From: Haloprofundus salinisoli
GTDB lineage: Archaea; Halobacteriota; Halobacteria; Halobacteriales; Haloferacaceae
DNA length: 64,000 bases
Direction of reading: 5' to 3'
Assembly (NCBI RefSeq): GCF_020097815.1
Contig: NZ_CP083663.1
Span: 2,604,001 to 2,668,000, forward strand
Part shown: positions 1 through 64,000 of the stretch, one piece after another
How the letters are laid out: each line of letters starts with the position of its first letter
Position numbering within the stretch: position 1 is the stretch's first letter
Position numbers and translations under genes: made by a program
The notes under the pieces: generated by a model
Seen by the model: only the letters and a program-made list of their open reading frames with translations
Database searches by the model: none
Told to the model about the DNA's origin: nothing

Positions 1-3
1 CTG

Positions 4-68
4 CTCGGCGCTGTACCAACTGTGGACCAAACAATAGCAGGTGCTCAGAGCTCTGGTACAGCGCCGAG
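4..68. repeat. 15-base perfect inverted repeat
   Basis: Arms 4-18 (CTCGGCGCTGTACCA) and 54-68 are exact reverse complements around a 35-base spacer. A 10-base palindrome, CAGAGCTCTG at 46-55, touches the second arm. It lies about 220 bases beyond the 3' end of the leftward gene at 288-1151, so it could be a hairpin, a recombination-site core or the end of an element cut by the window edge. Nothing else is visible before base 288. Confidence 0.6.
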
Positions 69-287
69 TGATATCGCTCGCGGCGAAAGAACGGTTGCCA
101 GTAAGTTTCGTAACCAATCTCGTATCAAAATAGTTATCAGCGACTACTCTGTATCGGAAACCGATTGTCGGTGCTGACGGTCTGAGCAGCCATACAGCAC
201 ACGTGAAGGTGGTGGAACCTCCTCGGTTTCACACGCATCGACAATCTCTTCTCTCTGATTTCTTCGCCGCCAGCGACGCGGTGTCGA

Positions 288-1151
288 TCAGTCGACGAAC
301 GCGTCGTCTGTCGCGTCGTACTCGGCCTCGAAGTACCGCACCTCGCAGTGCTCGCAGGCCGCCGCGATGACGTCGTAGCTTCGACAGCACGACTCGACGG
401 CGTGCGTACCGAGGTCAACCGGACCGCCGCAGGCCGGGCAGTGCTCGATACAGGCGCGAAGACCGCTGAGCATTTGGCCCCGAACGTCGACGGAGAGTCG
501 CGACCAGACGTCGGTTCTGTCGTCGAGCTCCGCGCTCGCGGCCATGTCGGCGGCAAACGCCTCTCGGGACTCCCACTGCCCCAACCAGTCGTCGTCGAGC
601 CACGCGGCCACGGCGTTGCCATGGTCGCTCAGCGACACCCGGTCGGCGTCGACGCCGACGGTTCGGGCGAGTTGGTCGACGCCGCCGTCGCCGTCACGAA
701 GCGCGTCTATTCGGTGATACCACGCCCGTTCGAACGACGCGTCGAGAACGACGTCGGCGTCGACGTCTCGCAGCGCGCCGACGTCGAGGAGGAGCGTTTC
801 GATGTCAACTGTCTCGGTGTCGAACGTCGCCGGGTCGACGTCGTGGTCCCAGTCGGATGCCACCGCCGCTGGCCGCATCGACCTCGCGTGTTCGGACTTG
901 TCGAAACGCCGCAGGAGCCAGTCGGGGACGTAGCGTTTCGTGAGCGCCGGCGTTCCTGGGACGAGGTAGCCTCGGAGGTAGACGAGCGCCAGCGATACGG
1001 CGAAGGCCGCGATCCCGACCGGCGGCGAGAGAACAGCCACCGGTAGCGTAACGGCGCCCGCGATGGCGATGTTGACCGCTGTGCAGGGGGCACAGCGATT
1101 CTCGCCGACGTACTCGGGTTTTCGGACGCGTTCGAGTAGTGAAGATGTCAT
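288..1151 (-). CDS. membrane protein with N-terminal CxxC and C-terminal Cys cluster
   Basis: A 287-residue protein of unknown function. A CAPC motif sits at residues 20-23, just before two hydrophobic segments (about 26-45 and 48-65) that should anchor it in the membrane. The middle is acidic and featureless. The last 60 residues hold CPAC, a CC pair and CEHC, which look like a zinc ribbon. The ATG at 1151 has a TATA-like stretch (CAGTATCG) about 28 bases upstream, which fits a leaderless start. It lies downstream of the quinone oxidoreductase on the same strand with a 107-base gap. Zinc binding is inferred from Cys spacing only, and I do not recognise the family. Confidence 0.75.
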   Translation of the reverse strand: MTSSLLERVRKPEYVGENRCAPCTAVNIAIAGAVTLPVAVLSPPVGIAAFAVSLALVYLRGYLVPGTPALTKRYVPDWLLRRFDKSEHARSMRPAAVASDWDHDVDPATFDTETVDIETLLLDVGALRDVDADVVLDASFERAWYHRIDALRDGDGGVDQLARTVGVDADRVSLSDHGNAVAAWLDDDWLGQWESREAFAADMAASAELDDRTDVWSRLSVDVRGQMLSGLRACIEHCPACGGPVDLGTHAVESCCRSYDVIAAACEHCEVRYFEAEYDATDDAFVD

Positions 1152-1258
1152 CGAATCGACTCACCGTCCGTCCGCGGACGATACTGGGTCGTTCGCCTCC
1201 GGTAGCATAGGTGTGTGGGTCGTCTTCACTCGGAGCGAATCCCTGGAGTTCGACCGTC

Positions 1259-2239
1259 CTACGGTTCGAGTACGACCTTCCCGGTCGACTCGCGGTTCTC
1301 GATGTACTCGTGGGCGTCGGCGGCCGCAGAGAGCGGGAATCGCTCGCCGACGACGACCTCAAGCTCGCCCTCGGCGAGCAACTCCGTAAGTTCGGGCACC
1401 GCCTTCAGCACCGACTGGGGGTCGCGCTGCATCGCGCGGCCGAGGTGGAAGCCGACGACGGATTTGTTCTCGAACAAAAGGCGCGTCGTGTCCGCCTGCG
1501 CGGGGTCGCCGCTGGCGACACCGTAGGTAACGAGTCGGCCGCGATAGTTGAGCGCGTCGAGGCTGGCGTCGAACGCGTCGCCGCCGACACCGTCGAGCAC
1601 GAGGTCGACACCCTTGCCATCGGTTTCGGCCTCAATTACCTCCTCGAACGCCTCTTCGGTGTAGTCGATGGGGTGGTCCAACCCCAGACGCGCCGCGAGA
1701 TCGAGTTTCTCCTGACTGCTAGCGGTGCCGAACGACTCCGCGCCCGTGGCCGCGGCTAACTGGACGGCCGCGGTGCCGACGCCTCCCGCGGCAGCCTGAA
1801 TCAGCACCCGCTCGTCCGCATCCTCCGAGTCGAGTCCGCCCCACTCGTGGAGGCAGCAGTGCGCCGTGAGAAACTGCACGGGGAACCCGGCGGCCTCGGC
1901 GAACTCCATCCCCGGCGGCACGTCGAAGAGGCCGTTGGCGGGTGTGACGACCTTCTCGGCGTACGCGCCGCCGCCGGTCATGGCGACGACTCGGTCGCCC
2001 ACCTCGCGGTCGACGCCCTCACCGACGGCGTCGATGGTCCCGGCGGCTTCCATCCCCGGAACGTACGGCGGTTCCGGGCCGCCGCGGTAGTGGCCGCGGC
2101 GCTGCATGATGTCGGCGAAGTTGATGCCGGCGGCCTTCACGTCGATTCGGACCTCGCCCGGACCGGGGTCCTGTTCCTCGATATCGACGGGGTCGAGCAC
2201 GTCAGTTCCTCCGAACTCGGTTACACGAATCGCGCGCAT
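1259..2239 (-). CDS. NAD(P)H:quinone oxidoreductase, zinc-independent MDR family
   Basis: A medium-chain dehydrogenase/reductase of about 326 residues, expected to reduce quinones or enones with NAD(P)H in the cytoplasm. The N-terminal GroES-like half contains GINFADIMQRRGHY, typical of quinone oxidoreductases. The Rossmann half has the nucleotide-binding AAAGGVGTAAVQLA and later DGVGGDAFD. The zinc-ligand cysteines of alcohol dehydrogenases are absent. I chose the ATG at 2239 (MRAIRVTEFG) because it matches the family start; the frame is open a further 31 codons upstream but that stretch does not look like the family. It is a single gene and its substrate cannot be read from sequence. Confidence 0.88.
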   Translation of the reverse strand: MRAIRVTEFGGTDVLDPVDIEEQDPGPGEVRIDVKAAGINFADIMQRRGHYRGGPEPPYVPGMEAAGTIDAVGEGVDREVGDRVVAMTGGGAYAEKVVTPANGLFDVPPGMEFAEAAGFPVQFLTAHCCLHEWGGLDSEDADERVLIQAAAGGVGTAAVQLAAATGAESFGTASSQEKLDLAARLGLDHPIDYTEEAFEEVIEAETDGKGVDLVLDGVGGDAFDASLDALNYRGRLVTYGVASGDPAQADTTRLLFENKSVVGFHLGRAMQRDPQSVLKAVPELTELLAEGELEVVVGERFPLSAAADAHEYIENRESTGKVVLEP

Positions 2240-2718
2240 GGAGTCGTGTAAAGGGCGACCACCGATAAGCCCCGGTGAACGGCCAGTCGGTTGTCTGCCG
2301 TTCCTCACGACAACGGTAACGGGGTTTCTCACAGTCGACGGCTACAGTATCTTTTATCGAGCAGTTTTCCGAACGGATAGCTGACTACCGAACACGATGC
2401 CCACTGGAGACGAAACGGACACGAGCGAATCGAGCGTAGGCGGAGCCGCGTTCTCGACGGGACGACCATCGTCGGGCTTGCGGCAAGGTTGACGAGTAGA
2501 ATCGACCCATTCGAAAATCGGGGGAAGAGGCCCGTACTCTCCGTATCTGGCACGCCCAGAGCGAGTTCTGGAGGGCACAGAACGCGTTCGTGTAGCCTCT
2601 GCCGGAGACAGATTCCAGTTAGACGGTGATTGATTATAATGGAGTGGGTACTCTCACAGAACGAGACGACGGATTCGGGCCCTCCGAACGCCCTCCTCCG
2701 TCGAGCTACGGGCGACCA
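2240..2718. other. gene-free interval between divergent genes
   Basis: No convincing gene. Short frames on both strands have shadow-like, Arg/Ser-rich composition. The only clear signal is an AT-rich TGATTATAAT at 2631-2640, a likely TATA box for the rightward UbiA-type gene at 2719; this predicts a 5' leader of roughly 50 bases. Confidence 0.5.
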
Positions 2719-3657
2719 ATGACACACGAAAGTTCACAGCAGACGGTAGACACGGAGAGGACAGCAGCGTGGTGGGAGCGAGTCGTCGACCGGATGACAG
2801 TGTACGGCGAACGGGCGGGCGACGCTCTGATGTACAGTTCGGCGTACCTCGCGGTCATCGCGGCGGTGGAGCTCGCTATCGTGATGATGCTTCTGGGTAT
2901 CGAAGCGAACCCCGCGCCGGTCGTCGTGGCGTTCGTGACGTTCGCCGTCTACGCCTACGACCGACTGGTCGATGTCGACGCCGACGAGGTGTCGAACCCG
3001 CGTCAGGCCGCCTTCATCAGACGCCACCGCGACGTACTGTACCTGATGGCGTCGGTTTGTTACGGACTCGCCGTCGCGCTGTCGGTGCTCGGCGGTCCGT
3101 ACGCGTTGGCGATTACCCTCCTCCCGGGAATGTTCGGCGTCCTGTACGCCTCCGACTGGGTACCCGACGTCGGTGTTCGCTTCGCTCGGTTCAAGGACGT
3201 ACTCGTCGTCAACACAGCCGTCGTGGCGTTCGCGTGGGCGGTCACCCTGACGTTCCTGCCGCTGGCGTTCGCCGGGCGCGTGTCCACCCCCGCCGCCGCC
3301 GTCGTCTTCTGTTACTTCTTCCTGCGGTCGTTCGTCGACACGGAACTACCGAACGTCGGCGACACCGAGAGCGACCGAGCCTCCGACGTGTCGACGCTCC
3401 CGCTCGTCCTCGGCGTCCGCGGCACGCGATACGCCCTGTACGGAGTCGACCTTCTCTCGCTCGTGTTGGTCGCTTACGCGGCCGGGACCGGTCTCCTCCC
3501 GTCCGCGGTCGCTGCGGCGCTCGGAGTCGGTGTCGCGTACTCGTCGTTGCTCGTCTCCCGTATCGGACGGATGGACGACTACGAACTCCTCACGCTCGCG
3601 TCCGAGTGTGAGTACCTGCTCGTCGGCGGCACCCTCGCGACAGTCGTCTTCGTCTGA
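2719..3657 (+). CDS. UbiA-family prenyltransferase-like membrane protein
   Basis: A 312-residue integral membrane protein with about eight hydrophobic segments. The first cytosolic loop has an Asp-rich motif, YDRLVDVDADEVSNP, and a second acidic loop reads FVDTELPNVGDTESDR. This matches the two Asp-rich diphosphate/Mg sites of UbiA prenyltransferases, which attach isoprenoid chains to aromatic or lipid acceptors. The acceptor cannot be told; archaeal members act in menaquinone, carotenoid or ether-lipid synthesis and no pathway neighbour is present. The ATG at 2719 (MTHESSQQ) is preferred, although the frame extends 31 codons upstream. Confidence 0.8.
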   Translation: MTHESSQQTVDTERTAAWWERVVDRMTVYGERAGDALMYSSAYLAVIAAVELAIVMMLLGIEANPAPVVVAFVTFAVYAYDRLVDVDADEVSNPRQAAFIRRHRDVLYLMASVCYGLAVALSVLGGPYALAITLLPGMFGVLYASDWVPDVGVRFARFKDVLVVNTAVVAFAWAVTLTFLPLAFAGRVSTPAAAVVFCYFFLRSFVDTELPNVGDTESDRASDVSTLPLVLGVRGTRYALYGVDLLSLVLVAYAAGTGLLPSAVAAALGVGVAYSSLLVSRIGRMDDYELLTLASECEYLLVGGTLATVVFV

Positions 3658-3764
3658 AACCGAGACGGATATCTCGTAACTGTGGCGTCGGGCGAGCACG
3701 CGTCGAAAGCACTGACTTTCGTCGGGAAGTTAATATGTGAGCAGTTGTATCGGAGAGTACGCCG

Positions 3765-5534
3765 GTGAGCGCACTGAGCCAACTGTACGTGGTCGTACTC
3801 GCCACCGTCGGTATCGGATTAACCGCCGCGCTGCTCGCTTGGCGTGAGCGGCCCGAACCGGGAGCGACGCCGCTGGTCGCGATGCTGGCCGGACAGAGTT
3901 GGTGGTCGGTGTTCTTCGCGTTCGAACTGCAGGCGACGACGCTCGCCGCCAAGACGTTCTGGTCCGACATCCAGTGGGTCGGCGTCGTCGTCATCCCCGT
4001 CGCGTGGGTGCTGTTCGCGATGGAGTACACCGGCCGCGACCAGTACGTCCGGCCAAAGTACGTCGCTCTTCTGTCGGTCGTCCCCGTCGTGACGGTGGTG
4101 CTAGCGGCGACGGGCGACTACCACAACCTGCTCTACACAGGGTCGGAACTCGTCGAACGAGGTGACGCCGAGATACTGCGGCGCGACGGCGGCCCCTGGT
4201 ACTGGCTGGCTGCCAGTTACACGTACCTTCTGGGACTGGTCGGGTCGGTTCCACTTCTCGGCTACGTCCGAAGCGAGACCTCGCAGTTCCGCGGGCAGAG
4301 CGTCGCACTGTTGATCGGGACTATCGTGCCGTGGGTGAGCAATATCCTCTTTCTGTACGGCGCAATTCCGATCTCGGGACTCGACCCGACGCCCGTCGCG
4401 TTCGCAATCTCCGGCGTCGCGTATCTCAGTGCGCTCACCAAATTTCGACTGCTCGGCACCAGCCCCGCTCCGAACCGCCGGGCGCGCCGACTCGTCTTCG
4501 AGCGTATGCAGGACGCGGCCGTCGTCGTCGACAACCACGACTACGTCGTCGACATGAACGAGAGCGCGACCGAGATGCTCGGGACGACGGCCCGCGCGGC
4601 GCTCGGTCGACCCGCCCGAGACGTGCTCCCGAAGTACGACCACGTCCCGAGCGTCGGAACCTCCTCCGAGCACGTCACCGTCGACGGTTGGAACGGCCAG
4701 CGGCACTACGACGTGACGGTCACGGAGGTCAGCGACTTCCACGGTCGGAACGTCGGCCGCGTCATCTCCTATCACAACGTCGACGAGCACCTACGTCACC
4801 AGCAGCGCCTCGAAGTGCTCAACCGAGCGCTTCGGCACAACATCCGCAACGAGACGAACGTCATCTACGGCTACGCCGATCTGGTCGCCGACGAGGACGG
4901 ACCCGAGAGTGACCGCGCGGAGATAATCAAGGAACGCGCGATAGCCATCGCGGATATGGGCGAGAAAGCCAGGCAGATCGTCGATATCTTCGATCAGGTT
5001 CGCCGGGCCCCGCGGACGGTGCCGCTCTCGGACCTCGCGGCCGAACGGACCGCCGACGTCGCCGACCGATTCCCGGATGCGGAGGTCCGCGTCGAAACAC
5101 TGCCCGAGGACGTGTACGTGAACGCGGTGCTCGGCCCGGCGCTCTCGAATCTCGTCGAGAACGCGGTCGAACACAACGCCGACGCGACCCCGACCGTCGA
5201 GGTGAGCGCCACCGTCGACGATGGACGCGTTCGTCTCGTCGTCGCCGACGACGGTCCGGGTATCGACGCCCACGAGCGGGCGGTGCTCGAACGCGGGACG
5301 GAGACGGCGCTGGACCACGGCAGCGGCCTCGGCCTCTGGTTAGTCACGTGGGCGGTCGGCATCGCCGACGGTACCGTCGAGTTCGAGGAGAACGACCCGA
5401 CGGGGTCGGCGGTCACCGTCGAGGTGCCGACGCTCCCGGCGGACAACCCGCAGGCGGCGGACGCAGCGCGCGACCCGGACGACGGTGCGAACTTCCGGCG
5501 GCACCCGAACGAATCGCCGACGTCGAGCGACTGA
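3765..5534 (+). CDS. sensor histidine kinase with 7TM N-terminal domain and PAS domain
   Basis: A 589-residue sensor kinase. Residues 1-225 form seven hydrophobic segments, the arrangement of the archaeal His_kinase N-terminal 7TM domain. A PAS domain follows (about 243-340). The phospho-acceptor is H358 in RALRHNIRNE. The ATPase domain has its N box from residue 462 (NLVENAVEHN), then ADDGPGID and GSGLGLWLV. The tail after about residue 560 is low complexity. The start is a GTG at 3765, with TTAATAT at 3730-3736 about 30 bases upstream, so a leaderless mRNA is likely. No receiver-domain gene is adjacent, so the partner is encoded elsewhere. The stimulus is unknown. Confidence 0.9.
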   Translation: MSALSQLYVVVLATVGIGLTAALLAWRERPEPGATPLVAMLAGQSWWSVFFAFELQATTLAAKTFWSDIQWVGVVVIPVAWVLFAMEYTGRDQYVRPKYVALLSVVPVVTVVLAATGDYHNLLYTGSELVERGDAEILRRDGGPWYWLAASYTYLLGLVGSVPLLGYVRSETSQFRGQSVALLIGTIVPWVSNILFLYGAIPISGLDPTPVAFAISGVAYLSALTKFRLLGTSPAPNRRARRLVFERMQDAAVVVDNHDYVVDMNESATEMLGTTARAALGRPARDVLPKYDHVPSVGTSSEHVTVDGWNGQRHYDVTVTEVSDFHGRNVGRVISYHNVDEHLRHQQRLEVLNRALRHNIRNETNVIYGYADLVADEDGPESDRAEIIKERAIAIADMGEKARQIVDIFDQVRRAPRTVPLSDLAAERTADVADRFPDAEVRVETLPEDVYVNAVLGPALSNLVENAVEHNADATPTVEVSATVDDGRVRLVVADDGPGIDAHERAVLERGTETALDHGSGLGLWLVTWAVGIADGTVEFEENDPTGSAVTVEVPTLPADNPQAADAARDPDDGANFRRHPNESPTSSD

Positions 5535-5747
5535 TAGCGGCGCGAGAGGGGGTAGGTTATCTATCCACTTCGTCGGCTGCGTGGCAGCGACGACGTTCCG
5601 GAGTGCGACCCCGAACTGTAACAGCGGAGTTCGGCGGACGGGGCCGCGAATCCGTTCGACGACGAGAGAGACGCCTATCGAAGACAGTCTTCGATAATGT
5701 TAGAAGACAGTACGCTTAATCGTCTCTTCGTTGAGTACGTTCACGGA

Positions 5748-6374
5748 ATGGCAACCTACGAACTTCCGGACCTCCCGTACGACTACGACGCGCTCGAACC
5801 GTCCATCGACGCGCGTATCATGGAACTGCACCACGACAAGCACCATCAGGGCTACGTCGACGGCGCGAACTCGGCGCTCGAGAAACTGGAGCAGATGCGG
5901 AGCGACGGCGACTACGGCGACATCAAAGGCGTCGAACGAAACCTCGCGTTCAACCTCTCGGGACACGTCAACCACACCGTCTTCTGGGAGAACATGTCGC
6001 CCGACGGCGGCGGCGAACCCGGCGGCGAACTCGCCGACGCCCTCGACGAGCACTTCGGCGGCTTCGACCAGTTCAAGGACCACTTCTCGGCGGCCGCCAA
6101 GGGCGTCGAAGGCTCCGGGTGGGGCTTCCTCGCGTACGACCACATCGCGGACAAGCCCATCGTGACGATGGCCGAGAACCACCAGAACCAGACGCCGCAG
6201 GGCGTGACGCCGCTTTTGGTGCTCGACGTCTGGGAGCACGCCTACTACCTCCAGTACGAGAACGGCCGCGGCGAGTACGTCGATAACTTCTGGGACGTCG
6301 TCAACTGGGACGACGTTGCCGAACGCTACGACCAGGCGCAGAACGCAGATCTGCTCGGCCAGCACACCCACTGA
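5748..6374 (+). CDS. superoxide dismutase (Fe/Mn), actinobacteria-like type
   Basis: A 208-residue Fe/Mn superoxide dismutase converting superoxide to peroxide and oxygen. Metal ligands are visible: H28 in MELHHDKHHQ, the His of SGHVNHTVFW, and Asp and His of LDVWEHAYYLQY. The outer-sphere position that is Gln in E. coli MnSOD is His here (ENHQNQTP), as in mycobacterial and Sulfolobus enzymes, so the metal may be Fe or interchangeable. The ATG at 5748 has CTTAAT about 33 bases upstream. It sits 183 bases before a second SOD of different subtype; the pair looks like one native haloarchaeal gene and one acquired gene, this being the less typical one. Confidence 0.93.
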   Translation: MATYELPDLPYDYDALEPSIDARIMELHHDKHHQGYVDGANSALEKLEQMRSDGDYGDIKGVERNLAFNLSGHVNHTVFWENMSPDGGGEPGGELADALDEHFGGFDQFKDHFSAAAKGVEGSGWGFLAYDHIADKPIVTMAENHQNQTPQGVTPLLVLDVWEHAYYLQYENGRGEYVDNFWDVVNWDDVAERYDQAQNADLLGQHTH

Positions 6375-6557
6375 AGCGTCCGTTCGCGTCATCAGCGGCT
6401 CTCTCTTTTATCCGGCGAGTTCGTCGATGAGTCTGTCGGTGAGTCGGTTCGAAGGGTCGAGAGCGACCCCGATCCCACCGAACGTGCCGCGTGCTATCAT
6501 ACCCTTCCTCAAACTTTAACACCGTTCCAGAGTATCACTCAAACTGGAGGTATCATT

Positions 6558-7157
6558 ATGAGTCACGAACTCGACCCACTCCCGTACGACTACGACGCAC
6601 TCGAACCGCACATCTCCGAGCAGGTGCTCACGTGGCACCACGACACCCACCACCAGGGCTACGTCAACGGCTGGAACTCGGCCGAAGAGACGCTCGCGGA
6701 GAACCGCGAGTCAGGCGACTTCGGCTCGTCGGGGAGCGCGCTGCGCAACGTCACCCACAACGGCTGCGGCCACATCCTCCACGACCTGTTCTGGCAGAAC
6801 ATGTCGCCGGAGGGCGGCGACGAGCCGTCGGGCGACCTCGCCGACCGTATCGAGCAGGACTTCGGCTCCTACGACGCCTGGAAGGGCGAGTTCGAGGCCG
6901 CGGCGAAGAACGCCAGCGGCTGGGCGCTTCTCGTCTACGACACGTTCTCGAACCAGCTCCGCAACGTCGTCGTCGACAAGCACGACCAGGGCGCGCTCTG
7001 GGGAAGTCACCCCATCGTCGCGCTCGACGTCTGGGAGCACTCGTACTACTACGACTACGGTCCGGCGCGCGGCGACTTCATCGACGCCTTCTTCGAGGTC
7101 GTCGACTGGGACGAGCCCAGCGCCCGCTACGACCAGGCCGTCGAACTGTTCGAGTAA
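6558..7157 (+). CDS. sod: superoxide dismutase (Mn/Fe), haloarchaeal type
   Basis: A 199-residue superoxide dismutase of the form usual in haloarchaea: it begins PLPYDYDALEPHISEQVLTW and has H27 (TWHHDTHHQ), the GHILHDLFW His, and Asp/His of LDVWEHSYYYDY as metal ligands. His replaces Gln at the outer-sphere site (VDKHDQ). An SD-like GGAGG precedes the ATG by about 10 bases (AACTGGAGGTATCATTATG), so unlike its upstream neighbour it has a leadered start. It is followed at once by a T-tract terminator. Separate promoters for the two sod genes suggest independent control. Confidence 0.95.
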   Translation: MSHELDPLPYDYDALEPHISEQVLTWHHDTHHQGYVNGWNSAEETLAENRESGDFGSSGSALRNVTHNGCGHILHDLFWQNMSPEGGDEPSGDLADRIEQDFGSYDAWKGEFEAAAKNASGWALLVYDTFSNQLRNVVVDKHDQGALWGSHPIVALDVWEHSYYYDYGPARGDFIDAFFEVVDWDEPSARYDQAVELFE

Positions 7158-7170
7158 CGCCGCAACCCCG

Positions 7171-7181
7171 ACAATTTTTTC
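7171..7181 (+). terminator. T-tract terminator after sod
   Basis: ACAATTTTTT, a run of six T, lies 14 bases past the sod stop codon in GC-rich surroundings. Archaeal RNA polymerase terminates at such T tracts without needing a hairpin. Confidence 0.55.
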
Positions 7182-7244
7182 GACGCCGCCGCCGCTCGCC
7201 GAGCGACGGGTGAATCGAGCGGAGAAGCAGGTTTCGCCGACGGC

Positions 7245-7661
7245 TCAGTCGCAGGTGCTCGGCATGAACTCCTCGACGGGCGTCTGCTCGACGGCGGCGA
7301 CGATATCCTCGTGGAGTTTTGCGAAGTCGTGACCGCCGGTTCGACGGTCGAATCCGGCGAAGACGCCGACGCGGTGGTCGCAGTCGGCGAGAAACGTTCT
7401 GAACTGTTCGGTGTGCTCGAAGCCGCGAACCGTGTAGGCGTACTCGTCGGCGAACAGCGACTCGTAGGTGTCTCGGGTGACGTAGCCGTAGCGCTCGTTG
7501 TCGACGAGCGCGCCCACGTCGAGCGCCGAGAGGTCGTCCGCGACGTCCGAGCGGACGTACAGCTGTTCGTGCGTCCACTGGTCGAACAGCCAGACGTCTC
7601 TGAGCGACCCGTCGCCGAATCGCCGAATCGCAGCGAGGAGTCGCTCTGTCGCGTCGCTCAT
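7245..7661 (-). CDS. haloarchaeal hypothetical protein
   Basis: A 138-residue acidic soluble protein with no membrane segment. It contains SLRDVWLFDQWTHEQLY and a middle repeated in kind by small haloarchaeal proteins (YGYVTRDTYESLFADEY). I recall relatives annotated only as a domain of unknown function. The start ATG at 7661 is preceded by GGAGGTAGT, a good Shine-Dalgarno, with an AT-rich ATGATTATGG about 34 bases upstream. It converges with sod. The function is unknown. Confidence 0.75.
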   Translation of the reverse strand: MSDATERLLAAIRRFGDGSLRDVWLFDQWTHEQLYVRSDVADDLSALDVGALVDNERYGYVTRDTYESLFADEYAYTVRGFEHTEQFRTFLADCDHRVGVFAGFDRRTGGHDFAKLHEDIVAAVEQTPVEEFMPSTCD

Positions 7662-7877
7662 ACTACCTCCATTCGCCGGGGTGCCATAATCATTTTTGCG
7701 ATAGATTGGACAGAAGTCAGACGAGCGTCACACGCGGTCGGCCGGCCGAGCGGTTCCACTCCGTCGAGCGATCCGAAATGGGTCCCACCCCGAGGGACGC
7801 TCCGAGACGAGTTGCGAAACAGAAGGTGGCGTCGCTCGACCACAGGAGTTTACGATGGGGCTGGCGTATCTCGGGCC

Positions 7878-8156
7878 ATGCCGCGACCGAAATCCGACTT
7901 CGACGAGCTGTTTCCGTGCGACTTCTACACGCCGGAGGAACTGCTCGACGCCGACCAGCTGTACACCGTCTACGAGATAGCCCGCCTGCTGCAGGGACTC
8001 GACGCCGACGCCGAGATCGACGAAGGGATCGAAGATATCCTGCTCGACTGGGCGATTCCGTGGATCATGCGCAACTCCGACGAGATGGTCGTCGCCGAAC
8101 CGCCGAGCGACGAGGAACCCGGCTACTACGGGCTGAAAAGCGAGGGAGACGACTGA
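7878..8156 (+). CDS. small haloarchaeal conserved protein (DUF5827-like)
   Basis: A 92-residue acidic protein with the conserved-looking strings FDELFPCDFYTPEELLDADQ and EILLDWAIPWI-type ends. I recall this as a haloarchaea-only unknown family (DUF5827), not verified. Its stop lies three bases before the ATP-binding protein at 8160, so the two are surely co-transcribed. AGTTTACG about 28 bases upstream of the ATG fits a leaderless promoter. The function is unknown; the tight spacing suggests it works with the ATPase. Confidence 0.8.
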   Translation: MPRPKSDFDELFPCDFYTPEELLDADQLYTVYEIARLLQGLDADAEIDEGIEDILLDWAIPWIMRNSDEMVVAEPPSDEEPGYYGLKSEGDD

Positions 8157-8159
8157 GGG

Positions 8160-8999
8160 ATGCGCCTCCTCGTCGCCGGCGGTGACCGCGTCGACGCCGG
8201 CAAGACGACGTTCTCGGTCGGCTTGCTCGCGTCGCTCCGACGCGACGGCTACGCGCCCGTCGGATTCAAACCGCGCGCGGGCAACGACTACTGGTTCGAC
8301 CACGACGATGTCCGTGCATCGGGCGACGCCGGGCGACTGTACGGTAAGGACGCCCAGAAACTTGCGGCGGCGAGCGCGGGCGACGTCGAACCGGAGACCA
8401 TCAATCCGGTCCACCGTCTCTGGCGGCCCACGCCCGGCAAAACCGGACTGCTCGGAGAGAGCGGCCGAACGTTTCTGGTCGACAGGGTGACCGGGGAGGC
8501 CGGCCCGGAGTTCGTCGTCAACGCCGACGCCGAGGCGGAGGGACTCCTGCCCGACGAAGTTCTCGACTCGCTTCCGCTGGACGACGCCCGTCGCGTCGAC
8601 TCGCTTTCGGGGTTCAACGAGGTGATGCGCGAGCGATACGTGCCGGCCGCAGAACGTCTCGCCCGACGCGTCGCCGCGACGGAGACGAGTGTCGTGGAGT
8701 CGTACGCCGATATCGCCGTTCCGCTCTCGGACGCTCCGTTCGACGCCGTCGCCGTCGTCGAACCGGGGCGGGCGCGAATCTACGACGGCGCTCGATACCT
8801 CAAAGCCCGCGAGGCCGCCAGCGGCGGCCCCCGAGAGGGCCAACTCGAAGAGTACGTCGACAGCGTCGTCGGGATGCTCGAACCGCTGTCGACGGTCGGG
8901 TTGCGAGCGCTCGGAAACGAGGCGCGCGGGAACCCCGAACGGGTCGCCGACGCCCACGCCGAAGCGTACGACGCGTTGGTCGAGGCGGCGGAGCGCTGA
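8160..8999 (+). CDS. P-loop ATPase/GTPase with BioD-like Walker A
   Basis: A 279-residue predicted nucleotide-binding protein. The N-terminus GGDRVDAGKTTFSVGLLASL has five residues between the first Gly and GK, the deviant P-loop of the dethiobiotin synthetase/CobQ group rather than the classic four. It is the second gene of a two-gene unit. No biotin or cobamide genes are nearby, so the reaction is not assigned. It converges with the MBL hydrolase at 9003 with only three bases between the stop codons. Confidence 0.75.
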   Translation: MRLLVAGGDRVDAGKTTFSVGLLASLRRDGYAPVGFKPRAGNDYWFDHDDVRASGDAGRLYGKDAQKLAAASAGDVEPETINPVHRLWRPTPGKTGLLGESGRTFLVDRVTGEAGPEFVVNADAEAEGLLPDEVLDSLPLDDARRVDSLSGFNEVMRERYVPAAERLARRVAATETSVVESYADIAVPLSDAPFDAVAVVEPGRARIYDGARYLKAREAASGGPREGQLEEYVDSVVGMLEPLSTVGLRALGNEARGNPERVADAHAEAYDALVEAAER

Positions 9000-9002
9000 G
9001 TT

Positions 9003-9590
9003 CTATCCGAGCCTCGCCGCGCGGGCGGCCATCTCGACGTGGTCGTACGGTCGTTGGGTAACGCTCGGGCCGTGGCCGACGTGCATCGCCGCGAGAGAGT
9101 CGTCGACGACGGACCGCAAGCGGTCGATGCTCTCGATCAGCAGGTCGCGGTCACCCTCCGGCAGGTCGGTGCGCCCGAAGCCGCCGTTCTGGAAGACGAG
9201 GTCGCCGGCGAACAGCGCGCTCGCGTCCCCACTGTAGAAACAGAGGTGGTCGTTCTTGTGCCCGGGCGTGTGGAGCGCGACGTAATCGTCGTCGCCGATT
9301 CTCACCCTCGATTCGTCCTCGATGACGTTGTCGACCGCCGGTTGGTCGGGGTCGAATCCCCACGTCTCCGCGTCGAAAGCGTCGCGGACCGCGTCCACGT
9401 TTCCGACGTGGTCCGGGTGCGTGTGAGTGAGAATCACGGCGTCGAGGTCGTCGGTTTCGTCGACTCGTTCGCGGATTCGAGAGACGATATCGAAGTTCGC
9501 GCCGGCGTCGACGAGGACGGTCCGCTCGCCCTCGACGAGAAATGCGTTGCTCGTGAAGGCGGAGACGCCTTCCGCGAGGTTGGAGCTCAT
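9003..9590 (-). CDS. MBL-fold metal-dependent hydrolase (glyoxalase II-like)
   Basis: A 195-residue metallo-beta-lactamase-fold enzyme. The dinuclear metal-site signature is complete: HTHPDH (residues about 58-63), GHKND, AGDLVF and the final His in HVGHG. Such proteins hydrolyse thioesters or related bonds; glyoxalase-II-type activity is most likely but the substrate is not determined. The length is short for glyoxalase II because the C-terminal helical domain is missing. Confidence 0.85.
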   Translation of the reverse strand: MSSNLAEGVSAFTSNAFLVEGERTVLVDAGANFDIVSRIRERVDETDDLDAVILTHTHPDHVGNVDAVRDAFDAETWGFDPDQPAVDNVIEDESRVRIGDDDYVALHTPGHKNDHLCFYSGDASALFAGDLVFQNGGFGRTDLPEGDRDLLIESIDRLRSVVDDSLAAMHVGHGPSVTQRPYDHVEMAARAARLG

Positions 9591-9700
9591 ACGCTCGATT
9601 CGCGCGGGGAGGACTCGACTCCATCGGTCCGCCGCGGGAACAGTCGACGGCTGACGACAATGGGTGCCCTTTTTGCGCCCTGAGTCACCTCCCCTCGGAT

Positions 9701-10444
9701 ATGGACGTACGCCTGCTGGAAGCCACGCCGAACCCGGAGAAACTCGTCTGCAAGGGCGCGAGAAACGACTACTCCGCGGGATTCGTCGGCAGTCAGTCGT
9801 TCGAGGAGACGATGGAGACCGTCGACGGCGACAGCGAGAGAGAGAAGATGGAGACGCTCATCGGTCACCTGCTGAGCCACGGCCACTTCGGGCCGTTCGA
9901 GCACCCGCAGGCGACGTTCGCCATCGAGGGCGTCAGTCGGTCCTGCATGGCGCAGATCACGCGGCACCGACACGTCAGTTTCGACGTGCAGTCGATGCGG
10001 TACGTCGCCTTCGACGACGTCGACCCCGAGGACGTCGCCGCGGGCGAGATGGTCGTCACGCCGCCGTCGGCGTCGGACCCCAACTGGGTCGGCCGCAATC
10101 AGAAAACCGGCGCGGTCGACGGGGAGACAGTCGAGAAGCGCAAGGAACTGTTCCGCGAGTCGGTCAGTCGCTCGGTCGCCGACTACCAGGAACTGCTGGA
10201 CCTCGGCATGCCGCCGGAGGACGCGCGGTTCGTCCTCCCCATCGGCACGGAGGTCAACATCGTGATGTCGATGAACGTCCGGATGCTGATGCACGTCGCC
10301 GACATGCGCGCCGCCGCCGACGCCCAGTGGGAGATTCGAGAACTCACCGAGTCGGTGCTGGAGCTCGCCGAGGAGTGGTGTCCCATCACGTTCGAGTACT
10401 ACAACGAGCGGATGCGCAACCGGAAGAACCGTCTCGCGCCGTAG
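9701..10444 (+). CDS. thyX: flavin-dependent thymidylate synthase ThyX
   Basis: A 247-residue ThyX, which methylates dUMP to dTMP with methylene-tetrahydrofolate and reduced FAD. The signature is RHRHVSFDVQSMRY. The family substrate-binding parts are also present: GHFGPFEHPQATFAIEG near residues 60-80 and, later, LPIGTEVNIVMSMNVRML. The start ATG at 9701 has CTTTTTGCG about 29 bases upstream. The stop is five bases before a dihydrofolate reductase gene, so they form an operon for dTMP and folate metabolism. Confidence 0.95.
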   Translation: MDVRLLEATPNPEKLVCKGARNDYSAGFVGSQSFEETMETVDGDSEREKMETLIGHLLSHGHFGPFEHPQATFAIEGVSRSCMAQITRHRHVSFDVQSMRYVAFDDVDPEDVAAGEMVVTPPSASDPNWVGRNQKTGAVDGETVEKRKELFRESVSRSVADYQELLDLGMPPEDARFVLPIGTEVNIVMSMNVRMLMHVADMRAAADAQWEIRELTESVLELAEEWCPITFEYYNERMRNRKNRLAP

Positions 10445-10449
10445 CCGAG

Positions 10450-10953
10450 ATGGAACTCGTCCTCATCGCCGCCGTCGCCGAAAACGGCGTCATCGGGGCC
10501 GACGGTGACATTCCGTGGCACTACCCCGACGACCTCGCACACTTCAAGCGGACGACGACGGGCCACCCGGTCGTCGTGGGCCGGCGGACGTACGAGAGCA
10601 TCGTCCGACAGATCAGCGGGCCGCTGCCGGGGCGGACGAACGTCGTACTGAGCAGACGCGAGATGGACCTCCCGGACGGCGCGGTCCGCGCAGCGTCGGT
10701 AGATGCGGCGTTGGAGAGAGCGTCTGAGGCGGTCTGCGACGGCGAGTGTGACGAACCCATCTTCGTCATCGGCGGGGAGACGGTGTACGAGCAGTTTCTC
10801 CCGCGCGCGAACCGACTCGTGTTGACCGAGCTTCACGAGACGTTCGAGGGAGACACCGAGTTTCCGGCGTTCGACCGCGACTCCTGGACCGAAGTCGAGC
10901 GCGACGAGCACGACGCCTTCGACTTCGTCGAGTACCGACGGCGAGAGTCGTAA
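10450..10953 (+). CDS. folA: dihydrofolate reductase
   Basis: A 167-residue dihydrofolate reductase reducing dihydrofolate to tetrahydrofolate with NADPH. The active-site region is NGVIGADGDIPWHYPDDLAH with its acidic residue, then GHPVVVGRRTYESI (NADPH binding) and IFVIGGETVYEQFL. Haloarchaeal orthologues are called hdrA or hdrB. It is co-transcribed with thyX. That pairing is unusual because ThyX, unlike ThyA, does not produce dihydrofolate; here DHFR may serve de novo folate synthesis or salvage. Confidence 0.93.
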   Translation: MELVLIAAVAENGVIGADGDIPWHYPDDLAHFKRTTTGHPVVVGRRTYESIVRQISGPLPGRTNVVLSRREMDLPDGAVRAASVDAALERASEAVCDGECDEPIFVIGGETVYEQFLPRANRLVLTELHETFEGDTEFPAFDRDSWTEVERDEHDAFDFVEYRRRES

Positions 10954-11081
10954 CCGCGAGAGCGCGCCGCTGGGCGGTGAATCTCGGGTATCACCGTTTC
11001 TGAGTGTCCCGACGGGCAGTGATATCTGCAAAAATTCGCCTTAGCGAGAGTTTTTCCGGGCGGGCCTCGTAGACGGGTCCG

Positions 11082-11135
11082 ATGACCGGCAGCGTCCTCG
11101 TACGGACAGGTCGAACCGACGGTGATACGCGATGA
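11082..11135 (+). CDS. 17-codon leader mini-ORF overlapping psmA
   Basis: ATG at 11082 opens a 17-residue frame (MTGSVLVRTGRTDGDTR) whose TGA overlaps the psmA ATG (ATGA). It starts about 30 bases after GAGTTTTTCC (11047-11056), the usual TATA spacing for a leaderless transcript. GGTGAT, matching the end of 16S rRNA, lies inside it five bases before the psmA start. See the finding on coupled mini-ORFs. It may be regulatory rather than encode a stable peptide. Confidence 0.4.
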   Translation: MTGSVLVRTGRTDGDTR

Positions 11136-11866
11136 ACAACTCTAACCAGCAAGCGTACGACCGGGGCACCTCGCTGTACTCCCCGGACGGACGCATCTAC
11201 CAGGTCGAATACGCACGTGAAGCGGTCAAGCGCGGCGCGCCCGTCGTGGGCATCCGCGCGGCGGACGGCGTCGTCCTCGCCGCCCGGACTCGGTCGAGTT
11301 CGCCGCTGATGGTCACCGAGAGCATCGAGAAACTCCACAAGGTCGACGACCACGTCGGCGCGGCCAGCGCCGGCCACGTCGCCGACGCCCGACGACTCGT
11401 CGACTACGCCCGCCGAGAGGCACAGGTTAACCACCTCCGCTACGGCGAACCGGCGGGCGTGGAGGGACTCACGAAGGAAGTGACGGACTTCATCCAGGAG
11501 AACACCCAGCGCGGCGGCACGCGCCCGTTCGGCGCGGCGCTGCTCGTCGCGGGCGTCGACGCCAGCGGGCCGCGTCTGTTCGAGACCGACCCCTCGGGGA
11601 CGCCCCACGAGTGGAAAGCCGTCGCCATCGGCGGCGAGAGCGCGACCATCCGCGAGTATCTCGAAGACGCCTACGACCCCGAAATGAGCGTCGACGACGG
11701 CGTGAGCCTCGCCGTCGAGGCGCTGCTCGAAGGGGCGAAAGACGACGAGATCGCCGCCGAGAGCGTCAGTCTCTCGACGGTCGACGAGTCGGGTCACCAC
11801 ACCTACAGCGCTGACGAGATCGCCACCCTCATCGACGAACTCGACGCCGGCAGCGACGACGAGTAA
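11132..11866 (+). CDS. psmA: 20S proteasome alpha subunit, divergent paralogue type
   Basis: A 244-residue proteasome alpha subunit forming the outer rings and gate of the 20S particle. The N-terminal signature is YDRGTSLYSPDGRIYQVEYA, a variant of the usual YDRAIT-FSPDGRLFQVEYA, and RPFGAALLVAGVD is the family core. The altered gate residues and many substitutions resemble the second (alpha-2) subunit some haloarchaea carry, so another alpha gene is expected elsewhere. The acidic C-terminus ends SDDE. Translation seems coupled to the mini-ORF at 11082. Confidence 0.9.
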   Translation: MNNSNQQAYDRGTSLYSPDGRIYQVEYAREAVKRGAPVVGIRAADGVVLAARTRSSSPLMVTESIEKLHKVDDHVGAASAGHVADARRLVDYARREAQVNHLRYGEPAGVEGLTKEVTDFIQENTQRGGTRPFGAALLVAGVDASGPRLFETDPSGTPHEWKAVAIGGESATIREYLEDAYDPEMSVDDGVSLAVEALLEGAKDDEIAAESVSLSTVDESGHHTYSADEIATLIDELDAGSDDE

Positions 11867-11932
11867 TCGACGGTCTCCGTAGAGTCGCCGCCGACCACGA
11901 CTGTTTTGCGGACGCGCGGCGAACGGCCGACG

Positions 11933-12730
11933 ATGGCGACGCTTCGTCGAATCTTCGTCTATCCGATAAAATCGCTCGACCCGCAGCCGGTCGACGCCGC
12001 CACCATCGTCGAAAACGGCGGCTTCGACGGCGATAGGGAGTTCGCGCTGTTCGACGCCGACGGTCGGTACGTCAACGGCAAGCGCAACCGCGACGTCCAC
12101 CGCCTTCGCTCGTCGGTCGACCGCGATGAGGAGACGGTGCGGCTCGAACCGCACGGGGGCGACGTCCGGACGTTCGCACTCGACAGCGACGAACTGACCG
12201 ACTGGATCTCGTCGTACTTCGGCGAACCCGTCACACTGGAACGCGAGCGCGCCGGCGGGTTCCCCGATGACACCGACGCCTCCGGCCCGACGGTTATCTC
12301 GACGGCGACGATTCGAGCGCTCGCGTCGTGGTATCCCGACATCGGCGCCGAGAGCATGCGCCGTCGCCTCCGGCCGAACCTCGAAGTCGACGGCGTTCCC
12401 GCGTTCTGGGAGGACCGTCTCTTTTCGAGTCGCGGCGAGACTGTCGAGTTCGCCGTCGGCGACGGTGACGACTCGGTCGTCTTCGAGGGCGTCAACCCGT
12501 GTCAGCGTTGCGTCGTCCCCTCACGTGACCCCCACACCGGCGAGGAGTACGACGGTTTCCGCGAGCGGTTCGTCGAGAAGCGCCGCGAGACGATGCCCGA
12601 GTGGAGCGGCGGCGACTGGTTCGACCACCACTTCCGCGTGATGGTCAACACCCGCGTTGACGAGGCCGACTGGGGCGAGACGCTCTCGGTCGGCGACGAG
12701 GTGGAGATACGGGGGACAAAACCAGTCTAA
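11933..12730 (+). CDS. MOSC domain protein with N-terminal beta barrel
   Basis: A 265-residue protein: MOSC N-terminal domain (IFVYPIKSLDPQPVD, residues 6-20) followed by a MOSC domain with the family Cys in NPCQRCVVPSRDP and a second motif NLEVDG. Relatives of the YcbX/mARC kind carry sulfur or molybdenum cofactor and reduce N-hydroxylated compounds. The ATG at 11933 is chosen because TGTTTTGCG lies about 28 bases upstream; a TTG at 11906 in frame is less likely. No redox partner gene is adjacent. Confidence 0.85.
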   Translation: MATLRRIFVYPIKSLDPQPVDAATIVENGGFDGDREFALFDADGRYVNGKRNRDVHRLRSSVDRDEETVRLEPHGGDVRTFALDSDELTDWISSYFGEPVTLERERAGGFPDDTDASGPTVISTATIRALASWYPDIGAESMRRRLRPNLEVDGVPAFWEDRLFSSRGETVEFAVGDGDDSVVFEGVNPCQRCVVPSRDPHTGEEYDGFRERFVEKRRETMPEWSGGDWFDHHFRVMVNTRVDEADWGETLSVGDEVEIRGTKPV

Positions 12731-12742
12731 TTCTGGACCGGG

Positions 12743-13477
12743 TTACCAACCTGAGAACTTGTCTCGTCGGAAGAGGTCCAGTTCGCTCACCGTGGAGTTC
12801 GTCTGTTCGGCGGCGAAGGCGATGGCGTCGGCTATCTCCGCGGGTTCGGTCACCTCGCCGGGGTCGAACTGATCCTCGAACGCCCGGTCGTCCTCGGACC
12901 CGAACTCGGTTCTGACCTCGGTGGGGTTGACGACGGTGACGCCGACGCCGTCCTCGCCGGCGGCCGCCTCGACGCTGTGGGCGTATCCGCGGAGCCACCA
13001 CTTCGTCGCGGCGTACACCGGGTTGAACGGCCGCGGGAACTTGCCGGCGAAACTGCCGACGTAGATGAGGTTGCCCTCGGTCTCGCGGAGATGCGGCAGC
13101 GCCGCGCGCGTGGTGAAGAACGCGCCGTCGACGTTCGTCTCCATCATCGTCCGGTACTCCTCGGTGGAGATGTCGACGCCGGAGCCGAGCCCCAGCCCGG
13201 CGTTGACGACGGCGATGTCTATCTGGCCGAACCGGTCGACGGTGTCGGAAACGACGGATTCGACCGCCTCTTCGTCGCGCACGTCCGCCGGCACGACGAG
13301 CGTCTCGACGCCGTAGTCGGTTTCGAGTTCGTCGGCGAGTTCGGTCAGTCGCTCTTCGCGGCGCGCGGAGAGCGCGACGTTCGCGCCTGCGGCCGCCAGT
13401 TTCCGCACCGTTGCCGCGCCGATTCCGGAGCTCGCACCTGTCACGAGCGCGACGCGACCGGAGAGTTTGTCTGCCAT
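12743..13477 (-). CDS. short-chain dehydrogenase/reductase
   Basis: A 244-residue classical SDR with cofactor motif TGASSGIG (residues 14-21), NAGLG, and catalytic YAATK with a preceding Ser (YVGSFAGKF). The Arg-rich cofactor loop SARREERL suggests NADP(H). It converges with the MOSC gene, 12 bases apart. The start ATG at 13477 has AACTAAGTC about 27 bases upstream. The substrate is not predictable. Confidence 0.9.
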   Translation of the reverse strand: MADKLSGRVALVTGASSGIGAATVRKLAAAGANVALSARREERLTELADELETDYGVETLVVPADVRDEEAVESVVSDTVDRFGQIDIAVVNAGLGLGSGVDISTEEYRTMMETNVDGAFFTTRAALPHLRETEGNLIYVGSFAGKFPRPFNPVYAATKWWLRGYAHSVEAAAGEDGVGVTVVNPTEVRTEFGSEDDRAFEDQFDPGEVTEPAEIADAIAFAAEQTNSTVSELDLFRRDKFSGW

Positions 13478-13591
13478 ATGTCCCGATACGCGGGCGGTGA
13501 CTTAGTTTCCGAGGCCGAAGTGAAAAACGGGGCGACGGTTCACTCTCCGACGGCGACAACGCTGATTGTGCTCGCCCGACTATCGGAACCT

Positions 13592-14974
13592 ATGTCGTCG
13601 AACGGCCGGGTGCACGACTTCTCGAAGTTCTACCGGGAGTACGCCCGCGGCGGTATCCACGCTGCCAGCGCCGCCGCGATGACCGCGTTCGGTCTACTCA
13701 CCATCTACCACGATGTGTTCGCGCTGTTGGCGGTGGTGTCGTACGTGGTGCCGGCACTCTACGCTTACGCCGAGCGCGGCAGTGGCGTCGACTCCGAACC
13801 GAACCGCGGTCGAGACGCCGACGCGAGTCGGTCCGAACCCGCGTCGACCATGGACCCGTCCGAGTCGGACGCCGGAAGCGCCGGCGAAGCCGAACGCGAC
13901 GACCGCGGGAGCGGCGAGCGCCGTGAACGCGCCGGGTCCCGACCCCCACCGTCGGCGACGGCGGGCCGCAGCGACGGTGTCGTTGACGACGGCGATGTCA
14001 GCGAGGTCGGGGAGAACGAGGACGAGTGGGAGAAAAGCGACGGGAGCCACTCCGACGGAGCGGACGAAAACAAAGGCGAGTGGACGAGTGTCGACTCGCC
14101 GGTTACCGTCGACTTCTCCGATGCGGTCGCTGCCGGCGACGGGGTGTACGCCGTCGGAGAGGATGGGGTCGTCCTCGCACGGCAAGGCGACGAGTGGTCG
14201 GCGGTGCTCGAAAACGGTCCCGGCGCGCAGGGGGAGAATCTGACGGGCATCGAGGCCACCGACGACGGACGCGCCGTCTGGGTCGCCGGCGACGGTGGCG
14301 CGCTCGGGAGACTCGACGCGGAGTCGAACCGACACACCGACTACTCCGCGCCGGACGGAGACACGAGCACCGTCACCGACCTCGCCGTCGTGGGGCGTGC
14401 GGGCGAAGAAATCGTCGTGCTGGTGAACGGGTCGGGCGAGGTCCGCCGCGGTGAGTACGACGGTGAGCGCGTCCGGTGGGGAGACGCCCAGAAACCCGGA
14501 AGCGGGTCGAGTTTCGCCGCCGTCTCCTTCGCCGACGGCGAGTGCGGCTACCTCGTCGATACGAACGGGTCGGTGTTCCGGACGACCGACGGGGGCGAGA
14601 GGTTCGACAAGGTCGGTATCGACGACGCCGGGGCGTTGACGGCCGTCGCGCCGATACCGGACGACCCAGGGGACGCCGAGGCGTTCGTCACCGAAGACGA
14701 CGGGACCGTTTATCGGTTCGACGGCACGCGGTGGACTCCTCGCCGTCCGACGGAGGAGAGTCTCTGGTCGCTGGCGGCCGACTCGAAGCGTCGGCTTCTC
14801 GCCGTCGGCGACCACGGAACGGTCATCGAAAGAACCGACGCGCGGTGGCAGTCGGAGGAGACGCCGACAGACGAGACGCTCCGCGGCGTCTGTCTCGGGC
14901 CGAACGACGCTGTCGCCGTCGGCGACGACGGCGTGGTGCTCGAACGTCGAGCCCGGTCCCGCTCGAGCGAGTAG
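13592..14974 (+). CDS. membrane-anchored beta-propeller-like protein
   Basis: A 460-residue protein. Two hydrophobic stretches at about residues 20-65 (FGLLTIYHDVFALLAVVSYV) anchor it. Residues 70-160 are a charged, Ser/Asp/Glu-rich linker. Residues 160-455 are a chain of about 40-residue repeats of the type VxxGDxGxVxxR, for example AVGEDGVVLARQGDEW and AVGDHGTVIERTDARW. That fits a YCF48/BNR-type beta-propeller, whose relatives help assemble protein complexes. The role is unknown; the linker suggests a propeller held away from the membrane. Confidence 0.75.
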   Translation: MSSNGRVHDFSKFYREYARGGIHAASAAAMTAFGLLTIYHDVFALLAVVSYVVPALYAYAERGSGVDSEPNRGRDADASRSEPASTMDPSESDAGSAGEAERDDRGSGERRERAGSRPPPSATAGRSDGVVDDGDVSEVGENEDEWEKSDGSHSDGADENKGEWTSVDSPVTVDFSDAVAAGDGVYAVGEDGVVLARQGDEWSAVLENGPGAQGENLTGIEATDDGRAVWVAGDGGALGRLDAESNRHTDYSAPDGDTSTVTDLAVVGRAGEEIVVLVNGSGEVRRGEYDGERVRWGDAQKPGSGSSFAAVSFADGECGYLVDTNGSVFRTTDGGERFDKVGIDDAGALTAVAPIPDDPGDAEAFVTEDDGTVYRFDGTRWTPRRPTEESLWSLAADSKRRLLAVGDHGTVIERTDARWQSEETPTDETLRGVCLGPNDAVAVGDDGVVLERRARSRSSE

Positions 14975-15089
14975 CTACGCGAGCGTCGTCGGAGTCGATT
15001 GCGACGGCCGCGACGGCTGTCGACCGTCGACACGCATCGTAGTCTGCCGCCACCGCCTCTTTTAGGAGGTGCGACGCTAACCAGGAGCC

Positions 15090-16241
15090 ATGCATGTTCT
15101 GACTGGCGGGTTAGTCTCGGACGCAGACGGGGCGCGAGAGGCGGACGTCGCCATCGAAAACGGCGAAATCGTCGCCGTCGGCGACGTTCCCGAGGGCGAC
15201 AGCCAGACCGACGTCTCCGGACAGGTGATCGCACCGGGTCTGATAGATACGCACGTCCACGTCTCGATGGACGGACGTCCCGACGTGAGCACGGTGTTCG
15301 GCGACAGTCCGTACACCGCGGGCTACCGAACGGTCGCGAACCTCGAAGCCGCCGTCGAGGCGGGCGTGACGACGGTTCGGGACCTGGGGAGCCGCGAGAC
15401 GCTGGCGCTCGACGCCGGCGCGGCCGTCGACGACGGCGTCCTCGACGGACCGCGGGTGCTCGGAGCCGGCGAGGCCATCGTGATGACCGGCGGTCACGGG
15501 CACCCGTTCGGGTACGAGGCCGACGGAACTGACGAGGTGCTGAAGGGTGCCCGCGAGCAGTTGAAACGCGGCGCCGACGTCGTCAAGTGTATGGCGACGG
15601 GCGGCGTGTTGACCGCCGGCGCGGTGACCGGATCGCCGGAACTCACCGAGGACGAGCTTCGCGCGGCCGTCTCCGCGGCGAGTGCGAAAGGCGTTCCGAC
15701 GGCGGCGCACGCCCACGGCGAGGAAGGTATCAAGAACGCGGTCCGCGCCGGCATATCGAGCGTCGAACACGGAACGTTCATGGACCGCGAGGCGGCGGAG
15801 ATGATGGCCGACAACGGGACCTACTGGGTGCCGACGGCGAGCGCCCTCGTCAACATCGTCGAGAACGGCATCGAGGCGGGCATCCCCGAGGAAGCGGTCG
15901 AGAAGGCCGAGGACGCCGCGTCGCGGTTCGAGCGTGCGTGGGAACACGCCCTCGAGGCGGGCGTCGACATCGCGATGGGCACCGACGCCGGGACGCCGTT
16001 CAACTACTTCGGCGACATCCCGCGGGAACTCGAACTGATGGTCGACTACGGGCTGGAGCCGGACGCCGCGCTTGAGGCGGCGACCGTGAACGCGGCGGCG
16101 CTCGTCGGGCGCGACGATCTCGGCCGCGTCGCCGAGGGGTATCGCGCGGACCTCGTCGTCCTCGAGACGGACCCCAACACCGACGCGACGGCGTGGCAGT
16201 CGCCGACGGCGGTGTTCGCGGACGGTAAACGGGTCAGCTAA
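15090..16241 (+). CDS. metal-dependent amidohydrolase (imidazolonepropionase-like)
   Basis: A 383-residue amidohydrolase-superfamily enzyme. It has HVH in LIDTHVHVSMDG, a likely carbamylated Lys in VVKCMATGG, His in AAHAHGEEG and SVEHGTFM, and Asp in MGTDAGTPFN. This composition matches the COG1228 group (prolidase- or imidazolonepropionase-like). The C-terminus carries the small beta domain (RADLVVLETDP). TCTTTTAGG about 28 bases upstream of the ATG suggests a leaderless start. There are no histidine-degradation genes nearby, so the substrate is open. Confidence 0.85.
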   Translation: MHVLTGGLVSDADGAREADVAIENGEIVAVGDVPEGDSQTDVSGQVIAPGLIDTHVHVSMDGRPDVSTVFGDSPYTAGYRTVANLEAAVEAGVTTVRDLGSRETLALDAGAAVDDGVLDGPRVLGAGEAIVMTGGHGHPFGYEADGTDEVLKGAREQLKRGADVVKCMATGGVLTAGAVTGSPELTEDELRAAVSAASAKGVPTAAHAHGEEGIKNAVRAGISSVEHGTFMDREAAEMMADNGTYWVPTASALVNIVENGIEAGIPEEAVEKAEDAASRFERAWEHALEAGVDIAMGTDAGTPFNYFGDIPRELELMVDYGLEPDAALEAATVNAAALVGRDDLGRVAEGYRADLVVLETDPNTDATAWQSPTAVFADGKRVS

Positions 16242-16370
16242 CGACAGAAAAAACCGTCGAAGTCGACTCATATGCCATGGCGACGGTCAGTCGAAGGCGA
16301 TTGTGAGAGTCGAGAACACAGCCGATTGGTGTCACAAACTCTTTTGCCCATCGCTGAGTGTATCCGGCCG

Positions 16371-17558
16371 ATGCACCGCCGGGCACCGTTCGTTCTACTC
16401 GCCATCTTTCTCGTCGCGGCGGCGGTAGCGCCGCCAGCGGCGGCGTTTTCGGGCACGAGAGCCGGCGGATCGACCGCCGACACCGCGCCGAACTCGATGG
16501 CGGCGATGCAACAGTCGTTTGACAGTAGTGAAGTTCGCATCGTCGTTCACGAGGATGGCTCCGCTCGGTGGACGTTCCACTACGAGCAGACGCTGGCGAA
16601 CGAGACCGAGCGCGAGAACTTCGAGACGTTCGCGACCGAGTTCAACAACAGCCAGACGCCGCTGTACAACGGCTTCAAGAGCGAGTCGCAGTCGCTCGTC
16701 AAGAGCGGATCGAACAGTACCGAGCGGCCGATGAACGCGCAGAACCACTCGCGGCAAGCGTACGTGACCGACAGTCTCGGCAACACCATCGGCGTCGTCG
16801 AGATGTCGTTCGTCTGGACGAACTTCGCACAGATCGACGAAAACAGCGGAGCGGTGACCGTCGGTGACGTCTTCGAGGGCGGCCTCTACATCAGCGAGAA
16901 CCAGTCGCTGGTCGTCGAGTCGGGCGAGAACCTCGAGTTCAAGAACGTCACGCCGGCGGCGATGCAGTCGAACACCAGTTCGCTTCCCGCCAGCGACTCG
17001 GTGACGTGGATGGGCGAGAAGCGGTTCACCGACAATCGTCCGCAGATCGTCTTCGTTCCCGAGGGAACCCAGACCATCGTCGCCAACGGTGACGGCAACG
17101 GTAGCGGAGGCGCGGCCGGCACCGACGGCGTGACCACGACGCCCATCGGGAGCGGCGGCGGGAGTATGTGGCTCGCCGGGGCGGTACTCGTCATCTTCGG
17201 CGGCGTCGCCGTCGCGCTCTGGTACCGCCGCGGCCGCGAAGAGACGGTCGACAGCGTCGATACGGAGACGGGTACCAGCACCGAGGCGGCGGCCATCCCG
17301 CCGGAGCCGTCGGTGTCCGACGAGGAGCTCCTCTCCGACGAGGACCGCGTCATCTCGATGCTCGAAGACCACGGCGGACGGATGCGGCAGGTCCGTATCG
17401 TCGAAGAGACCGAGTGGTCGAAATCGAAGGTGAGCATGCTGCTCTCGGAGATGGAAGACGAGGGTTTCATCTCGAAACTCCGCGTCGGCCGCGAGAACGT
17501 CATCAGCCTCGACGGCCACGAACCCGAGGCGACGAAGTCGCCGTTCGACGACGAGTAG
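16371..17558 (+). CDS. exported-domain membrane protein with cytoplasmic winged helix
   Basis: A 395-residue type I membrane protein. A signal peptide (residues 1-26, ending PPAAAF) leads to a 230-residue extracellular domain with several NxS/T sequons. One membrane helix follows (about 265-284, LAGAVLVIFGGVAVALW), then a linker and a winged helix-turn-helix at about 322-380 ([20 protein letters not shown]). The last part closely matches the C-terminus of the protein at 23759-25216. This architecture predicts a one-component membrane-bound transcription regulator whose outside domain senses an unknown signal. The ATG at 16371 has CTCTTTTGCC about 28 bases upstream. Confidence 0.8.
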   Translation: MHRRAPFVLLAIFLVAAAVAPPAAAFSGTRAGGSTADTAPNSMAAMQQSFDSSEVRIVVHEDGSARWTFHYEQTLANETERENFETFATEFNNSQTPLYNGFKSESQSLVKSGSNSTERPMNAQNHSRQAYVTDSLGNTIGVVEMSFVWTNFAQIDENSGAVTVGDVFEGGLYISENQSLVVESGENLEFKNVTPAAMQSNTSSLPASDSVTWMGEKRFTDNRPQIVFVPEGTQTIVANGDGNGSGGAAGTDGVTTTPIGSGGGSMWLAGAVLVIFGGVAVALWYRRGREETVDSVDTETGTSTEAAAIPPEPSVSDEELLSDEDRVISMLEDHGGRMRQVRIVEETEWSKSKVSMLLSEMEDEGFISKLRVGRENVISLDGHEPEATKSPFDDE

Positions 17559-17633
17559 CGCGGTACGCTACGTCGAAACACGGCCCTTCTGAAACGCAAA
17601 CGTTAAACATCACTCGCGGATAGTGGAAGATGC

Positions 17634-17708
17634 GCTCCGTTGGTGTAGTCCGGCCAATCATCTTGCCCTCTCACGGCAAGGACCAGGGTTCGAATCCCTG
17701 ACGGAGCA
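17634..17708 (+). tRNA. tRNA-Glu (CTC)
   Basis: The acceptor arm GCTCCGT (17634-17640) pairs with ACGGAGC (17701-17707), with A17708 as discriminator. The anticodon stem TTGCC/GGCAA closes a seven-base loop CTCTCAC with anticodon CTC, which reads GAG. The T arm is CAGGG-TTCGAAT-CCCTG. There is no intron and CCA is not encoded. Its last 22 bases plus five flanking bases recur at 17819-17845. Confidence 0.95.
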
Positions 17709-17845
17709 CTTCTATCAGACTTATACTCCGAGCGGTGGATTTCATTCCGCCGCGAGGCTCGGTCCAGTAGATGCTGGACGGGATTCGAATCAGAGAGTGA
17801 AGCGAGCGGAACGACCGTGGTTCGAATCCCTGACGGAGCACTTCT
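17687..17845. repeat. duplicated tRNA-Glu 3' end (att-like direct repeat)
   Basis: The segments 17687-17713 and 17819-17845 are identical over 27 bases, starting GGTTCGAATCCCTGACGG. The repeat covers the T loop, T stem, acceptor strand and five bases past the tRNA. They are 132 bases apart. Duplication of a tRNA 3' end is what tyrosine-recombinase integration leaves behind. The 105 bases between hold no gene, so this would be an emptied or collapsed integration site. No integrase is adjacent; the nearest one in view is at 53070. Confidence 0.75.
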
Positions 17846-18011
17846 CTAAATATCGAATCACCGAGCGCAGCGAGTCGTATTCGAGTCTACGAGCGTCAGT
17901 GAACCGCCTCGGAGGAGAAACCACAGCGACTGTCTGCACCCCACAAGCATCGAACTCACAGTCAGTGCGCCAGAATCAGAACACCACGTGTGCCGGCGAG
18001 TTCGTCGGCGA

Positions 18012-19046
18012 TTACCCGAGCAACCGCCGAAGAAGCGCGTTCGCGGAGTCGTTGCCGGACCCGCCGTCGGTCGAAAGCTCACCGTCGGCCGTGATCTCGG
18101 CGCTCGTGATCGCGCCGAGCGTGTCGGTAATCGTGTATCCGGGCGTCTCGACGGTGACCTCGTCGGAGGCGGCGACGTCGACCCAACGGAGTTCGAGTTC
18201 GTAGCTCCCGTCGGATTCTATCTTCGACGCCTCTTGCTGGCCGGACGCTTCGTGGTACGCCCACGCGCCTTCGTCGGCGTACTCGGGCTCCGTCTGGCCG
18301 CTGATGGTCCGAACCTCCACCGAGCGGTCGGTGTCCGAGCCGGCCATCGGGTACTCCTTGTCGACCCACGCGCGGTACCCCTCCTCGATTGCGTAGACGT
18401 TCGTGTAGCTGTTCTCGATGAGCGTCGCCGCGCGCTGCGAGGAGAGGTAGTTCGGACAGTCGCAGTAGATGACGATGCGGTCGGATTTCGGCCAGTCGGC
18501 GACCGGGTCGTTCCGCTCTAACCCCTCGGGGGCGATACTCTGGACCGCGCCGAACACGTGCGAGACGTCGTAGGCGGCGGCGCTGCGCGCGTCGACGACC
18601 CGGGTTTCGCCTCGCGCGTACCAGTAGTAGGCGACGTCTGCGGGGACGAGTGGGACGTTCACTACGCCGGAGTCGCGCTGGACGCGATTAGCGGCGAACC
18701 AGCCCGCCTTGACCTCGCGCTCGGCCGGCACGGTCTCGAACTCCGGCGGGTAACCGTCGAGCGGGTTCGTCTCCTCGGGGAGGTCGTCGCCGTTCCGCGG
18801 CCCCTCCAGATCCTCGAACGAGCTGGCTTCGTCGGCGGGTTCTTCCGTCGCCGAGTCGGTCGTCTGGTTCGCCGCCGCATCGGTGTGCGTCTCGGTCGGT
18901 TCTGCGGTCTGCGTCGACTCGTTCGCCGGCGTCGACGTCCCGGAAGCGCCGTCGTCTCCGGAGGATGCACACCCGGCGACACCAATCGTCGCCGCCGCTC
19001 CGAGTGCGTGCAGGTATCTTCGGCGTGAGGTACGTTTCGATGGCAT
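18012..19046 (-). CDS. Tat lipoprotein with rhodanese domain
   Basis: A 344-residue exported lipoprotein. The N-terminus has a twin-arginine signal (SRRRYLHALGA) with lipobox VAGC at about residues 23-26, then a Thr/Glu-rich spacer to about residue 95. A rhodanese-like domain follows with VVDARSAAAYDVSHVFGA and active-site loop YCDCPNYLSSQRAA, whose Cys can carry sulfur. A further 110-residue beta-rich domain ends the protein. It should sit on the outer face of the membrane. GTTTATCAT and ATAGTAAT 33-48 bases upstream are promoter candidates. The sulfur donor and acceptor are unknown. Confidence 0.85.
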   Translation of the reverse strand: MPSKRTSRRRYLHALGAAATIGVAGCASSGDDGASGTSTPANESTQTAEPTETHTDAAANQTTDSATEEPADEASSFEDLEGPRNGDDLPEETNPLDGYPPEFETVPAEREVKAGWFAANRVQRDSGVVNVPLVPADVAYYWYARGETRVVDARSAAAYDVSHVFGAVQSIAPEGLERNDPVADWPKSDRIVIYCDCPNYLSSQRAATLIENSYTNVYAIEEGYRAWVDKEYPMAGSDTDRSVEVRTISGQTEPEYADEGAWAYHEASGQQEASKIESDGSYELELRWVDVAASDEVTVETPGYTITDTLGAITSAEITADGELSTDGGSGNDSANALLRRLLG

Positions 19047-19500
19047 TCGTGTGAGTACGTCACCTCAGACGGGGCATTACTATCGACATGATAAACCCGA
19101 ATCCGGCTCTCTCGGGTCGGTAGCGCAGGTTCAGTGCGGACAGTTGGAGTCGGTTTCGAACGGTTCAGCGGACCGGCGACGGTCGAACGGTCGGCCGTCG
19201 AGCGGGCGCAGAGCGCTTATCTCGTTCATAATAATACTGGTAGGAGACCACCGATAGCATGCGTCGCGTCGAACGCGGTGTTCCGGGCACAGCGGTTCCC
19301 CACGGCACGTGAACTGGCACCCGTTCGCGCGGCCAACCCATCGCGGGCCCGCCGGCCCTTTGACCCGAGGGTCGCCGGACCCGTCACCTACTCTCCCCCT
19401 CTCGTCCTTCGTCGGAGACGCCCGACGGTGGTGTGTCAGGTGTGTCGGGGACCAGTTTATTCACTCTATAACTACCACCCGTGAGTACGAACTACGCGCA
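19047..19500. other. gene-free divergent promoter region
   Basis: It separates the rhodanese gene and glmM. No coding frame looks real. Visible promoter elements are GTTTATTCAC and CTATAACTA at 19454-19474, 27-45 bases before glmM, and GATAAAC near 19093 for the leftward gene. The rest shows nothing I can name. Confidence 0.5.
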
Positions 19501-20817
19501 ATGTTCGGAACCAGCGGTATCCGTGGAGCAGTCGGTGACGACGTGACGGGGGAGTTAGCCCTCGCCGTTGGTCGTGCCCTCGCGGCGGCGGGTTACGGCC
19601 ACGTCGTCCTCGGACGCGACGCCCGAGAAAGCGGTGCCTTCCTCGCCAACGCCGTCGCCGCGGGCGCACAGGAGTGCGGCACCGACGTCACCCGCGTCGG
19701 CGTCGCGTCGACGCCGACCGTCGCCCGAAGCGTCGCCGAGTTCGACGCCGACGCCGGCGTCGTCATCACCGCCTCGCACAACCCCGCGACCGACAACGGC
19801 ATCAAACTCTGGACGCCCAGCGGCCAGGCGTTCGACGCGAAGCGCCGCGCGGCCATCGAAGAGCGGATTCGAGACGAGTCGTTCGAGCGCGCCGACTGGC
19901 AGGGCGTCGGGATCGAGCGCGAGCGAAGCGACGCCATCGAGAACCACGTCGAAGCGCTCGTCTCGGCGGTCGACCTCGACCGCGGCCTCTCGGTCGTCGT
20001 CGACGCCGGCAACGGGCCGGGCGCGCTGACGGCGCACGCGCTCTCGGAACTCGGCTGTGACGTGACGACGCTGAACGCCCAACCCGACGGCAGCTTCCCG
20101 GGTCGGCCGAGCGAACCCACGGCCGAGAACTGCCAGACGCTCTGTTCTGTCGTCGCGTCGACCGACGCCGACCTCGGCATCGCCCACGACGGCGACGCCG
20201 ACCGGATGATGGCCGTCACCAAGAGCGGCGAGTTCGTCCCCGGCGACCACCTGCTGGCGCTGTTCGGTCGCCGGGCCGCGGGCGACGGCGAGCGCGTGGC
20301 CGCCCCGCTGAACACGAGTCTCGCCCTCGACGACGCGCTCTCGCCGCAGGGGGTGACCGTCGAGCGGACGCCCGTCGGTGACGTGTACGTCGCCGAGGCG
20401 GCGAGTGCCCCGGCCGTCGCGTTCGGCGGCGAACCCAGCGGCGCGTGGATCTGGCCCGACGAGACGCTCTGCCCCGACGGTCCGCTCGCGGCCGTCAAAC
20501 TCGCCGAACTCGTGAGCGTCGAAGGTTCACTTGAGACGCAGCTCGGCGAACTGCCGCGCTACCCGACGCTGCGCGACAGCGTCGAAGTCGCGGACAAGAG
20601 GGCGACGATGACCGCGGTGAGCAAGCGCGTTCACGGCGAGTTCGACGATGTCGACGAGATGGACGGCGTCCGTGTCGCGCTCGACGACGGGTGGTTCCTC
20701 GTCCGCGCCAGCGGAACCCAACCGCTGGTTCGCGTGACGGCGGAGGCCCGCGACGAAGCGCGCGCACAGGAACTGTTCGACGAGGCGTACGCGATGGTCG
20801 AGGAGGCCGCAACGTAG
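19501..20817 (+). CDS. glmM: phosphoglucosamine mutase
   Basis: A 438-residue alpha-D-phosphohexomutase converting glucosamine-6-P to glucosamine-1-P on the way to UDP-GlcNAc. It begins MFGTSGIRG and has the phospho-Ser loop ITASHNPATDNG, the metal loop AHDGDADRM, the sugar loop GGEPSGAWI and the phosphate loop VRASGTQPLVRV. All four motifs are intact. The assignment to glucosamine rather than other hexoses rests on the subgroup and on glmS being next door, convergent, 273 bases away. Confidence 0.9.
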   Translation: MFGTSGIRGAVGDDVTGELALAVGRALAAAGYGHVVLGRDARESGAFLANAVAAGAQECGTDVTRVGVASTPTVARSVAEFDADAGVVITASHNPATDNGIKLWTPSGQAFDAKRRAAIEERIRDESFERADWQGVGIERERSDAIENHVEALVSAVDLDRGLSVVVDAGNGPGALTAHALSELGCDVTTLNAQPDGSFPGRPSEPTAENCQTLCSVVASTDADLGIAHDGDADRMMAVTKSGEFVPGDHLLALFGRRAAGDGERVAAPLNTSLALDDALSPQGVTVERTPVGDVYVAEAASAPAVAFGGEPSGAWIWPDETLCPDGPLAAVKLAELVSVEGSLETQLGELPRYPTLRDSVEVADKRATMTAVSKRVHGEFDDVDEMDGVRVALDDGWFLVRASGTQPLVRVTAEARDEARAQELFDEAYAMVEEAAT

Positions 20818-20849
20818 TCTGCAATCGCTCGACCGACGCCGTGACCGGT

Positions 20850-20895
20850 GGTGCTGTCTTGTACCTCTTTTGTGGTGCTCTCTTGTACCTCTTTT
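20850..20895. repeat. two 22-base tandem repeats between glmM and glmS
   Basis: 20850-20871 and 20874-20895 differ at one base in 22 (GGTGCTGTCTTGTACCTC and so on). Each ends in TTTT, so on the plus strand they may act as a double T-tract terminator for glmM. The remainder of 20818-21090 holds nothing recognisable. Confidence 0.6.
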
Positions 20896-21090
20896 CTGTG
20901 TACGTCCGTGCCGTCGGCTTCGCGTCCTCTGCGCTCCTTCGCCTACTGGTCTCCGAAGCGTCGAAACGGCAGCGAGTCGACCGAAGGCCAGCAGTGACTC
21001 GGGACAGCGAGTGAACCACTCGACGGTTCGGTACCGACTCGAGGGTACAGCGGTCGTCGAAAAGGAATGGTCCGCGGTGGAAGGTCGCGT

Positions 21091-22893
21091 CTACTCGACG
21101 GTGACGCTCTTTGCGAGGTTCCGCGGCTTGTCGATGGAGCGACCCAGCAGGTTCGCCGTGTGGTACGACACCAGCTGGAGTTGAACGTTGGCGAGCAGAC
21201 CGGCCAGCGCGGGGTCGGTGTCCGGGATGGGCAGGTGCGCGTCGGCGGCGTCGACGGCCGGGTGACCCTCGGGTGCGACGGCGATTATGGGCGCGCCGCG
21301 GGTCTGGGCTTCCTTGGCGTTCGTCAGCGTCTTCTGGTCGTCGGTGCCCGTGAACACCGCGAACACCGGGGTCTGGGCCGTGACGAGCGCCAGCGGGCCG
21401 TGCTTCAGTTCGCCGGAGGCGAACCCTTCGGCGTGCTCGTAGGTGATCTCCTTGAACTTCAGCGCGCCTTCGACGGCGACGGAGTAGCCGAGACCGCGGC
21501 CGATGAAGAAGAACGCCTCGCTGCCGAGGTAGCGGTCGGCGAGCTCGTGGGCGCGGTCGCCGTCGAGCACGTCGCGGACGTTCGCGGGCAGCGAGCGCAG
21601 CGACTCGAAGAACGCCGTCGGGTCGTCCCACGGCAGGTCGCCGGTGACGTCCTCGCCGATGCGGTGGCTGAGCAGGCAGAGCGCCGCGACCTGCGAGGAG
21701 AACGTCTTCGTCGCCGCGACGCCGATTTCGGGGCCGGCGCGGACAAGCATCGTCTCGCCGGCCTCGCGGGAGGCGGTCGAACCCTGGACGTTCGTGACCG
21801 CGACGGTTCGGGCACCCTCGACGTCGGCGCGTTCGAGCGCACCGAGGGTGTCGGCCGTCTCACCGCTCTGCGTGACGGCGACGACGAGCGTCTCGTCGGT
21901 GATAGGGTCGGAGATACCGTACTCGCTCGCGCGGAAGGCGCGGGCGCGGACGCCCGCGGCGTTGAGCAGTCGTGCGCCGTACAGCGCCGCGTGGTAAGAG
22001 GTGCCGCAGGCGACGAACTGAACTTCGTCAATGTCGTCGAACGTGTCGAGTTCGGCGAGCGTCACGCCGCTGTCGTCGGTTCGGCCTTCGACCGTGTTCG
22101 CAAGCGAGGTCGGCTGGTTGTGAATCTCTTTGAGCATGTAGTGATCGTAGGAGCCTTTGCCGGCGTCTTCGGGGTCCCAGTCGACGGTGTCGATATCGCG
22201 GGAGACGGGGGTGCCGGCGACGGTGGTCATGGCGACGCTGTCGGGTTCGACGACGACCATGTCGCCGTCTTCGAGGTAGACGACCTCGGCGGTGTGTTCG
22301 AGGAACGCCGGGACGTCGCTGGCGAGGAAGTACTCGCCCTCGTCGAGGCCGAGTACGAGCGGGGAGCCCTGCCGCGCGGCGTAGACGGCCTCGAAGCCGT
22401 CGACGATGGCGGCGATAGCGTAGCTCCCGTCGAGTTCCCGGACGGCGCGGCGGAACGCCTCCTCGGGCGTGCCGACCTCCGCGAGGTGCGAGGCGATGAG
22501 GTGCGGGACGACTTCGGTGTCGGTGTCGCTGACGAACTCGACGCCCTCGGCTTCGAGGCTCGACTTCAGCTCCTCGTAGTTCTCGATGACGCCGTTGTGG
22601 ACGACGGCGACGCGACCCGACTCGTCGGTGTGGGGATGGGCGTTGTCGTCGGTGGGCGCACCGTGGGTGCTCCAGCGGGTGTGCCCGATGCCGACGTTGC
22701 CGTTCGGCTCCGCGCCGCGGATGGCATCTTTCAGTTCCGAAACCTTGCCCGACCGCTTGTGGACCTTGATACCGGTGCCGTTCTTCACGGCGACGCCGGC
22801 GGAGTCGTAGCCTCGGTACTCGAGGCTCTCCAGTCCGGAGACGAGCGCACCGACCGAGTCAGACCGGCCGACGCGAGCGATGATGCCGCACAT
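21091..22893 (-). CDS. glmS: glutamine--fructose-6-phosphate aminotransferase (isomerizing)
   Basis: A 600-residue enzyme making glucosamine-6-P from fructose-6-P and glutamine, the entry to hexosamines. The N-terminal glutaminase has the Cys nucleophile as residue 2 (MCGIIARVG), RGYDSAG, and HTRWSTHGAPTDDNAHPH. Two SIS isomerase domains follow, with VACGTSYHAA, TQSGETADTLGA, and the C-terminal KPRNLAKSVTVE. The length is normal. It converges with glmM. GGAGGT seven bases before the ATG is a near-perfect Shine-Dalgarno and lies inside the mini-ORF at 22894-22986. Confidence 0.96.
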   Translation of the reverse strand: MCGIIARVGRSDSVGALVSGLESLEYRGYDSAGVAVKNGTGIKVHKRSGKVSELKDAIRGAEPNGNVGIGHTRWSTHGAPTDDNAHPHTDESGRVAVVHNGVIENYEELKSSLEAEGVEFVSDTDTEVVPHLIASHLAEVGTPEEAFRRAVRELDGSYAIAAIVDGFEAVYAARQGSPLVLGLDEGEYFLASDVPAFLEHTAEVVYLEDGDMVVVEPDSVAMTTVAGTPVSRDIDTVDWDPEDAGKGSYDHYMLKEIHNQPTSLANTVEGRTDDSGVTLAELDTFDDIDEVQFVACGTSYHAALYGARLLNAAGVRARAFRASEYGISDPITDETLVVAVTQSGETADTLGALERADVEGARTVAVTNVQGSTASREAGETMLVRAGPEIGVAATKTFSSQVAALCLLSHRIGEDVTGDLPWDDPTAFFESLRSLPANVRDVLDGDRAHELADRYLGSEAFFFIGRGLGYSVAVEGALKFKEITYEHAEGFASGELKHGPLALVTAQTPVFAVFTGTDDQKTLTNAKEAQTRGAPIIAVAPEGHPAVDAADAHLPIPDTDPALAGLLANVQLQLVSYHTANLLGRSIDKPRNLAKSVTVE

Positions 22894-22986
22894 CTACATT
22901 ACCTCCGTGGTGAGTCGGGCCAGAGGGCTGGCACAGCGGTTGCATTCGGTACTGCGTCCCGATAGGGCGGAACTGTGGCGGACCAT
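22894..22986 (-). CDS. 30-codon leader mini-ORF abutting glmS
   Basis: Its ATG at 22986 lies about 28 bases after ATAGTAAT (rev. strand, near 23012), so it should be the first codon of a leaderless mRNA. The peptide starts MVRHSSALSGR and contains ECNRC. Its TAG is immediately followed by the glmS ATG with no spacer, and its last codons carry GGAGGT for glmS. It could set glmS expression by coupled re-initiation. Whether the peptide itself acts is unknown. Confidence 0.45.
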   Translation of the reverse strand: MVRHSSALSGRSTECNRCASPLARLTTEVM

Positions 22987-23758
22987 ACTCACACCTCTTC
23001 CCCCGTATCAATTACTATGAACGAGGTAATCGCGGACTTATTCCGGCGCTAAAGACCGTTTCGACGTGCAACAGTAGCAACCTCGTCAGACACCATTCGC
23101 CCGCCACCAGCCCAATGAGTTCGCCGCGGGCCGGTCTGGACGCCGCGTGACGGAGGTCTGACGCCGGGAGAACGAGAGGGTTCGACGCCGGCGAATCGCC
23201 CTCTGGCGTCGCCAGGCCAACCCCCTCCGACGGTGCGGCGCACAGTCATCGGACCCGCAGTACGGCCGACCGCTCCAGGTCCGCCTCCTCTCGCAGATCG
23301 GCCGGCCCAGCCGAATGCGACGACTGACGGGAAATCAGCTCAGGCCGCTCGTGGCACCTCGATCGTCGCCGACAGCGTCGGTTCGCGCGTCGAGAACGAC
23401 CTCGGTTCGCGGAGTCGGTGGGGGCCCGGCTGGACGACCGCTCGAAGCCAGCGACGGCGTCAGCGCTTTCGACTCTGGGTGTGAGACGCCACGCGGAGTA
23501 TAACTGATTCGACTGGACATCGAAGTCAACTGCGCGATTCGACCGGACATCGAAGCCAACTGCGTTCGGTCGAGTACGAAGCCCTCTCTGTGGGTAGCCG
23601 CAGCGCTCGGAGGTGGGCTACGTACCGGAGTTCGCGGAGAGAAGGACAAGGTCGAGCGAACCGACGCCGGGGGCCGCGCAAGCGCGGCGAACGCGACGGT
23701 CGATGATATCTGGCCGAATCCGATACTGGCCTGATCCGTGGCTCGGCCGGTGAGCTGG
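22987..23758. other. gene-free interval with a 30-base tandem repeat
   Basis: No frame has convincing composition. Two 30-base tandem units, 23505-23534 and 23535-23564, match at 27 of 30 bases (ATTCGACYGGACATCGAAGY). The glmS promoter lies near 23012. A TATA-like GGAGTATAACTG occurs at 23496-23507 with no gene after it. This may be decayed coding DNA. Confidence 0.45.
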
Positions 23759-25216
23759 TCACCGAAGGGCGGAGTCGGCCCAGTCGGGCGTCTCGTCGGT
23801 GAGCGCGATGACGTTCTCACGGCCGACGTTTATCTTCGTGAGTTTGCCCTCCTCCTCCATCCGCGAGAGGAGGCGGCTGACTTTCGACTTCGACCACTCG
23901 GTTCGGTCGACGATCTCGCTCTGTCTCACCCGACCGCTCTCCTCCTGGAGCATCTGGAGGACGCGGCCGTCGTCCGACAGCGGCACCTGGGTCTCCACCG
24001 GCGGTGCGCTCGCCGGGCCGTCGACGACGGGGTCGGACTCCTCCGCGCGCCGGTTGCCGTCTGTCTTCACCGCCTTGACGACGTCGCTGCTTTGTTTGCG
24101 AACCACGGCGGGGACGCTGTACCCGCTCCGACGGTACCAGACGCCGAGACCGGCGAGCACGGCCAGCGCCAAGCCGGCGAATCCGACGGTCGTGGCCGGA
24201 TTGGTCGGGTCGGTGCCCAGGGCGATCTCCTGGCTGTCAGTCAGGCTGTCACCGTCGGTGTCGACGCGTAGTGGGTCCGTACCGCGTAGATCGTCCTCGG
24301 CGCGGTCGGTGAGACCGTCACCGTCGGTGTCGGAGTTCAGCGGGTCCGTGTTGTGTCTGTCGACCTCCTCGCCGTCGAGGAGTCCATCGCCGTCCGTGTC
24401 CTCGTTCCGCGGGTCGGTCCCCAACGCGAGTTCCTGACCGTCGGTGAGGCCGTCGTCGTCGGTGTCGGGGTCCTGCGGGTCCGTCCCGTGGTCGTTGACT
24501 TCTGCACCGTCGGTGAGGCCGTCGCCGTCGGTGTCGGAGTTCAGCGGGTCGGTTCCGAGAATTATCTCTTGCTGGTCTCGGAGGCCGTCGTCGTCGGTGT
24601 CGGGGTCCTGCGGGTCCGTCCCGTGGTCGTCGACCTCCGCGCCGTCGGAGAGGCCGTCGCCGTCGGTGTCGCGCGAATCGAGGTCGGTCCCGAGTTCGAC
24701 TTCGCGTTCGTTCACCAGGCCGTCGCCGTCGTAGTCACCGCTTCGTTCGATGAACGTGTACGTGCTGGTCGTCTCGGCGACGGTTTCCTCGTTTCCGAAG
24801 CCGCGAGTGGCGACGACAGTGACGTTACGCTCGCCGGAGATACCCTTCGGATATCGCTCGAAGTCGAAGGTGACTTTCCGCGACCCGTTCGGGTCGACGT
24901 TCATCTGCTGGCAGTCGAGCTTGACCCGCCCGCCGTCACCGTTCTCGACGTAGGCGCAGAACTCGTACAGCGAGCTGTTGCCGGCGTTGTGAAAGCGCGT
25001 CGAGAGCGTACTCGACTCGTTCCGCCAGACGTACGTCTGGTCCTCCTGCTGAACGGTTCCTTCCTCCGAGAGCGAAATCGGCTCGAACGAGGAGTTCGCA
25101 CTCGGTGCGGGCTGCGATGCGGCGACCGGAGTTGCCGCCACGAGCGCGGAGGCGCTCGCAATAGCCAGTAGGAGGGCTAGCATCGTCCGGGCGACTCGGT
25201 GATTCGATTGCGTCAC
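23759..25216 (-). CDS. TSP3-repeat membrane protein with cytoplasmic winged helix
   Basis: About 485 residues from a GTG at 25216. A signal peptide ends near PVAASQP. Next come a 110-residue beta domain and then eight thrombospondin-type-3 units of about 22 residues (pattern [17 protein letters not shown], residues about 160-336), each able to bind Ca through spaced Asp. A membrane helix (about 340-359) and linker lead to a winged helix at about 415-472 ([20 protein letters not shown]). It would be a membrane-tethered DNA-binding protein with a calcium-type outer domain. A second short frame (25296 to 25213) ends GTGA on this start. Earlier starts in frame exist. Confidence 0.85.
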
Positions 25217-25474
25217 GTCACACTCTCCCTTCGACCGGTGGATACGAGAGGTCGGCGGATGTCGAACGTAGTTCTTTCGATGTTGTAATGTCTCATTACC
25301 GATACAAATGTATCCCAATGACAGATTTCAGGTGTCGATTCGGGCACGCCGTAAGGGCGCGAATCAACCGGTAATCGATCATTGAGAGAGACGAACGTTC
25401 GGAAGTTCTTGGCGATGTTCTTACATAGCGCCCGACGGAGGCAAACGGGGGAGGGGGCGCGTCGGGCGACGGAG

Positions 25475-26107
25475 TTACTCGCCGTTGGTGTCCACTGAGA
25501 ACGACGACTGGGAGTACCCCGACAGGGCGTACGCGAAGGTGACCATCGCGAGCATCACCGCGACGACGCCGACCGCGAGACTTCCGGATTGGCCGAGTAC
25601 GGGTGCATCGAGGGTGATTCCGAAGAGTGCGAGCGCACCGATACCCGAAACGCCGATGGAGTACTTCTGCCAGGGAGCCGATCCTGCCGCCTCGACCCCT
25701 GGGGTTGCGGGGCTAGATGTGGTCACCTCCTCGACGATTTTGTTCGTCAGGTAGGGGTCGAACTGGTCGGCGGTGTCGTTTCGCTCGACGATACCCCGGC
25801 TTTTGTTGTAGTCGATGACGCCGTCTTCGTCGAGCTTCGGGAGATGTTCCTGGTAGAGGGCGATGTACACGCGCTGACGCTGGTCGGACATCAACGCTTC
25901 AACTGTGGTGTCGTTCTCCCAGGCGGCGACCTGTTCTGCGATATCGCGCATGCGAACCGGGCCCTCGGTACCGCGGAGATACCAGAGCACATCGCGGCGA
26001 CGACGGTTCTGGAGGATGTGGAACAACTGGTCTTTCGAGAGGGGGGTTTCGGTGTCCAGTTGGGGGGGCTCGAACGGGGCCGTGTTATCGGACTCTGTGA
26101 CTGTCAT
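25475..26107 (-). CDS. HTH protein with two C-terminal membrane helices (DUF7344-like)
   Basis: A 210-residue protein. Residues 24-115 form a winged-helix-like domain (LSKDQLFHILQNRRRRDVL, then LPKLDEDGVIDYNKSRG), a haloarchaeal type I recall as DUF7344. A linker and two membrane helices follow (about 150-170 and 176-198). It is probably a membrane-associated regulator. GATTTATTACC 28 bases before the ATG fits a leaderless promoter. Repeated motifs at 26165-26228 just upstream look like operators, possibly for autoregulation. A soluble relative lies at 62792. Confidence 0.8.
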   Translation of the reverse strand: MTVTESDNTAPFEPPQLDTETPLSKDQLFHILQNRRRRDVLWYLRGTEGPVRMRDIAEQVAAWENDTTVEALMSDQRQRVYIALYQEHLPKLDEDGVIDYNKSRGIVERNDTADQFDPYLTNKIVEEVTTSSPATPGVEAAGSAPWQKYSIGVSGIGALALFGITLDAPVLGQSGSLAVGVVAVMLAMVTFAYALSGYSQSSFSVDTNGE

Positions 26108-26164
26108 GTGCCAGGTACAAACCCTGGGTGGGTAATAAATCAGGCTGTCCGTATCGATAGTCGC

Positions 26165-26228
26165 AACTGTTGCAAACGGTCGGATGAACTGTTGCAGACC
26201 GTTTCACACCGTTGTATTCGACCGTTTT
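26165..26228. promoter_or_regulatory. cluster of helically phased repeats, operator-like
   Basis: AACTGTTGCA occurs at 26165-26174 and 26187-26196, 22 bases apart. AAACGGTC (26174-26181) is mirrored by GACCGTTT at 26197-26204, and GACCGTTT recurs at 26220-26227. Spacings of 22-23 bases, two helix turns, put copies on one DNA face. The cluster lies 30-90 bases upstream of the promoter of the leftward HTH gene, so an activator or the gene's own product may bind there. Confidence 0.5.
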
Positions 26229-26909
26229 GAACGTTCTTGGGAGTTCAATCGAAAGTCTGATGCGAGCTGCGTCCAGCGAGCGCGGATCCCGTCTCAGAAT
26301 GGTAACGAATCTGGTAGAACGGGCGTGGAGAGAGGGTTGACAGTCACTCGTTGTGCCGCCGAAGAGAGGGGTTCTCGGCGAGAGTCCGCGGTGCCCGTTC
26401 TAGGGTCTCACTCGTCGCGCTGTTCGGTCACCCCGTCCGTGGCTTCCGACTCGACGGCCCAGTGACGCCGATGCGACGTCGTACGGGGCCTGGAGTCGAC
26501 GTGGAGTGGAGTCGTGCGCTTCATCTGTTCACGGGAGCATCCCGCACCAGTAGAGAGGGCGGTGACCCTCATTGTTATACGCGGCACAAACTCGGAAACA
26601 GTGAGATTCGTTGAAATGGGGCCTCGCGCAGCTATTCGGACGGTCGCCGAGTTTCGGAGCATCTCGATGCGCTGAAGTACCGCGAGAGGGCTTGTGGACC
26701 TCCTAAACGGAGGGAGAGACGAAACAGTCGACCACCTGTCTGAGGAAAACCACCGTCAGAGGCGCGAGAATTGACGAAGCGGCTGTTTCGGACCGTCTCG
26801 AGTATCGAAATTCCGCGCGATTCGCTTACTCGCTCTATAATAAAGCCGGTATCGTGATACGGGAAAGTCGAAGCCCGCCTGCGGTCTACGCAGGCAGGAA
26901 ATCACCCAC
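26229..26909. other. gene-free interval before the glycan operon
   Basis: No real gene seen. A strong TATA box, CTATAATAAA at 26835-26844, should drive the rightward operon with a start near 26868. A perfect 7-base stem (GCCTGCG/CGCAGGC, 26877-26895) would form in the transcript just before the mini-ORF at 26910. A small 5-base hairpin is at 26699-26713. Confidence 0.5.
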
Positions 26910-26996
26910 ATGAGCGAGACACAGACGCTTCGTCACGACAGACGGAACTGCACAGTCGAACACGGACGGTTCCCCCGTAGGGAGGAGCAGCGATGA
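26910..26996 (+). CDS. 28-codon leader mini-ORF overlapping the sugar dehydrogenase
   Basis: The peptide starts MSETQTLRHDRRNC. Its TGA overlaps the next ATG (ATGA), and GGAGG seven bases before that ATG lies in its last codons. Unlike the other mini-ORFs its ATG is about 70 bases from the TATA box, so the mRNA has a roughly 40-base leader with a hairpin. Confidence 0.35.
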   Translation: MSETQTLRHDRRNCTVEHGRFPRREEQR

Positions 26997-28339
26997 GTTC
27001 GGGACTGACCGGTGCCCGTCGTCGGGGCGAGAGCCGTCACGTCGACGCAGTGAGCCGGACCGAGACGATCTGCGTCGTCGGCCTCGGATACGTCGGTCTC
27101 CCGCTGGCGGTCCACTTCGACCGCGTCGACCAGCAGGTCATCGGCTACGACATCGACGACGAGAAGGTCGGCACACTCGTCGGCGGCACCGATACGACTG
27201 GTGACCTCGGCGACTCGGTAGTCGCCGACAGCGACGTCGAGTTCACCACCGACTCCGCGGCTATCGCCGACGCCGACTACGTCATCGTCACGGTGCCGAC
27301 GCCCGTCGACGAGATGGAGAACCCGGACCTTCGCTTCGTCGAGAGCGCCGCCGAGACCGTCGGCGCGCAGATGACACCCGAGACGACCGTCGTCCTCGAA
27401 TCGACGGTGTTCCCCGGTGCGACGCGGTCGGTCCTCACCCCGGCGCTCGAAGCGGCGTCGGGGCTCACCGCGGGCGAGGAGTTCTTCGTCGCATACTCGC
27501 CCGAGCGAGCCACGCCGGGCGACGAGAAACACGGTCTCCGCGACGTGGTGAAAGTCGTCGGTGCCGACGACCCCGCCGTGCTCGAAGACGTGGCGGAGCT
27601 CTACGAGTGCGTCGTCGACGCGGGCGTCCACCGCACGTCGTCGCTCGAAGCCGCCGAGGCGTCGAAAGTCGTCGAGAACGTCCAGCGTGACCTGAACATC
27701 GCGCTGATGAACGAACTCGCCGTCGCCTTCGACCGCATCGGCATCAACACCCAGGAAGTGTTGGACGCCGCCGGGACGAAGTGGAACTTCCACGACTACT
27801 CGCCCGGCCTCGTCGGCGGGCACTGTATCCCCGTCGACCCGTTCTACTTCGCGTACCGCTCGAAGATGGAGGGGTACGTGCCGGAACTGACGCTGAAGGC
27901 GCGCGACGTCAACCGCCGCATGCCCGAGCACGTCTCCGAACTCGCGCTGAAGACGCTGAACGACTGCGGTAACGTCCTCGGCGAGAGCCGCGTCGTCGTC
28001 CTCGGCCTGACGTACAAGCCGAACGTCGCCGACATCCGCACCTCGAAAGTCGACGGCGTCATCGAGACGATGCAGGAGTACGGCGTCGACGTGCTCGGCT
28101 TCGACCCCTACGCCGAACCCGAGCAGACCAGTCGAGCGTTCGGCATCGACGTGCTGGACCAGCCCTCCTTCGAGAACGCCGACGGCATCGTCCTGGCGAC
28201 GCCGCACGACGTGTTCGACAGCCTCGACCTCGACGCCGCGCGCGAGGAGATGAACGACGACCCCTTCTTGCTCGACGTCTGCGGCGCGCTCGACGCCGAG
28301 GAGGTCGTCGGACACGGCTTCACCTATCGGAGGGTCTGA
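26993..28339 (+). CDS. nucleotide-sugar dehydrogenase (UDP-ManNAc/UDP-Glc dehydrogenase family)
   Basis: A 448-residue NAD-dependent four-electron dehydrogenase making a UDP-uronic acid. It has the Rossmann motif VVGLGYVGLPLA, a middle-domain ESTVFPGAT, and the active site GLVGGHCIPVDPFYF with its Cys thiol. The sequence resembles WecC-type UDP-N-acetylmannosamine dehydrogenases more than UDP-glucose ones, so a ManNAcA-type sugar is likely but not certain. It has about 25 residues before the core. It is the first full gene of a rightward glycan operon, and its stop overlaps the next ATG by one base. Confidence 0.9.
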   Translation: MSSGLTGARRRGESRHVDAVSRTETICVVGLGYVGLPLAVHFDRVDQQVIGYDIDDEKVGTLVGGTDTTGDLGDSVVADSDVEFTTDSAAIADADYVIVTVPTPVDEMENPDLRFVESAAETVGAQMTPETTVVLESTVFPGATRSVLTPALEAASGLTAGEEFFVAYSPERATPGDEKHGLRDVVKVVGADDPAVLEDVAELYECVVDAGVHRTSSLEAAEASKVVENVQRDLNIALMNELAVAFDRIGINTQEVLDAAGTKWNFHDYSPGLVGGHCIPVDPFYFAYRSKMEGYVPELTLKARDVNRRMPEHVSELALKTLNDCGNVLGESRVVVLGLTYKPNVADIRTSKVDGVIETMQEYGVDVLGFDPYAEPEQTSRAFGIDVLDQPSFENADGIVLATPHDVFDSLDLDAAREEMNDDPFLLDVCGALDAEEVVGHGFTYRRV

Positions 28340-29430
28340 TGTACCGGAATTCGAGAGTCGGTGTCGTCGTCCCCGCATACAACGAAGAGGGCCTCGTCGG
28401 CGAGGTCATCGACACGATGCCGGCGTTCGTCGACCGGGTGTACGTCGTCGACGACCAGTCGACCGACGACACGTGGGACGAGATTCAGCGCCACGCCAAG
28501 CGTGCGAACGTCGCGCACGTCAGTGGCCGTCTGGTCGAAACCGACGGCGGGACGGCGCAACTTCACCGACCCGTCGAGTCGACGACAGCTGACGATACCG
28601 ACGACACCGCCGCGGGCGAACGTGAACGCAGCACCGAGGCCGCCGAGTCGGCTCCGGCCTTCGACGAGCGCGTCGTACCCATCCGCCTCGAAGCGAACCG
28701 CGGCGTCGGCGGCGCGATCAAAACCGGCTATGCGCGCGCGCTCGCCGACGGTATCGACGTGGTCGCCGTGATGAACGGCGACGGTCAGATGGATCCGGAG
28801 AAACTCGACCGTCTCATCGGCCCGGTCGTCTCCGGCGAAGCCGACTACGCGAAGGGCAACCGCCTCCGCTACCGCGAGTACCGCGAGGGGATGAGCGCGT
28901 GGCGCTCGTTCGGCAACTGGGTGCTCACGCTGCTGACGAAGGCCGCGAGCGGCTACTGGAAAACGATGGACCCCCAGAACGGCTACACCGCTATCTCGCG
29001 GGAGGCGCTGGAGACCATCGACTACGAGTCGCTGTACGAGCGCTACGGCTTCTGTAACGACGTGCTCGTCAAACTCAACGCCCACGGCCTCCGCGTCGCC
29101 GACGTCGCCATTCCGGCGGTTTACGGCGACGAGGAGAGCACCATCGAGTACAAGACGTTCGTCCCTCGCCTGTCGGCGCTTCTGGCGCGGGACTTCCTGT
29201 GGCGACTGCGCGTGAAGTACCTCACCGTCGACTTCCACCCGCTCGCGGGACTGTACCTGTTCGGCGCGGCGATCGCCGGTGCGGGCGTCCTCGACGCGCT
29301 GAAGGGTGTCGTCGACGCCGAGAACGAGAGCTCCGGCGGCGTCCTCGCCTCCATTGGCGTCGTCTCGATGCTCCTGGCGATGGTGTTCGACATGCAGGAG
29401 AACGAGGAGTTGGAGGTGCGCCGAGAGTGA
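28339..29430 (+). CDS. family 2 glycosyltransferase with C-terminal membrane helices
   Basis: A 363-residue GT2 of dolichol-phosphate-sugar synthase kind. GVVVPAYNEEGLVGEVI and the nucleotide site VDDQSTDDTW open the domain; NRGVGGAIKTGY and VMNGDGQMDPE carry the metal-binding acidic residues. Two hydrophobic helices at the end (about 300-350) anchor it. An acidic 45-residue stretch (about residues 70-115) is inserted between the second and third motifs, unusual for the family. Its TGA overlaps a GTG of the next gene. Confidence 0.88.
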   Translation: MYRNSRVGVVVPAYNEEGLVGEVIDTMPAFVDRVYVVDDQSTDDTWDEIQRHAKRANVAHVSGRLVETDGGTAQLHRPVESTTADDTDDTAAGERERSTEAAESAPAFDERVVPIRLEANRGVGGAIKTGYARALADGIDVVAVMNGDGQMDPEKLDRLIGPVVSGEADYAKGNRLRYREYREGMSAWRSFGNWVLTLLTKAASGYWKTMDPQNGYTAISREALETIDYESLYERYGFCNDVLVKLNAHGLRVADVAIPAVYGDEESTIEYKTFVPRLSALLARDFLWRLRVKYLTVDFHPLAGLYLFGAAIAGAGVLDALKGVVDAENESSGGVLASIGVVSMLLAMVFDMQENEELEVRRE

Positions 29431-30491
29431 GAGTCGCCGTCACCGTCCAACATCCGGGCCACGTCCACTTTTTCAAACACGCCATCGAGGAGCTGGAAGC
29501 GCGGGGTCACGAGGTCCACGTCTTCGCGCGCGAGAAGGAGATGGCCGTCCGCCTGCTCGAACTGTACGGCATCGAACACGAGGTGCTGGCGGGCGAGTCG
29601 CACGGACTGGCCTCGTTAGCGGCGGTGCAGGCGACGTACGAACTCCGGTTGCTCCGCCGCGCCCGGGAGTTGAACCCCGACGTCATCACCGCCATCGGCG
29701 GCGTCGCCGCCGCCCACGTCGCGCCGCTCGTCGGCGCGCGGAGCGTCGTCTTCTACGATACCGAACACGCGACCATCATCAAGAACCTCGCGTACCCGTT
29801 CGCCCACACCGTCTGTACGCCCTCGTGCTACGTCGACGATATCGGGTCCAAGCAGGTGCGGTACTCGGGCTACCACGAACTCGCATACCTCCACCCCGAC
29901 CGCTTCGCGCCGGACCCGACGGTGCTCAACGACCTGGGCCTCGACGAGGGCGACTCGTTCGTCGTCACCCGGTTCAACGACTGGGGGTCGTCGCACGACG
30001 TGGGTCAGAGCGGCTTCGACGACATCGACGAGGTCGTCGAGCGCCTCGCCGAGACGGGCGCGAAAGTGTTCGTCACCGCCGAGATGGACCTGCCCGAAGA
30101 CGTCGAGGGCCACCGCCTCGACCTCTCGCCCGAGCGGATGCACGACCTGCTGTACTACGCCGACTGCTACGTCGGCGAGGGGGCGACGACGGCCGCCGAG
30201 TGCGCGATGCTCGGCACCCCGGCCGTCTACGTCAACAGCCTCGCTCTGGGATACGTCAGCGAACTCGACGACGAATACGACCTCGTCTACAGTTGCAACG
30301 GGCCGAACAGACACCGAGAGGCGCTGGGCTACGCCGTCGACATCCTCGAAGGCCGCGACGGCGACGCCGACGCGTGGCGCGCCCGCCGCGACCGACTGCT
30401 CGCAGACCACGTCGACGTGACCGACGTCATCGTCGACCAGGTGGAGTCCGCGGGCGGCGGCAGCGACAGACGACAGACACTCACAGCATGA
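29427..30491 (+). CDS. DUF354-family glycosyltransferase/epimerase-like protein
   Basis: A 354-residue GT-B-like protein starting at GTG 29427 inside the preceding stop (GTGA). The N-terminus VAVTVQHPGHVHFFKHAIEE and later VGEGATTAAECAMLGTPAVY match the DUF354 group (COG1817), which is related to UDP-GlcNAc 2-epimerases and MurG-like transferases. It has no signal or membrane segment. The position between two glycosyltransferases in a tightly packed operon supports a role in glycan assembly; transferase and epimerase activity cannot be told apart. Confidence 0.85.
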   Translation: MRVAVTVQHPGHVHFFKHAIEELEARGHEVHVFAREKEMAVRLLELYGIEHEVLAGESHGLASLAAVQATYELRLLRRARELNPDVITAIGGVAAAHVAPLVGARSVVFYDTEHATIIKNLAYPFAHTVCTPSCYVDDIGSKQVRYSGYHELAYLHPDRFAPDPTVLNDLGLDEGDSFVVTRFNDWGSSHDVGQSGFDDIDEVVERLAETGAKVFVTAEMDLPEDVEGHRLDLSPERMHDLLYYADCYVGEGATTAAECAMLGTPAVYVNSLALGYVSELDDEYDLVYSCNGPNRHREALGYAVDILEGRDGDADAWRARRDRLLADHVDVTDVIVDQVESAGGGSDRRQTLTA

Positions 30492-31423
30492 GAGTCCTCC
30501 AACTCATCACCTCGACGCGCTCGTTCTTCGAACAGCAGGTCGAGGCGCTGGAATCGCAGGGCGTCGACTGTACCGTCGTCTCGGTTCCCGCCGAGTACAG
30601 CCCCGACTCCCCCCGCACCGTCCGCGACTACCTCCGGTACTACCCCGAGGTGCTCGCCGAAGGACTCGACGCCTACGACCTCGTCCACGCGAACTACGGC
30701 CTGACGGTCCCGTTCGCGCTGGCACAGCCGACCCGTCCGCTCGTGCTCACCCTCTGGGGGACGGACATCATGGGCGAGTACGGTTGGCTCCGTCACATGA
30801 GTCGTGTCGGCGCGCGCGCGGCCGACGAGACGGTTCTTCCGAGTCGCGCGATGGCGAGTCACCTCGGCCAGAACTACACCCACCTCCCGTTCGGCGTCGA
30901 CACCGACCGGTTCCGCCCCGTCGGCCGCGACGAGGCCCGAGAGCGACTCGGCTGGGAGACAGACGAGACGGTCGCCCTATTTCCGTACGAAAAATCACGC
31001 AATGAGAAAAACTACCCGCGCGCACGGGCCGTCGTCGAAGCGGCCGACGCCGACGTCACCCTCCGAACCGTCTCGAACGTTCCCTACGAGGAGATGCCGT
31101 ACTACATGAACGCCAGCGATGCACTGCTCGTCACCTCGCGCCGCGAGAGCGGCCCGATGGTGGTCAAGGAGGCCGCCGCCTGCGGCCTACCGGTCGTCTC
31201 TACCGACGTGGGCTTCGTCCGCGACGAGTTCGCCGACGCGCCGGGCGTCGCCGTCGGAACCACGGACGACGAACTCGCGTTCGAACTCGACCGGATGGTA
31301 GCGGAAGTGGACACGCTCGCGGACAGAGAGCGCCGGCGGTCGGTGTCCCCGGACGTGAGCGTCGACCGGATGGGCGAGCGTCTCGCTTCGCTGTACGAGT
31401 GCGTCGCACGGAGGGCCGCCTGA
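30488..31423 (+). CDS. family 4 glycosyltransferase
   Basis: A 311-residue GT4 (GT-B fold) starting in an ATGA overlap with the DUF354 gene. The donor-binding half shows FPYEKSRNEKNYPRA and SRRESGPMVVKEAAACGLP, the EX7E-type element of this family, followed by VVSTDVGFV. The acceptor half begins VLQLITSTRSFFEQQVEAL. It is shorter than usual at the N-terminus but complete. The sugar transferred is unknown. The next gene begins one base after its stop. Confidence 0.87.
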   Translation: MRVLQLITSTRSFFEQQVEALESQGVDCTVVSVPAEYSPDSPRTVRDYLRYYPEVLAEGLDAYDLVHANYGLTVPFALAQPTRPLVLTLWGTDIMGEYGWLRHMSRVGARAADETVLPSRAMASHLGQNYTHLPFGVDTDRFRPVGRDEARERLGWETDETVALFPYEKSRNEKNYPRARAVVEAADADVTLRTVSNVPYEEMPYYMNASDALLVTSRRESGPMVVKEAAACGLPVVSTDVGFVRDEFADAPGVAVGTTDDELAFELDRMVAEVDTLADRERRRSVSPDVSVDRMGERLASLYECVARRAA

Positions 31424-31424
31424 G

Positions 31425-33422
31425 ATGAGCATGGGTTCGGTCGCCGACTGGCTTCGCACCCGTCGATTCGACGTAGACGCGGCGGTGCTCGCCCTGCTCG
31501 CGGCGCTCGTGATGTTGCCGCTGCGGTTGCTGTTCTCGCAGGTGTACGTCGAGACCATCCCCCTGGTTCTCGGCGGGGCCGCCGTGTTGTATCTGCTCTC
31601 GGTGTACAGCAGTCGCGGCGGTACCGCAGAGGGGTCGTTCGTCTTACCGACGGGCGTCTCCCGGCTCCTGCCTAGTGTCGTCGTGCTCGGCACCGCCGGG
31701 ATGCTGCTCGCAGCGGTTCTCGCGGGCGAGCGAGGCGTCGCCTTCTACGGTATCGCGGGCGTGACCGGGACACTGCTTCTGATGCAGATTCTGTTCGCCA
31801 AGGAGGAGGCGTTCAACCCCTCGATACTGTTGCTGCAGGTCGTCCTCGTCGCCGGAACCGTCCGCTTTTCGGCGCTCGCGACGGTACCCGGGTTCGTCGG
31901 CATCGACATCTGGACGCACCTGCCGGAGTTGACGACCGGTATCCTCGAAGCGGGGTCGCTAGACGCCATCTCCGACGACAAGCACTACGTCTCGCCCCTG
32001 TACCACCTGCTCGTCGCGTCGGCGTCGCTCATCTACGACGTCCCGCTGCGGACCGCGCTGTACCTCTCGCTGGGCCTCATCATCCCGCTGTCGCCGCTTC
32101 TCGTCTACATGGCGACGCGCGAACTCGTCGCCGAGCGGTGGGCGGTACTCGCGGCGGCGCTGTTCTCGTTCGGCGACTACGTCGTCGAGTGGGGCATCCA
32201 CATCATCCCGACGAGCATGGGGCTCGTCATCTTCCTGACGGTGCTGTACGCGCTGATTCGGCTGATGCAGACAGACTACGCGGCGCGCGACTTCGCGCTG
32301 CTCGCCGGTCTCTCGGTGGCGCTCATTCTCACCCACCAGGTGTCGTCGTTCATCATGCTCGTCGTCTTCGGCGGCGCAGTCATCGCGTACTTCCTCTTGA
32401 ACTTGGGTATCTACCGCGTCTCGCGGCTCCGCCCGGACGTGTTCCGCGCGCGCAACCCGGTGAACATCCTCGGTCTCGTCGTCTTCGACGTGGGACTCAT
32501 CACCTTCCTCTGGTCGTTCACGCCGTACAAGGGCGGGACGTTCTTAGAGACGATTCTGAGCTTCCTCGCGGAGACGGTGTCGTCGAGCGCCGGCTTCGGG
32601 AACCTCGCGGGCGGCGCGAGCGCGGGTGCGGCCACCGAGAGCGCCGAGTCCGGAGCGCAGCTGCCGCTCGAACAGGCGGCGATGTACATCGACGTGCTCG
32701 GCTTCCTGCTCCTGCTCTTGGGCACGTTCGTCGGCTGTCTGTACGTGGTCCACCGCGACCACGCCAAGCAGTCGGTGTTCACGCTGCTCATCGGGACGGC
32801 AATCATGCTCGTGTTCACGCTGGGGCTGCCGATGTTCGGTATCCGGAACTTCATCCCCCAGCGCTGGTTCGCGTTCATGTACGCGCCGATGGCGATTCTG
32901 ACCGCCGTCGGCGTGCGCTATCTCGTCGCGAATCTGAACCCTAAACTGCTGGTCGCGGGACTGCTCGTCACCGCGTTGATCTTCCCCGGCGCGATGATCG
33001 TCTCGCGCAACGGTACCATCGACAACCCGGTGCTGCCGCAGGGCGAGACGCTGAGCTACAACGAGGAGTCCGTCGCCGCCGTCCACACGATCGGCGAGAT
33101 GACCGGCGGGCCCGGTCCGATGGAGATTCGCCCCGAACAGCAACTGCGAACCGACCACCCGTACCAGACGGTGTTCAAGCGAACGGGGGCGTACACCGCC
33201 GACACGGCGAACGTCACCGACGGGGACCCCGTCGACCACGACGTGACCGTCTACCGCGAGTTCCAGTCCTCGGGGACGACGTACTTCGTCAACGAGCAGG
33301 GCATCGGGCAACCGCGCGACATTCCACAGGAGCGCATCTGCCGGCCCGACCAGAGCACCCTGTACGACAACGGCGACGTGACGATGTGCGTCACGCCGTC
33401 AGACGCCGAGTCGCAGTCGTAG
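31425..33422 (+). CDS. polytopic membrane protein, possible GT-C glycosyltransferase
   Basis: A 665-residue protein with about twelve to thirteen hydrophobic segments in its first 535 residues and a soluble outer domain at the C-terminus. A loop WTHLPELTTGILEAGSLDAI with acidic residues after the early helices resembles GT-C enzymes, which use polyprenyl-phosphate sugars outside the cell; a polymerase role is the alternative. It is the last gene of the five-gene operon and is followed by a T tract. I cannot place it in a named family. Confidence 0.78.
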   Translation: MSMGSVADWLRTRRFDVDAAVLALLAALVMLPLRLLFSQVYVETIPLVLGGAAVLYLLSVYSSRGGTAEGSFVLPTGVSRLLPSVVVLGTAGMLLAAVLAGERGVAFYGIAGVTGTLLLMQILFAKEEAFNPSILLLQVVLVAGTVRFSALATVPGFVGIDIWTHLPELTTGILEAGSLDAISDDKHYVSPLYHLLVASASLIYDVPLRTALYLSLGLIIPLSPLLVYMATRELVAERWAVLAAALFSFGDYVVEWGIHIIPTSMGLVIFLTVLYALIRLMQTDYAARDFALLAGLSVALILTHQVSSFIMLVVFGGAVIAYFLLNLGIYRVSRLRPDVFRARNPVNILGLVVFDVGLITFLWSFTPYKGGTFLETILSFLAETVSSSAGFGNLAGGASAGAATESAESGAQLPLEQAAMYIDVLGFLLLLLGTFVGCLYVVHRDHAKQSVFTLLIGTAIMLVFTLGLPMFGIRNFIPQRWFAFMYAPMAILTAVGVRYLVANLNPKLLVAGLLVTALIFPGAMIVSRNGTIDNPVLPQGETLSYNEESVAAVHTIGEMTGGPGPMEIRPEQQLRTDHPYQTVFKRTGAYTADTANVTDGDPVDHDVTVYREFQSSGTTYFVNEQGIGQPRDIPQERICRPDQSTLYDNGDVTMCVTPSDAESQS

Positions 33423-33432
33423 CTATTTTTTC
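33423..33432 (+). terminator. T-tract terminator of the glycan operon
   Basis: A run of six T (CTATTTTTTCGG) begins four bases past the stop codon at 33422. Confidence 0.5.
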
Positions 33433-33579
33433 GGCGTCGTGTCGCTACCGTCATCTCTCCCTTCGGACGTTCACAAGAGCCGTACGCTCAGAAGACGTCT
33501 CCGCAAGTTACTCGCCTAAAGCCTCTCGTAGCCGCCTCGTATCTGACCATATCGTACCCACCGATCCGCACAGGCCGGT

Positions 33580-34002
33580 CGCCCACCGAACGTACGAGAC
33601 GCTCGCGCCCGGGTGCGGCTGAGAGGGGATACGAAGCCCGCCAACGCCTATCTCGAACGGCTAGCGACTCTCTCGTTGCTCCCGAGCGTCGACCAGACTC
33701 GAATCCTCAAAGTTGGCTGTAGTGCGGGCGAACTCACCGAAGAACTCGAAGAGCGAGGAGCGACCGTCGTCGGCCTCGACGGGAGTCGAAAGATGCCGAC
33801 GTACGCACGCAACCGAGTCCCGGATGCTGACTTGGTTCAGACGGACCTCGGTGACGGAGTTCCGTTTGACGCCGAGACGTTCGACGGTGTAATCAGCTCG
33901 CTCGCAGTTCACTACGTCCGAGACTGGGACCAGTTGTTGTGCGAACTTCGACGAGTGCTCGACGTCGGCGGCTGGGTGGATTTCTCGGTTCAGCACCCGT
34001 AA
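33580..34002 (+). pseudogene. broken SAM-dependent methyltransferase
   Basis: Residues from GTG 33613 show class I methyltransferase features: RILKVGCSAGELTEEL (motif I, normally LDVGCGxG), VVGLDGSRKM, and VLDVGGWVDFSVQHP. It stops at 129 residues, where relatives of about 240 continue past SVxHPF. Just upstream, another frame reads YETLAPG, like the family's N-terminal YDxIAxxY, so a frameshift near 33600 has also occurred. Loss of both ends plus weak motif I indicate a decayed gene. Confidence 0.55.
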
Positions 34003-34057
34003 CCGTCTCGGAGCCGTCGCCAGAAACCGAAACCAGAACAAATCCTGTCAGTGGCCG

Positions 34058-34624
34058 TCACCGACGCAGCGGCCGAACCACCATCGCCACGCCGGGGAAG
34101 CCGTCGTACGCCCAGAGGCCGAAGACGAACGTCGCCAGCGCCAGCTCGAAGGCGAGTAGCAGACCCACATCGAGTCGCAGCAGGTCGCCTAGCCACCGGA
34201 CGAGATAGTAGACGACGAGTTCGATAGAGCCGGCCTCGGGGGCCGCGCCGGTGTTGTTGACAAGCGGCCAGAGCAACGGGTCCAGCGAGAGCGCGTCGCC
34301 CTCGATGTAGGGGTAGACGACGTCGCCGACGAGGTGCGAGAGGTAGCCGACGGCGAACGCCGCACCCCACATCACGCTCCCGAGACGCGTGGCGACGAGC
34401 AGCGCCGCGGCGACGAGTACGGGCGCGACGAAGATCGAGTGCGCGAGGCCGTAGCCCGTCGGCATCACGCCGAACGTCCACGACAGGGGTTTGTCGACGA
34501 GGTCGGGAAACTGCGTCGCCGCCGCGAGGACGAACACCTCGGGACCCGTCGGACTTCGGCCGGTCGCGTGGCGAAACAGCGAGTAGAGTACGTAGCCGAA
34601 CGCGAGATGCTCCCACGGCCACAT
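34058..34624 (-). CDS. DUF457-family membrane-bound metal-dependent hydrolase
   Basis: A 188-residue protein with about four membrane helices. The DUF457/YdjM pattern is present: PWEHLAFGYVLYS at the start, FPDLVDKPLSW, AHSIFVAPV and LSHLVGDVVYPY, whose His and Asp residues are the presumed metal ligands. Its ATG overlaps the stop of the DUF1616 gene, so it is the third gene of a leftward operon. A distant paralogue lies at 48943. The substrate is unknown. Confidence 0.85.
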   Translation of the reverse strand: MWPWEHLAFGYVLYSLFRHATGRSPTGPEVFVLAAATQFPDLVDKPLSWTFGVMPTGYGLAHSIFVAPVLVAAALLVATRLGSVMWGAAFAVGYLSHLVGDVVYPYIEGDALSLDPLLWPLVNNTGAAPEAGSIELVVYYLVRWLGDLLRLDVGLLLAFELALATFVFGLWAYDGFPGVAMVVRPLRR

Positions 34625-35739
34625 CAGGGGGTGCTCGTAGTCCGAATCGCCGACGTACTTAGCGAGTCGGTCACGAGCGTGGAATCACTCGCGGCTGGAC
34701 CTGCGAGCGACCCGTTCTGGCCGTCACCGGAGACCGTGACGTACAGTTTGAGACTCCGGTAGGCGTTCTCCGCCGATGGGTCCGCCGGTGCGCCGTCGCG
34801 GTAGAGGAGGAGCGTGAAGCGAACGTCGCCGGTCATCGACGGCGTCACCGTCACGTCGCGGCTGACGTTCTCCCGCGAGTCGAGCGTGAGGTCGGCCGCG
34901 CCGATCTGTTCGGACTCGGTCACCGTCGTCTCGTTGTCGTTCGTCTGGACGCGCTCGCTCAACACGACGACGGTGTACGACTCGGTCTGCTGTTCGCGGT
35001 TCTCGACGCCGAAGGTGATGTTCGCGGGCTCTCCGGCCGTAAACTGGTTCTGGTACATCGACTGCGTGTTGCCGTCGACGTTCTCGGTCTCGACGTAGAA
35101 CTCGGTGAAGCCGGCGTCGTCGGTCGGTACCGTCGCCGCATAGCCGACCGTCGAGAGCAAGACGAGCAGGCTCAGCGCGAGCGCGACGGCCGGGAGCCGT
35201 CCGCCCTCGGCGCGTCCGCGCATCGGATGTTCCGGCGGCCGCGAGCTGAACAGTCCGGTGATGGCAGTCGGGTGCGGCGGCGCGTAGCGCTCGTCCGCGT
35301 CGAGCGTCGCTCGCCGCACCGCGGCGACGAGCAATAGCACGCCCGTCGTCCCCTCGACGCCGACGGCGATGGGAAGCAGTTCGATCGGCTGCGGCGAGAA
35401 GTGGACGCCCAGCGCGACCAGCGGGACGACCAGAGCACTCCCGACAACCGCGAGCGCGACGCGCTCGACACCCGTCACCGACCGCGCGGTCGGAAGCGGG
35501 TTCCGAAGGCCGGAGACGGCGTCGTCGAAGGCGGTTCGGGAAGTCGTGTTCCGGTCGGGGAAGATGGTAGAGACGAGCGCATACCCCGGCAGGAACAGTA
35601 CGAGCGGCATCGTGAGGAGGAGCCGCGGCAGTCCGGTGAGGGAGGTGTGAATCGCCGCGGCCGAGACGCCGAGGAGCGCGAGCGCGGCGACGAGGTCGGT
35701 GAACCACGGACTGCGGCGCGAGTACGGGGAGTGAGACAC
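34624..35739 (-). CDS. DUF1616-family membrane protein
   Basis: A 371-residue protein from a GTG at 35739, five bases after the upstream gene. Four hydrophobic segments occur in the first 220 residues, including LVAALALLGVSAAAI and LPRLLLTMPLVLFLPGYALV. A further one precedes an extracellular domain of about 150 residues (FTEFYVETENVDG; NITFGVEN) with several sequons. This is the DUF1616 layout, common in archaeal surface-glycan loci. The function is unknown; the outer domain resembles a CARDB-type beta sandwich. Confidence 0.82.
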   Translation of the reverse strand: MSHSPYSRRSPWFTDLVAALALLGVSAAAIHTSLTGLPRLLLTMPLVLFLPGYALVSTIFPDRNTTSRTAFDDAVSGLRNPLPTARSVTGVERVALAVVGSALVVPLVALGVHFSPQPIELLPIAVGVEGTTGVLLLVAAVRRATLDADERYAPPHPTAITGLFSSRPPEHPMRGRAEGGRLPAVALALSLLVLLSTVGYAATVPTDDAGFTEFYVETENVDGNTQSMYQNQFTAGEPANITFGVENREQQTESYTVVVLSERVQTNDNETTVTESEQIGAADLTLDSRENVSRDVTVTPSMTGDVRFTLLLYRDGAPADPSAENAYRSLKLYVTVSGDGQNGSLAGPAASDSTLVTDSLSTSAIRTTSTP

Positions 35740-35744
35740 GGCCC

Positions 35745-37454
35745 TCAGGCACCCCGTTTGCCCGTATCGGGGACCCGTTCGTCGACGGCGAACACCTCTT
35801 TCGGGCGAATTGACCGCTCCGTGCAGAGTTCGAGCCAGCCGAAGCTGTCGTTGATGCGGAGCTTGTGCCGGACCGGCAGGTCGTGGACGTACGGTTCGTC
35901 GGGGAACAGCACCTCGTCGAGGTCGTACTCGCGGTAGATGTCGCGGCGGTCGGGCCACGGCGACTCGAACCCTTCGACGAGCGGCAGTTTCCGACGGAGG
36001 AACCCCTCGACGTGGTTGAGGAACTGGGTGTCGTACGGGCGGTCCGGCGGCGGGTTCTGCAGGATGTCGTCGTCGAGACGACGAAGCGCCTTGATGAACG
36101 TCGCGGTGTTGCGGTACTGCGGCGGCGTCGTCAGGTGCCAGTCGATCAACTCCGCATCGGCGACGACGAACGACTCGAAGAAGTTGTCCGCGAGATGCGT
36201 CCGGAACGGCGTCGACGGCTGGTTGCTGATGCCTGTGAGGTCGATGGCGTTCTGGACGCCGTCGGCGCGGTCCCACGACTTCTCGAACTCGCGGGAGACG
36301 GCGTCTCTGACGAACGTCGCCGGGTCGACGTCGAGGCCGACGAGTTGTCCGGCGACTGCCTGACTCGCCTCGGGCATGTAGCCGAGTTTCGAGAGCAGGT
36401 TCTCGACGGGGTTCGGGTCGGGGTCGAGGCGGCGGAACGGCACCGTCTTGCCGAACAGTTCGACGCCGTCCTGCGCGAGGAAGTGCCCGCGGAGGAACGT
36501 GTCGCAGAGCAGGCCGTGGAACATCGAGTCGACGTTCATCTCGTCGGTGTAGCCCGCGTGGTGGATGTGCAACGACTCCTTGATACCCTGCGAGTAACGG
36601 ACCTTCGACTCGTCGGCCATCAGGTATCGGTTCGTCGGTCGGAAGGCGGTGTGTTCTGCGCCGTACTGGGTGGCGAGGGTCCGTGCGCCCTCCGTCTCCT
36701 GGCCTTCGGGGTGGCCGACGGTGTAGCAGTGCTCGATCTCGGGCATCTTCGAGAGCACGGTCCGCGAGTCGTAGCCCGCCGAGAGCAGCAGCCCCTTCCG
36801 GCCCGGCGCGCGGGCGCGGCGGCGGACCGCCCGTCCGAGTCGGTCGGCCAGTTCCTGGACGTAGTCGAACTCCTTCGGCTCGTAGACGAACCGAGAGAGG
36901 TCGTACGTGTCCGACTCGGTGAGCACCGAGTCGATGGGAAGGCGGAACATCCGTTCGAGCAGCGACTTCTCGCCGAGGACGACGCCGAGGTGGAGGAACT
37001 CGAGGAGGGCGTCGCGGCGGACGGCGTGCCCCGAGAGCGTCCGCGCGACGGCGGCCGCGTCGGAGCTGAACACGCGTCCCTGGTCGGTGTCGGCGTAGAA
37101 GCAGTCCCACGAACGGATGGGGTCGGTGACGACGAACGCCTCGCCGTCCCGTTCGATGAAGATGAGGTACGAGCCGTTGAGTTCGGAGAACGCGTCGCGT
37201 CCGACCTCTGCGTAGCGGTCGAGGACCCACTCGGCGACGTTGGCGTGGGTGCCGGGCGCGTACGCCTCGCCCCAGACCACACACTCGCCTTTCGGTCCGG
37301 AGTGCGTGTCGCTGCGTCCGGGGTGGCCGAGTCCCGGGTCGCGGATGCCGACGGTGGCGACGTTGCCGCCGACGACGGTATCGAACTCGTGTGGTGAGCG
37401 CAGGCGCTCGAACTCGCGGGCGTCGCCGAAGACGCCGAAGAACTGTTTTTGCAT
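35745..37454 (-). CDS. asparagine-synthase-like protein lacking the glutaminase Cys
   Basis: A 569-residue AsnB-family protein. The C-terminal synthetase half has the PP-loop as LLLSAGYDSRTVL (normally SGGxDS) and the following HIHHAGYTDEM-type regions. The N-terminal half keeps the glutaminase-like fold strings (NGSYLIFIERDG, FSSDAAAVAR) but starts MQKQFFGVFGD, without the Cys that must follow Met for glutamine hydrolysis. It would therefore need free ammonia or form another amide or adenylate. It heads the leftward operon with DUF1616 and DUF457, so modification of a glycan or lipid amide is plausible. The ATG at 37454 is chosen on family length. Confidence 0.82.
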   Translation of the reverse strand: MQKQFFGVFGDAREFERLRSPHEFDTVVGGNVATVGIRDPGLGHPGRSDTHSGPKGECVVWGEAYAPGTHANVAEWVLDRYAEVGRDAFSELNGSYLIFIERDGEAFVVTDPIRSWDCFYADTDQGRVFSSDAAAVARTLSGHAVRRDALLEFLHLGVVLGEKSLLERMFRLPIDSVLTESDTYDLSRFVYEPKEFDYVQELADRLGRAVRRRARAPGRKGLLLSAGYDSRTVLSKMPEIEHCYTVGHPEGQETEGARTLATQYGAEHTAFRPTNRYLMADESKVRYSQGIKESLHIHHAGYTDEMNVDSMFHGLLCDTFLRGHFLAQDGVELFGKTVPFRRLDPDPNPVENLLSKLGYMPEASQAVAGQLVGLDVDPATFVRDAVSREFEKSWDRADGVQNAIDLTGISNQPSTPFRTHLADNFFESFVVADAELIDWHLTTPPQYRNTATFIKALRRLDDDILQNPPPDRPYDTQFLNHVEGFLRRKLPLVEGFESPWPDRRDIYREYDLDEVLFPDEPYVHDLPVRHKLRINDSFGWLELCTERSIRPKEVFAVDERVPDTGKRGA

Positions 37455-37847
37455 GCTCACTGTCTCACACTCCGTTCTCGCCGGGGGCGACGAACGCGCA
37501 CGGAACGCTGTTCGACTGCGGATGGGGTGGATGTACCGCAAACGGCCGACGCGTCGGGCCGACTCGGGCGGCGGGTAGTCGATATCATAGCTGTCGATAG
37601 GTTCGGATACGACTCTCTGCGAACGCCCGGGGCTTTGCTATGGACCGGGTAAGCGAGTTCACCGACCCGATTGTGGTGGGCGTAACCGGCGTCTCGGGCG
37701 TGAACGCGGGCTTATCCGGTTCATAATAATCCCCCTAAAGCGCACAGTGTCTCTCGATGACTACTCCACCTCGCCAGCGTCGCGCGCGCGCATCGACCCT
37801 CCCGAGCTCGCGTCGACGCCGTCGGGACCAGTCCCCGGTGACGATCC
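37455..37847. other. divergent promoter region
   Basis: It separates the leftward asparagine-synthase-like gene and the rightward GT4. TTCATAATAATCC at 37720-37732 is a strong TATA candidate for the GT4. A 43-codon frame (37588 back to 37457) ends two bases before the leftward start. A GTG-started frame from 37747 has acidic, coding-like composition up to about 37850, one frame away from the GT4. Confidence 0.5.
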
Positions 37848-39227
37848 GTGGCTGACGACGACCCGACGCCTGACCCGACCGACGCGCGCAAATCGAACGC
37901 GACGCCCGCCGAGCGTCTCGACGTCGGTTTCCTCCCCGTCGAGGTCCCCGGTCTCGACGGCACCGGCGCGACGTACACCGCCGCTCTCCTCATCCGTGAA
38001 CTGTCTAAACACCACGATTTGACGGTGTACGTCGTTAGCCAGCGAACCGCCGACCGGTCACAGCTACCGGCGACCGACCGCGTCGACTACGTCGTCCGCG
38101 ACGACCTTCCGAAACTGCCGCACCCCCTCCTGACGAAAATCGACGTCGTGGAGGACCTCGCCAACCGGCTAGAGCGACACGACCTCGTCCACTCGTACTC
38201 GACGGGGTTCATCGAACCGCTGTCGTCGCTTTCGACCCCGACTGTCGTGACGTTGAACTCCTACCAACCGGTGTGCCCGAAGGGCGATATGATGTGGATG
38301 GACCGCGAAAAGTGCGGCGGACCCGGTCGAGCCAAATGCACGGCCTGCATCGCCGGGAGCGCATACACTCGCAAGTCGGGCGCCGAGACGACGCTCCGGT
38401 CCTCCTACGACTCGCTCGCAAAGGTCGAGTTCGTCCAAAACTCCATCGCGGCGCGGGACGGCATCTCAGCCTATCATCTGTTGTCGCCGCACCAGCGCGA
38501 CGACTACGCCGACTTCGGCTTCCCCGAGGAACGGCTGAAGGTGATTCCGCACTTCGACAGCGGCGAGTTCGCCGTCTCCGAGCCGGCGGCGTACAAACGC
38601 GGCGGCGATCCCGACCTGGGACGGAGCGAGGAGGACCCGTTCACGCTGCTCGCCGTCGGCGCGTTCAAGTACGTAAAGGGCTTTCAGGTGCTGCTCCGAG
38701 CATTGCCGTCGATACTCGACGCGGGCCACGACGTGCGCGTTCGCATCGCCGGGGCCGGCCCGTACGGCGACGCGCTTCGGTCGCTGTCGACCGACCTCGG
38801 CGTCGACGACCACGTCGACTGGCTGGGGTTCGTCGACCACGACGACCTGCCGGCGGAGTACGCCGCCGCCGACGCGTTCGTCTATCCCGGTCTGCTCGAC
38901 GAACCGTTCGGCCGCGTCTTCCTCGAAGCGCTGTCGAGCGGGACGCCCGTGCTCTCCTCGGACGTCGGCAGCACCGATTTCATCGTCGGCGACGCGGGCG
39001 TCCGCTTCGAGTCGGACGACCCCGAGTCGCTCGCCCGCGCGTTCGGACGCCTGCGAGAAGGGTACGACGGTTACCGAGCGGCGATTCCGGGCCAGTTGGC
39101 GCGTTTTTCGCGGGAACGGGTCGTCGGCGAGTTCCTCTCGCTGTACGCCGACGTTCGGGCCGGGCGGCGTCCGACCGAACGGACTGAAACGTTCGAAACG
39201 GAGCGAACAGTCGTTCGCCCCGATTAG
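37848..39227 (+). CDS. family 4 glycosyltransferase with Cys cluster
   Basis: A 459-residue GT4. The N-terminal domain opens with VGFLPVEVPGLDGTGATY and includes a four-Cys cluster (CPKG...KCGG...KCTACI, about residues 142-168), seen in a subset of bacterial GT4s and probably structural metal binding. The donor half has VGAFKYVKGFQVLLRAL, DAFVYPGLLDEPFGRVFLEA with the EX7E acid pair, and LSSDVGSTDFI. The GTG start is forced by an in-frame TGA at 37839; an acidic frame just upstream may be a shifted N-terminal extension. The sugar is unknown. Confidence 0.88.
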   Translation: MADDDPTPDPTDARKSNATPAERLDVGFLPVEVPGLDGTGATYTAALLIRELSKHHDLTVYVVSQRTADRSQLPATDRVDYVVRDDLPKLPHPLLTKIDVVEDLANRLERHDLVHSYSTGFIEPLSSLSTPTVVTLNSYQPVCPKGDMMWMDREKCGGPGRAKCTACIAGSAYTRKSGAETTLRSSYDSLAKVEFVQNSIAARDGISAYHLLSPHQRDDYADFGFPEERLKVIPHFDSGEFAVSEPAAYKRGGDPDLGRSEEDPFTLLAVGAFKYVKGFQVLLRALPSILDAGHDVRVRIAGAGPYGDALRSLSTDLGVDDHVDWLGFVDHDDLPAEYAAADAFVYPGLLDEPFGRVFLEALSSGTPVLSSDVGSTDFIVGDAGVRFESDDPESLARAFGRLREGYDGYRAAIPGQLARFSRERVVGEFLSLYADVRAGRRPTERTETFETERTVVRPD

Positions 39228-39305
39228 CGCGTCGGTAAGCGCCGGTGGACCGAGCGCATAGCGGATCCATAGTAATGGACCCAGTTTGCAAAGCGGGAGA
39301 TACAG

Positions 39306-40676
39306 ATGAAGGACGACAGTCGAAGCCGAAGACGGTTCCTCCAGACCACCGGTGCGGCCGGCTTGGCCGGTCTCGCCGCCGTCGCGGGTTGTAGCGGCCA
39401 GTCGCCCGACGACGCCAACGACTCCGCCGCCAACGGGTCGACCCAGAGCGCGAACCAGACCGCGGGCGACGGCGCGGCGACCGACGAACCGGCCGAGACC
39501 GACGAACCGGTCAGCGACGAGGCAGCGGAGGTGGAGACGACGTACAAGAGCCGCGAGAAGTACAACGAACCGGGAGAGTTGCTCGACGATTTCACCGACC
39601 TCTCGACGTGGCTCTCGAACGCGGGCGAACTGGAGCCCTCCTCCGAGCACGCCTTCCGCGGCGACAAGAGCGCGAAACTCGTCGGCAAGGGCGGCGACAA
39701 CGCCAGCATCGCGCGTTCGTTCGAGAACAACCGCGACCTCACGAAGAAGGACTTCTCGCTCGCGCTGCGCTCGACGACGCCCTCGAAGTTCGCGCTGTTC
39801 GTCTACCTCCGCGACCCGTTCGGCAACTACGCCGTGCTCGAACTGCGGAACATCACGATGGAGACGCCCGACGTGGGCTGGTTCCGCACCGCACCGGGCG
39901 TCTACGAGACGAGCAACACGCCGCCGGACCTCACGCAGATTTCGCGCATCGAAATCGTCGCCAACAACGCCACCGGCGACGATATCGAGGTGTGGGTCGA
40001 CGACCTGCGCATCCACGACAAACCCGACAAGGGCTACATCGTCTTCAGCTGGGACGACGGACGCAAGAGCTACTACGACGACGCCGCACCGCTCCACGAC
40101 GAGTTCGAGGTCCCGGCCGTGCAGGCCGCCGTACCGCGGTTCGTCGGCCAGGAGAACTTCATGACGCTCGGCGAACTGAAAGAGCGTCACGAGGCCGGCG
40201 ACGAGATCGTCGCCCACGAGAGCATCCGCAACCGGTTCCACTCGCTCTCCGGCGACGAACTCGAGAAGACGGTTCGTCAGAACAAGCAGTGGCTTCTCGG
40301 CCACGGCTTCGAGGGCTCGAACTTCGTCGTCTACCCCGGCAACGATTACGACGCGACGGCGCTCGACGTCGTCAACAAGTACCACTACATGGGCGGCATG
40401 AACCAGTCGTTCGAGCCGAACACGACGAGCGCGTACGCGTTCGACCCGCTGGTGTTGCCGCGGACGGTCGGTCACGACCTGGACATCTCCAAGCGCGTCG
40501 TCGACCTCTGTGCGGAACACCAGAACGTTGGCATCCTCAACTTCCACGACTTCAACAACGACAACACGATGAGCAAAGGCGACTACCGGAAGCTCCTCGA
40601 ACACGTCACGCAGAAGGAGGGCATCGAGGTCATCAACTTCTCTGACCTCTGGAAGCTCCGGAAATCCGCGCCGTAA
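39306..40676 (+). CDS. Tat lipoprotein polysaccharide deacetylase
   Basis: A 456-residue exported lipoprotein. A twin-arginine signal SRSRRRFLQTTG and lipobox VAGC (about residues 26-29) precede an acidic spacer to residue 80. A jelly-roll-like beta domain occupies about 85-240. A NodB-type deacetylase domain begins YIVFSWDDGRKSYY, where DD is the usual first motif. The second motif, normally HxxxH, reads AHESIR, so one metal His is replaced. Polysaccharide N-deacetylation outside the cell is inferred; the changed His makes activity uncertain. ATAGTAATGG about 33 bases upstream is the promoter. Confidence 0.85.
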   Translation: MKDDSRSRRRFLQTTGAAGLAGLAAVAGCSGQSPDDANDSAANGSTQSANQTAGDGAATDEPAETDEPVSDEAAEVETTYKSREKYNEPGELLDDFTDLSTWLSNAGELEPSSEHAFRGDKSAKLVGKGGDNASIARSFENNRDLTKKDFSLALRSTTPSKFALFVYLRDPFGNYAVLELRNITMETPDVGWFRTAPGVYETSNTPPDLTQISRIEIVANNATGDDIEVWVDDLRIHDKPDKGYIVFSWDDGRKSYYDDAAPLHDEFEVPAVQAAVPRFVGQENFMTLGELKERHEAGDEIVAHESIRNRFHSLSGDELEKTVRQNKQWLLGHGFEGSNFVVYPGNDYDATALDVVNKYHYMGGMNQSFEPNTTSAYAFDPLVLPRTVGHDLDISKRVVDLCAEHQNVGILNFHDFNNDNTMSKGDYRKLLEHVTQKEGIEVINFSDLWKLRKSAP

Positions 40677-40883
40677 TCGGGTTCGCTGCGACCCGTCGCT
40701 CGACTCCCCGTTGGCTCCACGCGGTCTCCGTTTCGGTCAGACGTGCATCGGGCCGATTCGTGGGTTCGGTTCCCTGTTTTCTCTCGCTTTTCGTTTCTCG
40801 CGTCTTCCAACGAACTCCGACGGCTGTCGCAGACATATCCGTTTATAGATGCAATTATCGCACGTCGGTGACAAGCGTCTACG

Positions 40884-41444
40884 ATGGAACTCGGCGGCCT
40901 GTTCGAGACGCTGCGGGAACTGTTGGTCTTGCTCGTCGGCGGTCTCGGGTTCTTCCTGTTCTTCCTCGTGGTGGCGCTTCTCGTTTTCGCCGTGATATTG
41001 CTCGGTGGAGTCGTCATCACGTCCGTCTCCATGCCGGTTCTGTACGTGTTGCCGACCGTCCGCTATCGGTTCGTCTCCCTCACCGAACGGGTGAGCGGGC
41101 GAGAAGTCAACTCGCTGTTCGACTGGCGATTCGTCAGCGTCTACGTCCTCGCGGTTGCGAGTTTCGGTGTCGGACTCGTATTCGCGGCGGTGGTGTTCGC
41201 AGTGACGGTTGGAACTCTCGTCGACATCTCACCGTCGGTGCAGTCCACCCGAAACAGCCTCGTCCTCGGTGCAGTGAGCGTCGTCGCTGTCGTGCTCGCC
41301 ATACTCTCCCACGCGGTGACGACACGAGGCTTGCGGGCCGTCGTCGAATGGATGGTTTTTCTCTGCTTCGCCGCCGTGCTCACGGTACTCTCCGTCTCCG
41401 TCGTCCCGCGCTACACCGTTCGACTCATCAGGTTCTTCTTCTGA
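40884..41444 (+). CDS. small membrane protein of unknown function
   Basis: A 186-residue protein with five or so strongly hydrophobic segments (LLVLLVGGLGFFLFFLVVAL; VYVLAVASFGVGLVFAAVVF; LVLGAVSVVAVVLAIL; WMVFLCFAAVLTVLSVSVV). No family motif is visible. CAATTATCG about 28 bases and GTTTATAG about 41 bases before the ATG are promoter candidates. It sits between the deacetylase and the convergent beta-helix gene, within the glycan locus. Confidence 0.75.
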   Translation: MELGGLFETLRELLVLLVGGLGFFLFFLVVALLVFAVILLGGVVITSVSMPVLYVLPTVRYRFVSLTERVSGREVNSLFDWRFVSVYVLAVASFGVGLVFAAVVFAVTVGTLVDISPSVQSTRNSLVLGAVSVVAVVLAILSHAVTTRGLRAVVEWMVFLCFAAVLTVLSVSVVPRYTVRLIRFFF

Positions 41445-41563
41445 CGAAAATGGGAGAAACGAGTCGCGCCGCTCGAACGGACGTCGATACGGTGCCATAT
41501 CCGAGAACAGTGCCGGCGAGCGCACCCCGCAGAATAGACACCCCACCCACAGTCGAGATCGAC

Positions 41564-43102
41564 TTACGGATACTCGTTGAGATACGCTCGCAGTCCCGCG
41601 GACCCGAGATCCTCGATGCCGTTTTCGAGGACGCTCTCCTTGATGGTCACGCCGCTGCTCTGGTCGTACAGCTGGACCGCCTCCTTGCCGCCGGTCGACC
41701 CGGCCGTGAGTTCCTCCATCCACGTGTCGTCGCCGACGTTGACGACGGGATAGCCACCGGAACGGTACCGGCCGCCGTAGAGGAAGCAGTCGTCGCCGGT
41801 GAGTTCGATGCCGTGGCGGTATCGCGTGCTTATCTGGTCGATGGTGACGGCGCGAATCTGGGTGTTGTCCCGGTCGGCGCGAATCGCCGCACGGAAGGTG
41901 TCGTCGCCGACGTTGCCGGTGAACGTACAGTACTCGGCGACGACGCGGGCGGGGTTCAGCCCGTCCTTAGTCCAGAGGCCGTAACCGCCGGGGGTATGCT
42001 GTTCGATATCGCTACGGAGGAGCACGGTCTCGCCGGCCTCCGGCGAGACGACGACTCCGTGGTTCGGTCGGTCGCCGTCGACGCTGATGGAGAGCCCCGA
42101 GAGCCACGCGGAGTCGGCGCTGTTCTGCACCGACACCGCCGCGCCGTTGGCCGCATCGAGTCGAATCGTCGTGTCGAACACCGACAGTCCCGACCCGTTT
42201 TCGAGGCGGATACCCCGCTGAGAGACGTCGTACTCGCGGGTTCGGTCGACGACGACCGTCGCGCCGCGGACGTAGCTGTCTCGTCCGGCGAGTCGGATGC
42301 TCGCCGCCCGGCTGTTTCGGTACTCGCCGCCGCGGACGATCACCTGACCGTCGTCGTCGGAGACGTAGAGGCCGTTGTCGGGGAACGCGCCGAGTTCGCA
42401 GTCGCGGAACTCGATGGTTCCCTCGTGGTTCACGTCGACGAGGATGCCGGTCGGTCCCCACCGAAGGTCGCCCGGTGTCTGAGTCGAGTACGCACCGCCG
42501 TCGGGTGCGCGGAAGTTCTCGACGAGGCCCGACCCCGACGAACTGGTGATGTTGAACAGCCCCGGCCCCCACGTGCCGCTGTCGTGTTCGCCGACGATGT
42601 CGATGTCTCGGACGACGAGGCCGTCGTCGACTTCGACGTGGAAGGCGCGGATACCCGTGTCGGCGGCGGTCTGGTCGATGGTGAAGTTCTCGATGTGGAG
42701 GTCGGTGCCGGGGTCGTAGGAGACCCCGAGGCGGAACAGTCGGTACCGCGGGCCGTCGAACTCGTAGTAGTTCGCCGGGACGATGGTCGCGCCGTTGCTG
42801 GCGAGTCCGAAGTTCTCGAACCCGGTGAAGCGGAACTGCTCGTCCATGTAGTACCGGCCCGGTGGAAACTTGACGAGCGTGTCGTCGTCCGCTACGTCGC
42901 GCAGAACTGGTGTAATCGACTCGTCCCCCTCCGGGTCGGCACCGGCGTCGACGATGTCGACGACGGTTCCGTAGTCGTCGTTCAACGAGTGCGTCGCGGC
43001 GGCGGTGCCCGAAGACGATGCGACGCCGAGGGCGGCGGCCCCGGCCAGTGAGAGATACGAGCGACGATTCAGTTGCCTGTTTCGAGAGTTGTCGGTAGGC
43101 AC
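41564..43102 (-). CDS. Tat-exported right-handed beta-helix protein 1
   Basis: A 512-residue protein from GTG 43102, chosen because AATAAAATAC lies 28 bases upstream; an ATG at 43138 in frame overlaps that box. A Tat signal (NRRSYLSLAGAAALG) is followed by VVDIVDAGADPEGDE and many 22-24 residue coils typical of a pectate-lyase-like beta helix (DCELGAFPDNGLYVSDDDGQ; HTPGGYGLWT). Such proteins cut or epimerise polysaccharides. It shares long identical blocks with the protein at 45865, including HDSGTWGPG and VVSPEAGET. Catalytic residues cannot be assigned. Confidence 0.85.
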   Translation of the reverse strand: MPTDNSRNRQLNRRSYLSLAGAAALGVASSSGTAAATHSLNDDYGTVVDIVDAGADPEGDESITPVLRDVADDDTLVKFPPGRYYMDEQFRFTGFENFGLASNGATIVPANYYEFDGPRYRLFRLGVSYDPGTDLHIENFTIDQTAADTGIRAFHVEVDDGLVVRDIDIVGEHDSGTWGPGLFNITSSSGSGLVENFRAPDGGAYSTQTPGDLRWGPTGILVDVNHEGTIEFRDCELGAFPDNGLYVSDDDGQVIVRGGEYRNSRAASIRLAGRDSYVRGATVVVDRTREYDVSQRGIRLENGSGLSVFDTTIRLDAANGAAVSVQNSADSAWLSGLSISVDGDRPNHGVVVSPEAGETVLLRSDIEQHTPGGYGLWTKDGLNPARVVAEYCTFTGNVGDDTFRAAIRADRDNTQIRAVTIDQISTRYRHGIELTGDDCFLYGGRYRSGGYPVVNVGDDTWMEELTAGSTGGKEAVQLYDQSSGVTIKESVLENGIEDLGSAGLRAYLNEYP

Positions 43103-43245
43103 GTCTCTCACGCGCTGCTGAATGTATTTTATTACCACGCAGCTAATACTCCGAAGCCCGCGTCACAACGCTCGAAACAATTGAATCACACAGAATTGTG
43201 GATTTTCGTCCCTTCAAATAGACATCAAAATCCAGAGAAATCGGC

Positions 43246-45657
43246 TTAGAACAGTGACGCCGACCGAAGCGCCAGGAGTGCGCCGAACAGGCTAGCGTCG
43301 TCGTTGCTCGTGTCGTCGCCCGACGACGTGTCTGTCGTCGTCGGTTCCGACGTTGTCGTCTCTATCGGTTCCGACGTGGTCGGTTCCGACGTCGTCTCGT
43401 TCGGCGTCGAAGTGGTCGTCTCCGTCGGTTCCGATGTCGTCGTGGGTTCCGATGTCGTCGTGGGTTCCGATGTCGTCGTGGGTTCCGATGTCGTCGTGGG
43501 TTCTGACGTTGTGGTCGGTTCCGACGTTGTCGTCTCAGTCGGTTCGGACGTCGTCGTCTCTATCGGTTCTGACGTCGTCGTGGTCGTGTCGTTCGGCGTC
43601 TCCGTCGGTTCCGGCGTCGCCGTCTCGTTGGGTGTCGAAGTGGTCGTGTCGTTCGGCGTCTCCGTCGGTTCCGACGTGGTCGGCGGCGTCTCCGTCGGCG
43701 TGTCGGACTGATCGCCGTCGCCGCCATCGCCGTTGTCTCCGTCGTCGCCGTCGTTGCCGTCACCATCGTCGTCGCCACCGCCGAACCAGTCGCCGATACC
43801 GCTGGAGTCGTCGTCACCATCGTCACCGTCGCCGCCGGCGTCGTCACCGCCGCCGCTTTCGGGCGTCTGTGTCGCCGTCGACGCGTTCGACTCGCTCGTG
43901 CCGTTCGCCCCGGTCCGGTTGCCGCCGTCGCCGGCGGTGGTCTCGTTTGACGCGTCCGGGGTGGGTGTCGGCGTCGGTGTCGCGGTCTCCGTGGTGTTGG
44001 CGTAGTCGGGTATCGACGGACCGCCGCCGTCGCCGCTGTCGCCGCCCACGTCCGCGAGGACGACGCCGCCGGCGGCGACGAACAGCAGAAGGCCGGCGAC
44101 GAACATGCCGCGCTGCATCACATTGGTCCCGCCGTCGGTGACGAGCCGGGTGTGCCGCCAGTAGAGGTCGTCGCCGACGCTGCCGATGGGACCGGGGAAC
44201 TCCGCGAGCAGTTCGAGTATCTCGCCGACGCCGAGCGCACCCGTGAGACACGCGACGCAGACGAACAGCAGCAGGCCGACAGGCGGGACGACGACCAACG
44301 AGAGCAGGTCGTTGCCGACGAGCGACGGGAGGATGAGGACGAGGGGGGCCGCGATGCCGATGGTTGCCAGACTCCGGAAGAGGCGGGCCTCCGAGACGGG
44401 GTCGAAGCCGACCTTCTTCGCGCTCCAAAGGTGAAAGAGGAACATCGTCCCGTAGCCGATACTGGTGGCGACGGCCGCCCCGCGCATGCCGAACTGCGGG
44501 ATGAGCGTGACGTTGAGCGCGACGTTGATGGCCGCCGCCGCGCCCGTCGCGGCAACCGGGAACTTCATCGTCCCGTTACCCTGCGCGACGGCGAGAATCG
44601 GGCGCGCGACGGCGAATCCGACCGTCCCCGGCAGGAGCAGGATGAGCGGGATGACCGCGTTGACGAACTCCTCACCGAGGTAGAGGGGGACGACGACCGG
44701 TGCGAGCGCCGCGAGACCGAGCGCCATGATACCCGTAAACAGCAGCGTGTAGCGCGTCGTCTGCGCCGTGAGTTTCGAGATTCGCTCGGTCTGCCCTTTC
44801 GACCACATCTCGGAGGTAGAGTGGACGAACACCGTCTGGAAGGCGATGGGGGCGAACCAGAGGAACTCCGCGATGGCGAGCGCGCCCTTGTAGTGGCCGA
44901 CGACGGCGTTCGGTTCCCAGTACTGCAGCATCAGGATGTCGAGGTGGTACAGCGACATCATGAGCGCCATCAGTACGATGCTCATCCCGTTGAACGTCAG
45001 CATCTCGCGGCGCGGAAGCGTGTCGGGCGCACCCCGAAACACCGCCGAGAGCGACACCTGCTTGCCGACCAGCACCAGGCCGATGAGACCGACGACGATA
45101 CCGGAGACGAGGTGACCGAGCAGCGCGCCGAGGACGCCGTGGCCGAGGACGACAAGCGAGACGCCGATACCGATGAACAGAAGCGAGTCGAGAACCCGAA
45201 GGGGTTCCGAGTACTCTTCGAGACCGAACCCCATCAGCGTCCGGCGGGTGTACGCGCGGAACTGCGCGGCGACGACGAGTCCGGCGAGAACCGCCGCGTA
45301 CTGGACGAACGTGTCGCCGAACAGCACGCCGCCGATGCCGGTCTCGGCGATGACGAGCACCGCACCGCTCCCGATGACCGCGAGCACGATGGCGACGCGG
45401 AAGTAGAAGCCGACGACGGCGTCTTCCCAGTTCGGCGCGTTTCGGTCCTCGGCGATGTACTTGCGGACACCGTCGGTGACGCCGGAACTGACGAAGATCA
45501 TCAAAAGCGCGAACACGGAAAGCAGCGTCGTGTACGCGCCGACGTTCGCATCGCCGAGTTCGCGGTACAGAAGCGGCGTCGTCGCCGCGCCGATGATGAG
45601 CGTGGCGACGCGACTGCCGCCGACCGAGAGGATGCCTTTGAGGATCGACCGGTCCAT
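43246..45657 (-). CDS. oligosaccharide flippase with long Thr/Ser/Glu/Pro tail
   Basis: An 803-residue protein. Residues 1-500 are a 12-14 helix MOP-superfamily (Wzx/polysaccharide-biosynthesis) transporter that flips lipid-linked glycans: SVGGSRVATLIIGAATTPLL, then NGMSIVLMALMMSLYHLDIL, and AVAQGNGTMKFPV. An extra helix at about 517-540 leads to a tail of about 260 residues, predicted outside, with acidic Gly/Asp runs, at least eight NxS/T sequons, and tandem TTSEP/TTTSEP units encoded by 18-base repeats. It ends SLFGALLALRSASLF. It is flanked on both sides by beta-helix genes on the same strand. The tail is not part of the family. Confidence 0.88.
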   Translation of the reverse strand: MDRSILKGILSVGGSRVATLIIGAATTPLLYRELGDANVGAYTTLLSVFALLMIFVSSGVTDGVRKYIAEDRNAPNWEDAVVGFYFRVAIVLAVIGSGAVLVIAETGIGGVLFGDTFVQYAAVLAGLVVAAQFRAYTRRTLMGFGLEEYSEPLRVLDSLLFIGIGVSLVVLGHGVLGALLGHLVSGIVVGLIGLVLVGKQVSLSAVFRGAPDTLPRREMLTFNGMSIVLMALMMSLYHLDILMLQYWEPNAVVGHYKGALAIAEFLWFAPIAFQTVFVHSTSEMWSKGQTERISKLTAQTTRYTLLFTGIMALGLAALAPVVVPLYLGEEFVNAVIPLILLLPGTVGFAVARPILAVAQGNGTMKFPVAATGAAAAINVALNVTLIPQFGMRGAAVATSIGYGTMFLFHLWSAKKVGFDPVSEARLFRSLATIGIAAPLVLILPSLVGNDLLSLVVVPPVGLLLFVCVACLTGALGVGEILELLAEFPGPIGSVGDDLYWRHTRLVTDGGTNVMQRGMFVAGLLLFVAAGGVVLADVGGDSGDGGGPSIPDYANTTETATPTPTPTPDASNETTAGDGGNRTGANGTSESNASTATQTPESGGGDDAGGDGDDGDDDSSGIGDWFGGGDDDGDGNDGDDGDNGDGGDGDQSDTPTETPPTTSEPTETPNDTTTSTPNETATPEPTETPNDTTTTTSEPIETTTSEPTETTTSEPTTTSEPTTTSEPTTTSEPTTTSEPTTTSEPTETTTSTPNETTSEPTTSEPIETTTSEPTTTDTSSGDDTSNDDASLFGALLALRSASLF
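43427..43534. repeat. 18-base tandem repeats in the flippase tail
   Basis: Four almost identical units (43427-43444, 43445-43462, 43463-43480, 43481-43498; GGTTCCGATGTCGTCGTG) and two diverged ones follow each other. They encode six-residue TTTSEP-type units on the minus strand. The near identity at DNA level suggests recent slippage expansion. Confidence 0.85.
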
Positions 45658-45725
45658 CAGGTACTCACCGGATAGCGACGCGAGAGGCGTCCGGCAGGGG
45701 CGATGCTGTGGAGGCGCAGTGACAT
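45657..45725 (-). CDS. 22-codon leader mini-ORF coupled to the flippase
   Basis: ATG at 45725, about 30 bases after CTATAATAAT (rev. strand, 45751-45760), opens MSLRLHSIAPAGR... and ends with TGA overlapping the flippase ATG by one base (TGATG). GGTGA lies inside it about seven bases before the flippase start. This suggests a leaderless mRNA whose first codon belongs to the mini-ORF. Confidence 0.45.
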   Translation of the reverse strand: MSLRLHSIAPAGRLSRRYPVST

Positions 45726-45864
45726 GGTCGCCACTCGGCGCTCCGGGGTGATTATTATAGAGACGCTATGCGGGTGAGGCGTCGAAATTCGGGCAGTCGT
45801 AACCCGCCGACATCCGCGACCGGGGCGACCGCCGCGCCGACTGTTTAGTCCCCGTTACTCGTCG

Positions 45865-47514
45865 TTAGAACTCGTTGCCCCACGCGCGAAGGTCGTCTTC
45901 GGACTTGTCGTAGATGCCGTTGACGAGCGTATTCTGTTTGACGTAGGCGTCGCGGCTGGGTTCGTACAGATACAGCGCGTAATAACCGTCAGTCGATTCG
46001 GCGTACGTGCTCTCGACGCGGAGGCCGTCGCCGTAGTTACAGATGGGCCGTTCGCTCGCGAGGTACTCCCCGCCGTATATCATACAGTCGTCGCCGACGT
46101 TCTCGATAGCGCGGCGGTGGCCTACGCCGGTCTGGTCGACGGTCACCATCGAGAACCGCGCGTTGTCGCGCGCACAGAAGATACCCGAGCGTGCTCCCTC
46201 GTCGCCCACGTCGCCGGTTATCTTCACGCTCTCGCAGTTCACCCGCGCCGTCCGGGTAGTGTCGGTGAGTTTGATACCGTAGCCGCCGGGGGTGTTCATG
46301 TCGATGGCCGTGCGGTAGATGGTGGTCTCGCCCGCCTCCGGAGAGACGACGATACCGTGTTTCACCTTGTCACCGGCCATCGAGATACGGACGTCCTGAA
46401 TCCACGTCGACTCGCAGGTGTTCATCACCGTCAGCGCGTGTCCGTTGACCGACGGGATGCGAATATCGGTGTCGTGAACCGAGAGGTTCGCACCGTTTTC
46501 GAGGCGAATCGCCCGCTGGTTGACGTCCTGCGGGCGGTTGTCGTCGACGACGATGGTCGCGTTTCGGATCTCGCTCCCGTCGCCGCCGAGCCGGATGTTC
46601 GCGGTGTCGCTGTTCTTGTACAGGCCGCCGTCGACGACGATTTTCCCGGTCCCGCCGGAGGCGTACAGGCCGTTGTCGGGGAACGCGCCGAGTTCGCAGT
46701 CCTTGAACGTCAGCTCGCCGCGGTTGTGGACGTTCGAGACGATGCCGCTCGGCCCTTTCCAGAGATTTCCGTCGTTGGGCGTCTCGTCGACCCACGCGCC
46801 GCCGCCGGGAGCGCGGAATCGCTCGACGATACCGACGCCGTCCGCGTCGGTGACGCAGAACCGACCCGGTCCCCACGTGCCGCTGTCGTGGTGGCCGACG
46901 ATGTCGATGTCGCGGACTTGCAGTCGCTTCGACGCGAGGGCGTCGATGACGCGGATACCCGTGTCGTCGGCGGTGAAGTCCACCTCGAACCCCTCGAATC
47001 GGATGTCGGCACCCGGGGCGTAGTGGACGCCCAGTCGGAAGAGCCGATACTGCGGTCCCTCGAACTCGTGGTAGTCCGCCGGAACGAGCGTCGCGTCGTT
47101 GCCGACGACGCCGAACTTCTCGAAGCCCGAGAACCGGAACTGTCGGTCCATCCGGTAGCGACCCGGCGGGAAGACGAGAAGCGTGTTGTCGCCGCGGAGA
47201 TTCTCCAGCACGTCGTTTATCGGCTGGTTGCCGGTGTTGTCGGCACCCGCTTCGACCACGTCGTACACGCGGTCGTACTCCGCGAAGAGGTCGGTCATGT
47301 CGGACGAAGACGCCGCGCCGACACCGGTGCCCAACCGGATACCGGCTCCGGCGACCCCCACGCCGAGAACGCCCTTGAGATAGCCACGTCGTGTTCGGTT
47401 CGTCGCATCGTCGTTCGATTCTACTGTCCCTTCGTTTCCGCAGACGTACGTATTGTTCGGCATAGTGTTTGACCCGTCGCACCCCCACTCATCCTCGAAA
47501 ACGGTGTTCGACAC
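45865..47514 (-). CDS. Tat-exported right-handed beta-helix protein 2
   Basis: Up to 549 residues from GTG 47514; an ATG at 47463 is the alternative start. A Tat-type signal (NRTRRGYLKGVLGVG) sits at about residues 39-60 from the GTG. The body is a beta helix with YDVVEAGADNTGN, GPQYRLFRLGVHY, HDSGTWGPG, CELGAFPDNGLY and TPGGYGIKL, shared with the protein at 41564 across the whole length. They are paralogues made by duplication around the flippase. A polysaccharide lyase, hydrolase or epimerase role is inferred from fold only. A mini-ORF ends four bases before the GTG. Confidence 0.83.
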   Translation of the reverse strand: MSNTVFEDEWGCDGSNTMPNNTYVCGNEGTVESNDDATNRTRRGYLKGVLGVGVAGAGIRLGTGVGAASSSDMTDLFAEYDRVYDVVEAGADNTGNQPINDVLENLRGDNTLLVFPPGRYRMDRQFRFSGFEKFGVVGNDATLVPADYHEFEGPQYRLFRLGVHYAPGADIRFEGFEVDFTADDTGIRVIDALASKRLQVRDIDIVGHHDSGTWGPGRFCVTDADGVGIVERFRAPGGGAWVDETPNDGNLWKGPSGIVSNVHNRGELTFKDCELGAFPDNGLYASGGTGKIVVDGGLYKNSDTANIRLGGDGSEIRNATIVVDDNRPQDVNQRAIRLENGANLSVHDTDIRIPSVNGHALTVMNTCESTWIQDVRISMAGDKVKHGIVVSPEAGETTIYRTAIDMNTPGGYGIKLTDTTRTARVNCESVKITGDVGDEGARSGIFCARDNARFSMVTVDQTGVGHRRAIENVGDDCMIYGGEYLASERPICNYGDGLRVESTYAESTDGYYALYLYEPSRDAYVKQNTLVNGIYDKSEDDLRAWGNEF

Positions 47515-47518
47515 CCCG

Positions 47519-47611
47519 TTATCGTGCCCCTAACGCGGCCATCCGTTTGGTTGGCGTGCAACGTTCGTGGAAACAATACAGAACAATCAGTTCTAATAGA
47601 CAGTCGTTCAT
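47519..47611 (-). CDS. 30-codon leader mini-ORF before beta-helix protein 2
   Basis: ATG at 47611 lies about 29 bases after GATTATCATC (rev. strand, near 47641). The frame starts MNDCLLELIVLYC and stops with TAA four bases before the GTG at 47514. No Shine-Dalgarno is visible. It supports the GTG as the true start of the beta-helix protein. Confidence 0.3.
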   Translation of the reverse strand: MNDCLLELIVLYCFHERCTPTKRMAALGAR

Positions 47612-47963
47612 CACTGTAGGTTTTAAGTACAGGTCGATGATAATCGGGGGTTAATCGGTGCTTACTAGCCGCCAAACCGGTAGCCGGCAGTAGGTGTAGT
47701 TCGACTCGCTGACGACGGTGGTCATTCCCGGTTTCGATCCGACGGCTCAGCGGGTTATGAGCCTGCTAAATCGGCTCTCGCGGTGTTTTTCCGCTGTTTG
47801 GAATAGTTCGTTGAATCGCGGCAACGAGCGGTCGAGAGTCGGCGGAGGTGGGTGAGGACCAGTGTTTGTGTTAAGACTCAGACAAATGTGATATAGTGTA
47901 GCTTTTATGACTCAACGTCGAGGGGTACGGTCTCCCATCGAACATCCTCGTCGGGGACGGTGG
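47612..47963. other. gene-free AT-richer interval
   Basis: No coding frame stands out. Besides the TATA element near 47641 there is an AT-rich GTGATATAGTGTAGCTTTTA at 47888-47907, promoter-like but facing no gene on either strand. Confidence 0.4.
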
Positions 47964-48713
47964 TCACGACTCGGGGTCGAAGCCGGGGGTGACGAGCGTG
48001 CTCTCGACGAGGGCTCCGGTGCCGCGGCGAAGCTGCTGTGAGACCGCAGACGGCGAGACGCCGAACCGGTCGGCCAACTCGTTCTGTGAACTCCGTCGCG
48101 GAACGTCGTAGTAACCCATCTCGTAGGCGGCGCGGAGCAGTCGTTGCTGGTCGTCTGTGAGACCGTACCGCGTCGCGCGGCTTCGGCCGTTCTCCGCGTC
48201 GGGGCTGTACAGTTGCCGGACGTGGAAGTCGACGTCGTTCTCGCGACAGCGGGCGCTCAACTCCGAGAGCGTCTTTCGACCGGGGAGGCGCATGCGGACG
48301 TGCCACCCGCCGCTGTTGTTCTCGGCCGCCATCACCGACGCGCCCAACGCCTCCGGAATCTGGGTCGGCCACCGCGCCGAGTCATCCAGTCCGATACGGT
48401 ACGTCCGGTGGTTCGACTCGACGCCGACGAGCGTCGGGTCGTCGACGGTCGGGTCGTCGACGAGTGCCCGCTCGAACGCGTCGTAATCGACGTTCGCGGC
48501 GGTGAAAAACAGCGTTCGTCGGCCGCGGTACGTCGTCTGTGACTGCGGTCGGACGGTCGCCTCGGAGGCGGCGTCCAGCGTCGGGCACAGCAGGATGGAG
48601 GGGTGTGCGAGATACGCTTCGACGACGAGGTCGTAGTGGTCCGTCCCGAGGTCGGACGCCGTCGGCGAGCCGTCGGTTCGCCGTTCGGAACGGTCGTCGG
48701 GGTCGCCGCCCAT
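47964..48713 (-). CDS. bacterio-opsin-activator-type HTH_10 regulator
   Basis: A 249-residue transcription regulator. The C-terminus is an HTH_10 domain: LTDDQQRLLRAAYEMGYYDV then SSQNELADRFGVSPSAVSQQ (about residues 185-240). The N-terminal 170 residues resemble the Bat-associated regulatory domain without a PAS or GAF sensor. The ATG at 48713 is preferred; GTG 48737 in frame is possible. A mini-ORF ends two bases upstream. Its target is unknown; it neighbours the glycan locus. Confidence 0.85.
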   Translation of the reverse strand: MGGDPDDRSERRTDGSPTASDLGTDHYDLVVEAYLAHPSILLCPTLDAASEATVRPQSQTTYRGRRTLFFTAANVDYDAFERALVDDPTVDDPTLVGVESNHRTYRIGLDDSARWPTQIPEALGASVMAAENNSGGWHVRMRLPGRKTLSELSARCRENDVDFHVRQLYSPDAENGRSRATRYGLTDDQQRLLRAAYEMGYYDVPRRSSQNELADRFGVSPSAVSQQLRRGTGALVESTLVTPGFDPES

Positions 48714-48715
48714 GC

Positions 48716-48814
48716 TCAGCGGCACGGGGCCGTCCACCTACGGAGACGGGACCTGCTCGTCGACGGTGTCACCGCCTTCGACGGCGCTGTCGTTGGGTGA
48801 GAGTGGACCCTCAT
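48716..48814 (-). CDS. 32-codon leader mini-ORF before the HTH_10 gene
   Basis: ATG at 48814 lies about 33 bases after GGATTTATCTG (rev. strand, near 48847). The frame begins MRVHSHPTTAPSK and its TGA is two bases before the regulator's ATG. No strong Shine-Dalgarno precedes the main start, so the regulator may depend on re-initiation. Confidence 0.35.
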   Translation of the reverse strand: MRVHSHPTTAPSKAVTPSTSRSRLRRWTAPCR

Positions 48815-48942
48815 ACTAGCGGAGTACTGGGGTCGGGAGTCAGATAAATCCAGAGCTCCGTTTCGACTGTTGCTTCCCGAAGAGCGGCTTTAGCAACGAG
48901 ATAAGCCGACACACGGCGGTCGTCACAGCCGACCTTCGTGCG

Positions 48943-49491
48943 TTATCGTCGTAACCGCTCGGAAGTCGGCCGAGGCCCCCGGCGTCGCTCCGCGACGAAC
49001 AGTCCGAGGGCGACGAGACAGACGAGCAGTTCGACCGGGAACGACGCCGAGGAGAAGTAGTGGAGAACGTACCCCTCCGAGAGGAACGGCACCGCCGACA
49101 GCAGCGTATCGGTGTACCCCGGTACCGACCCGTCGGCCATGGGATTCGACCAGTGCGTCAGCGGCCATCCCAGCATTCCGGCGGCGTGCGCTCCGCGCCC
49201 GTCGAGCGTCAACTGGAGGAGGTCGGCACCGAGATGCGAGAGCCATCCGGCGGCGAAGGCGACACCCGCTCGACTGGCGGCCTCGCCGACGGCGACGTGT
49301 AACGCCGCCCCGACGAGGACGAGACCGAAGAGCGAGTGCGAGACGGTCTGGTAGGCGGGCAGGACGCCGGCGAGTCCGAGCGACTTGTCGACGACGTCGG
49401 GGAGCGCGGTGCCCAGCAGACACCACCCCAGCGCGAGGCGGGCGCGGACGCCGAGGAGGTAGCCGAGGGCGAGATGGGCGGGGAACCACAT
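48943..49491 (-). CDS. DUF457-like membrane protein
   Basis: A 182-residue protein with four or five membrane helices. The pattern PAHLALGYLLG, LPDVVDKSLG, SHSLFGLVLV and LSHLGADLLQL matches the DUF457/YdjM-type protein at 34058 at the same spacing, though overall similarity is low. The ATG at 49491 is chosen because CTATAAGC (rev. GCTTATAG) lies 28 bases upstream; the frame also runs to a TTG at 49503. It is presumed a metal-dependent membrane hydrolase. Confidence 0.8.
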   Translation of the reverse strand: MWFPAHLALGYLLGVRARLALGWCLLGTALPDVVDKSLGLAGVLPAYQTVSHSLFGLVLVGAALHVAVGEAASRAGVAFAAGWLSHLGADLLQLTLDGRGAHAAGMLGWPLTHWSNPMADGSVPGYTDTLLSAVPFLSEGYVLHYFSSASFPVELLVCLVALGLFVAERRRGPRPTSERLRR

Positions 49492-49726
49492 TGGATTCGG
49501 CAAATCCGTTCCCCTCTATAAGCGTGCGGATTCGCCCCGGTTGGTAACGAGAGTCCGACAGACCACGACGTTCGACGGAGGACAGCTCCGCCCGGCGCGG
49601 CCGCTCGGGGACTAAAAATTCCGCAGAGCGCGTGAACGACGTGTACCCCTACCCGCGTTCCCGACACCCTGCGGTCTGTATCATCGCATATGAACAACCA
49701 GAATATAAACGTGTGTCAGACGGGCG

Positions 49727-49909
49727 TCAGTCGTCCGCGTCTGCGGTCTTGATGTCTTCGAGTTTCGAGAGAAGGTCGTCGGTCGTCGCGTCGGAGTCGA
49801 ACGTCACTTTCCCGTCGTGGTCCTTCTCGTGGACGTTCACACCGTCATTCGCGTCGGCGTTGACGCTCTGGTCTCGCTGCTCGGATTCGTCGTAGCTACC
49901 AAAACCCAT
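49727..49909 (-). CDS. small acidic haloarchaeal protein (DUF5786-like)
   Basis: A 60-residue protein beginning MGFGSYDESEQRDQ, with VNVHEKDHDGKVTF and an acidic helical end (DDLLSKLEDIK). I recall the family as DUF5786, restricted to haloarchaea. TTTTGTATCGG about 28 bases before the ATG fits a leaderless transcript. The function is unknown. Confidence 0.82.
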   Translation of the reverse strand: MGFGSYDESEQRDQSVNADANDGVNVHEKDHDGKVTFDSDATTDDLLSKLEDIKTADADD

Positions 49910-49971
49910 ACTTCCAACTCCCGACACCGATACAAAACAGGTACGATACGCCGGAGTTCGTGTCAGGCTCG

Positions 49972-50526
49972 TCAGTCGTCGGCCGGCGCTTTCTTGGCTT
50001 TGTCGGCGAACTTCTCTCTGACCTTCCTGATCTTCGGTTCGGCGTTGAACGTGCAGTAGGCGTCGCCGGGGTTCTTCTCGTAGTAGTCCTGGTGGTACTC
50101 CTCGGCGACGTAGAACTCGCCGAGCGGTTCGATCTCGGTGACGATGGGGTCCTCGAACGCGCCCTCGGCTTCCAGTTCCTCGACGAACGCCTCCACGAGT
50201 TTCCGCTGCTCGTCGTCGTGGTAGTACACCGCAGAGCGGTACTGCGTACCGACGTCGGGGCCCTGCCGGTTGAGCGTCGTCGGGTCGTGGACGGTGAAGA
50301 ACACCTGTAGGAGGTCCTCGTATCCCAGTTTCTCGGGGTCGTACTCAATCTGGACGACCTCGGCGTGGCCCGTGTTACCCGCGCAGACCTGTTTGTACGT
50401 CGGGTCCGCCACGTCGCCGCCGGTGTAGCCGGAGGTGGCTTCGAGGACGCCGTCGAGTTCCTTCATCGCGGCTTCGATACACCAGAAGCAGCCTCCGGCG
50501 AGCGTCGCCGTCTCTGTGTTGCTCAT
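49972..50526 (-). CDS. msrA: peptide-methionine (S)-S-oxide reductase
   Basis: A 184-residue MsrA repairing oxidised methionine. The catalytic Cys is in GGCFWCIEA (residues 11-19), followed by GYTGGDVADPTYKQVCAGNT, GHAEVVQIEYDP and EYHQDYYEKNP. The length is standard. CTTAACGCG about 26 bases upstream suggests a leaderless mRNA. No msrB lies next to it. Confidence 0.96.
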   Translation of the reverse strand: MSNTETATLAGGCFWCIEAAMKELDGVLEATSGYTGGDVADPTYKQVCAGNTGHAEVVQIEYDPEKLGYEDLLQVFFTVHDPTTLNRQGPDVGTQYRSAVYYHDDEQRKLVEAFVEELEAEGAFEDPIVTEIEPLGEFYVAEEYHQDYYEKNPGDAYCTFNAEPKIRKVREKFADKAKKAPADD

Positions 50527-50602
50527 GGACGGAGGTAGGGGCGCGACGCGTTAAGATGCTACGGAATCGGGGGTCCGACGGGAGGTCCGCGACGATGCGT
50601 CG

Positions 50603-51451
50603 TCACTCGTTCAGTCGCGCCATCTCCTCGTCGGAGAGGTCGATGTGGGTGGCAGCGACGTTGTCGTGGAGGTGCTCGACGCTGGAAGTGCCCGGAATCG
50701 GGAGCATGACGTCCGAGCGATGGAGCAACCACGCGAGCGCGATCTGCTGCGCCGTCGCGTCGTGAGCGTCGGCGATGTCGTCGACGGCGTCGGCTTTGTC
50801 TCCGAGGTCGCCCGCGCCGAGGGGGTACCACGGGATGAAGCCGATACCGGCGTCCTCGCAGGCCGCTAAGACGTCTTCCTGTTCGCGGTCGCCGATGTTG
50901 AATCGGTTCTGGACGGTGGCGATATCGACGATGTCGCGGGCGGTGTCGAGCTGCTCGACGGAGACGTTGCTGAGGCCGACGTGGCCGATTTTCCCCTCGT
51001 CCTTCAGCTCGGCCAGCGCCTGTACGGAGTCCTCGAAGCCGACGTCGGGGTCCGGGCGGTGGAGCTGGTAGAGGTCGATGCTGTCGACGCGGAGGCGGTC
51101 GAGACTTCCCAGAATCGCGTTCCGGAGGTAGTCGGGGTCGCCGTTGGGTAGCCAGTCGCCGTCCTCGTTCCGCAGAAGGCCGCCCTTGGTGGCGACGACC
51201 AGATCGTCGGGGTACGGATGCAGCGCCTCGCCGATGAGTCGTTCGCTGACGGCCGGGCCGTAGGAGTCGGCGGTGTCGACGAAGTCGGTGCCCGTCGCGA
51301 TGACCTCGTGGAGCACGCGGTGGGCCTCCTCGGTGTCGTCGGGTTCGCCGATGATGTCGTCGCCGGTGAGGCGCATCGCGCCGTAGCCGAGTCGATGAAC
51401 GGTGAGCTCGCCGCCGATGTCGAACGTGTCGCTTAGATTTTCGACCGTCAT
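50603..51451 (-). CDS. aldo/keto reductase
   Basis: A 282-residue TIM-barrel NADPH oxidoreductase. The tetrad is visible: Asp in DTADSYG, Tyr in SYGP, Lys in VVATKGGL and His in LYQLHRPDP. IPGTSSVEHLHDN near the end matches the NADPH-binding loop. The substrate is unknown. Same strand as msrA, 76 bases apart. Confidence 0.92.
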   Translation of the reverse strand: MTVENLSDTFDIGGELTVHRLGYGAMRLTGDDIIGEPDDTEEAHRVLHEVIATGTDFVDTADSYGPAVSERLIGEALHPYPDDLVVATKGGLLRNEDGDWLPNGDPDYLRNAILGSLDRLRVDSIDLYQLHRPDPDVGFEDSVQALAELKDEGKIGHVGLSNVSVEQLDTARDIVDIATVQNRFNIGDREQEDVLAACEDAGIGFIPWYPLGAGDLGDKADAVDDIADAHDATAQQIALAWLLHRSDVMLPIPGTSSVEHLHDNVAATHIDLSDEEMARLNE

Positions 51452-51682
51452 AGAGGGACAGACGGCCGCGAAACAGTAGCCTCTTGTGGCACCGGCACTC
51501 TCGCCGCCGGCCGCCCCGAGACGACCACGACGCTTGCCTCCCCCGTCGCCGAGGACGTCGACCGACTCGTGGAGAACGACGAGACGGCGGCGTTCCGGAA
51601 TCGAGTTGAGACCTGAACAACCGGTCGTCGACGCACCACGAGTCGGACGCCGAGCGGTCGGCCCGGGGAGGTCCCCGGCCGC

Positions 51683-52357
51683 TCACCGCGGTGGCAGCGC
51701 GTCGAGTCGGTGCGTCGGCCGGAAGTCGTCAGAGACGGCGTCGAGCGTCTCCATCTCCTGTGTGAAGCTCCCGCGGTAGCTGAGGACGTGGCCCGCGAGC
51801 ACGTTCTCGACGACGGCGTCGACGTGGTATCGCTCGTCAGCGTCGTCGTACCGGTCGCGGACCTCGACGTTCGCGGCGAGCAGTCCGGGAAGTCGAACGT
51901 ATCGCTCGTCGCGGCGGACCCACTGCCGACCGCTTCCGACGACGAGCGCGCCCGCTTCGACCGAGGGGAGAAGTTCCGAGACGAGGAGACCGTCGGTGCC
52001 GAGGAAGTCGAGCAGTCGCTCGTTGTCCTCGTCCCAAACGGTCAGCGAGTCGAACCGGCGGCGTCTTCGACCGAAGGAGAACTCCCGAACCGTCGCCAGC
52101 GCTTCGTCTCCGGCGTCGTCGCGGAAGCCGACGGTTTTGACGGTGAAGGGAACGCCGTGACCGCCTTCCGGAAACAGGAGGTCCTGTGACGCCATCGCGT
52201 ACAGCGCCGGGAGGACGTGCGTTCCGCGACTGATATCCATCTCGCCGCGGCCGACGCAGAGCGCGCCGTCGTCGGCGTCGAGGGTGTACCGCTCTCTGAG
52301 TTTTGGGTGGAGGTCGTTGGCCTCGTCGCCGAGCGCGCGCTCGTAGACGCCGGTCAT
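51683..52357 (-). CDS. DUF4166-family protein
   Basis: A 224-residue acidic protein with DLHPKLRERYTL, GVPFTVKTVGFRD and LVVGSGRQWVRR. This is the pattern of DUF4166 proteins, often fused or next to NAD-dependent epimerases; the role is unknown. It starts in an ATGA overlap with the MaoC-like gene, so both are translated from one mRNA. Confidence 0.78.
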   Translation of the reverse strand: MTGVYERALGDEANDLHPKLRERYTLDADDGALCVGRGEMDISRGTHVLPALYAMASQDLLFPEGGHGVPFTVKTVGFRDDAGDEALATVREFSFGRRRRRFDSLTVWDEDNERLLDFLGTDGLLVSELLPSVEAGALVVGSGRQWVRRDERYVRLPGLLAANVEVRDRYDDADERYHVDAVVENVLAGHVLSYRGSFTQEMETLDAVSDDFRPTHRLDALPPR

Positions 52358-52743
52358 CGACCCTCACCCTTCCAGATCAACCCTGTGATGCTCCCCGACA
52401 GCACGCGCTCGCCCGCGTGCGAGCAGACGACCCCCGCAGTGAGGTCGTAGCGGTCGGCCCGCTCCTCGACCGTCTCGTAGGTCCACCTACAGGTGACTCG
52501 CTCGCCGGTGTAGACGGGACGCGAAAACGTGAACTCCATCGTGTGCGCGAGGACCTCGTGTTCGCCGCCGATTTGCGTGGGCAGCGTGGCCGTCAACAGG
52601 CCGTGAACCATCCGCCGCCCCTCGTCGTCGGGGTCTGTGTGCTGCGGTTGCGTGTCGCCGGAGAGGTCGGCGAAGCGGTCGACCTCCTCGGGCGTGAACG
52701 TTCGTTCGACGGTGTAGCTCTCGCCCGGCGTCGGCGATCTCAT
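52354..52743 (-). CDS. MaoC-like hotdog-fold dehydratase/thioesterase
   Basis: A 129-residue hotdog-fold protein of the MaoC group. It has FADLSGDTQPQHTD, whose Asp and His match the hydratase-2 motif, and HGLLTATLP. Enoyl-CoA hydration is the family activity; the acceptor is unknown. TTTTAGCG 28 bases upstream marks the promoter. It is the first gene of a two-gene unit with the DUF4166 protein. Confidence 0.82.
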   Translation of the reverse strand: MRSPTPGESYTVERTFTPEEVDRFADLSGDTQPQHTDPDDEGRRMVHGLLTATLPTQIGGEHEVLAHTMEFTFSRPVYTGERVTCRWTYETVEERADRYDLTAGVVCSHAGERVLSGSITGLIWKGEGR

Positions 52744-53069
52744 CGTTCGGTGTACTACGCTCGCTTCGCGCTAAAATGGGAGGGCCGATCGGTCGGGTCC
52801 GCGGGTCGTCTCAGGCCGTCTCAGTGATGTCGCCGTCGACCTCGGCGCTCGGTGCCGGCGTGACGGACGCACCAGCTACGTCGCTATCAACTTCTGTATC
52901 TTACCGGCGGGACACGCCGCCTGTTGCCCTGTCTTGACGAGATGCGCTGGTCCGATAGTTCGTATAGCATCTTTCGGTGTATATAGTCCGTTTCGAGCAG
53001 GTTGACTCACCGGTCTCCGGCACCGAGCCACTGACAGCTATTTACCGATGGGTTCACCAGTGAGAAGCG
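52744..53069. other. intergenic region with recombinase promoter
   Basis: Contains the gene-end fragment at 52811-52900 and AGCTATTTACCG at 53036-53047, about 28 bases before the recombinase ATG. No other feature seen. Confidence 0.5.
52811..52900 (-). pseudogene. short acidic gene remnant
   Basis: A 29-residue frame (DTEVDSDVAGASVTPAPSAE..., ending DITETA and TGA) has typical haloarchaeal acidic composition but no start codon; a stop precedes it directly. It looks like the C-terminal tail of a lost gene beside the recombinase. Chance cannot be excluded at this length. Confidence 0.25.
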
Positions 53070-54173
53070 ATGCGCGAGGAGGCAGCTATCGAATCGACTA
53101 TCGAGCGGTATCTCGACGGCGTCGAGGCGGGCAACTCCCGGAAGAACTACCGGTCGGTGTTGACCGAGTGGGCCGCGTGGCTTCGAGCGGAGGCGGGTGT
53201 GACCGCAGTCGACGCGGTGACGGTCATGCACTGTCGGCGCTACGCCCGCCACCTCAAGAGACTCGTCCGCGACGGCAACCTCCGAGCGAGCACGGCGAAC
53301 ACGTACTACGCGTACGTCCGAGCGTTTCTCGGCTTCTGCGTCGCCGACGAACTCGCCGCGACGAATCCGGCAAAATCGGCGCGCGCGACCGACGAACTCC
53401 CCGAAGACCACGGTGATAGGGACCGGCAGTTCTGGCGTCGTAAACAACGTGATGCTATACTGACCTACGTCGATCGGCGGACCGAGGAGGTCCAGTCGGA
53501 CGGCTCCGACCGAGAGATTCGCCGAGCGTTCCGGAACAGAGCGCTCGTCTCGTTGCTGGCGCTCTCGGGAGTCCGCGGCGGCGAGGTGTTCGCCGCGACC
53601 GCCGACAAGCGACGGGTTGGACTTCGATGGACGGACGTCAACCTCGACGCCAACGCCGTCCGGGTGTTCGGAAAGTCCCGCGAGTACGAGTACGCGCAGT
53701 TACCGGAGCGTGCGGGTGCGGCGCTTCTCGACCACCGCGAGCGGTGTGAGCCCGCGGATGCGTCGTGGCCGGTGTTCCCGACCGCTCACGGTCCGTCGCT
53801 TCGGCGGGCCGTCGAGACACAGCTCGGCGAGCGAGGGTGGACTGACGAGGAGATCGACGAACGCTGTTCGGAGCTACCTCTACCCGCCGTGCTCCGCGAG
53901 GAGCGAGTGACACCGCCGTCGCTCACGACGGACGGCGCGCGGAGCGTGATGAAGCGACTCTGCGCCGACGCGGAAATCGACGTGCGCGGCGAGTATCTCA
54001 AGCCGCACGGGGCGCGGCGCGGACTCGGCCACGAACTGTACGCCAACGGCCACGCCGAGCTCGCGCAATCGGCGCTGAGACACGCGAGCATCGAGACGAC
54101 CCACGAGTCGTACTCCGACATCCGGGCGGCCGAGACGGCGAGAGAAGTCGACCGAGTTCTGAAGCGGGACTAA
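53070..54173 (+). CDS. tyrosine recombinase/integrase
   Basis: A 367-residue site-specific recombinase. The N-terminal SAM-like domain (residues 8-105, NSRKNYRSVLTEWAAWL) binds DNA. The catalytic residues are all present: Arg in LSGVRGGEV, Lys in VFGKSREYE, HxxR in LKPHGARRGLG, His in LRHASIET and Tyr in HESYSDIR. It could be an element integrase or a host recombinase. No att site or element genes adjoin it; it overlaps the stop of the convergent PRC-barrel-like gene by four bases and lies 770 bases from parA. A leaderless start is likely. Confidence 0.9.
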   Translation: MREEAAIESTIERYLDGVEAGNSRKNYRSVLTEWAAWLRAEAGVTAVDAVTVMHCRRYARHLKRLVRDGNLRASTANTYYAYVRAFLGFCVADELAATNPAKSARATDELPEDHGDRDRQFWRRKQRDAILTYVDRRTEEVQSDGSDREIRRAFRNRALVSLLALSGVRGGEVFAATADKRRVGLRWTDVNLDANAVRVFGKSREYEYAQLPERAGAALLDHRERCEPADASWPVFPTAHGPSLRRAVETQLGERGWTDEEIDERCSELPLPAVLREERVTPPSLTTDGARSVMKRLCADAEIDVRGEYLKPHGARRGLGHELYANGHAELAQSALRHASIETTHESYSDIRAAETAREVDRVLKRD

Positions 54174-54400
54174 CCCTCGAAGTCGCCTTCGAGCGTCACG
54201 CGGTCCGCCGTCACGTCCGCGACGGAGCCCGAACCGATGGGGTATCGGTCCTCGTCTGCGCCGCCCCACGTGACTTCGACACCCTCGCCGAACCGAAGGA
54301 AGAAACCCTCGTCGGTCACTTCGTCGACGGTACCGACTTCGTTTCCGTCGTCGTCGTACACGGACTTGCCGACGTCGTCCTCGGACAGTTGTGACGCCAT
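54170..54400 (-). CDS. small PRC-barrel-like protein
   Basis: A 76-residue acidic protein: VGKSVYDDDGNEVGTVDEVT and GFFLRFGEGVEVTWG suggest a PRC-barrel-like beta fold (the G-x-x-V-x-D-x-x-G-x-x-x-G-x-V pattern). The function is unknown. It faces the recombinase with overlapping stop codons. Confidence 0.7.
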   Translation of the reverse strand: MASQLSEDDVGKSVYDDDGNEVGTVDEVTDEGFFLRFGEGVEVTWGGADEDRYPIGSGSVADVTADRVTLEGDFEG

Positions 54401-54850
54401 ACTGTAGAGAACGGACGCGAGACGTGAATAACTGATGGCAGGACGGTACCGCGAGCGACGCCTCGACTCTCGACGTCGGCCACTCCAGTACAGAGAAACG
54501 GAGACCGATGCGACGCCCGTACCCAACGCATGTCTGAACCGTGACTGACCAGAGTGTGCGCGGGCGTCGCGTGCGACGCTACCGCAAGCGGGTATATAAA
54601 ATGGACGTATCCGAATCAATTTCGCGTCTGTTTCTTTGAGTTTTCGTTGAATCGGCCGACGGGGGTACGGTGCTCTCTGCGAGGAGCGACGCATCGAACC
54701 GAGAACTGAATACGTGACCAGTTTTGCAGGCGCTCGAATCGGACCTCTCCTGGTCGGCCAATCGAAACACGGTTCACAAATTGTATAATTTTCATACAGT
54801 CGTCGATACGTGGATAACGTTAAGACACGCCGGAGAGACGTGGTGAACCG
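54401..54850. other. AT-rich region upstream of parA
   Basis: A textbook TATA box, TATATAAA at 54593-54600, has no gene of normal length after it for 250 bases; an untranslated RNA or long leader is possible. TTGTATAATTTTCATAC at 54781-54797 is a second AT-rich element. ATAACGTTAAG at 54814-54824 is about 31 bases before the mini-ORF at 54851. Confidence 0.45.
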
Positions 54851-54908
54851 ATGAAACGGCCGACAGTTGGTACGCGGTGCTCACATCGTAGACAGTGTAC
54901 AAATTGTA
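54776..54908. repeat. two ACAAATTGTA sites upstream of parA
   Basis: The 10-base word ACAAATTGTA occurs at 54776-54785 and 54899-54908, 123 bases apart, on the same strand; it is a near palindrome. Such paired sites beside a parA gene could be centromere-like or operator sites for the partition proteins. Confidence 0.4.
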
Positions 54909-54946
54909 GACGGTCCACCCAGTCCGGGCCGGGTGAGCGCCGATGA
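54851..54946 (+). CDS. 31-codon leader mini-ORF overlapping parA
   Basis: The basic peptide starts MKRPTVGTRC and contains CTNC after a further Cys and His, so it could bind zinc if made. Its TGA overlaps the parA ATG (ATGA). GGGTGA inside it lies about six bases before parA. Codon composition is not strongly coding-like, so a purely regulatory role is as likely. Confidence 0.35.
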   Translation: MKRPTVGTRCSHRRQCTNCRRSTQSGPGERR

Positions 54947-55800
54947 GTCGCGCGGTGAGCGTCTCGCTACAGAAGGGCGGCGTCGGCAAGACCACCGTCG
55001 CCATCAACCTCGCGGACGCGCTCGCGGCACGCGGCAACGACGTCCTCCTCGTCGACTTAGACCAGCAGGGGAACGCGACGGAGGGCGTCGGGTTCAAGGA
55101 GTACTACGAGTCCGAGGGGCCGCACATCGGCGACGTGCTTACCGAAGACGACCCCGTCGACATCGACGCGGTGATTCGCGAACGCGAGGGGTTCGACGTC
55201 GTCCCCGCGCACGTCGACTTGGACGGTGCGGAAGACCGAATCCGTAACTCGACGTTCGGCGTCCTGTGGGTCCGCCGACGCATCGTCGAACCGCTCCTCG
55301 GCGACAGATACGACTACGTGGTCATCGACTCGCCACCGAGTCTGGGGCCGCTGTCGGACGCGGCGCTCATCGGGTCGGGGAACGTCATCGTCCCGCTTTT
55401 GATGAGCGAACCGAGCGTCAGCGGATTCGAGCGGATGTGGGAGCAACAGATCGTTCCGATTCGCCAGGAGGTGGACCTCGAGCTGCTCGCCATCGTGCCG
55501 AACGACCTCAGCGGTAACAACGAGGAGAAGCGCATCATCGACGACCTCGAAACCTCTCCGTTCGCCGACTATCTCCCGGCGTTCGCCCGGAGCGCCGAGT
55601 TCGACGACGACGACTCCCCCGGCCCCGGCGTCCGTCGACGCATCGCGTTCCGACGTTCGTGGCGCGACGGCAAGACGCTACGCGAGTACGAACCGGACAA
55701 CGACATGGTCGGCCGACTCGACGAACTCGCACGCGTCGTCGAAGCCGGGACCGTCGACGTCGGCGAGAGCGAGACGGAAGAGGTGACGGCCAGTGCCTGA
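54943..55800 (+). CDS. parA: ParA/Soj-family partition ATPase
   Basis: A 285-residue Walker-type ATPase that positions DNA or protein cargo. It has the deviant Walker A KGGVGKTTVAIN (residues 11-22) with the signature Lys, Walker A' LLVDLDQQGNAT and Walker B YVVIDSPPSL. There is no N-terminal HTH, so it is the short ParA type. It overlaps the next gene by eight bases, the usual layout for a partition pair. Whether it acts on the chromosome or on a relict plasmid is open. Confidence 0.9.
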   Translation: MSRAVSVSLQKGGVGKTTVAINLADALAARGNDVLLVDLDQQGNATEGVGFKEYYESEGPHIGDVLTEDDPVDIDAVIREREGFDVVPAHVDLDGAEDRIRNSTFGVLWVRRRIVEPLLGDRYDYVVIDSPPSLGPLSDAALIGSGNVIVPLLMSEPSVSGFERMWEQQIVPIRQEVDLELLAIVPNDLSGNNEEKRIIDDLETSPFADYLPAFARSAEFDDDDSPGPGVRRRIAFRRSWRDGKTLREYEPDNDMVGRLDELARVVEAGTVDVGESETEEVTASA

Positions 55801-56224
55801 CGGCAACCGGTTCGCGGGGTTGAGCGACGCACTCGGGGACGAGACGGAGCGGGACGACGGGACTGTCGAACCCGAGGAGACCGTTGAACCCGAGGGGACC
55901 GACCGGCCCTCCGATGCGACCGGCGAGGACGAAGCAGGCGAAGACGACGAAACGGTCGAAGAGGGAACCGGCTCCGACGCGTCGGCCGACGAGAATGAGG
56001 GGCCCGCCTTCTCCTTCGAGGAGACGACGCCCAAGAGCGTCTACGTCCGCGACGGGACGCTCGACGCGCTCGAAGACTTGGAGTTCGAGGTGGAGGTCGC
56101 CCTCCGGCGCGAGTACGGCGTCCGCGACGTAACCGGACGGGAGTTCCACGACGCTCTCGTGCGCGTCGCAGCCGAACACGCCGACGACATCGCCGCAGTG
56201 GTCGTCGAGACGCGAGAGGGGTAA
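55793..56224 (+). CDS. acidic ParA-partner protein (putative centromere binder)
   Basis: A 143-residue protein from GTG 55793 within the end of parA. Residues 15-75 are a very acidic Glu/Asp/Thr linker. Residues 80-140 form a compact domain (SVYVRDGTLDALEDLEFEVE; GVRDVTGREFHDALVRVAAE), perhaps ribbon-helix-helix-like. The position fits a ParB-type adaptor but there is no ParB homology. The role is inferred from gene order. Confidence 0.65.
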   Translation: MPDGNRFAGLSDALGDETERDDGTVEPEETVEPEGTDRPSDATGEDEAGEDDETVEEGTGSDASADENEGPAFSFEETTPKSVYVRDGTLDALEDLEFEVEVALRREYGVRDVTGREFHDALVRVAAEHADDIAAVVVETREG

Positions 56225-56379
56225 CGACCGCCGCTTCGGTTTCCGACCGCGCTTCCGGGGCCAGTTAGTACTGGGGATATTCGGCTATACTAGACACACT
56301 TCGAGACGAAACAGTCAGCGAACACCGACGGTCGACGAACATTTATTCACGTGCTCGTGGCCCGACTATACGCAGACCC

Positions 56380-56901
56380 ATGGCCACCGAAACACAATCC
56401 CTGCAGACGCTTCGAGACCTGTTCGAGTACGAACTCGGCTGTATGTACTACGTCGAGAACCAGCTCGTCGACACGCTCGACGAGCTCGCGATGCAGACGC
56501 CGAACGAGAACATCAGTCGAGGCTTCGCCGACCACCGCGACGAGACGCAGAAACAGGTCGAACGACTCGAACGCGTGTTCGACGCCATCGACCGCAAACC
56601 GTTCGAGCACGAGGTGGACGCGCTCGACGGCTTGCTGCGAGACAAACAGTCGTTCGACGAGATGGTCGGGGAGGACGAACTCCGCAACGTCCACTACCTC
56701 GGTGCCGGAATGAAGACCGAGCGATTCGAGATAACGAGCTACGAGAGTCTCCAGATGCTGGCCGACAGACTCGACATGGGCAGCGACGTGACCGACCCGT
56801 TGAAGCAGAACCTCGACGAAGAGCAGCGGACGCTGGACGAACTCCAGGCGATGGCGACCGGGTCGAAACTCAAGGAACTGTTCCAGAAGCTCACCGGCTG
56901 A
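56380..56901 (+). CDS. DUF892 ferritin-like protein (YciE/YciF type)
   Basis: A 173-residue all-helical protein: LQTLRDLFEYELGCMYYVEN, then a four-helix-bundle pattern with Glu and His residues (FADHRDETQKQVERLERVF; TERFEITSYESLQMLA). This is the DUF892 ferritin-like family, associated with stress and possibly metal binding. TTTATTCAC about 35 bases upstream is the promoter candidate. Confidence 0.88.
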   Translation: MATETQSLQTLRDLFEYELGCMYYVENQLVDTLDELAMQTPNENISRGFADHRDETQKQVERLERVFDAIDRKPFEHEVDALDGLLRDKQSFDEMVGEDELRNVHYLGAGMKTERFEITSYESLQMLADRLDMGSDVTDPLKQNLDEEQRTLDELQAMATGSKLKELFQKLTG

Positions 56902-57053
56902 TTCGGGTCGTCAGTCGAGTACCGCGAATCGAGTGCCTGCGTCTCGACGTACGCTTTTTGTCTCAGCGAGAAAACCGCTCCGTAGAGAGATCGCCGCGCC
57001 GCTCACGCGGAGTGAAGCGACCCCGCGAACGACGCCACGCCGTGAACGACGCC

Positions 57054-57455
57054 TCAGCCCTCCATACCGGGCGGCGGTCCCTCTCCGTCCAACCAGGCGA
57101 GGACGAGCGGTTCGTTGTCGGCGTCGAGCATCTCGGTGACGCGGTCACGCTCACCTCGGTCGTCCGCCGAGCGGACCATCTCGCGATAGTGCGCGTCCCG
57201 CGCTGTCACGGTCAGGTCGTCGTCGAGTCCGAGGTCCTCGCTCAATCGTTCCCACAGATGTTCACTCCCATAGAGGTAGTACGCCCGGTCGTCGCGCCAC
57301 CCGAAGTTGTGTCGGTTCGAGTACTCGTACCCGCCGTCTTCGCGTTCAAAACTGTGTTGGACGGCCGTCAGCGTCTCGGCGAGTCGGCCGCGGTCGATCT
57401 CGCGCGCTTCGGCGACGGCGTCGAGTACGTCGTCGGTGAGTGGATGGTCGGTCAT
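57054..57455 (-). CDS. haloarchaeal hypothetical protein
   Basis: A 133-residue acidic soluble protein with DDVLDAVAEAREIDRGRLAE, an aromatic patch (YEYSNRHNFGWRDDRAYYLY) and EMLDADNEPLVLAWLDGE. No known motif is recognised. It stands alone on the minus strand, 95 bases from the antiporter's 3' end. Confidence 0.7.
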   Translation of the reverse strand: MTDHPLTDDVLDAVAEAREIDRGRLAETLTAVQHSFEREDGGYEYSNRHNFGWRDDRAYYLYGSEHLWERLSEDLGLDDDLTVTARDAHYREMVRSADDRGERDRVTEMLDADNEPLVLAWLDGEGPPPGMEG

Positions 57456-57550
57456 TGGTCGGCACCACGAGGACTACGGAACCACGACGGAAGAACGTCA
57501 AGCATCGAAACAGTTCGTTGATACGTCGGTCGAATCACTGAGCCACTGCG

Positions 57551-58777
57551 TCACTGCGTCATTCCGGTCGCGCGGAGGACGAACGGCATCAGGAGCCCTT
57601 GAATGACGGTGCCGACGACAGCGACGCCGAAGACGAGCGTGCGGAGCGTACCGAGGCGCGGAACGCCGTCGGGGAGACTCAACACCAGCGCGACCGGAAC
57701 GACGGTGTGGAGCCCACCCCAGACCATCACGTGTTGGAACGTGAACGGGACGTCCTCGTCGGCGACGCGGTTTGCGAGGCCGAAGAGGAGGTAGATCGCT
57801 ACCGCGCGTGCGAGGACGACGAGGACGGTCACGACGAGAACGAGGTCGAGTCGTGCGACGAAGTCGTCGAACCGGACGTTGGTCCCGATGAGGAGGTAGA
57901 CGACCGTCGTGACGAGAAACGCCGCCGTGTCCCAGACCGTCCGGACGAATCGCGTCTCGTCGCTTCGTTCGGTGAACTCACCCGACAGACCCAACGCGAG
58001 ACCCGCCCCGACCGTTGCGAGGACGCCACTGACGCCCAGATAGTGCTCGGCGAGAACGTAGCTACCGTAGGCCAAAAGCAGTGTGAACAACACGGTCCCC
58101 ATCGGGTCGTCGATGTACCGCGTCACGAAGCGTCCGAGGTAACCCGCGAGTGCGCCGACGAGAAATCCTCCGACGCCGACGACGACGAGTCGAACCGCCA
58201 ACTGCTCTATCGAAACCAGCGAGAGAAACTGCGAAGCCGACGGTGGGCGCGCGCCGAGCGAGAGCGTCCCGAGCACGACGGTGAAGAAGACGATGGCGAC
58301 GCCGTCGTTGAGCAGACTCTCGCTGTCGACGATTGCCGAGAGGCGTTCGGGCGCGTCCAGTTCGTCGAACAGCGAGAGCACCGCCGCGGGGTCCGTCGGC
58401 GAGACGATAGTCGCCAGCAACGTCGCAACCGCCAGCGGCAACGCCAGCAGGACGTGCGTCGAAACGGCGAAGAGGACGATTGTGAGCGGGAGACCGACGA
58501 GGACGAGGACGAGCGGCAGTTCCCAGTTCCGCTCGAACATCCCGTGGTCGAGTTCGACCGCGCCGTGGAACAGCAGCGTCGGGAGAAAGACCGCCACGAT
58601 GAGGTCGTGTGAGAGCGCGAGTGTGACGGGGACGTTCAGGGCGGCGGCGACGAAGCCGACGAGCACGAGCGTCACCGAGTAGGAGACGTTCGAGAAGCGG
58701 TCGGTGACCAGACGGACGAGAAGCGCGAGCGCGGAGACGGCCAACAGGGTCGAGAGCGTGGAGACGGCTTCGGCCAT
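57551..58777 (-). CDS. CPA1 Na+/H+ antiporter (NhaP-type)
   Basis: A 408-residue transporter with about twelve membrane helices. The CPA1 signature is SPTDPAAVLSLF and, one helix on, VDSESLLNDGVAIVFF, whose Asp residues bind Na+ and H+. Others are RYIDDPMGTVL and GGLHTVVPVAL. It should expel Na+ in exchange for protons, central to ion balance in a halophile. No cytosolic regulatory tail is present. The ATG at 58777 is chosen; the frame is open to a TTG nine bases earlier. Confidence 0.93.
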   Translation of the reverse strand: MAEAVSTLSTLLAVSALALLVRLVTDRFSNVSYSVTLVLVGFVAAALNVPVTLALSHDLIVAVFLPTLLFHGAVELDHGMFERNWELPLVLVLVGLPLTIVLFAVSTHVLLALPLAVATLLATIVSPTDPAAVLSLFDELDAPERLSAIVDSESLLNDGVAIVFFTVVLGTLSLGARPPSASQFLSLVSIEQLAVRLVVVGVGGFLVGALAGYLGRFVTRYIDDPMGTVLFTLLLAYGSYVLAEHYLGVSGVLATVGAGLALGLSGEFTERSDETRFVRTVWDTAAFLVTTVVYLLIGTNVRFDDFVARLDLVLVVTVLVVLARAVAIYLLFGLANRVADEDVPFTFQHVMVWGGLHTVVPVALVLSLPDGVPRLGTLRTLVFGVAVVGTVIQGLLMPFVLRATGMTQ

Positions 58778-58990
58778 GGGAGACAATGTACTGGTGAGAC
58801 GACGATGTAGCTAACTCACGTCGTCACGATTGTCGTCGGGACAGGAACGTCAACGGGCCCGAGAAACCGGGAGTCGACGACTCAAAAAAGGAGTCGGCAG
58901 CCCGATGGCGAGAGAACCCGACTGACCGGGCCGACGTGGTATTTACTCGGTCGCTCTCTAAACGCGCCGAGTGCGTGCTATTCACATGCT

Positions 58991-59077
58991 ATGTCCGATG
59001 CGGTTAGCCAGACGACGACCGACTACGAGGAGAGACGCGACCGGACGGTCTCGCGCGAATTCGAGGTGACACCGTGA
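58991..59077 (+). CDS. 28-codon leader mini-ORF overlapping the esterase gene
   Basis: The peptide starts MSDAVSQTTTDYEERR, is acidic and has strong GC at third positions, so it looks translated. Its TGA overlaps the next GTG (GTGA), and GAGGTGA four bases before that GTG lies in its last codons. CTCTAAAC about 31 bases upstream is a weak TATA candidate. Confidence 0.45.
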   Translation: MSDAVSQTTTDYEERRDRTVSREFEVTP

Positions 59078-60423
59078 GTTCGCTCTGGGAGCGCGGCACG
59101 GAGACTACCGAGGGAGTCGAGGCGGTCGCCGACTGCCTCCGGTCGCATGCGCGTCCGCTGGACGGACCGGCAGACCTCGGCCCGCTCGTCGAGCGCGTCG
59201 CCGACGCCGACTACGTCCTCCTCGGCGAGGCGAGTCACGGCACGAGCGAGTTCTACCGTTGGCGTGCACGGCTGACCGCCCGTCTACTCGACGAACACGA
59301 TTTCTCGTTCGTCGCCGTCGAAGGCAACTGGACCGACTGCTACGAGGTGAACGAGTTCATTAAGCATCGTGACGACGTCGACGGTGCGCGCGATACCCTC
59401 GACCGGTTCGACCGCTGGCCGACGTGGATGTGGGCGAACTGGGAACTCGTCGAACTGGTCGAGTGGATGCGCGAGCGCAACGGCGAGCGGCCCGAAGATG
59501 AGCGAGTCGGCTTCTACGGCCTCGACGTGTACAGCCTCTACGAGTCGATGGAGGCGGTGCTGGAGTACCTCGAAGACGTCAACCCCGACGCGCTCGAACA
59601 GGCGCGCGACGCCTACAACTGCTTCTCGCCGTACGGCGAGGACGCGCGGTCGTACGCCCGCTCTACGCGGATGGTCCCCGACTCCTGCGAGGACGAGGTC
59701 GTCGAGGCGTTGACCGACCTCCGACGGAAAGCCCGAGAGTACGAGGCCGAGAACTCCGACGCCTACTTCTCGGCCGAGCAGAACGCGTTCGTCGCGCAGA
59801 ACGCCGAGCGGTACTACCGGACGATGGTTCGCAGCAGCAGCGAGTCGTGGAACGTCCGCGACCGCCACATGGCCGAGACGCTCGACCGACTCCGCGAACA
59901 CCACGACGGCGGTAAGGCGGTCGTCTGGGCGCACAACACCCACGTCGGCGACGCCCGTGCGACCGACATGGCCCGCCGCGGCGAACTCAACCTCGGCCAA
60001 CTCGTCCGGGAGTCGAACGCCGACGACGACGTGGCGATAGTCGGGTTCGGCACGCACCGCGGGAGCGTCGTCGCCGCGGACTCGTGGGGCGACCCCCACA
60101 AGCGCATGCGCGTCCCGCCCGCGCGCGAGGGTAGTTACGGTGACGCGTTCCACCGCGCGCTCGGCGAGAGCGGCAACCAGACCGCCGACGGATTCGTCGT
60201 CTTCGACGAGATGGCGGGGGAGGAGGCGTTGGCCGAACCGCGCGGCCACCGGGCCATCGGCGTCGTCTACCACCCCGAGCGCGACCGGGGCAACTACGTG
60301 CCGACGGTGCTGCCGCGGCGGTACGACGCGTTCGTCCACGTCGACGAATCGACGGCACTGCACCCGCTCCACGGGGAACCGGAGGGGACGGTCGAGCCCG
60401 AGACGTACCCGTGGGGCGTCTGA
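59074..60423 (+). CDS. erythromycin esterase-family hydrolase
   Basis: A 449-residue member of the EreA/EreB superfamily. GEASHGTSEFYRWR holds the catalytic His and Glu surroundings, then FVAVEGNWTDCYEVN, VVWAHNTHVGDAR and VGFGTHRGSV. The superfamily includes macrolide esterases and many uncharacterised hydrolases of succinoglycan-biosynthesis type. Macrolide resistance has no obvious value for a haloarchaeon, so another ester or lactone is likely. It starts at GTG 59074, coupled to the mini-ORF. Confidence 0.88.
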   Translation: MSSLWERGTETTEGVEAVADCLRSHARPLDGPADLGPLVERVADADYVLLGEASHGTSEFYRWRARLTARLLDEHDFSFVAVEGNWTDCYEVNEFIKHRDDVDGARDTLDRFDRWPTWMWANWELVELVEWMRERNGERPEDERVGFYGLDVYSLYESMEAVLEYLEDVNPDALEQARDAYNCFSPYGEDARSYARSTRMVPDSCEDEVVEALTDLRRKAREYEAENSDAYFSAEQNAFVAQNAERYYRTMVRSSSESWNVRDRHMAETLDRLREHHDGGKAVVWAHNTHVGDARATDMARRGELNLGQLVRESNADDDVAIVGFGTHRGSVVAADSWGDPHKRMRVPPAREGSYGDAFHRALGESGNQTADGFVVFDEMAGEEALAEPRGHRAIGVVYHPERDRGNYVPTVLPRRYDAFVHVDESTALHPLHGEPEGTVEPETYPWGV

Positions 60424-60474
60424 GAGACGAGTGAGAGAAGGTGGAGTCCGTACTCACGGTGTGGCGACGGCCAG

Positions 60475-62505
60475 TCAGTCCGAGCGGTCAGCGCCTTCGA
60501 GCGACGCGCCGAGCAACTGCGAGAGGCCGTTTCGGAGGTGTTCGTGGAACGTCGCGGGAGCGATACCGAGCCCTTCGGCGATCTCCTCGCCGGTGCTCTC
60601 GCGCGGCCACGTGAAGTAACCGGCGGCGAACGCCGCTTCGAGCGCGGCCTGCTGTTTGTCGGTCAGGCGCGAAGCCAGTGCCGACTGGAACTGCTTGAGC
60701 GTCTGGACGCTGCGCGTCGTCGACCGCTGAGCGACGAGTTCGGCGTCGGGGTACGCCCGCTGGACCGCGGTGGCGATTTCGCGGAGGTCTATCTCGTGGG
60801 GCACCTCGACGACGACGCGGAACTCGCCGTCCTCAACGACGGCCTCTACTACTTGGCCGCCGTAGCCCGCCAACTTCGAGGTGATGGGCGTCTCCGGCGA
60901 GCGAATCTCGACCAGACAGCCGTCCTCCCGCTCGGAGACGACGCGGGCGTGGTCGACGGAGGGGTCGTCGGTGAGCGCGGTTCTGACCTCCTCCCAGCCC
61001 ATGCCGTGGACGCGGATGAACTGGATGGCTTTGTCGTCTGCGAGCGGAATCGTCCGCTCGTACGTCACCGTACAGTCGCTGCCGTCGGTCGCCGCGAACA
61101 GCGGGCTCTCGGGGTCGCGCATGACGAACTCCAGTTGGACGACGATGTTGTCCAACAGCGCTTCCTTGCGCTCGATGGCGTTGATGGCGTGGCCGACGAT
61201 TTCGCGGAGTTGGGCGACGGCGTCGCGTTCCTGTCCGGTGAAGCCGTGTTCGCGCGACGAGTAGATGGTGAGTACGTCGTACTGGAACTCCTGGAAGCCG
61301 ATGGGGACGGCGGCGACCGATCGGTAACCGTTCTCCAGCGCCCACGAGCGCCACTCGCTGTCCGGTTCGTCTTCGACGTCGGTGACGACTTCGACCTCCT
61401 GGCTTCGCGTCGCTCGCATCGCCGGGGAGGCGCGCTCGCCGTCGGTGGCGTCGAGCGACTCGGTCTCTGAACTCAGCGAGGCGGTGTCGATGCCGGCGCT
61501 GGCGCGCGGCGTGATCGTCCCGCGGGCGCTGTTCACCTCGCCAATCCACGCCGCGGCGTACGACGAGGAGTCCGCGAGGCGCTCACAGACGATCTCCTCA
61601 ACCTCCTCGCGGGTCGACATCGAGACGAGCGCGCTGTTGATGCCTCTGATGACGCGGTTGAGCTGGTCGAGCGCCAACAGCTGTTCGCGCTGCTCGCGGA
61701 GTTGTTGCTCTCGCTGTTTTCGCTCGGTGATGTCGCGCTGTGAGCCGAGGAAGTGGACGATGTCGCCGCTCTCGTCCCGAATGGGGACGACTTCCACCCG
61801 GTTCCAAAACGGCGTGCCGTCCTTCCGGTAGTTTTTGAGTTCGACGGAGGCGGGCTCGCCCTCGTCGACGGCTTCGCGCAGCTGGTCGACCGTCTCGGGG
61901 TCGGTCTCTTCGCCCTGGAGGAACCGACAGTTCTGTCCGATGGCTTCGCTGGCCGTGTAGCCGGTGACCTCCTCGAACCCCTTGTTGACGTAGATGAGCG
62001 GGTTGTCGGGGCGGTTCGGGTCCGACAGACAGAGCGCGATGTCGGCGTCGTCCATCGCGTGAGTTTTCACCCACAGTTCGCGGTCGCGGATCTCCTGTTC
62101 GCTCTCGGTCGGGTGGACGCCGACGGAGCCGCGGAACTCCTCGTCCGACGGCCGCGAGACGAGGTCCAGTGTGAACGAGGCGGTGTCGCCGTCGGCGGTC
62201 GGTATCTCCGTCTCGACGGTCTCGACTGCGATGGTGTCGGCGTCGAGTAGGCGCTGGATGGCCTCGGCGAGCGCGTCGTCGCCTCCGTCTTCGACGGGCG
62301 CATCCTCTACGGCGGAGCGACTCAGAAGCGTCAGCGCGTCGTGGCCGACGAACTCCTCGCGGGTGAAGCCGGTCGTCTCTAAGAACAGATCGGTCACGGC
62401 GGCGATAGTGCCGTCGGTCTTGAGCCAAATCGTGCACCGATGTGTCGTCTCGGGAGGTTCCGAAGCGATTCGGCGTCTATCTTCTGGCGAGTTTTGGCGT
62501 GTCAT
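60475..62505 (-). CDS. PAS-LOV-GAF bacterio-opsin-activator regulator
   Basis: A 676-residue sensor-regulator. Order: PAS (about 20-135), a second PAS with the LOV flavin motif GQNCRFLQ (Cys193) and the flanking LOV residues VNKGFEEVTGY, NYRKDGTPFWN and HFLGSQRDIT (about 150-265), GAF-like domain (about 285-450), Bat-associated domain and HTH_10 at about 612-665 (LTDKQQAALEAAFAAGYFTW). Cys193 should form a blue-light flavin adduct. The protein is thus a probable light-dependent DNA-binding protein in one chain. No opsin gene is nearby. Confidence 0.92.
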   Translation of the reverse strand: MTRQNSPEDRRRIASEPPETTHRCTIWLKTDGTIAAVTDLFLETTGFTREEFVGHDALTLLSRSAVEDAPVEDGGDDALAEAIQRLLDADTIAVETVETEIPTADGDTASFTLDLVSRPSDEEFRGSVGVHPTESEQEIRDRELWVKTHAMDDADIALCLSDPNRPDNPLIYVNKGFEEVTGYTASEAIGQNCRFLQGEETDPETVDQLREAVDEGEPASVELKNYRKDGTPFWNRVEVVPIRDESGDIVHFLGSQRDITERKQREQQLREQREQLLALDQLNRVIRGINSALVSMSTREEVEEIVCERLADSSSYAAAWIGEVNSARGTITPRASAGIDTASLSSETESLDATDGERASPAMRATRSQEVEVVTDVEDEPDSEWRSWALENGYRSVAAVPIGFQEFQYDVLTIYSSREHGFTGQERDAVAQLREIVGHAINAIERKEALLDNIVVQLEFVMRDPESPLFAATDGSDCTVTYERTIPLADDKAIQFIRVHGMGWEEVRTALTDDPSVDHARVVSEREDGCLVEIRSPETPITSKLAGYGGQVVEAVVEDGEFRVVVEVPHEIDLREIATAVQRAYPDAELVAQRSTTRSVQTLKQFQSALASRLTDKQQAALEAAFAAGYFTWPRESTGEEIAEGLGIAPATFHEHLRNGLSQLLGASLEGADRSD

Positions 62506-62791
62506 TTCTGTCGAGACGCGCGTCGCAAACCGATGGGTCGTATGTGTGAGACGGCTCTGTGTCGGTCAACTACCACGGTTCGCAACCGGAACGCTCCCAG
62601 CGCGCAACCGAGCTACGGACAGTCGGGACGAGAGCGGTCACGTTCGATTCGCGCTCGACTGTCGTTACCGGTTTTAGCGTCCGAACACCCATAATTGCTG
62701 GGGCCCGGGTACGGTTACCCGGACTGTCTCGTTGGAGAACCAATTTCTTTCGGCCGTCCACTAATAATGGTTCGAGACGTGGGTTCGAGCG

Positions 62792-63139
62792 ATGCAGGAC
62801 AGCCCTGTCGACTCATCTACGCCCGAACTCGGCGGTCGTCCGGTCGCGTCGCTCTCCTCCGGACAACTCCAGATACTCTTTGCCAGTAGTCGACGCCAAC
62901 GGGTCGTTCGAGCGCTCCGAGCATGCTCGCAGCCGACGTCGTTGGACACGCTTGTCGACGCTGTCGTCGCACAGAACCCAAGAGAGGTCCCCGACGAGAC
63001 GACGGTCCGAAGGCGGCTCCGAGTCAGTTTGTACCACATCGACCTACCGAAACTCGACGAAGCGAACATCCTCCACTTCGACGAGGGCGAACGAGTCGTC
63101 ACCGACCTCACCGACGATATCGGCGGCATTCGTCTGTAA
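62792..63139 (+). CDS. small HTH-like regulator (DUF7344-like)
   Basis: A 115-residue protein. LSSGQLQILFASSRRQRVVR, RRRLRVSLYHIDLPKLDEAN and LHFDEGERVV match the DNA-binding domain of the membrane protein at 25475, without membrane helices. It is a likely haloarchaeal transcription factor. CTAATAATGG 28 bases upstream of the ATG indicates a leaderless start. Confidence 0.78.
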   Translation: MQDSPVDSSTPELGGRPVASLSSGQLQILFASSRRQRVVRALRACSQPTSLDTLVDAVVAQNPREVPDETTVRRRLRVSLYHIDLPKLDEANILHFDEGERVVTDLTDDIGGIRL

Positions 63140-63205
63140 CCGGTGACGGAGTCCCTATCTCTTAAGGGGCTATCTTCACGCCGAAGGCGCGCATACGTCG
63201 ACAGC

Positions 63206-63424
63206 GTGGCGCAGATCGAAATCACACTCCCGAACGACAAACAGGCACAGTTCGAGCGTCTCACCGAAGAGGAGTTCCTCAACGAGGAACGCGCGATAGA
63301 GGGACTGCTCTCGGCCGGACTCGAAGCCTACCGAGACGTCGCCGACAGAACAGAACCAGAAGTCGAGCGAAACCTCTTCACCGCCGACGCCGAAGACGAG
63401 TACGGCCGACGCGGGGAGCTGTAG
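63206..63424 (+). CDS. small RHH-like haloarchaeal protein
   Basis: A 72-residue protein from GTG 63206: MAQIEITLPNDKQAQFERL with a helix and NEERAIEGLLSAGLEAYR. The strand-helix-helix pattern (IEITLP then two helices) resembles ribbon-helix-helix proteins; I recall DUF7120, unverified. GCTATCTTC about 33 bases before the GTG is a possible promoter. An in-frame upstream start (63143) has Arg-rich, non-coding composition. Confidence 0.7.
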   Translation: MAQIEITLPNDKQAQFERLTEEEFLNEERAIEGLLSAGLEAYRDVADRTEPEVERNLFTADAEDEYGRRGEL

Positions 63425-63624
63425 CTCGCCCGACTGTTTTCGCCGCCGCCCCGAAACGACCGAGAGCGTCGCTGTAACCTCGAAGAGTCTCCTCCAGAAT
63501 CGAGTTTCGACTGCGTCGAACCGCCCCACATCGCAAAATTTCGAAACTGTGTGGAAATTGTATCGGGGTCGGTAGCCGAGAAGAGAGTGCGTCGCCGTCC
63601 CGCAGAGCCGCCGCAGTCGGGGCG

Positions 63625-64000
63625 TTATCGACGGTCGAACCGTTCGAGCGTCGACAGGAGGCCGACGTACTCGGCCCGCCGGGCAGCGAGCGCGGCCAGT
63701 CGGTCGTCGAGATCGTCGAGCGCGGCGTAGACGTCGTCCGCGACGGTGTCGGTGTCGCGGTCGCCGACCTCGAACTGCACCCGTCTGACGTGCTTGCAGC
63801 GGACGTCGCGGTACTGGAAGTCGGGACAGGTGCACGCTGGTTCGCGCGTGTCGACGACGTACTCGTCGCCGCTCCCCGTTCGGACGCGGTAGAAGTCGGG
63901 GGCCTCTCTGTCGACGAACATCGTCTCGGTGAGCGCGCGCACGTCGCGTTCGTCGACGGGGTCCGGAGTCGATTCTGCTGTCGTGTCTGGAACGTCTGGT
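63625..64000 (-). CDS. SWIM zinc-finger protein (partial, runs off the window)
   Basis: The frame is open to the window end, so the true start lies outside. The visible part reads ...PDPVDERDVRALTETMFVDR, then YRVRTGSGDEYVVDT and CTCPDFQYRDVRCKH, the CxCx(n)CxH of a SWIM zinc finger that binds DNA or protein. The C-terminal 55 residues are a predicted helix with many Ala, Leu and Asp. GTG 63942 is a possible internal start. Small SWIM proteins are common in haloarchaea; the role is unknown. Confidence 0.8.
   Translation of the reverse strand, partial: PDVPDTTAESTPDPVDERDVRALTETMFVDREAPDFYRVRTGSGDEYVVDTREPACTCPDFQYRDVRCKHVRRVQFEVGDRDTDTVADDVYAALDDLDDRLAALAARRAEYVGLLSTLERFDRR

Follow-up and report, generated by a model that had tools for sequence, protein, structure and literature searches.

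The closest described counterparts of the transporter reported here are Wzx-type flippases, represented by WzxE, and the lipid II flippase MurJ. In bacterial Wzx/Wzy systems with a Wzz co-polymerase, the flippase operates alongside a membrane protein whose extracytoplasmic part is large. To our knowledge, it is unsolved how flipping, polymerisation and the passage of a polysaccharide through the S-layer are coordinated in haloarchaea. In the window, that is, the whole 64,000-nucleotide stretch of Haloprofundus salinisoli DNA that was analysed, a single unbroken reading frame of 803 codons was found to encode a standard MOP flippase core to which a haloarchaeal module, consisting of a fifteenth helix and a long tail, is joined (Table 1).

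Table 1. Positions of the flippase gene, its parts and its neighbours in the window.
Feature	Position	Strand	Basis
MOP-superfamily flippase with helix 15 and predicted outer tail, whole gene, 803 aa	43246..45657	-	same fused frame in 5/5 Haloprofundus genomes
Flippase core, aa 1-486, 14 helices	44200..45657	-	PF01943/PF01554; AlphaFold pLDDT mostly >90; WzxE and MurJ folds
Helix 15, aa 512-538	44044..44124	-	AlphaFold model; alignment; topology count
Disordered tail, predicted outer, aa 539-803, nine sequons, Thr-rich, acidic	43249..44043	-	composition counts, shuffles, AlphaFold
Mid-tail island GIGDWFGGG, aa 620-628, within Asp/Gly run	43774..43800	-	in 5/5 Haloprofundus tails
TTSEP-type repeat block, about aa 655-780	43318..43695	-	12 TTSEP; period-18 tandem array
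C-terminal hydrophobic island SLFGALLALRSASLF	43249..43293	-	terminal hydrophobicity; conserved in genus
Tat-type beta-helix protein 1	41564..43138	-	PF13229; neighbourhood counts
Tat-type beta-helix protein 2, paralogue of protein 1	45865..47514	-	PF13229
GT4 glycosyltransferase	37848-39227	+	same cluster
Predicted Tat lipoprotein polysaccharide deacetylase	39306-40676	+	same cluster

The core matched the Pfam families Polysacc_synt (PF01943, E=2.5e-11) and MatE (PF01554, E=3.2e-06), both above the cut-off; the MurJ profile also matched it, but below the cut-off. An AlphaFold model, for which 44 homologues served as input, showed a confident 14-helix core up to about residue 486, a fifteenth helix at residues 512-539 and, after it, a tail with pLDDT below 50. 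When the model was compared with known folds, WzxE was the closest (Z 37.7, rmsd 2.9 over 403 residues), and MurJ gave Z values of about 30 over about 450-470 residues. All of these alignments ended at or before about residue 489, and helix 15 and the tail fell outside them. A search of solved structures with the flippase sequence gave no match, and the link to these structures is one of fold comparison. WzxE shares with the haloarchaeal protein its core fold, its family (PF01943) and a gene context of glycan synthesis, whereas its solved chains, 17% identical, can be aligned no further than about residue 417 and lack both helix 15 and an outer tail. MurJ shares the 14-helix arrangement, but its aligned chains (13-15% identity) stop before helix 15, and its solved chains lack a disordered outer tail.

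Within the genus, the core was 92% identical to that of the Haloprofundus marisrubri homologue. The window also contains GT2, UDP-sugar dehydrogenase, GlmS, phosphoglucomutase-family and DUF1616 genes, and this gene content fits exopolysaccharide or glycan synthesis. The sequence match, the MOP fold of 12-14 helices and the glycan or exopolysaccharide gene setting together place the protein among MOP polysaccharide flippases of the Wzx type.

Helix 15 has the class-wide consensus Q-x-x-L-x-x-x-G-x-x-L-F-V-x-G, with an invariant Gly in the alignment, and the loop leading into it was predicted to be cytoplasmic. Lys and Arg together made up 13.2 per 100 residues of the predicted inside loops but 2.7 per 100 of the predicted outside loops. 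Because an additional helix follows the fourteen of the core, because of this bias and because the 265-residue tail contains only two basic residues, the tail was placed outside. Thus, according to the topology count, the tail very probably faces the exterior of the cell.

The same fused reading frame was present in all five Haloprofundus genomes, with open frames of 824-864 aa. In a class-wide sample, a homologue (E <1e-80) was found in 170 of 391 genomes. Sixty-one homologues, namely those of 60 fetched loci and of the window, were sorted by architecture; since the loci were chosen to span all architectures, the following counts are not frequencies. Helix 15 with a tail was found in 32 proteins, helix 15 with an end within about 10 residues in 14, and neither in 12, while the remaining three lacked helix 15 and had a basic or charged coiled-coil extension instead. 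Tailed homologues occurred in GTDB families f1, f2, f3, f4, f6, f7 and f8 and include those of Haloferax mediterranei, Halomontanus rarus, Halomicrobium urmianum and Halobaculum halophilum. Of the 14 helix-15-only proteins, 13 belonged to one f4 clade. An earlier sequence-only reading had described the protein as a flippase to which an extra helix and a mucin-like, sequon-rich tail are added, and the reading frame, the AlphaFold model, the sequons and the TTSEP units bore out this description, as did the presence of the tail in close relatives and in many other genera. It had also stated that such flippases normally stop at their last helix; this is incorrect for haloarchaea, whose flippases commonly have helix 15, either with a tail or without one. 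At loci L095, L096 and L097, a C-terminal coiled-coil extension without helix 15 ended in DELRRGR and is presumably cytoplasmic.

On the tree of homologues, which has an arbitrary root, several open deep forks and places where long branches meet, the tailed state required nine changes, at least five of them forced by well-supported branches, and the helix-15-only state required two. A single tailed clade was rejected because of the nine changes. The tail thus appears on this tree to have a mosaic history, and we make no claim as to the direction of gain or loss. Among 406 called genes in 464 kb of the genome, 55 of which encode proteins with at least four helices, only the flippase had both a polytopic core and a mucin-like region. 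Across the 60 homologous loci, 30 polytopic genes were mucin-positive, and all of them were in tailed-flippase loci. No description of this flippase tail was found in the open-access papers that were searched.

The tail in the window is composed of 73 Thr, 30 Ser, 33 Asp, 32 Gly, 28 Pro and 26 Glu among its 265 residues (39% Ser/Thr and 22% Asp/Glu), and both of its basic residues are Arg. The TTSEP units are encoded by a tandem array with a period of 18, as detected by TRF; in sister species, TETET or TTSTPTE took the place of TTSEP. With its long, disordered tandem repeats rich in Ser, Thr and Pro, the tail has the sequence properties of a mucin-like region. Across homologues, tails contained 36-62% Ser/Thr in nearly all cases (20% in one) and 0-4% Lys/Arg.

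Shuffling the tail, either as a whole or locally, left 3.8-4.1 N-x-S/T sequons, against the nine observed (p about 0.002). Of the 174 Asn residues in 23 non-redundant tails, 138 were in sequons, whereas 74.8 were expected from 500 local shuffles, which reached 96 at most; these counts are partly non-independent because of repeat expansion. Sequons were rejected as a universal feature of the tails, since many tails have only 0-2 Asn, though the sequons that are present are enriched. An oligosaccharyltransferase of the STT3/AglB type is encoded elsewhere in the genome. The tail may plausibly be a stalk and is probably glycosylated.

In the S-layer protein csg of Haloferax volcanii, a threonine spacer at the haloarchaeal surface is O-glycosylated (PMC8640222). 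The flippase resembles csg in having a Thr-rich spacer that would lie at the surface. However, csg is secreted and has its anchor at the C-terminus, whereas the flippase spacer trails a polytopic transporter that anchors it from the N-terminal side. Anchoring by archaeosortase was considered and rejected, since the PGF-CTERM signal gave no NCBIfam match and SLFGALLALRSASLF at the C-terminus has no PGF motif. The tails at loci L104, L105, L107 and L113 and that of the H. mediterranei protein (P0001) ended in a further hydrophobic segment (e.g. PLGGSPWFHSVLFVGIVALAGRSAR), and such tails may form a loop anchored at both ends.

Short hydrophobic islands interrupt the otherwise polar tail. The final 20 residues were 35% hydrophobic versus 2% in the tail body, and LFG or LFD was found close to the C-terminus in all five Haloprofundus tails. 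The mid-tail island contained DWF in four of these tails and DWL in one. Both islands contain a hydrophobic residue followed by F or W and then by G or D (a phi-F-G island), as in GIGDWFGGG and SLFGALL in the window flippase and in GGFFDDGD, GGGLFGGGD and GPIFGG in other tails. Forty-two such islands were counted in 25 of 39 tails versus 1.3 in shuffles (maximum 6), a comparison that is no independent test since the pattern was picked after the tails had been viewed. The remaining 14 tails had no island of this definition. Islands were about four times less dense in the other low-complexity regions of these genomes, where two of the six control matches were in the flippase of locus L103 itself.

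The helix and tail were also found together as a protein of their own. At six loci of family f9 (L191 and L193-L197), the flippase had no helix 15 and ended about 15-30 residues past the match, and an ORF of 191-260 aa was located on the same strand 0.2-1.8 kb downstream. In one example, the encoded protein contains IQRALLVLGVSLFVVGLGITAGLPGGDL and continues as an acidic Asp/Gly tail. The separate f9 tails repeat PIFG or PVFG, with one copy at the C-terminus. The flippase gene and the tail ORF are directly adjacent at L196, and a gene on the opposite strand separates them at L197. In family f3, a 126-aa ORF (L118:7599-7979, minus strand) encoding two helices with a Thr/Pro/Ser stretch between them overlapped the stop of an untailed flippase (ATGAGTGA); this arrangement, seen in a single genome, is either a natural split or a frameshift.

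When 145 genomes were searched with a profile of the helix-15 region, the fused forms were recovered together with single-pass proteins at E values of about 4e-9 to 1e-5. These proteins of Natrialbaceae-like genomes (L171-L180 and L187-L190) are encoded mostly 20-36 kb from a helix-15-only flippase and contain a helix-15-like segment and an acidic tail, often together with two CarboxypepD_reg-like (Ig-like) domains; several of their genes adjoin glmS. A transmembrane profile can draw in unrelated helices, but a chance match is disfavoured because of the shared neighbourhood, and the proteins are likely homologous to the helix-15 region. They are candidates for functional stand-ins for the dropped tail. 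The occurrence of this unit in fused, shortened, missing and separate forms among relatives suggests that it has a genuine function within the polysaccharide export machinery.

The reading that we favour, to which we give about an even chance of being right, is that of a Wzx/MurJ-type flippase with an anionic tether or brush that spans the envelope and contacts later export steps or the polymer. The substrate that the flippase moves across the membrane would be a sugar unit linked to a lipid, probably dolichol, and it would serve an exopolysaccharide or glycan cluster. Helix 15 would turn the C-terminus outside and put the disordered tail between the membrane and the S-layer, where glycosylation and charge would hold it extended and soluble at high salt. 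One or two phi-F-G islands, in the middle of the tail and at its C-terminus, might make contact with the emerging polymer or with a component that acts later in polymer assembly or export, and by such contacts the product would be handed over close to the flippase exit. The proposal draws on the integrity of the gene, the predicted fold, the recurrence across the class, the enrichment of sequons, the islands and the separate nearby proteins, and from these we infer the outside location, the glycosylation, the tether function and the binding by islands. Counting against a tether are the fast turnover of tail sequence, the many tails with 0-2 Asn, the 14 of 39 tails without a phi-F-G island and the fourteen homologues that retain helix 15 but drop the tail.

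A bolder form of this proposal, possible but rather doubtful in our judgement, is that helix 15 and the acidic, Thr-rich tail constitute a dedicated extracytoplasmic partner module, mostly fused and elsewhere separate, whose phi-F-G motifs would recruit or organise an archaeal polymerase or export factor. Such a module would be a disordered counterpart of bacterial co-polymerases. Wzz serves here as a working analogy: it is a folded chain-length regulator, whereas the flippase tail is disordered, and no homology between them was seen.

Other explanations of the tail were weighed against the tether. A frameshift, an assembly error or a two-gene fusion in one genome has a negligible probability, since an unbroken frame is found in many other genera besides the five Haloprofundus genomes and since the H. 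mediterranei homologue, E6P09_RS17120, is annotated as a single 851-aa protein; the sequence-only reading had foreseen two objections to a tailed flippase, such an artefact and the lack of a tailed orthologue, and independent genomes that carry the fusion answer both. The same reading had proposed that the tail docks the neighbouring exported beta-helix proteins. NCBIfam gave no match for either of the two proteins, which are encoded on both sides of the flippase gene in each of the five Haloprofundus genomes, and their homologues were near 35 of 46 helix-15 flippases versus 1 of 15 others (Fisher p=2e-6, with related loci counted separately). However, among the helix-15 types, no positive link with the tail was found: beta-helix neighbours accompanied 13 of the 14 tail-less flippases and 22 of the 32 tailed ones, and the other 10 tailed flippases had no beta-helix gene within about 8 kb. 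These counts indicate that the beta-helix genes track the helix-15 type of cluster and not the tail. Because of this double dissociation, docking was rejected as the main role, and a docking arm for the two flanking proteins is very unlikely. Loci without beta-helix genes mostly contained an asparagine-synthase-like gene instead.

It is also conceivable that the tail has no specific role, being a low-complexity extension that grew by repeat slippage behind a membrane helix and was tolerated. The quick turnover of repeats between sister species, their tandem structure and the f4 clade that keeps helix 15 without a tail all agree with such an extension, which has a modest chance of being the true explanation. 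However, the mucin-like region was specific to the flippase among the sampled polytopic proteins, sequons and phi-F-G islands exceeded the shuffles, and untailed f9 flippases have a separate helix-and-tail gene beside them. The numerous potential O- and N-sites on a tail that would face outward are what a glycan acceptor would offer, with Thr and Asn bearing the exported polymer and the flippase anchoring the polysaccharide to the cell, but several tails are nearly devoid of Asn and a transporter would be an unusual anchor for bulk polymer; we consider this explanation unlikely.

The split forms and the recurrent islands set this tail above an ordinary low-complexity tail. Because of the split forms, the helix-and-tail unit can be tested alone, and its phi-F-G islands offer short motifs as candidates for contact sites. 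A specific genetic handle on the coordination of export is provided by this subfamily of flippases, in which the tail recurs and which has a tailed member in the genetically manipulable H. mediterranei.

Several further genes were observed at these loci. At L104 and L105, a gene for a Thr-rich lipoprotein-like product (lipobox TTAGCSS) is located on the same strand about 130 bp upstream of the tailed flippase. In the window, a gene next to glmS (23759-25216, minus strand) encodes a protein that looks secreted, with seven TSP3 repeats and, at its C-terminus, a DUF7343/HTH domain. Beyond the polysaccharide genes, a tyrosine recombinase of the phage integrase family (53070-54173, plus strand) is followed by a ParA-like gene (54943-55800).
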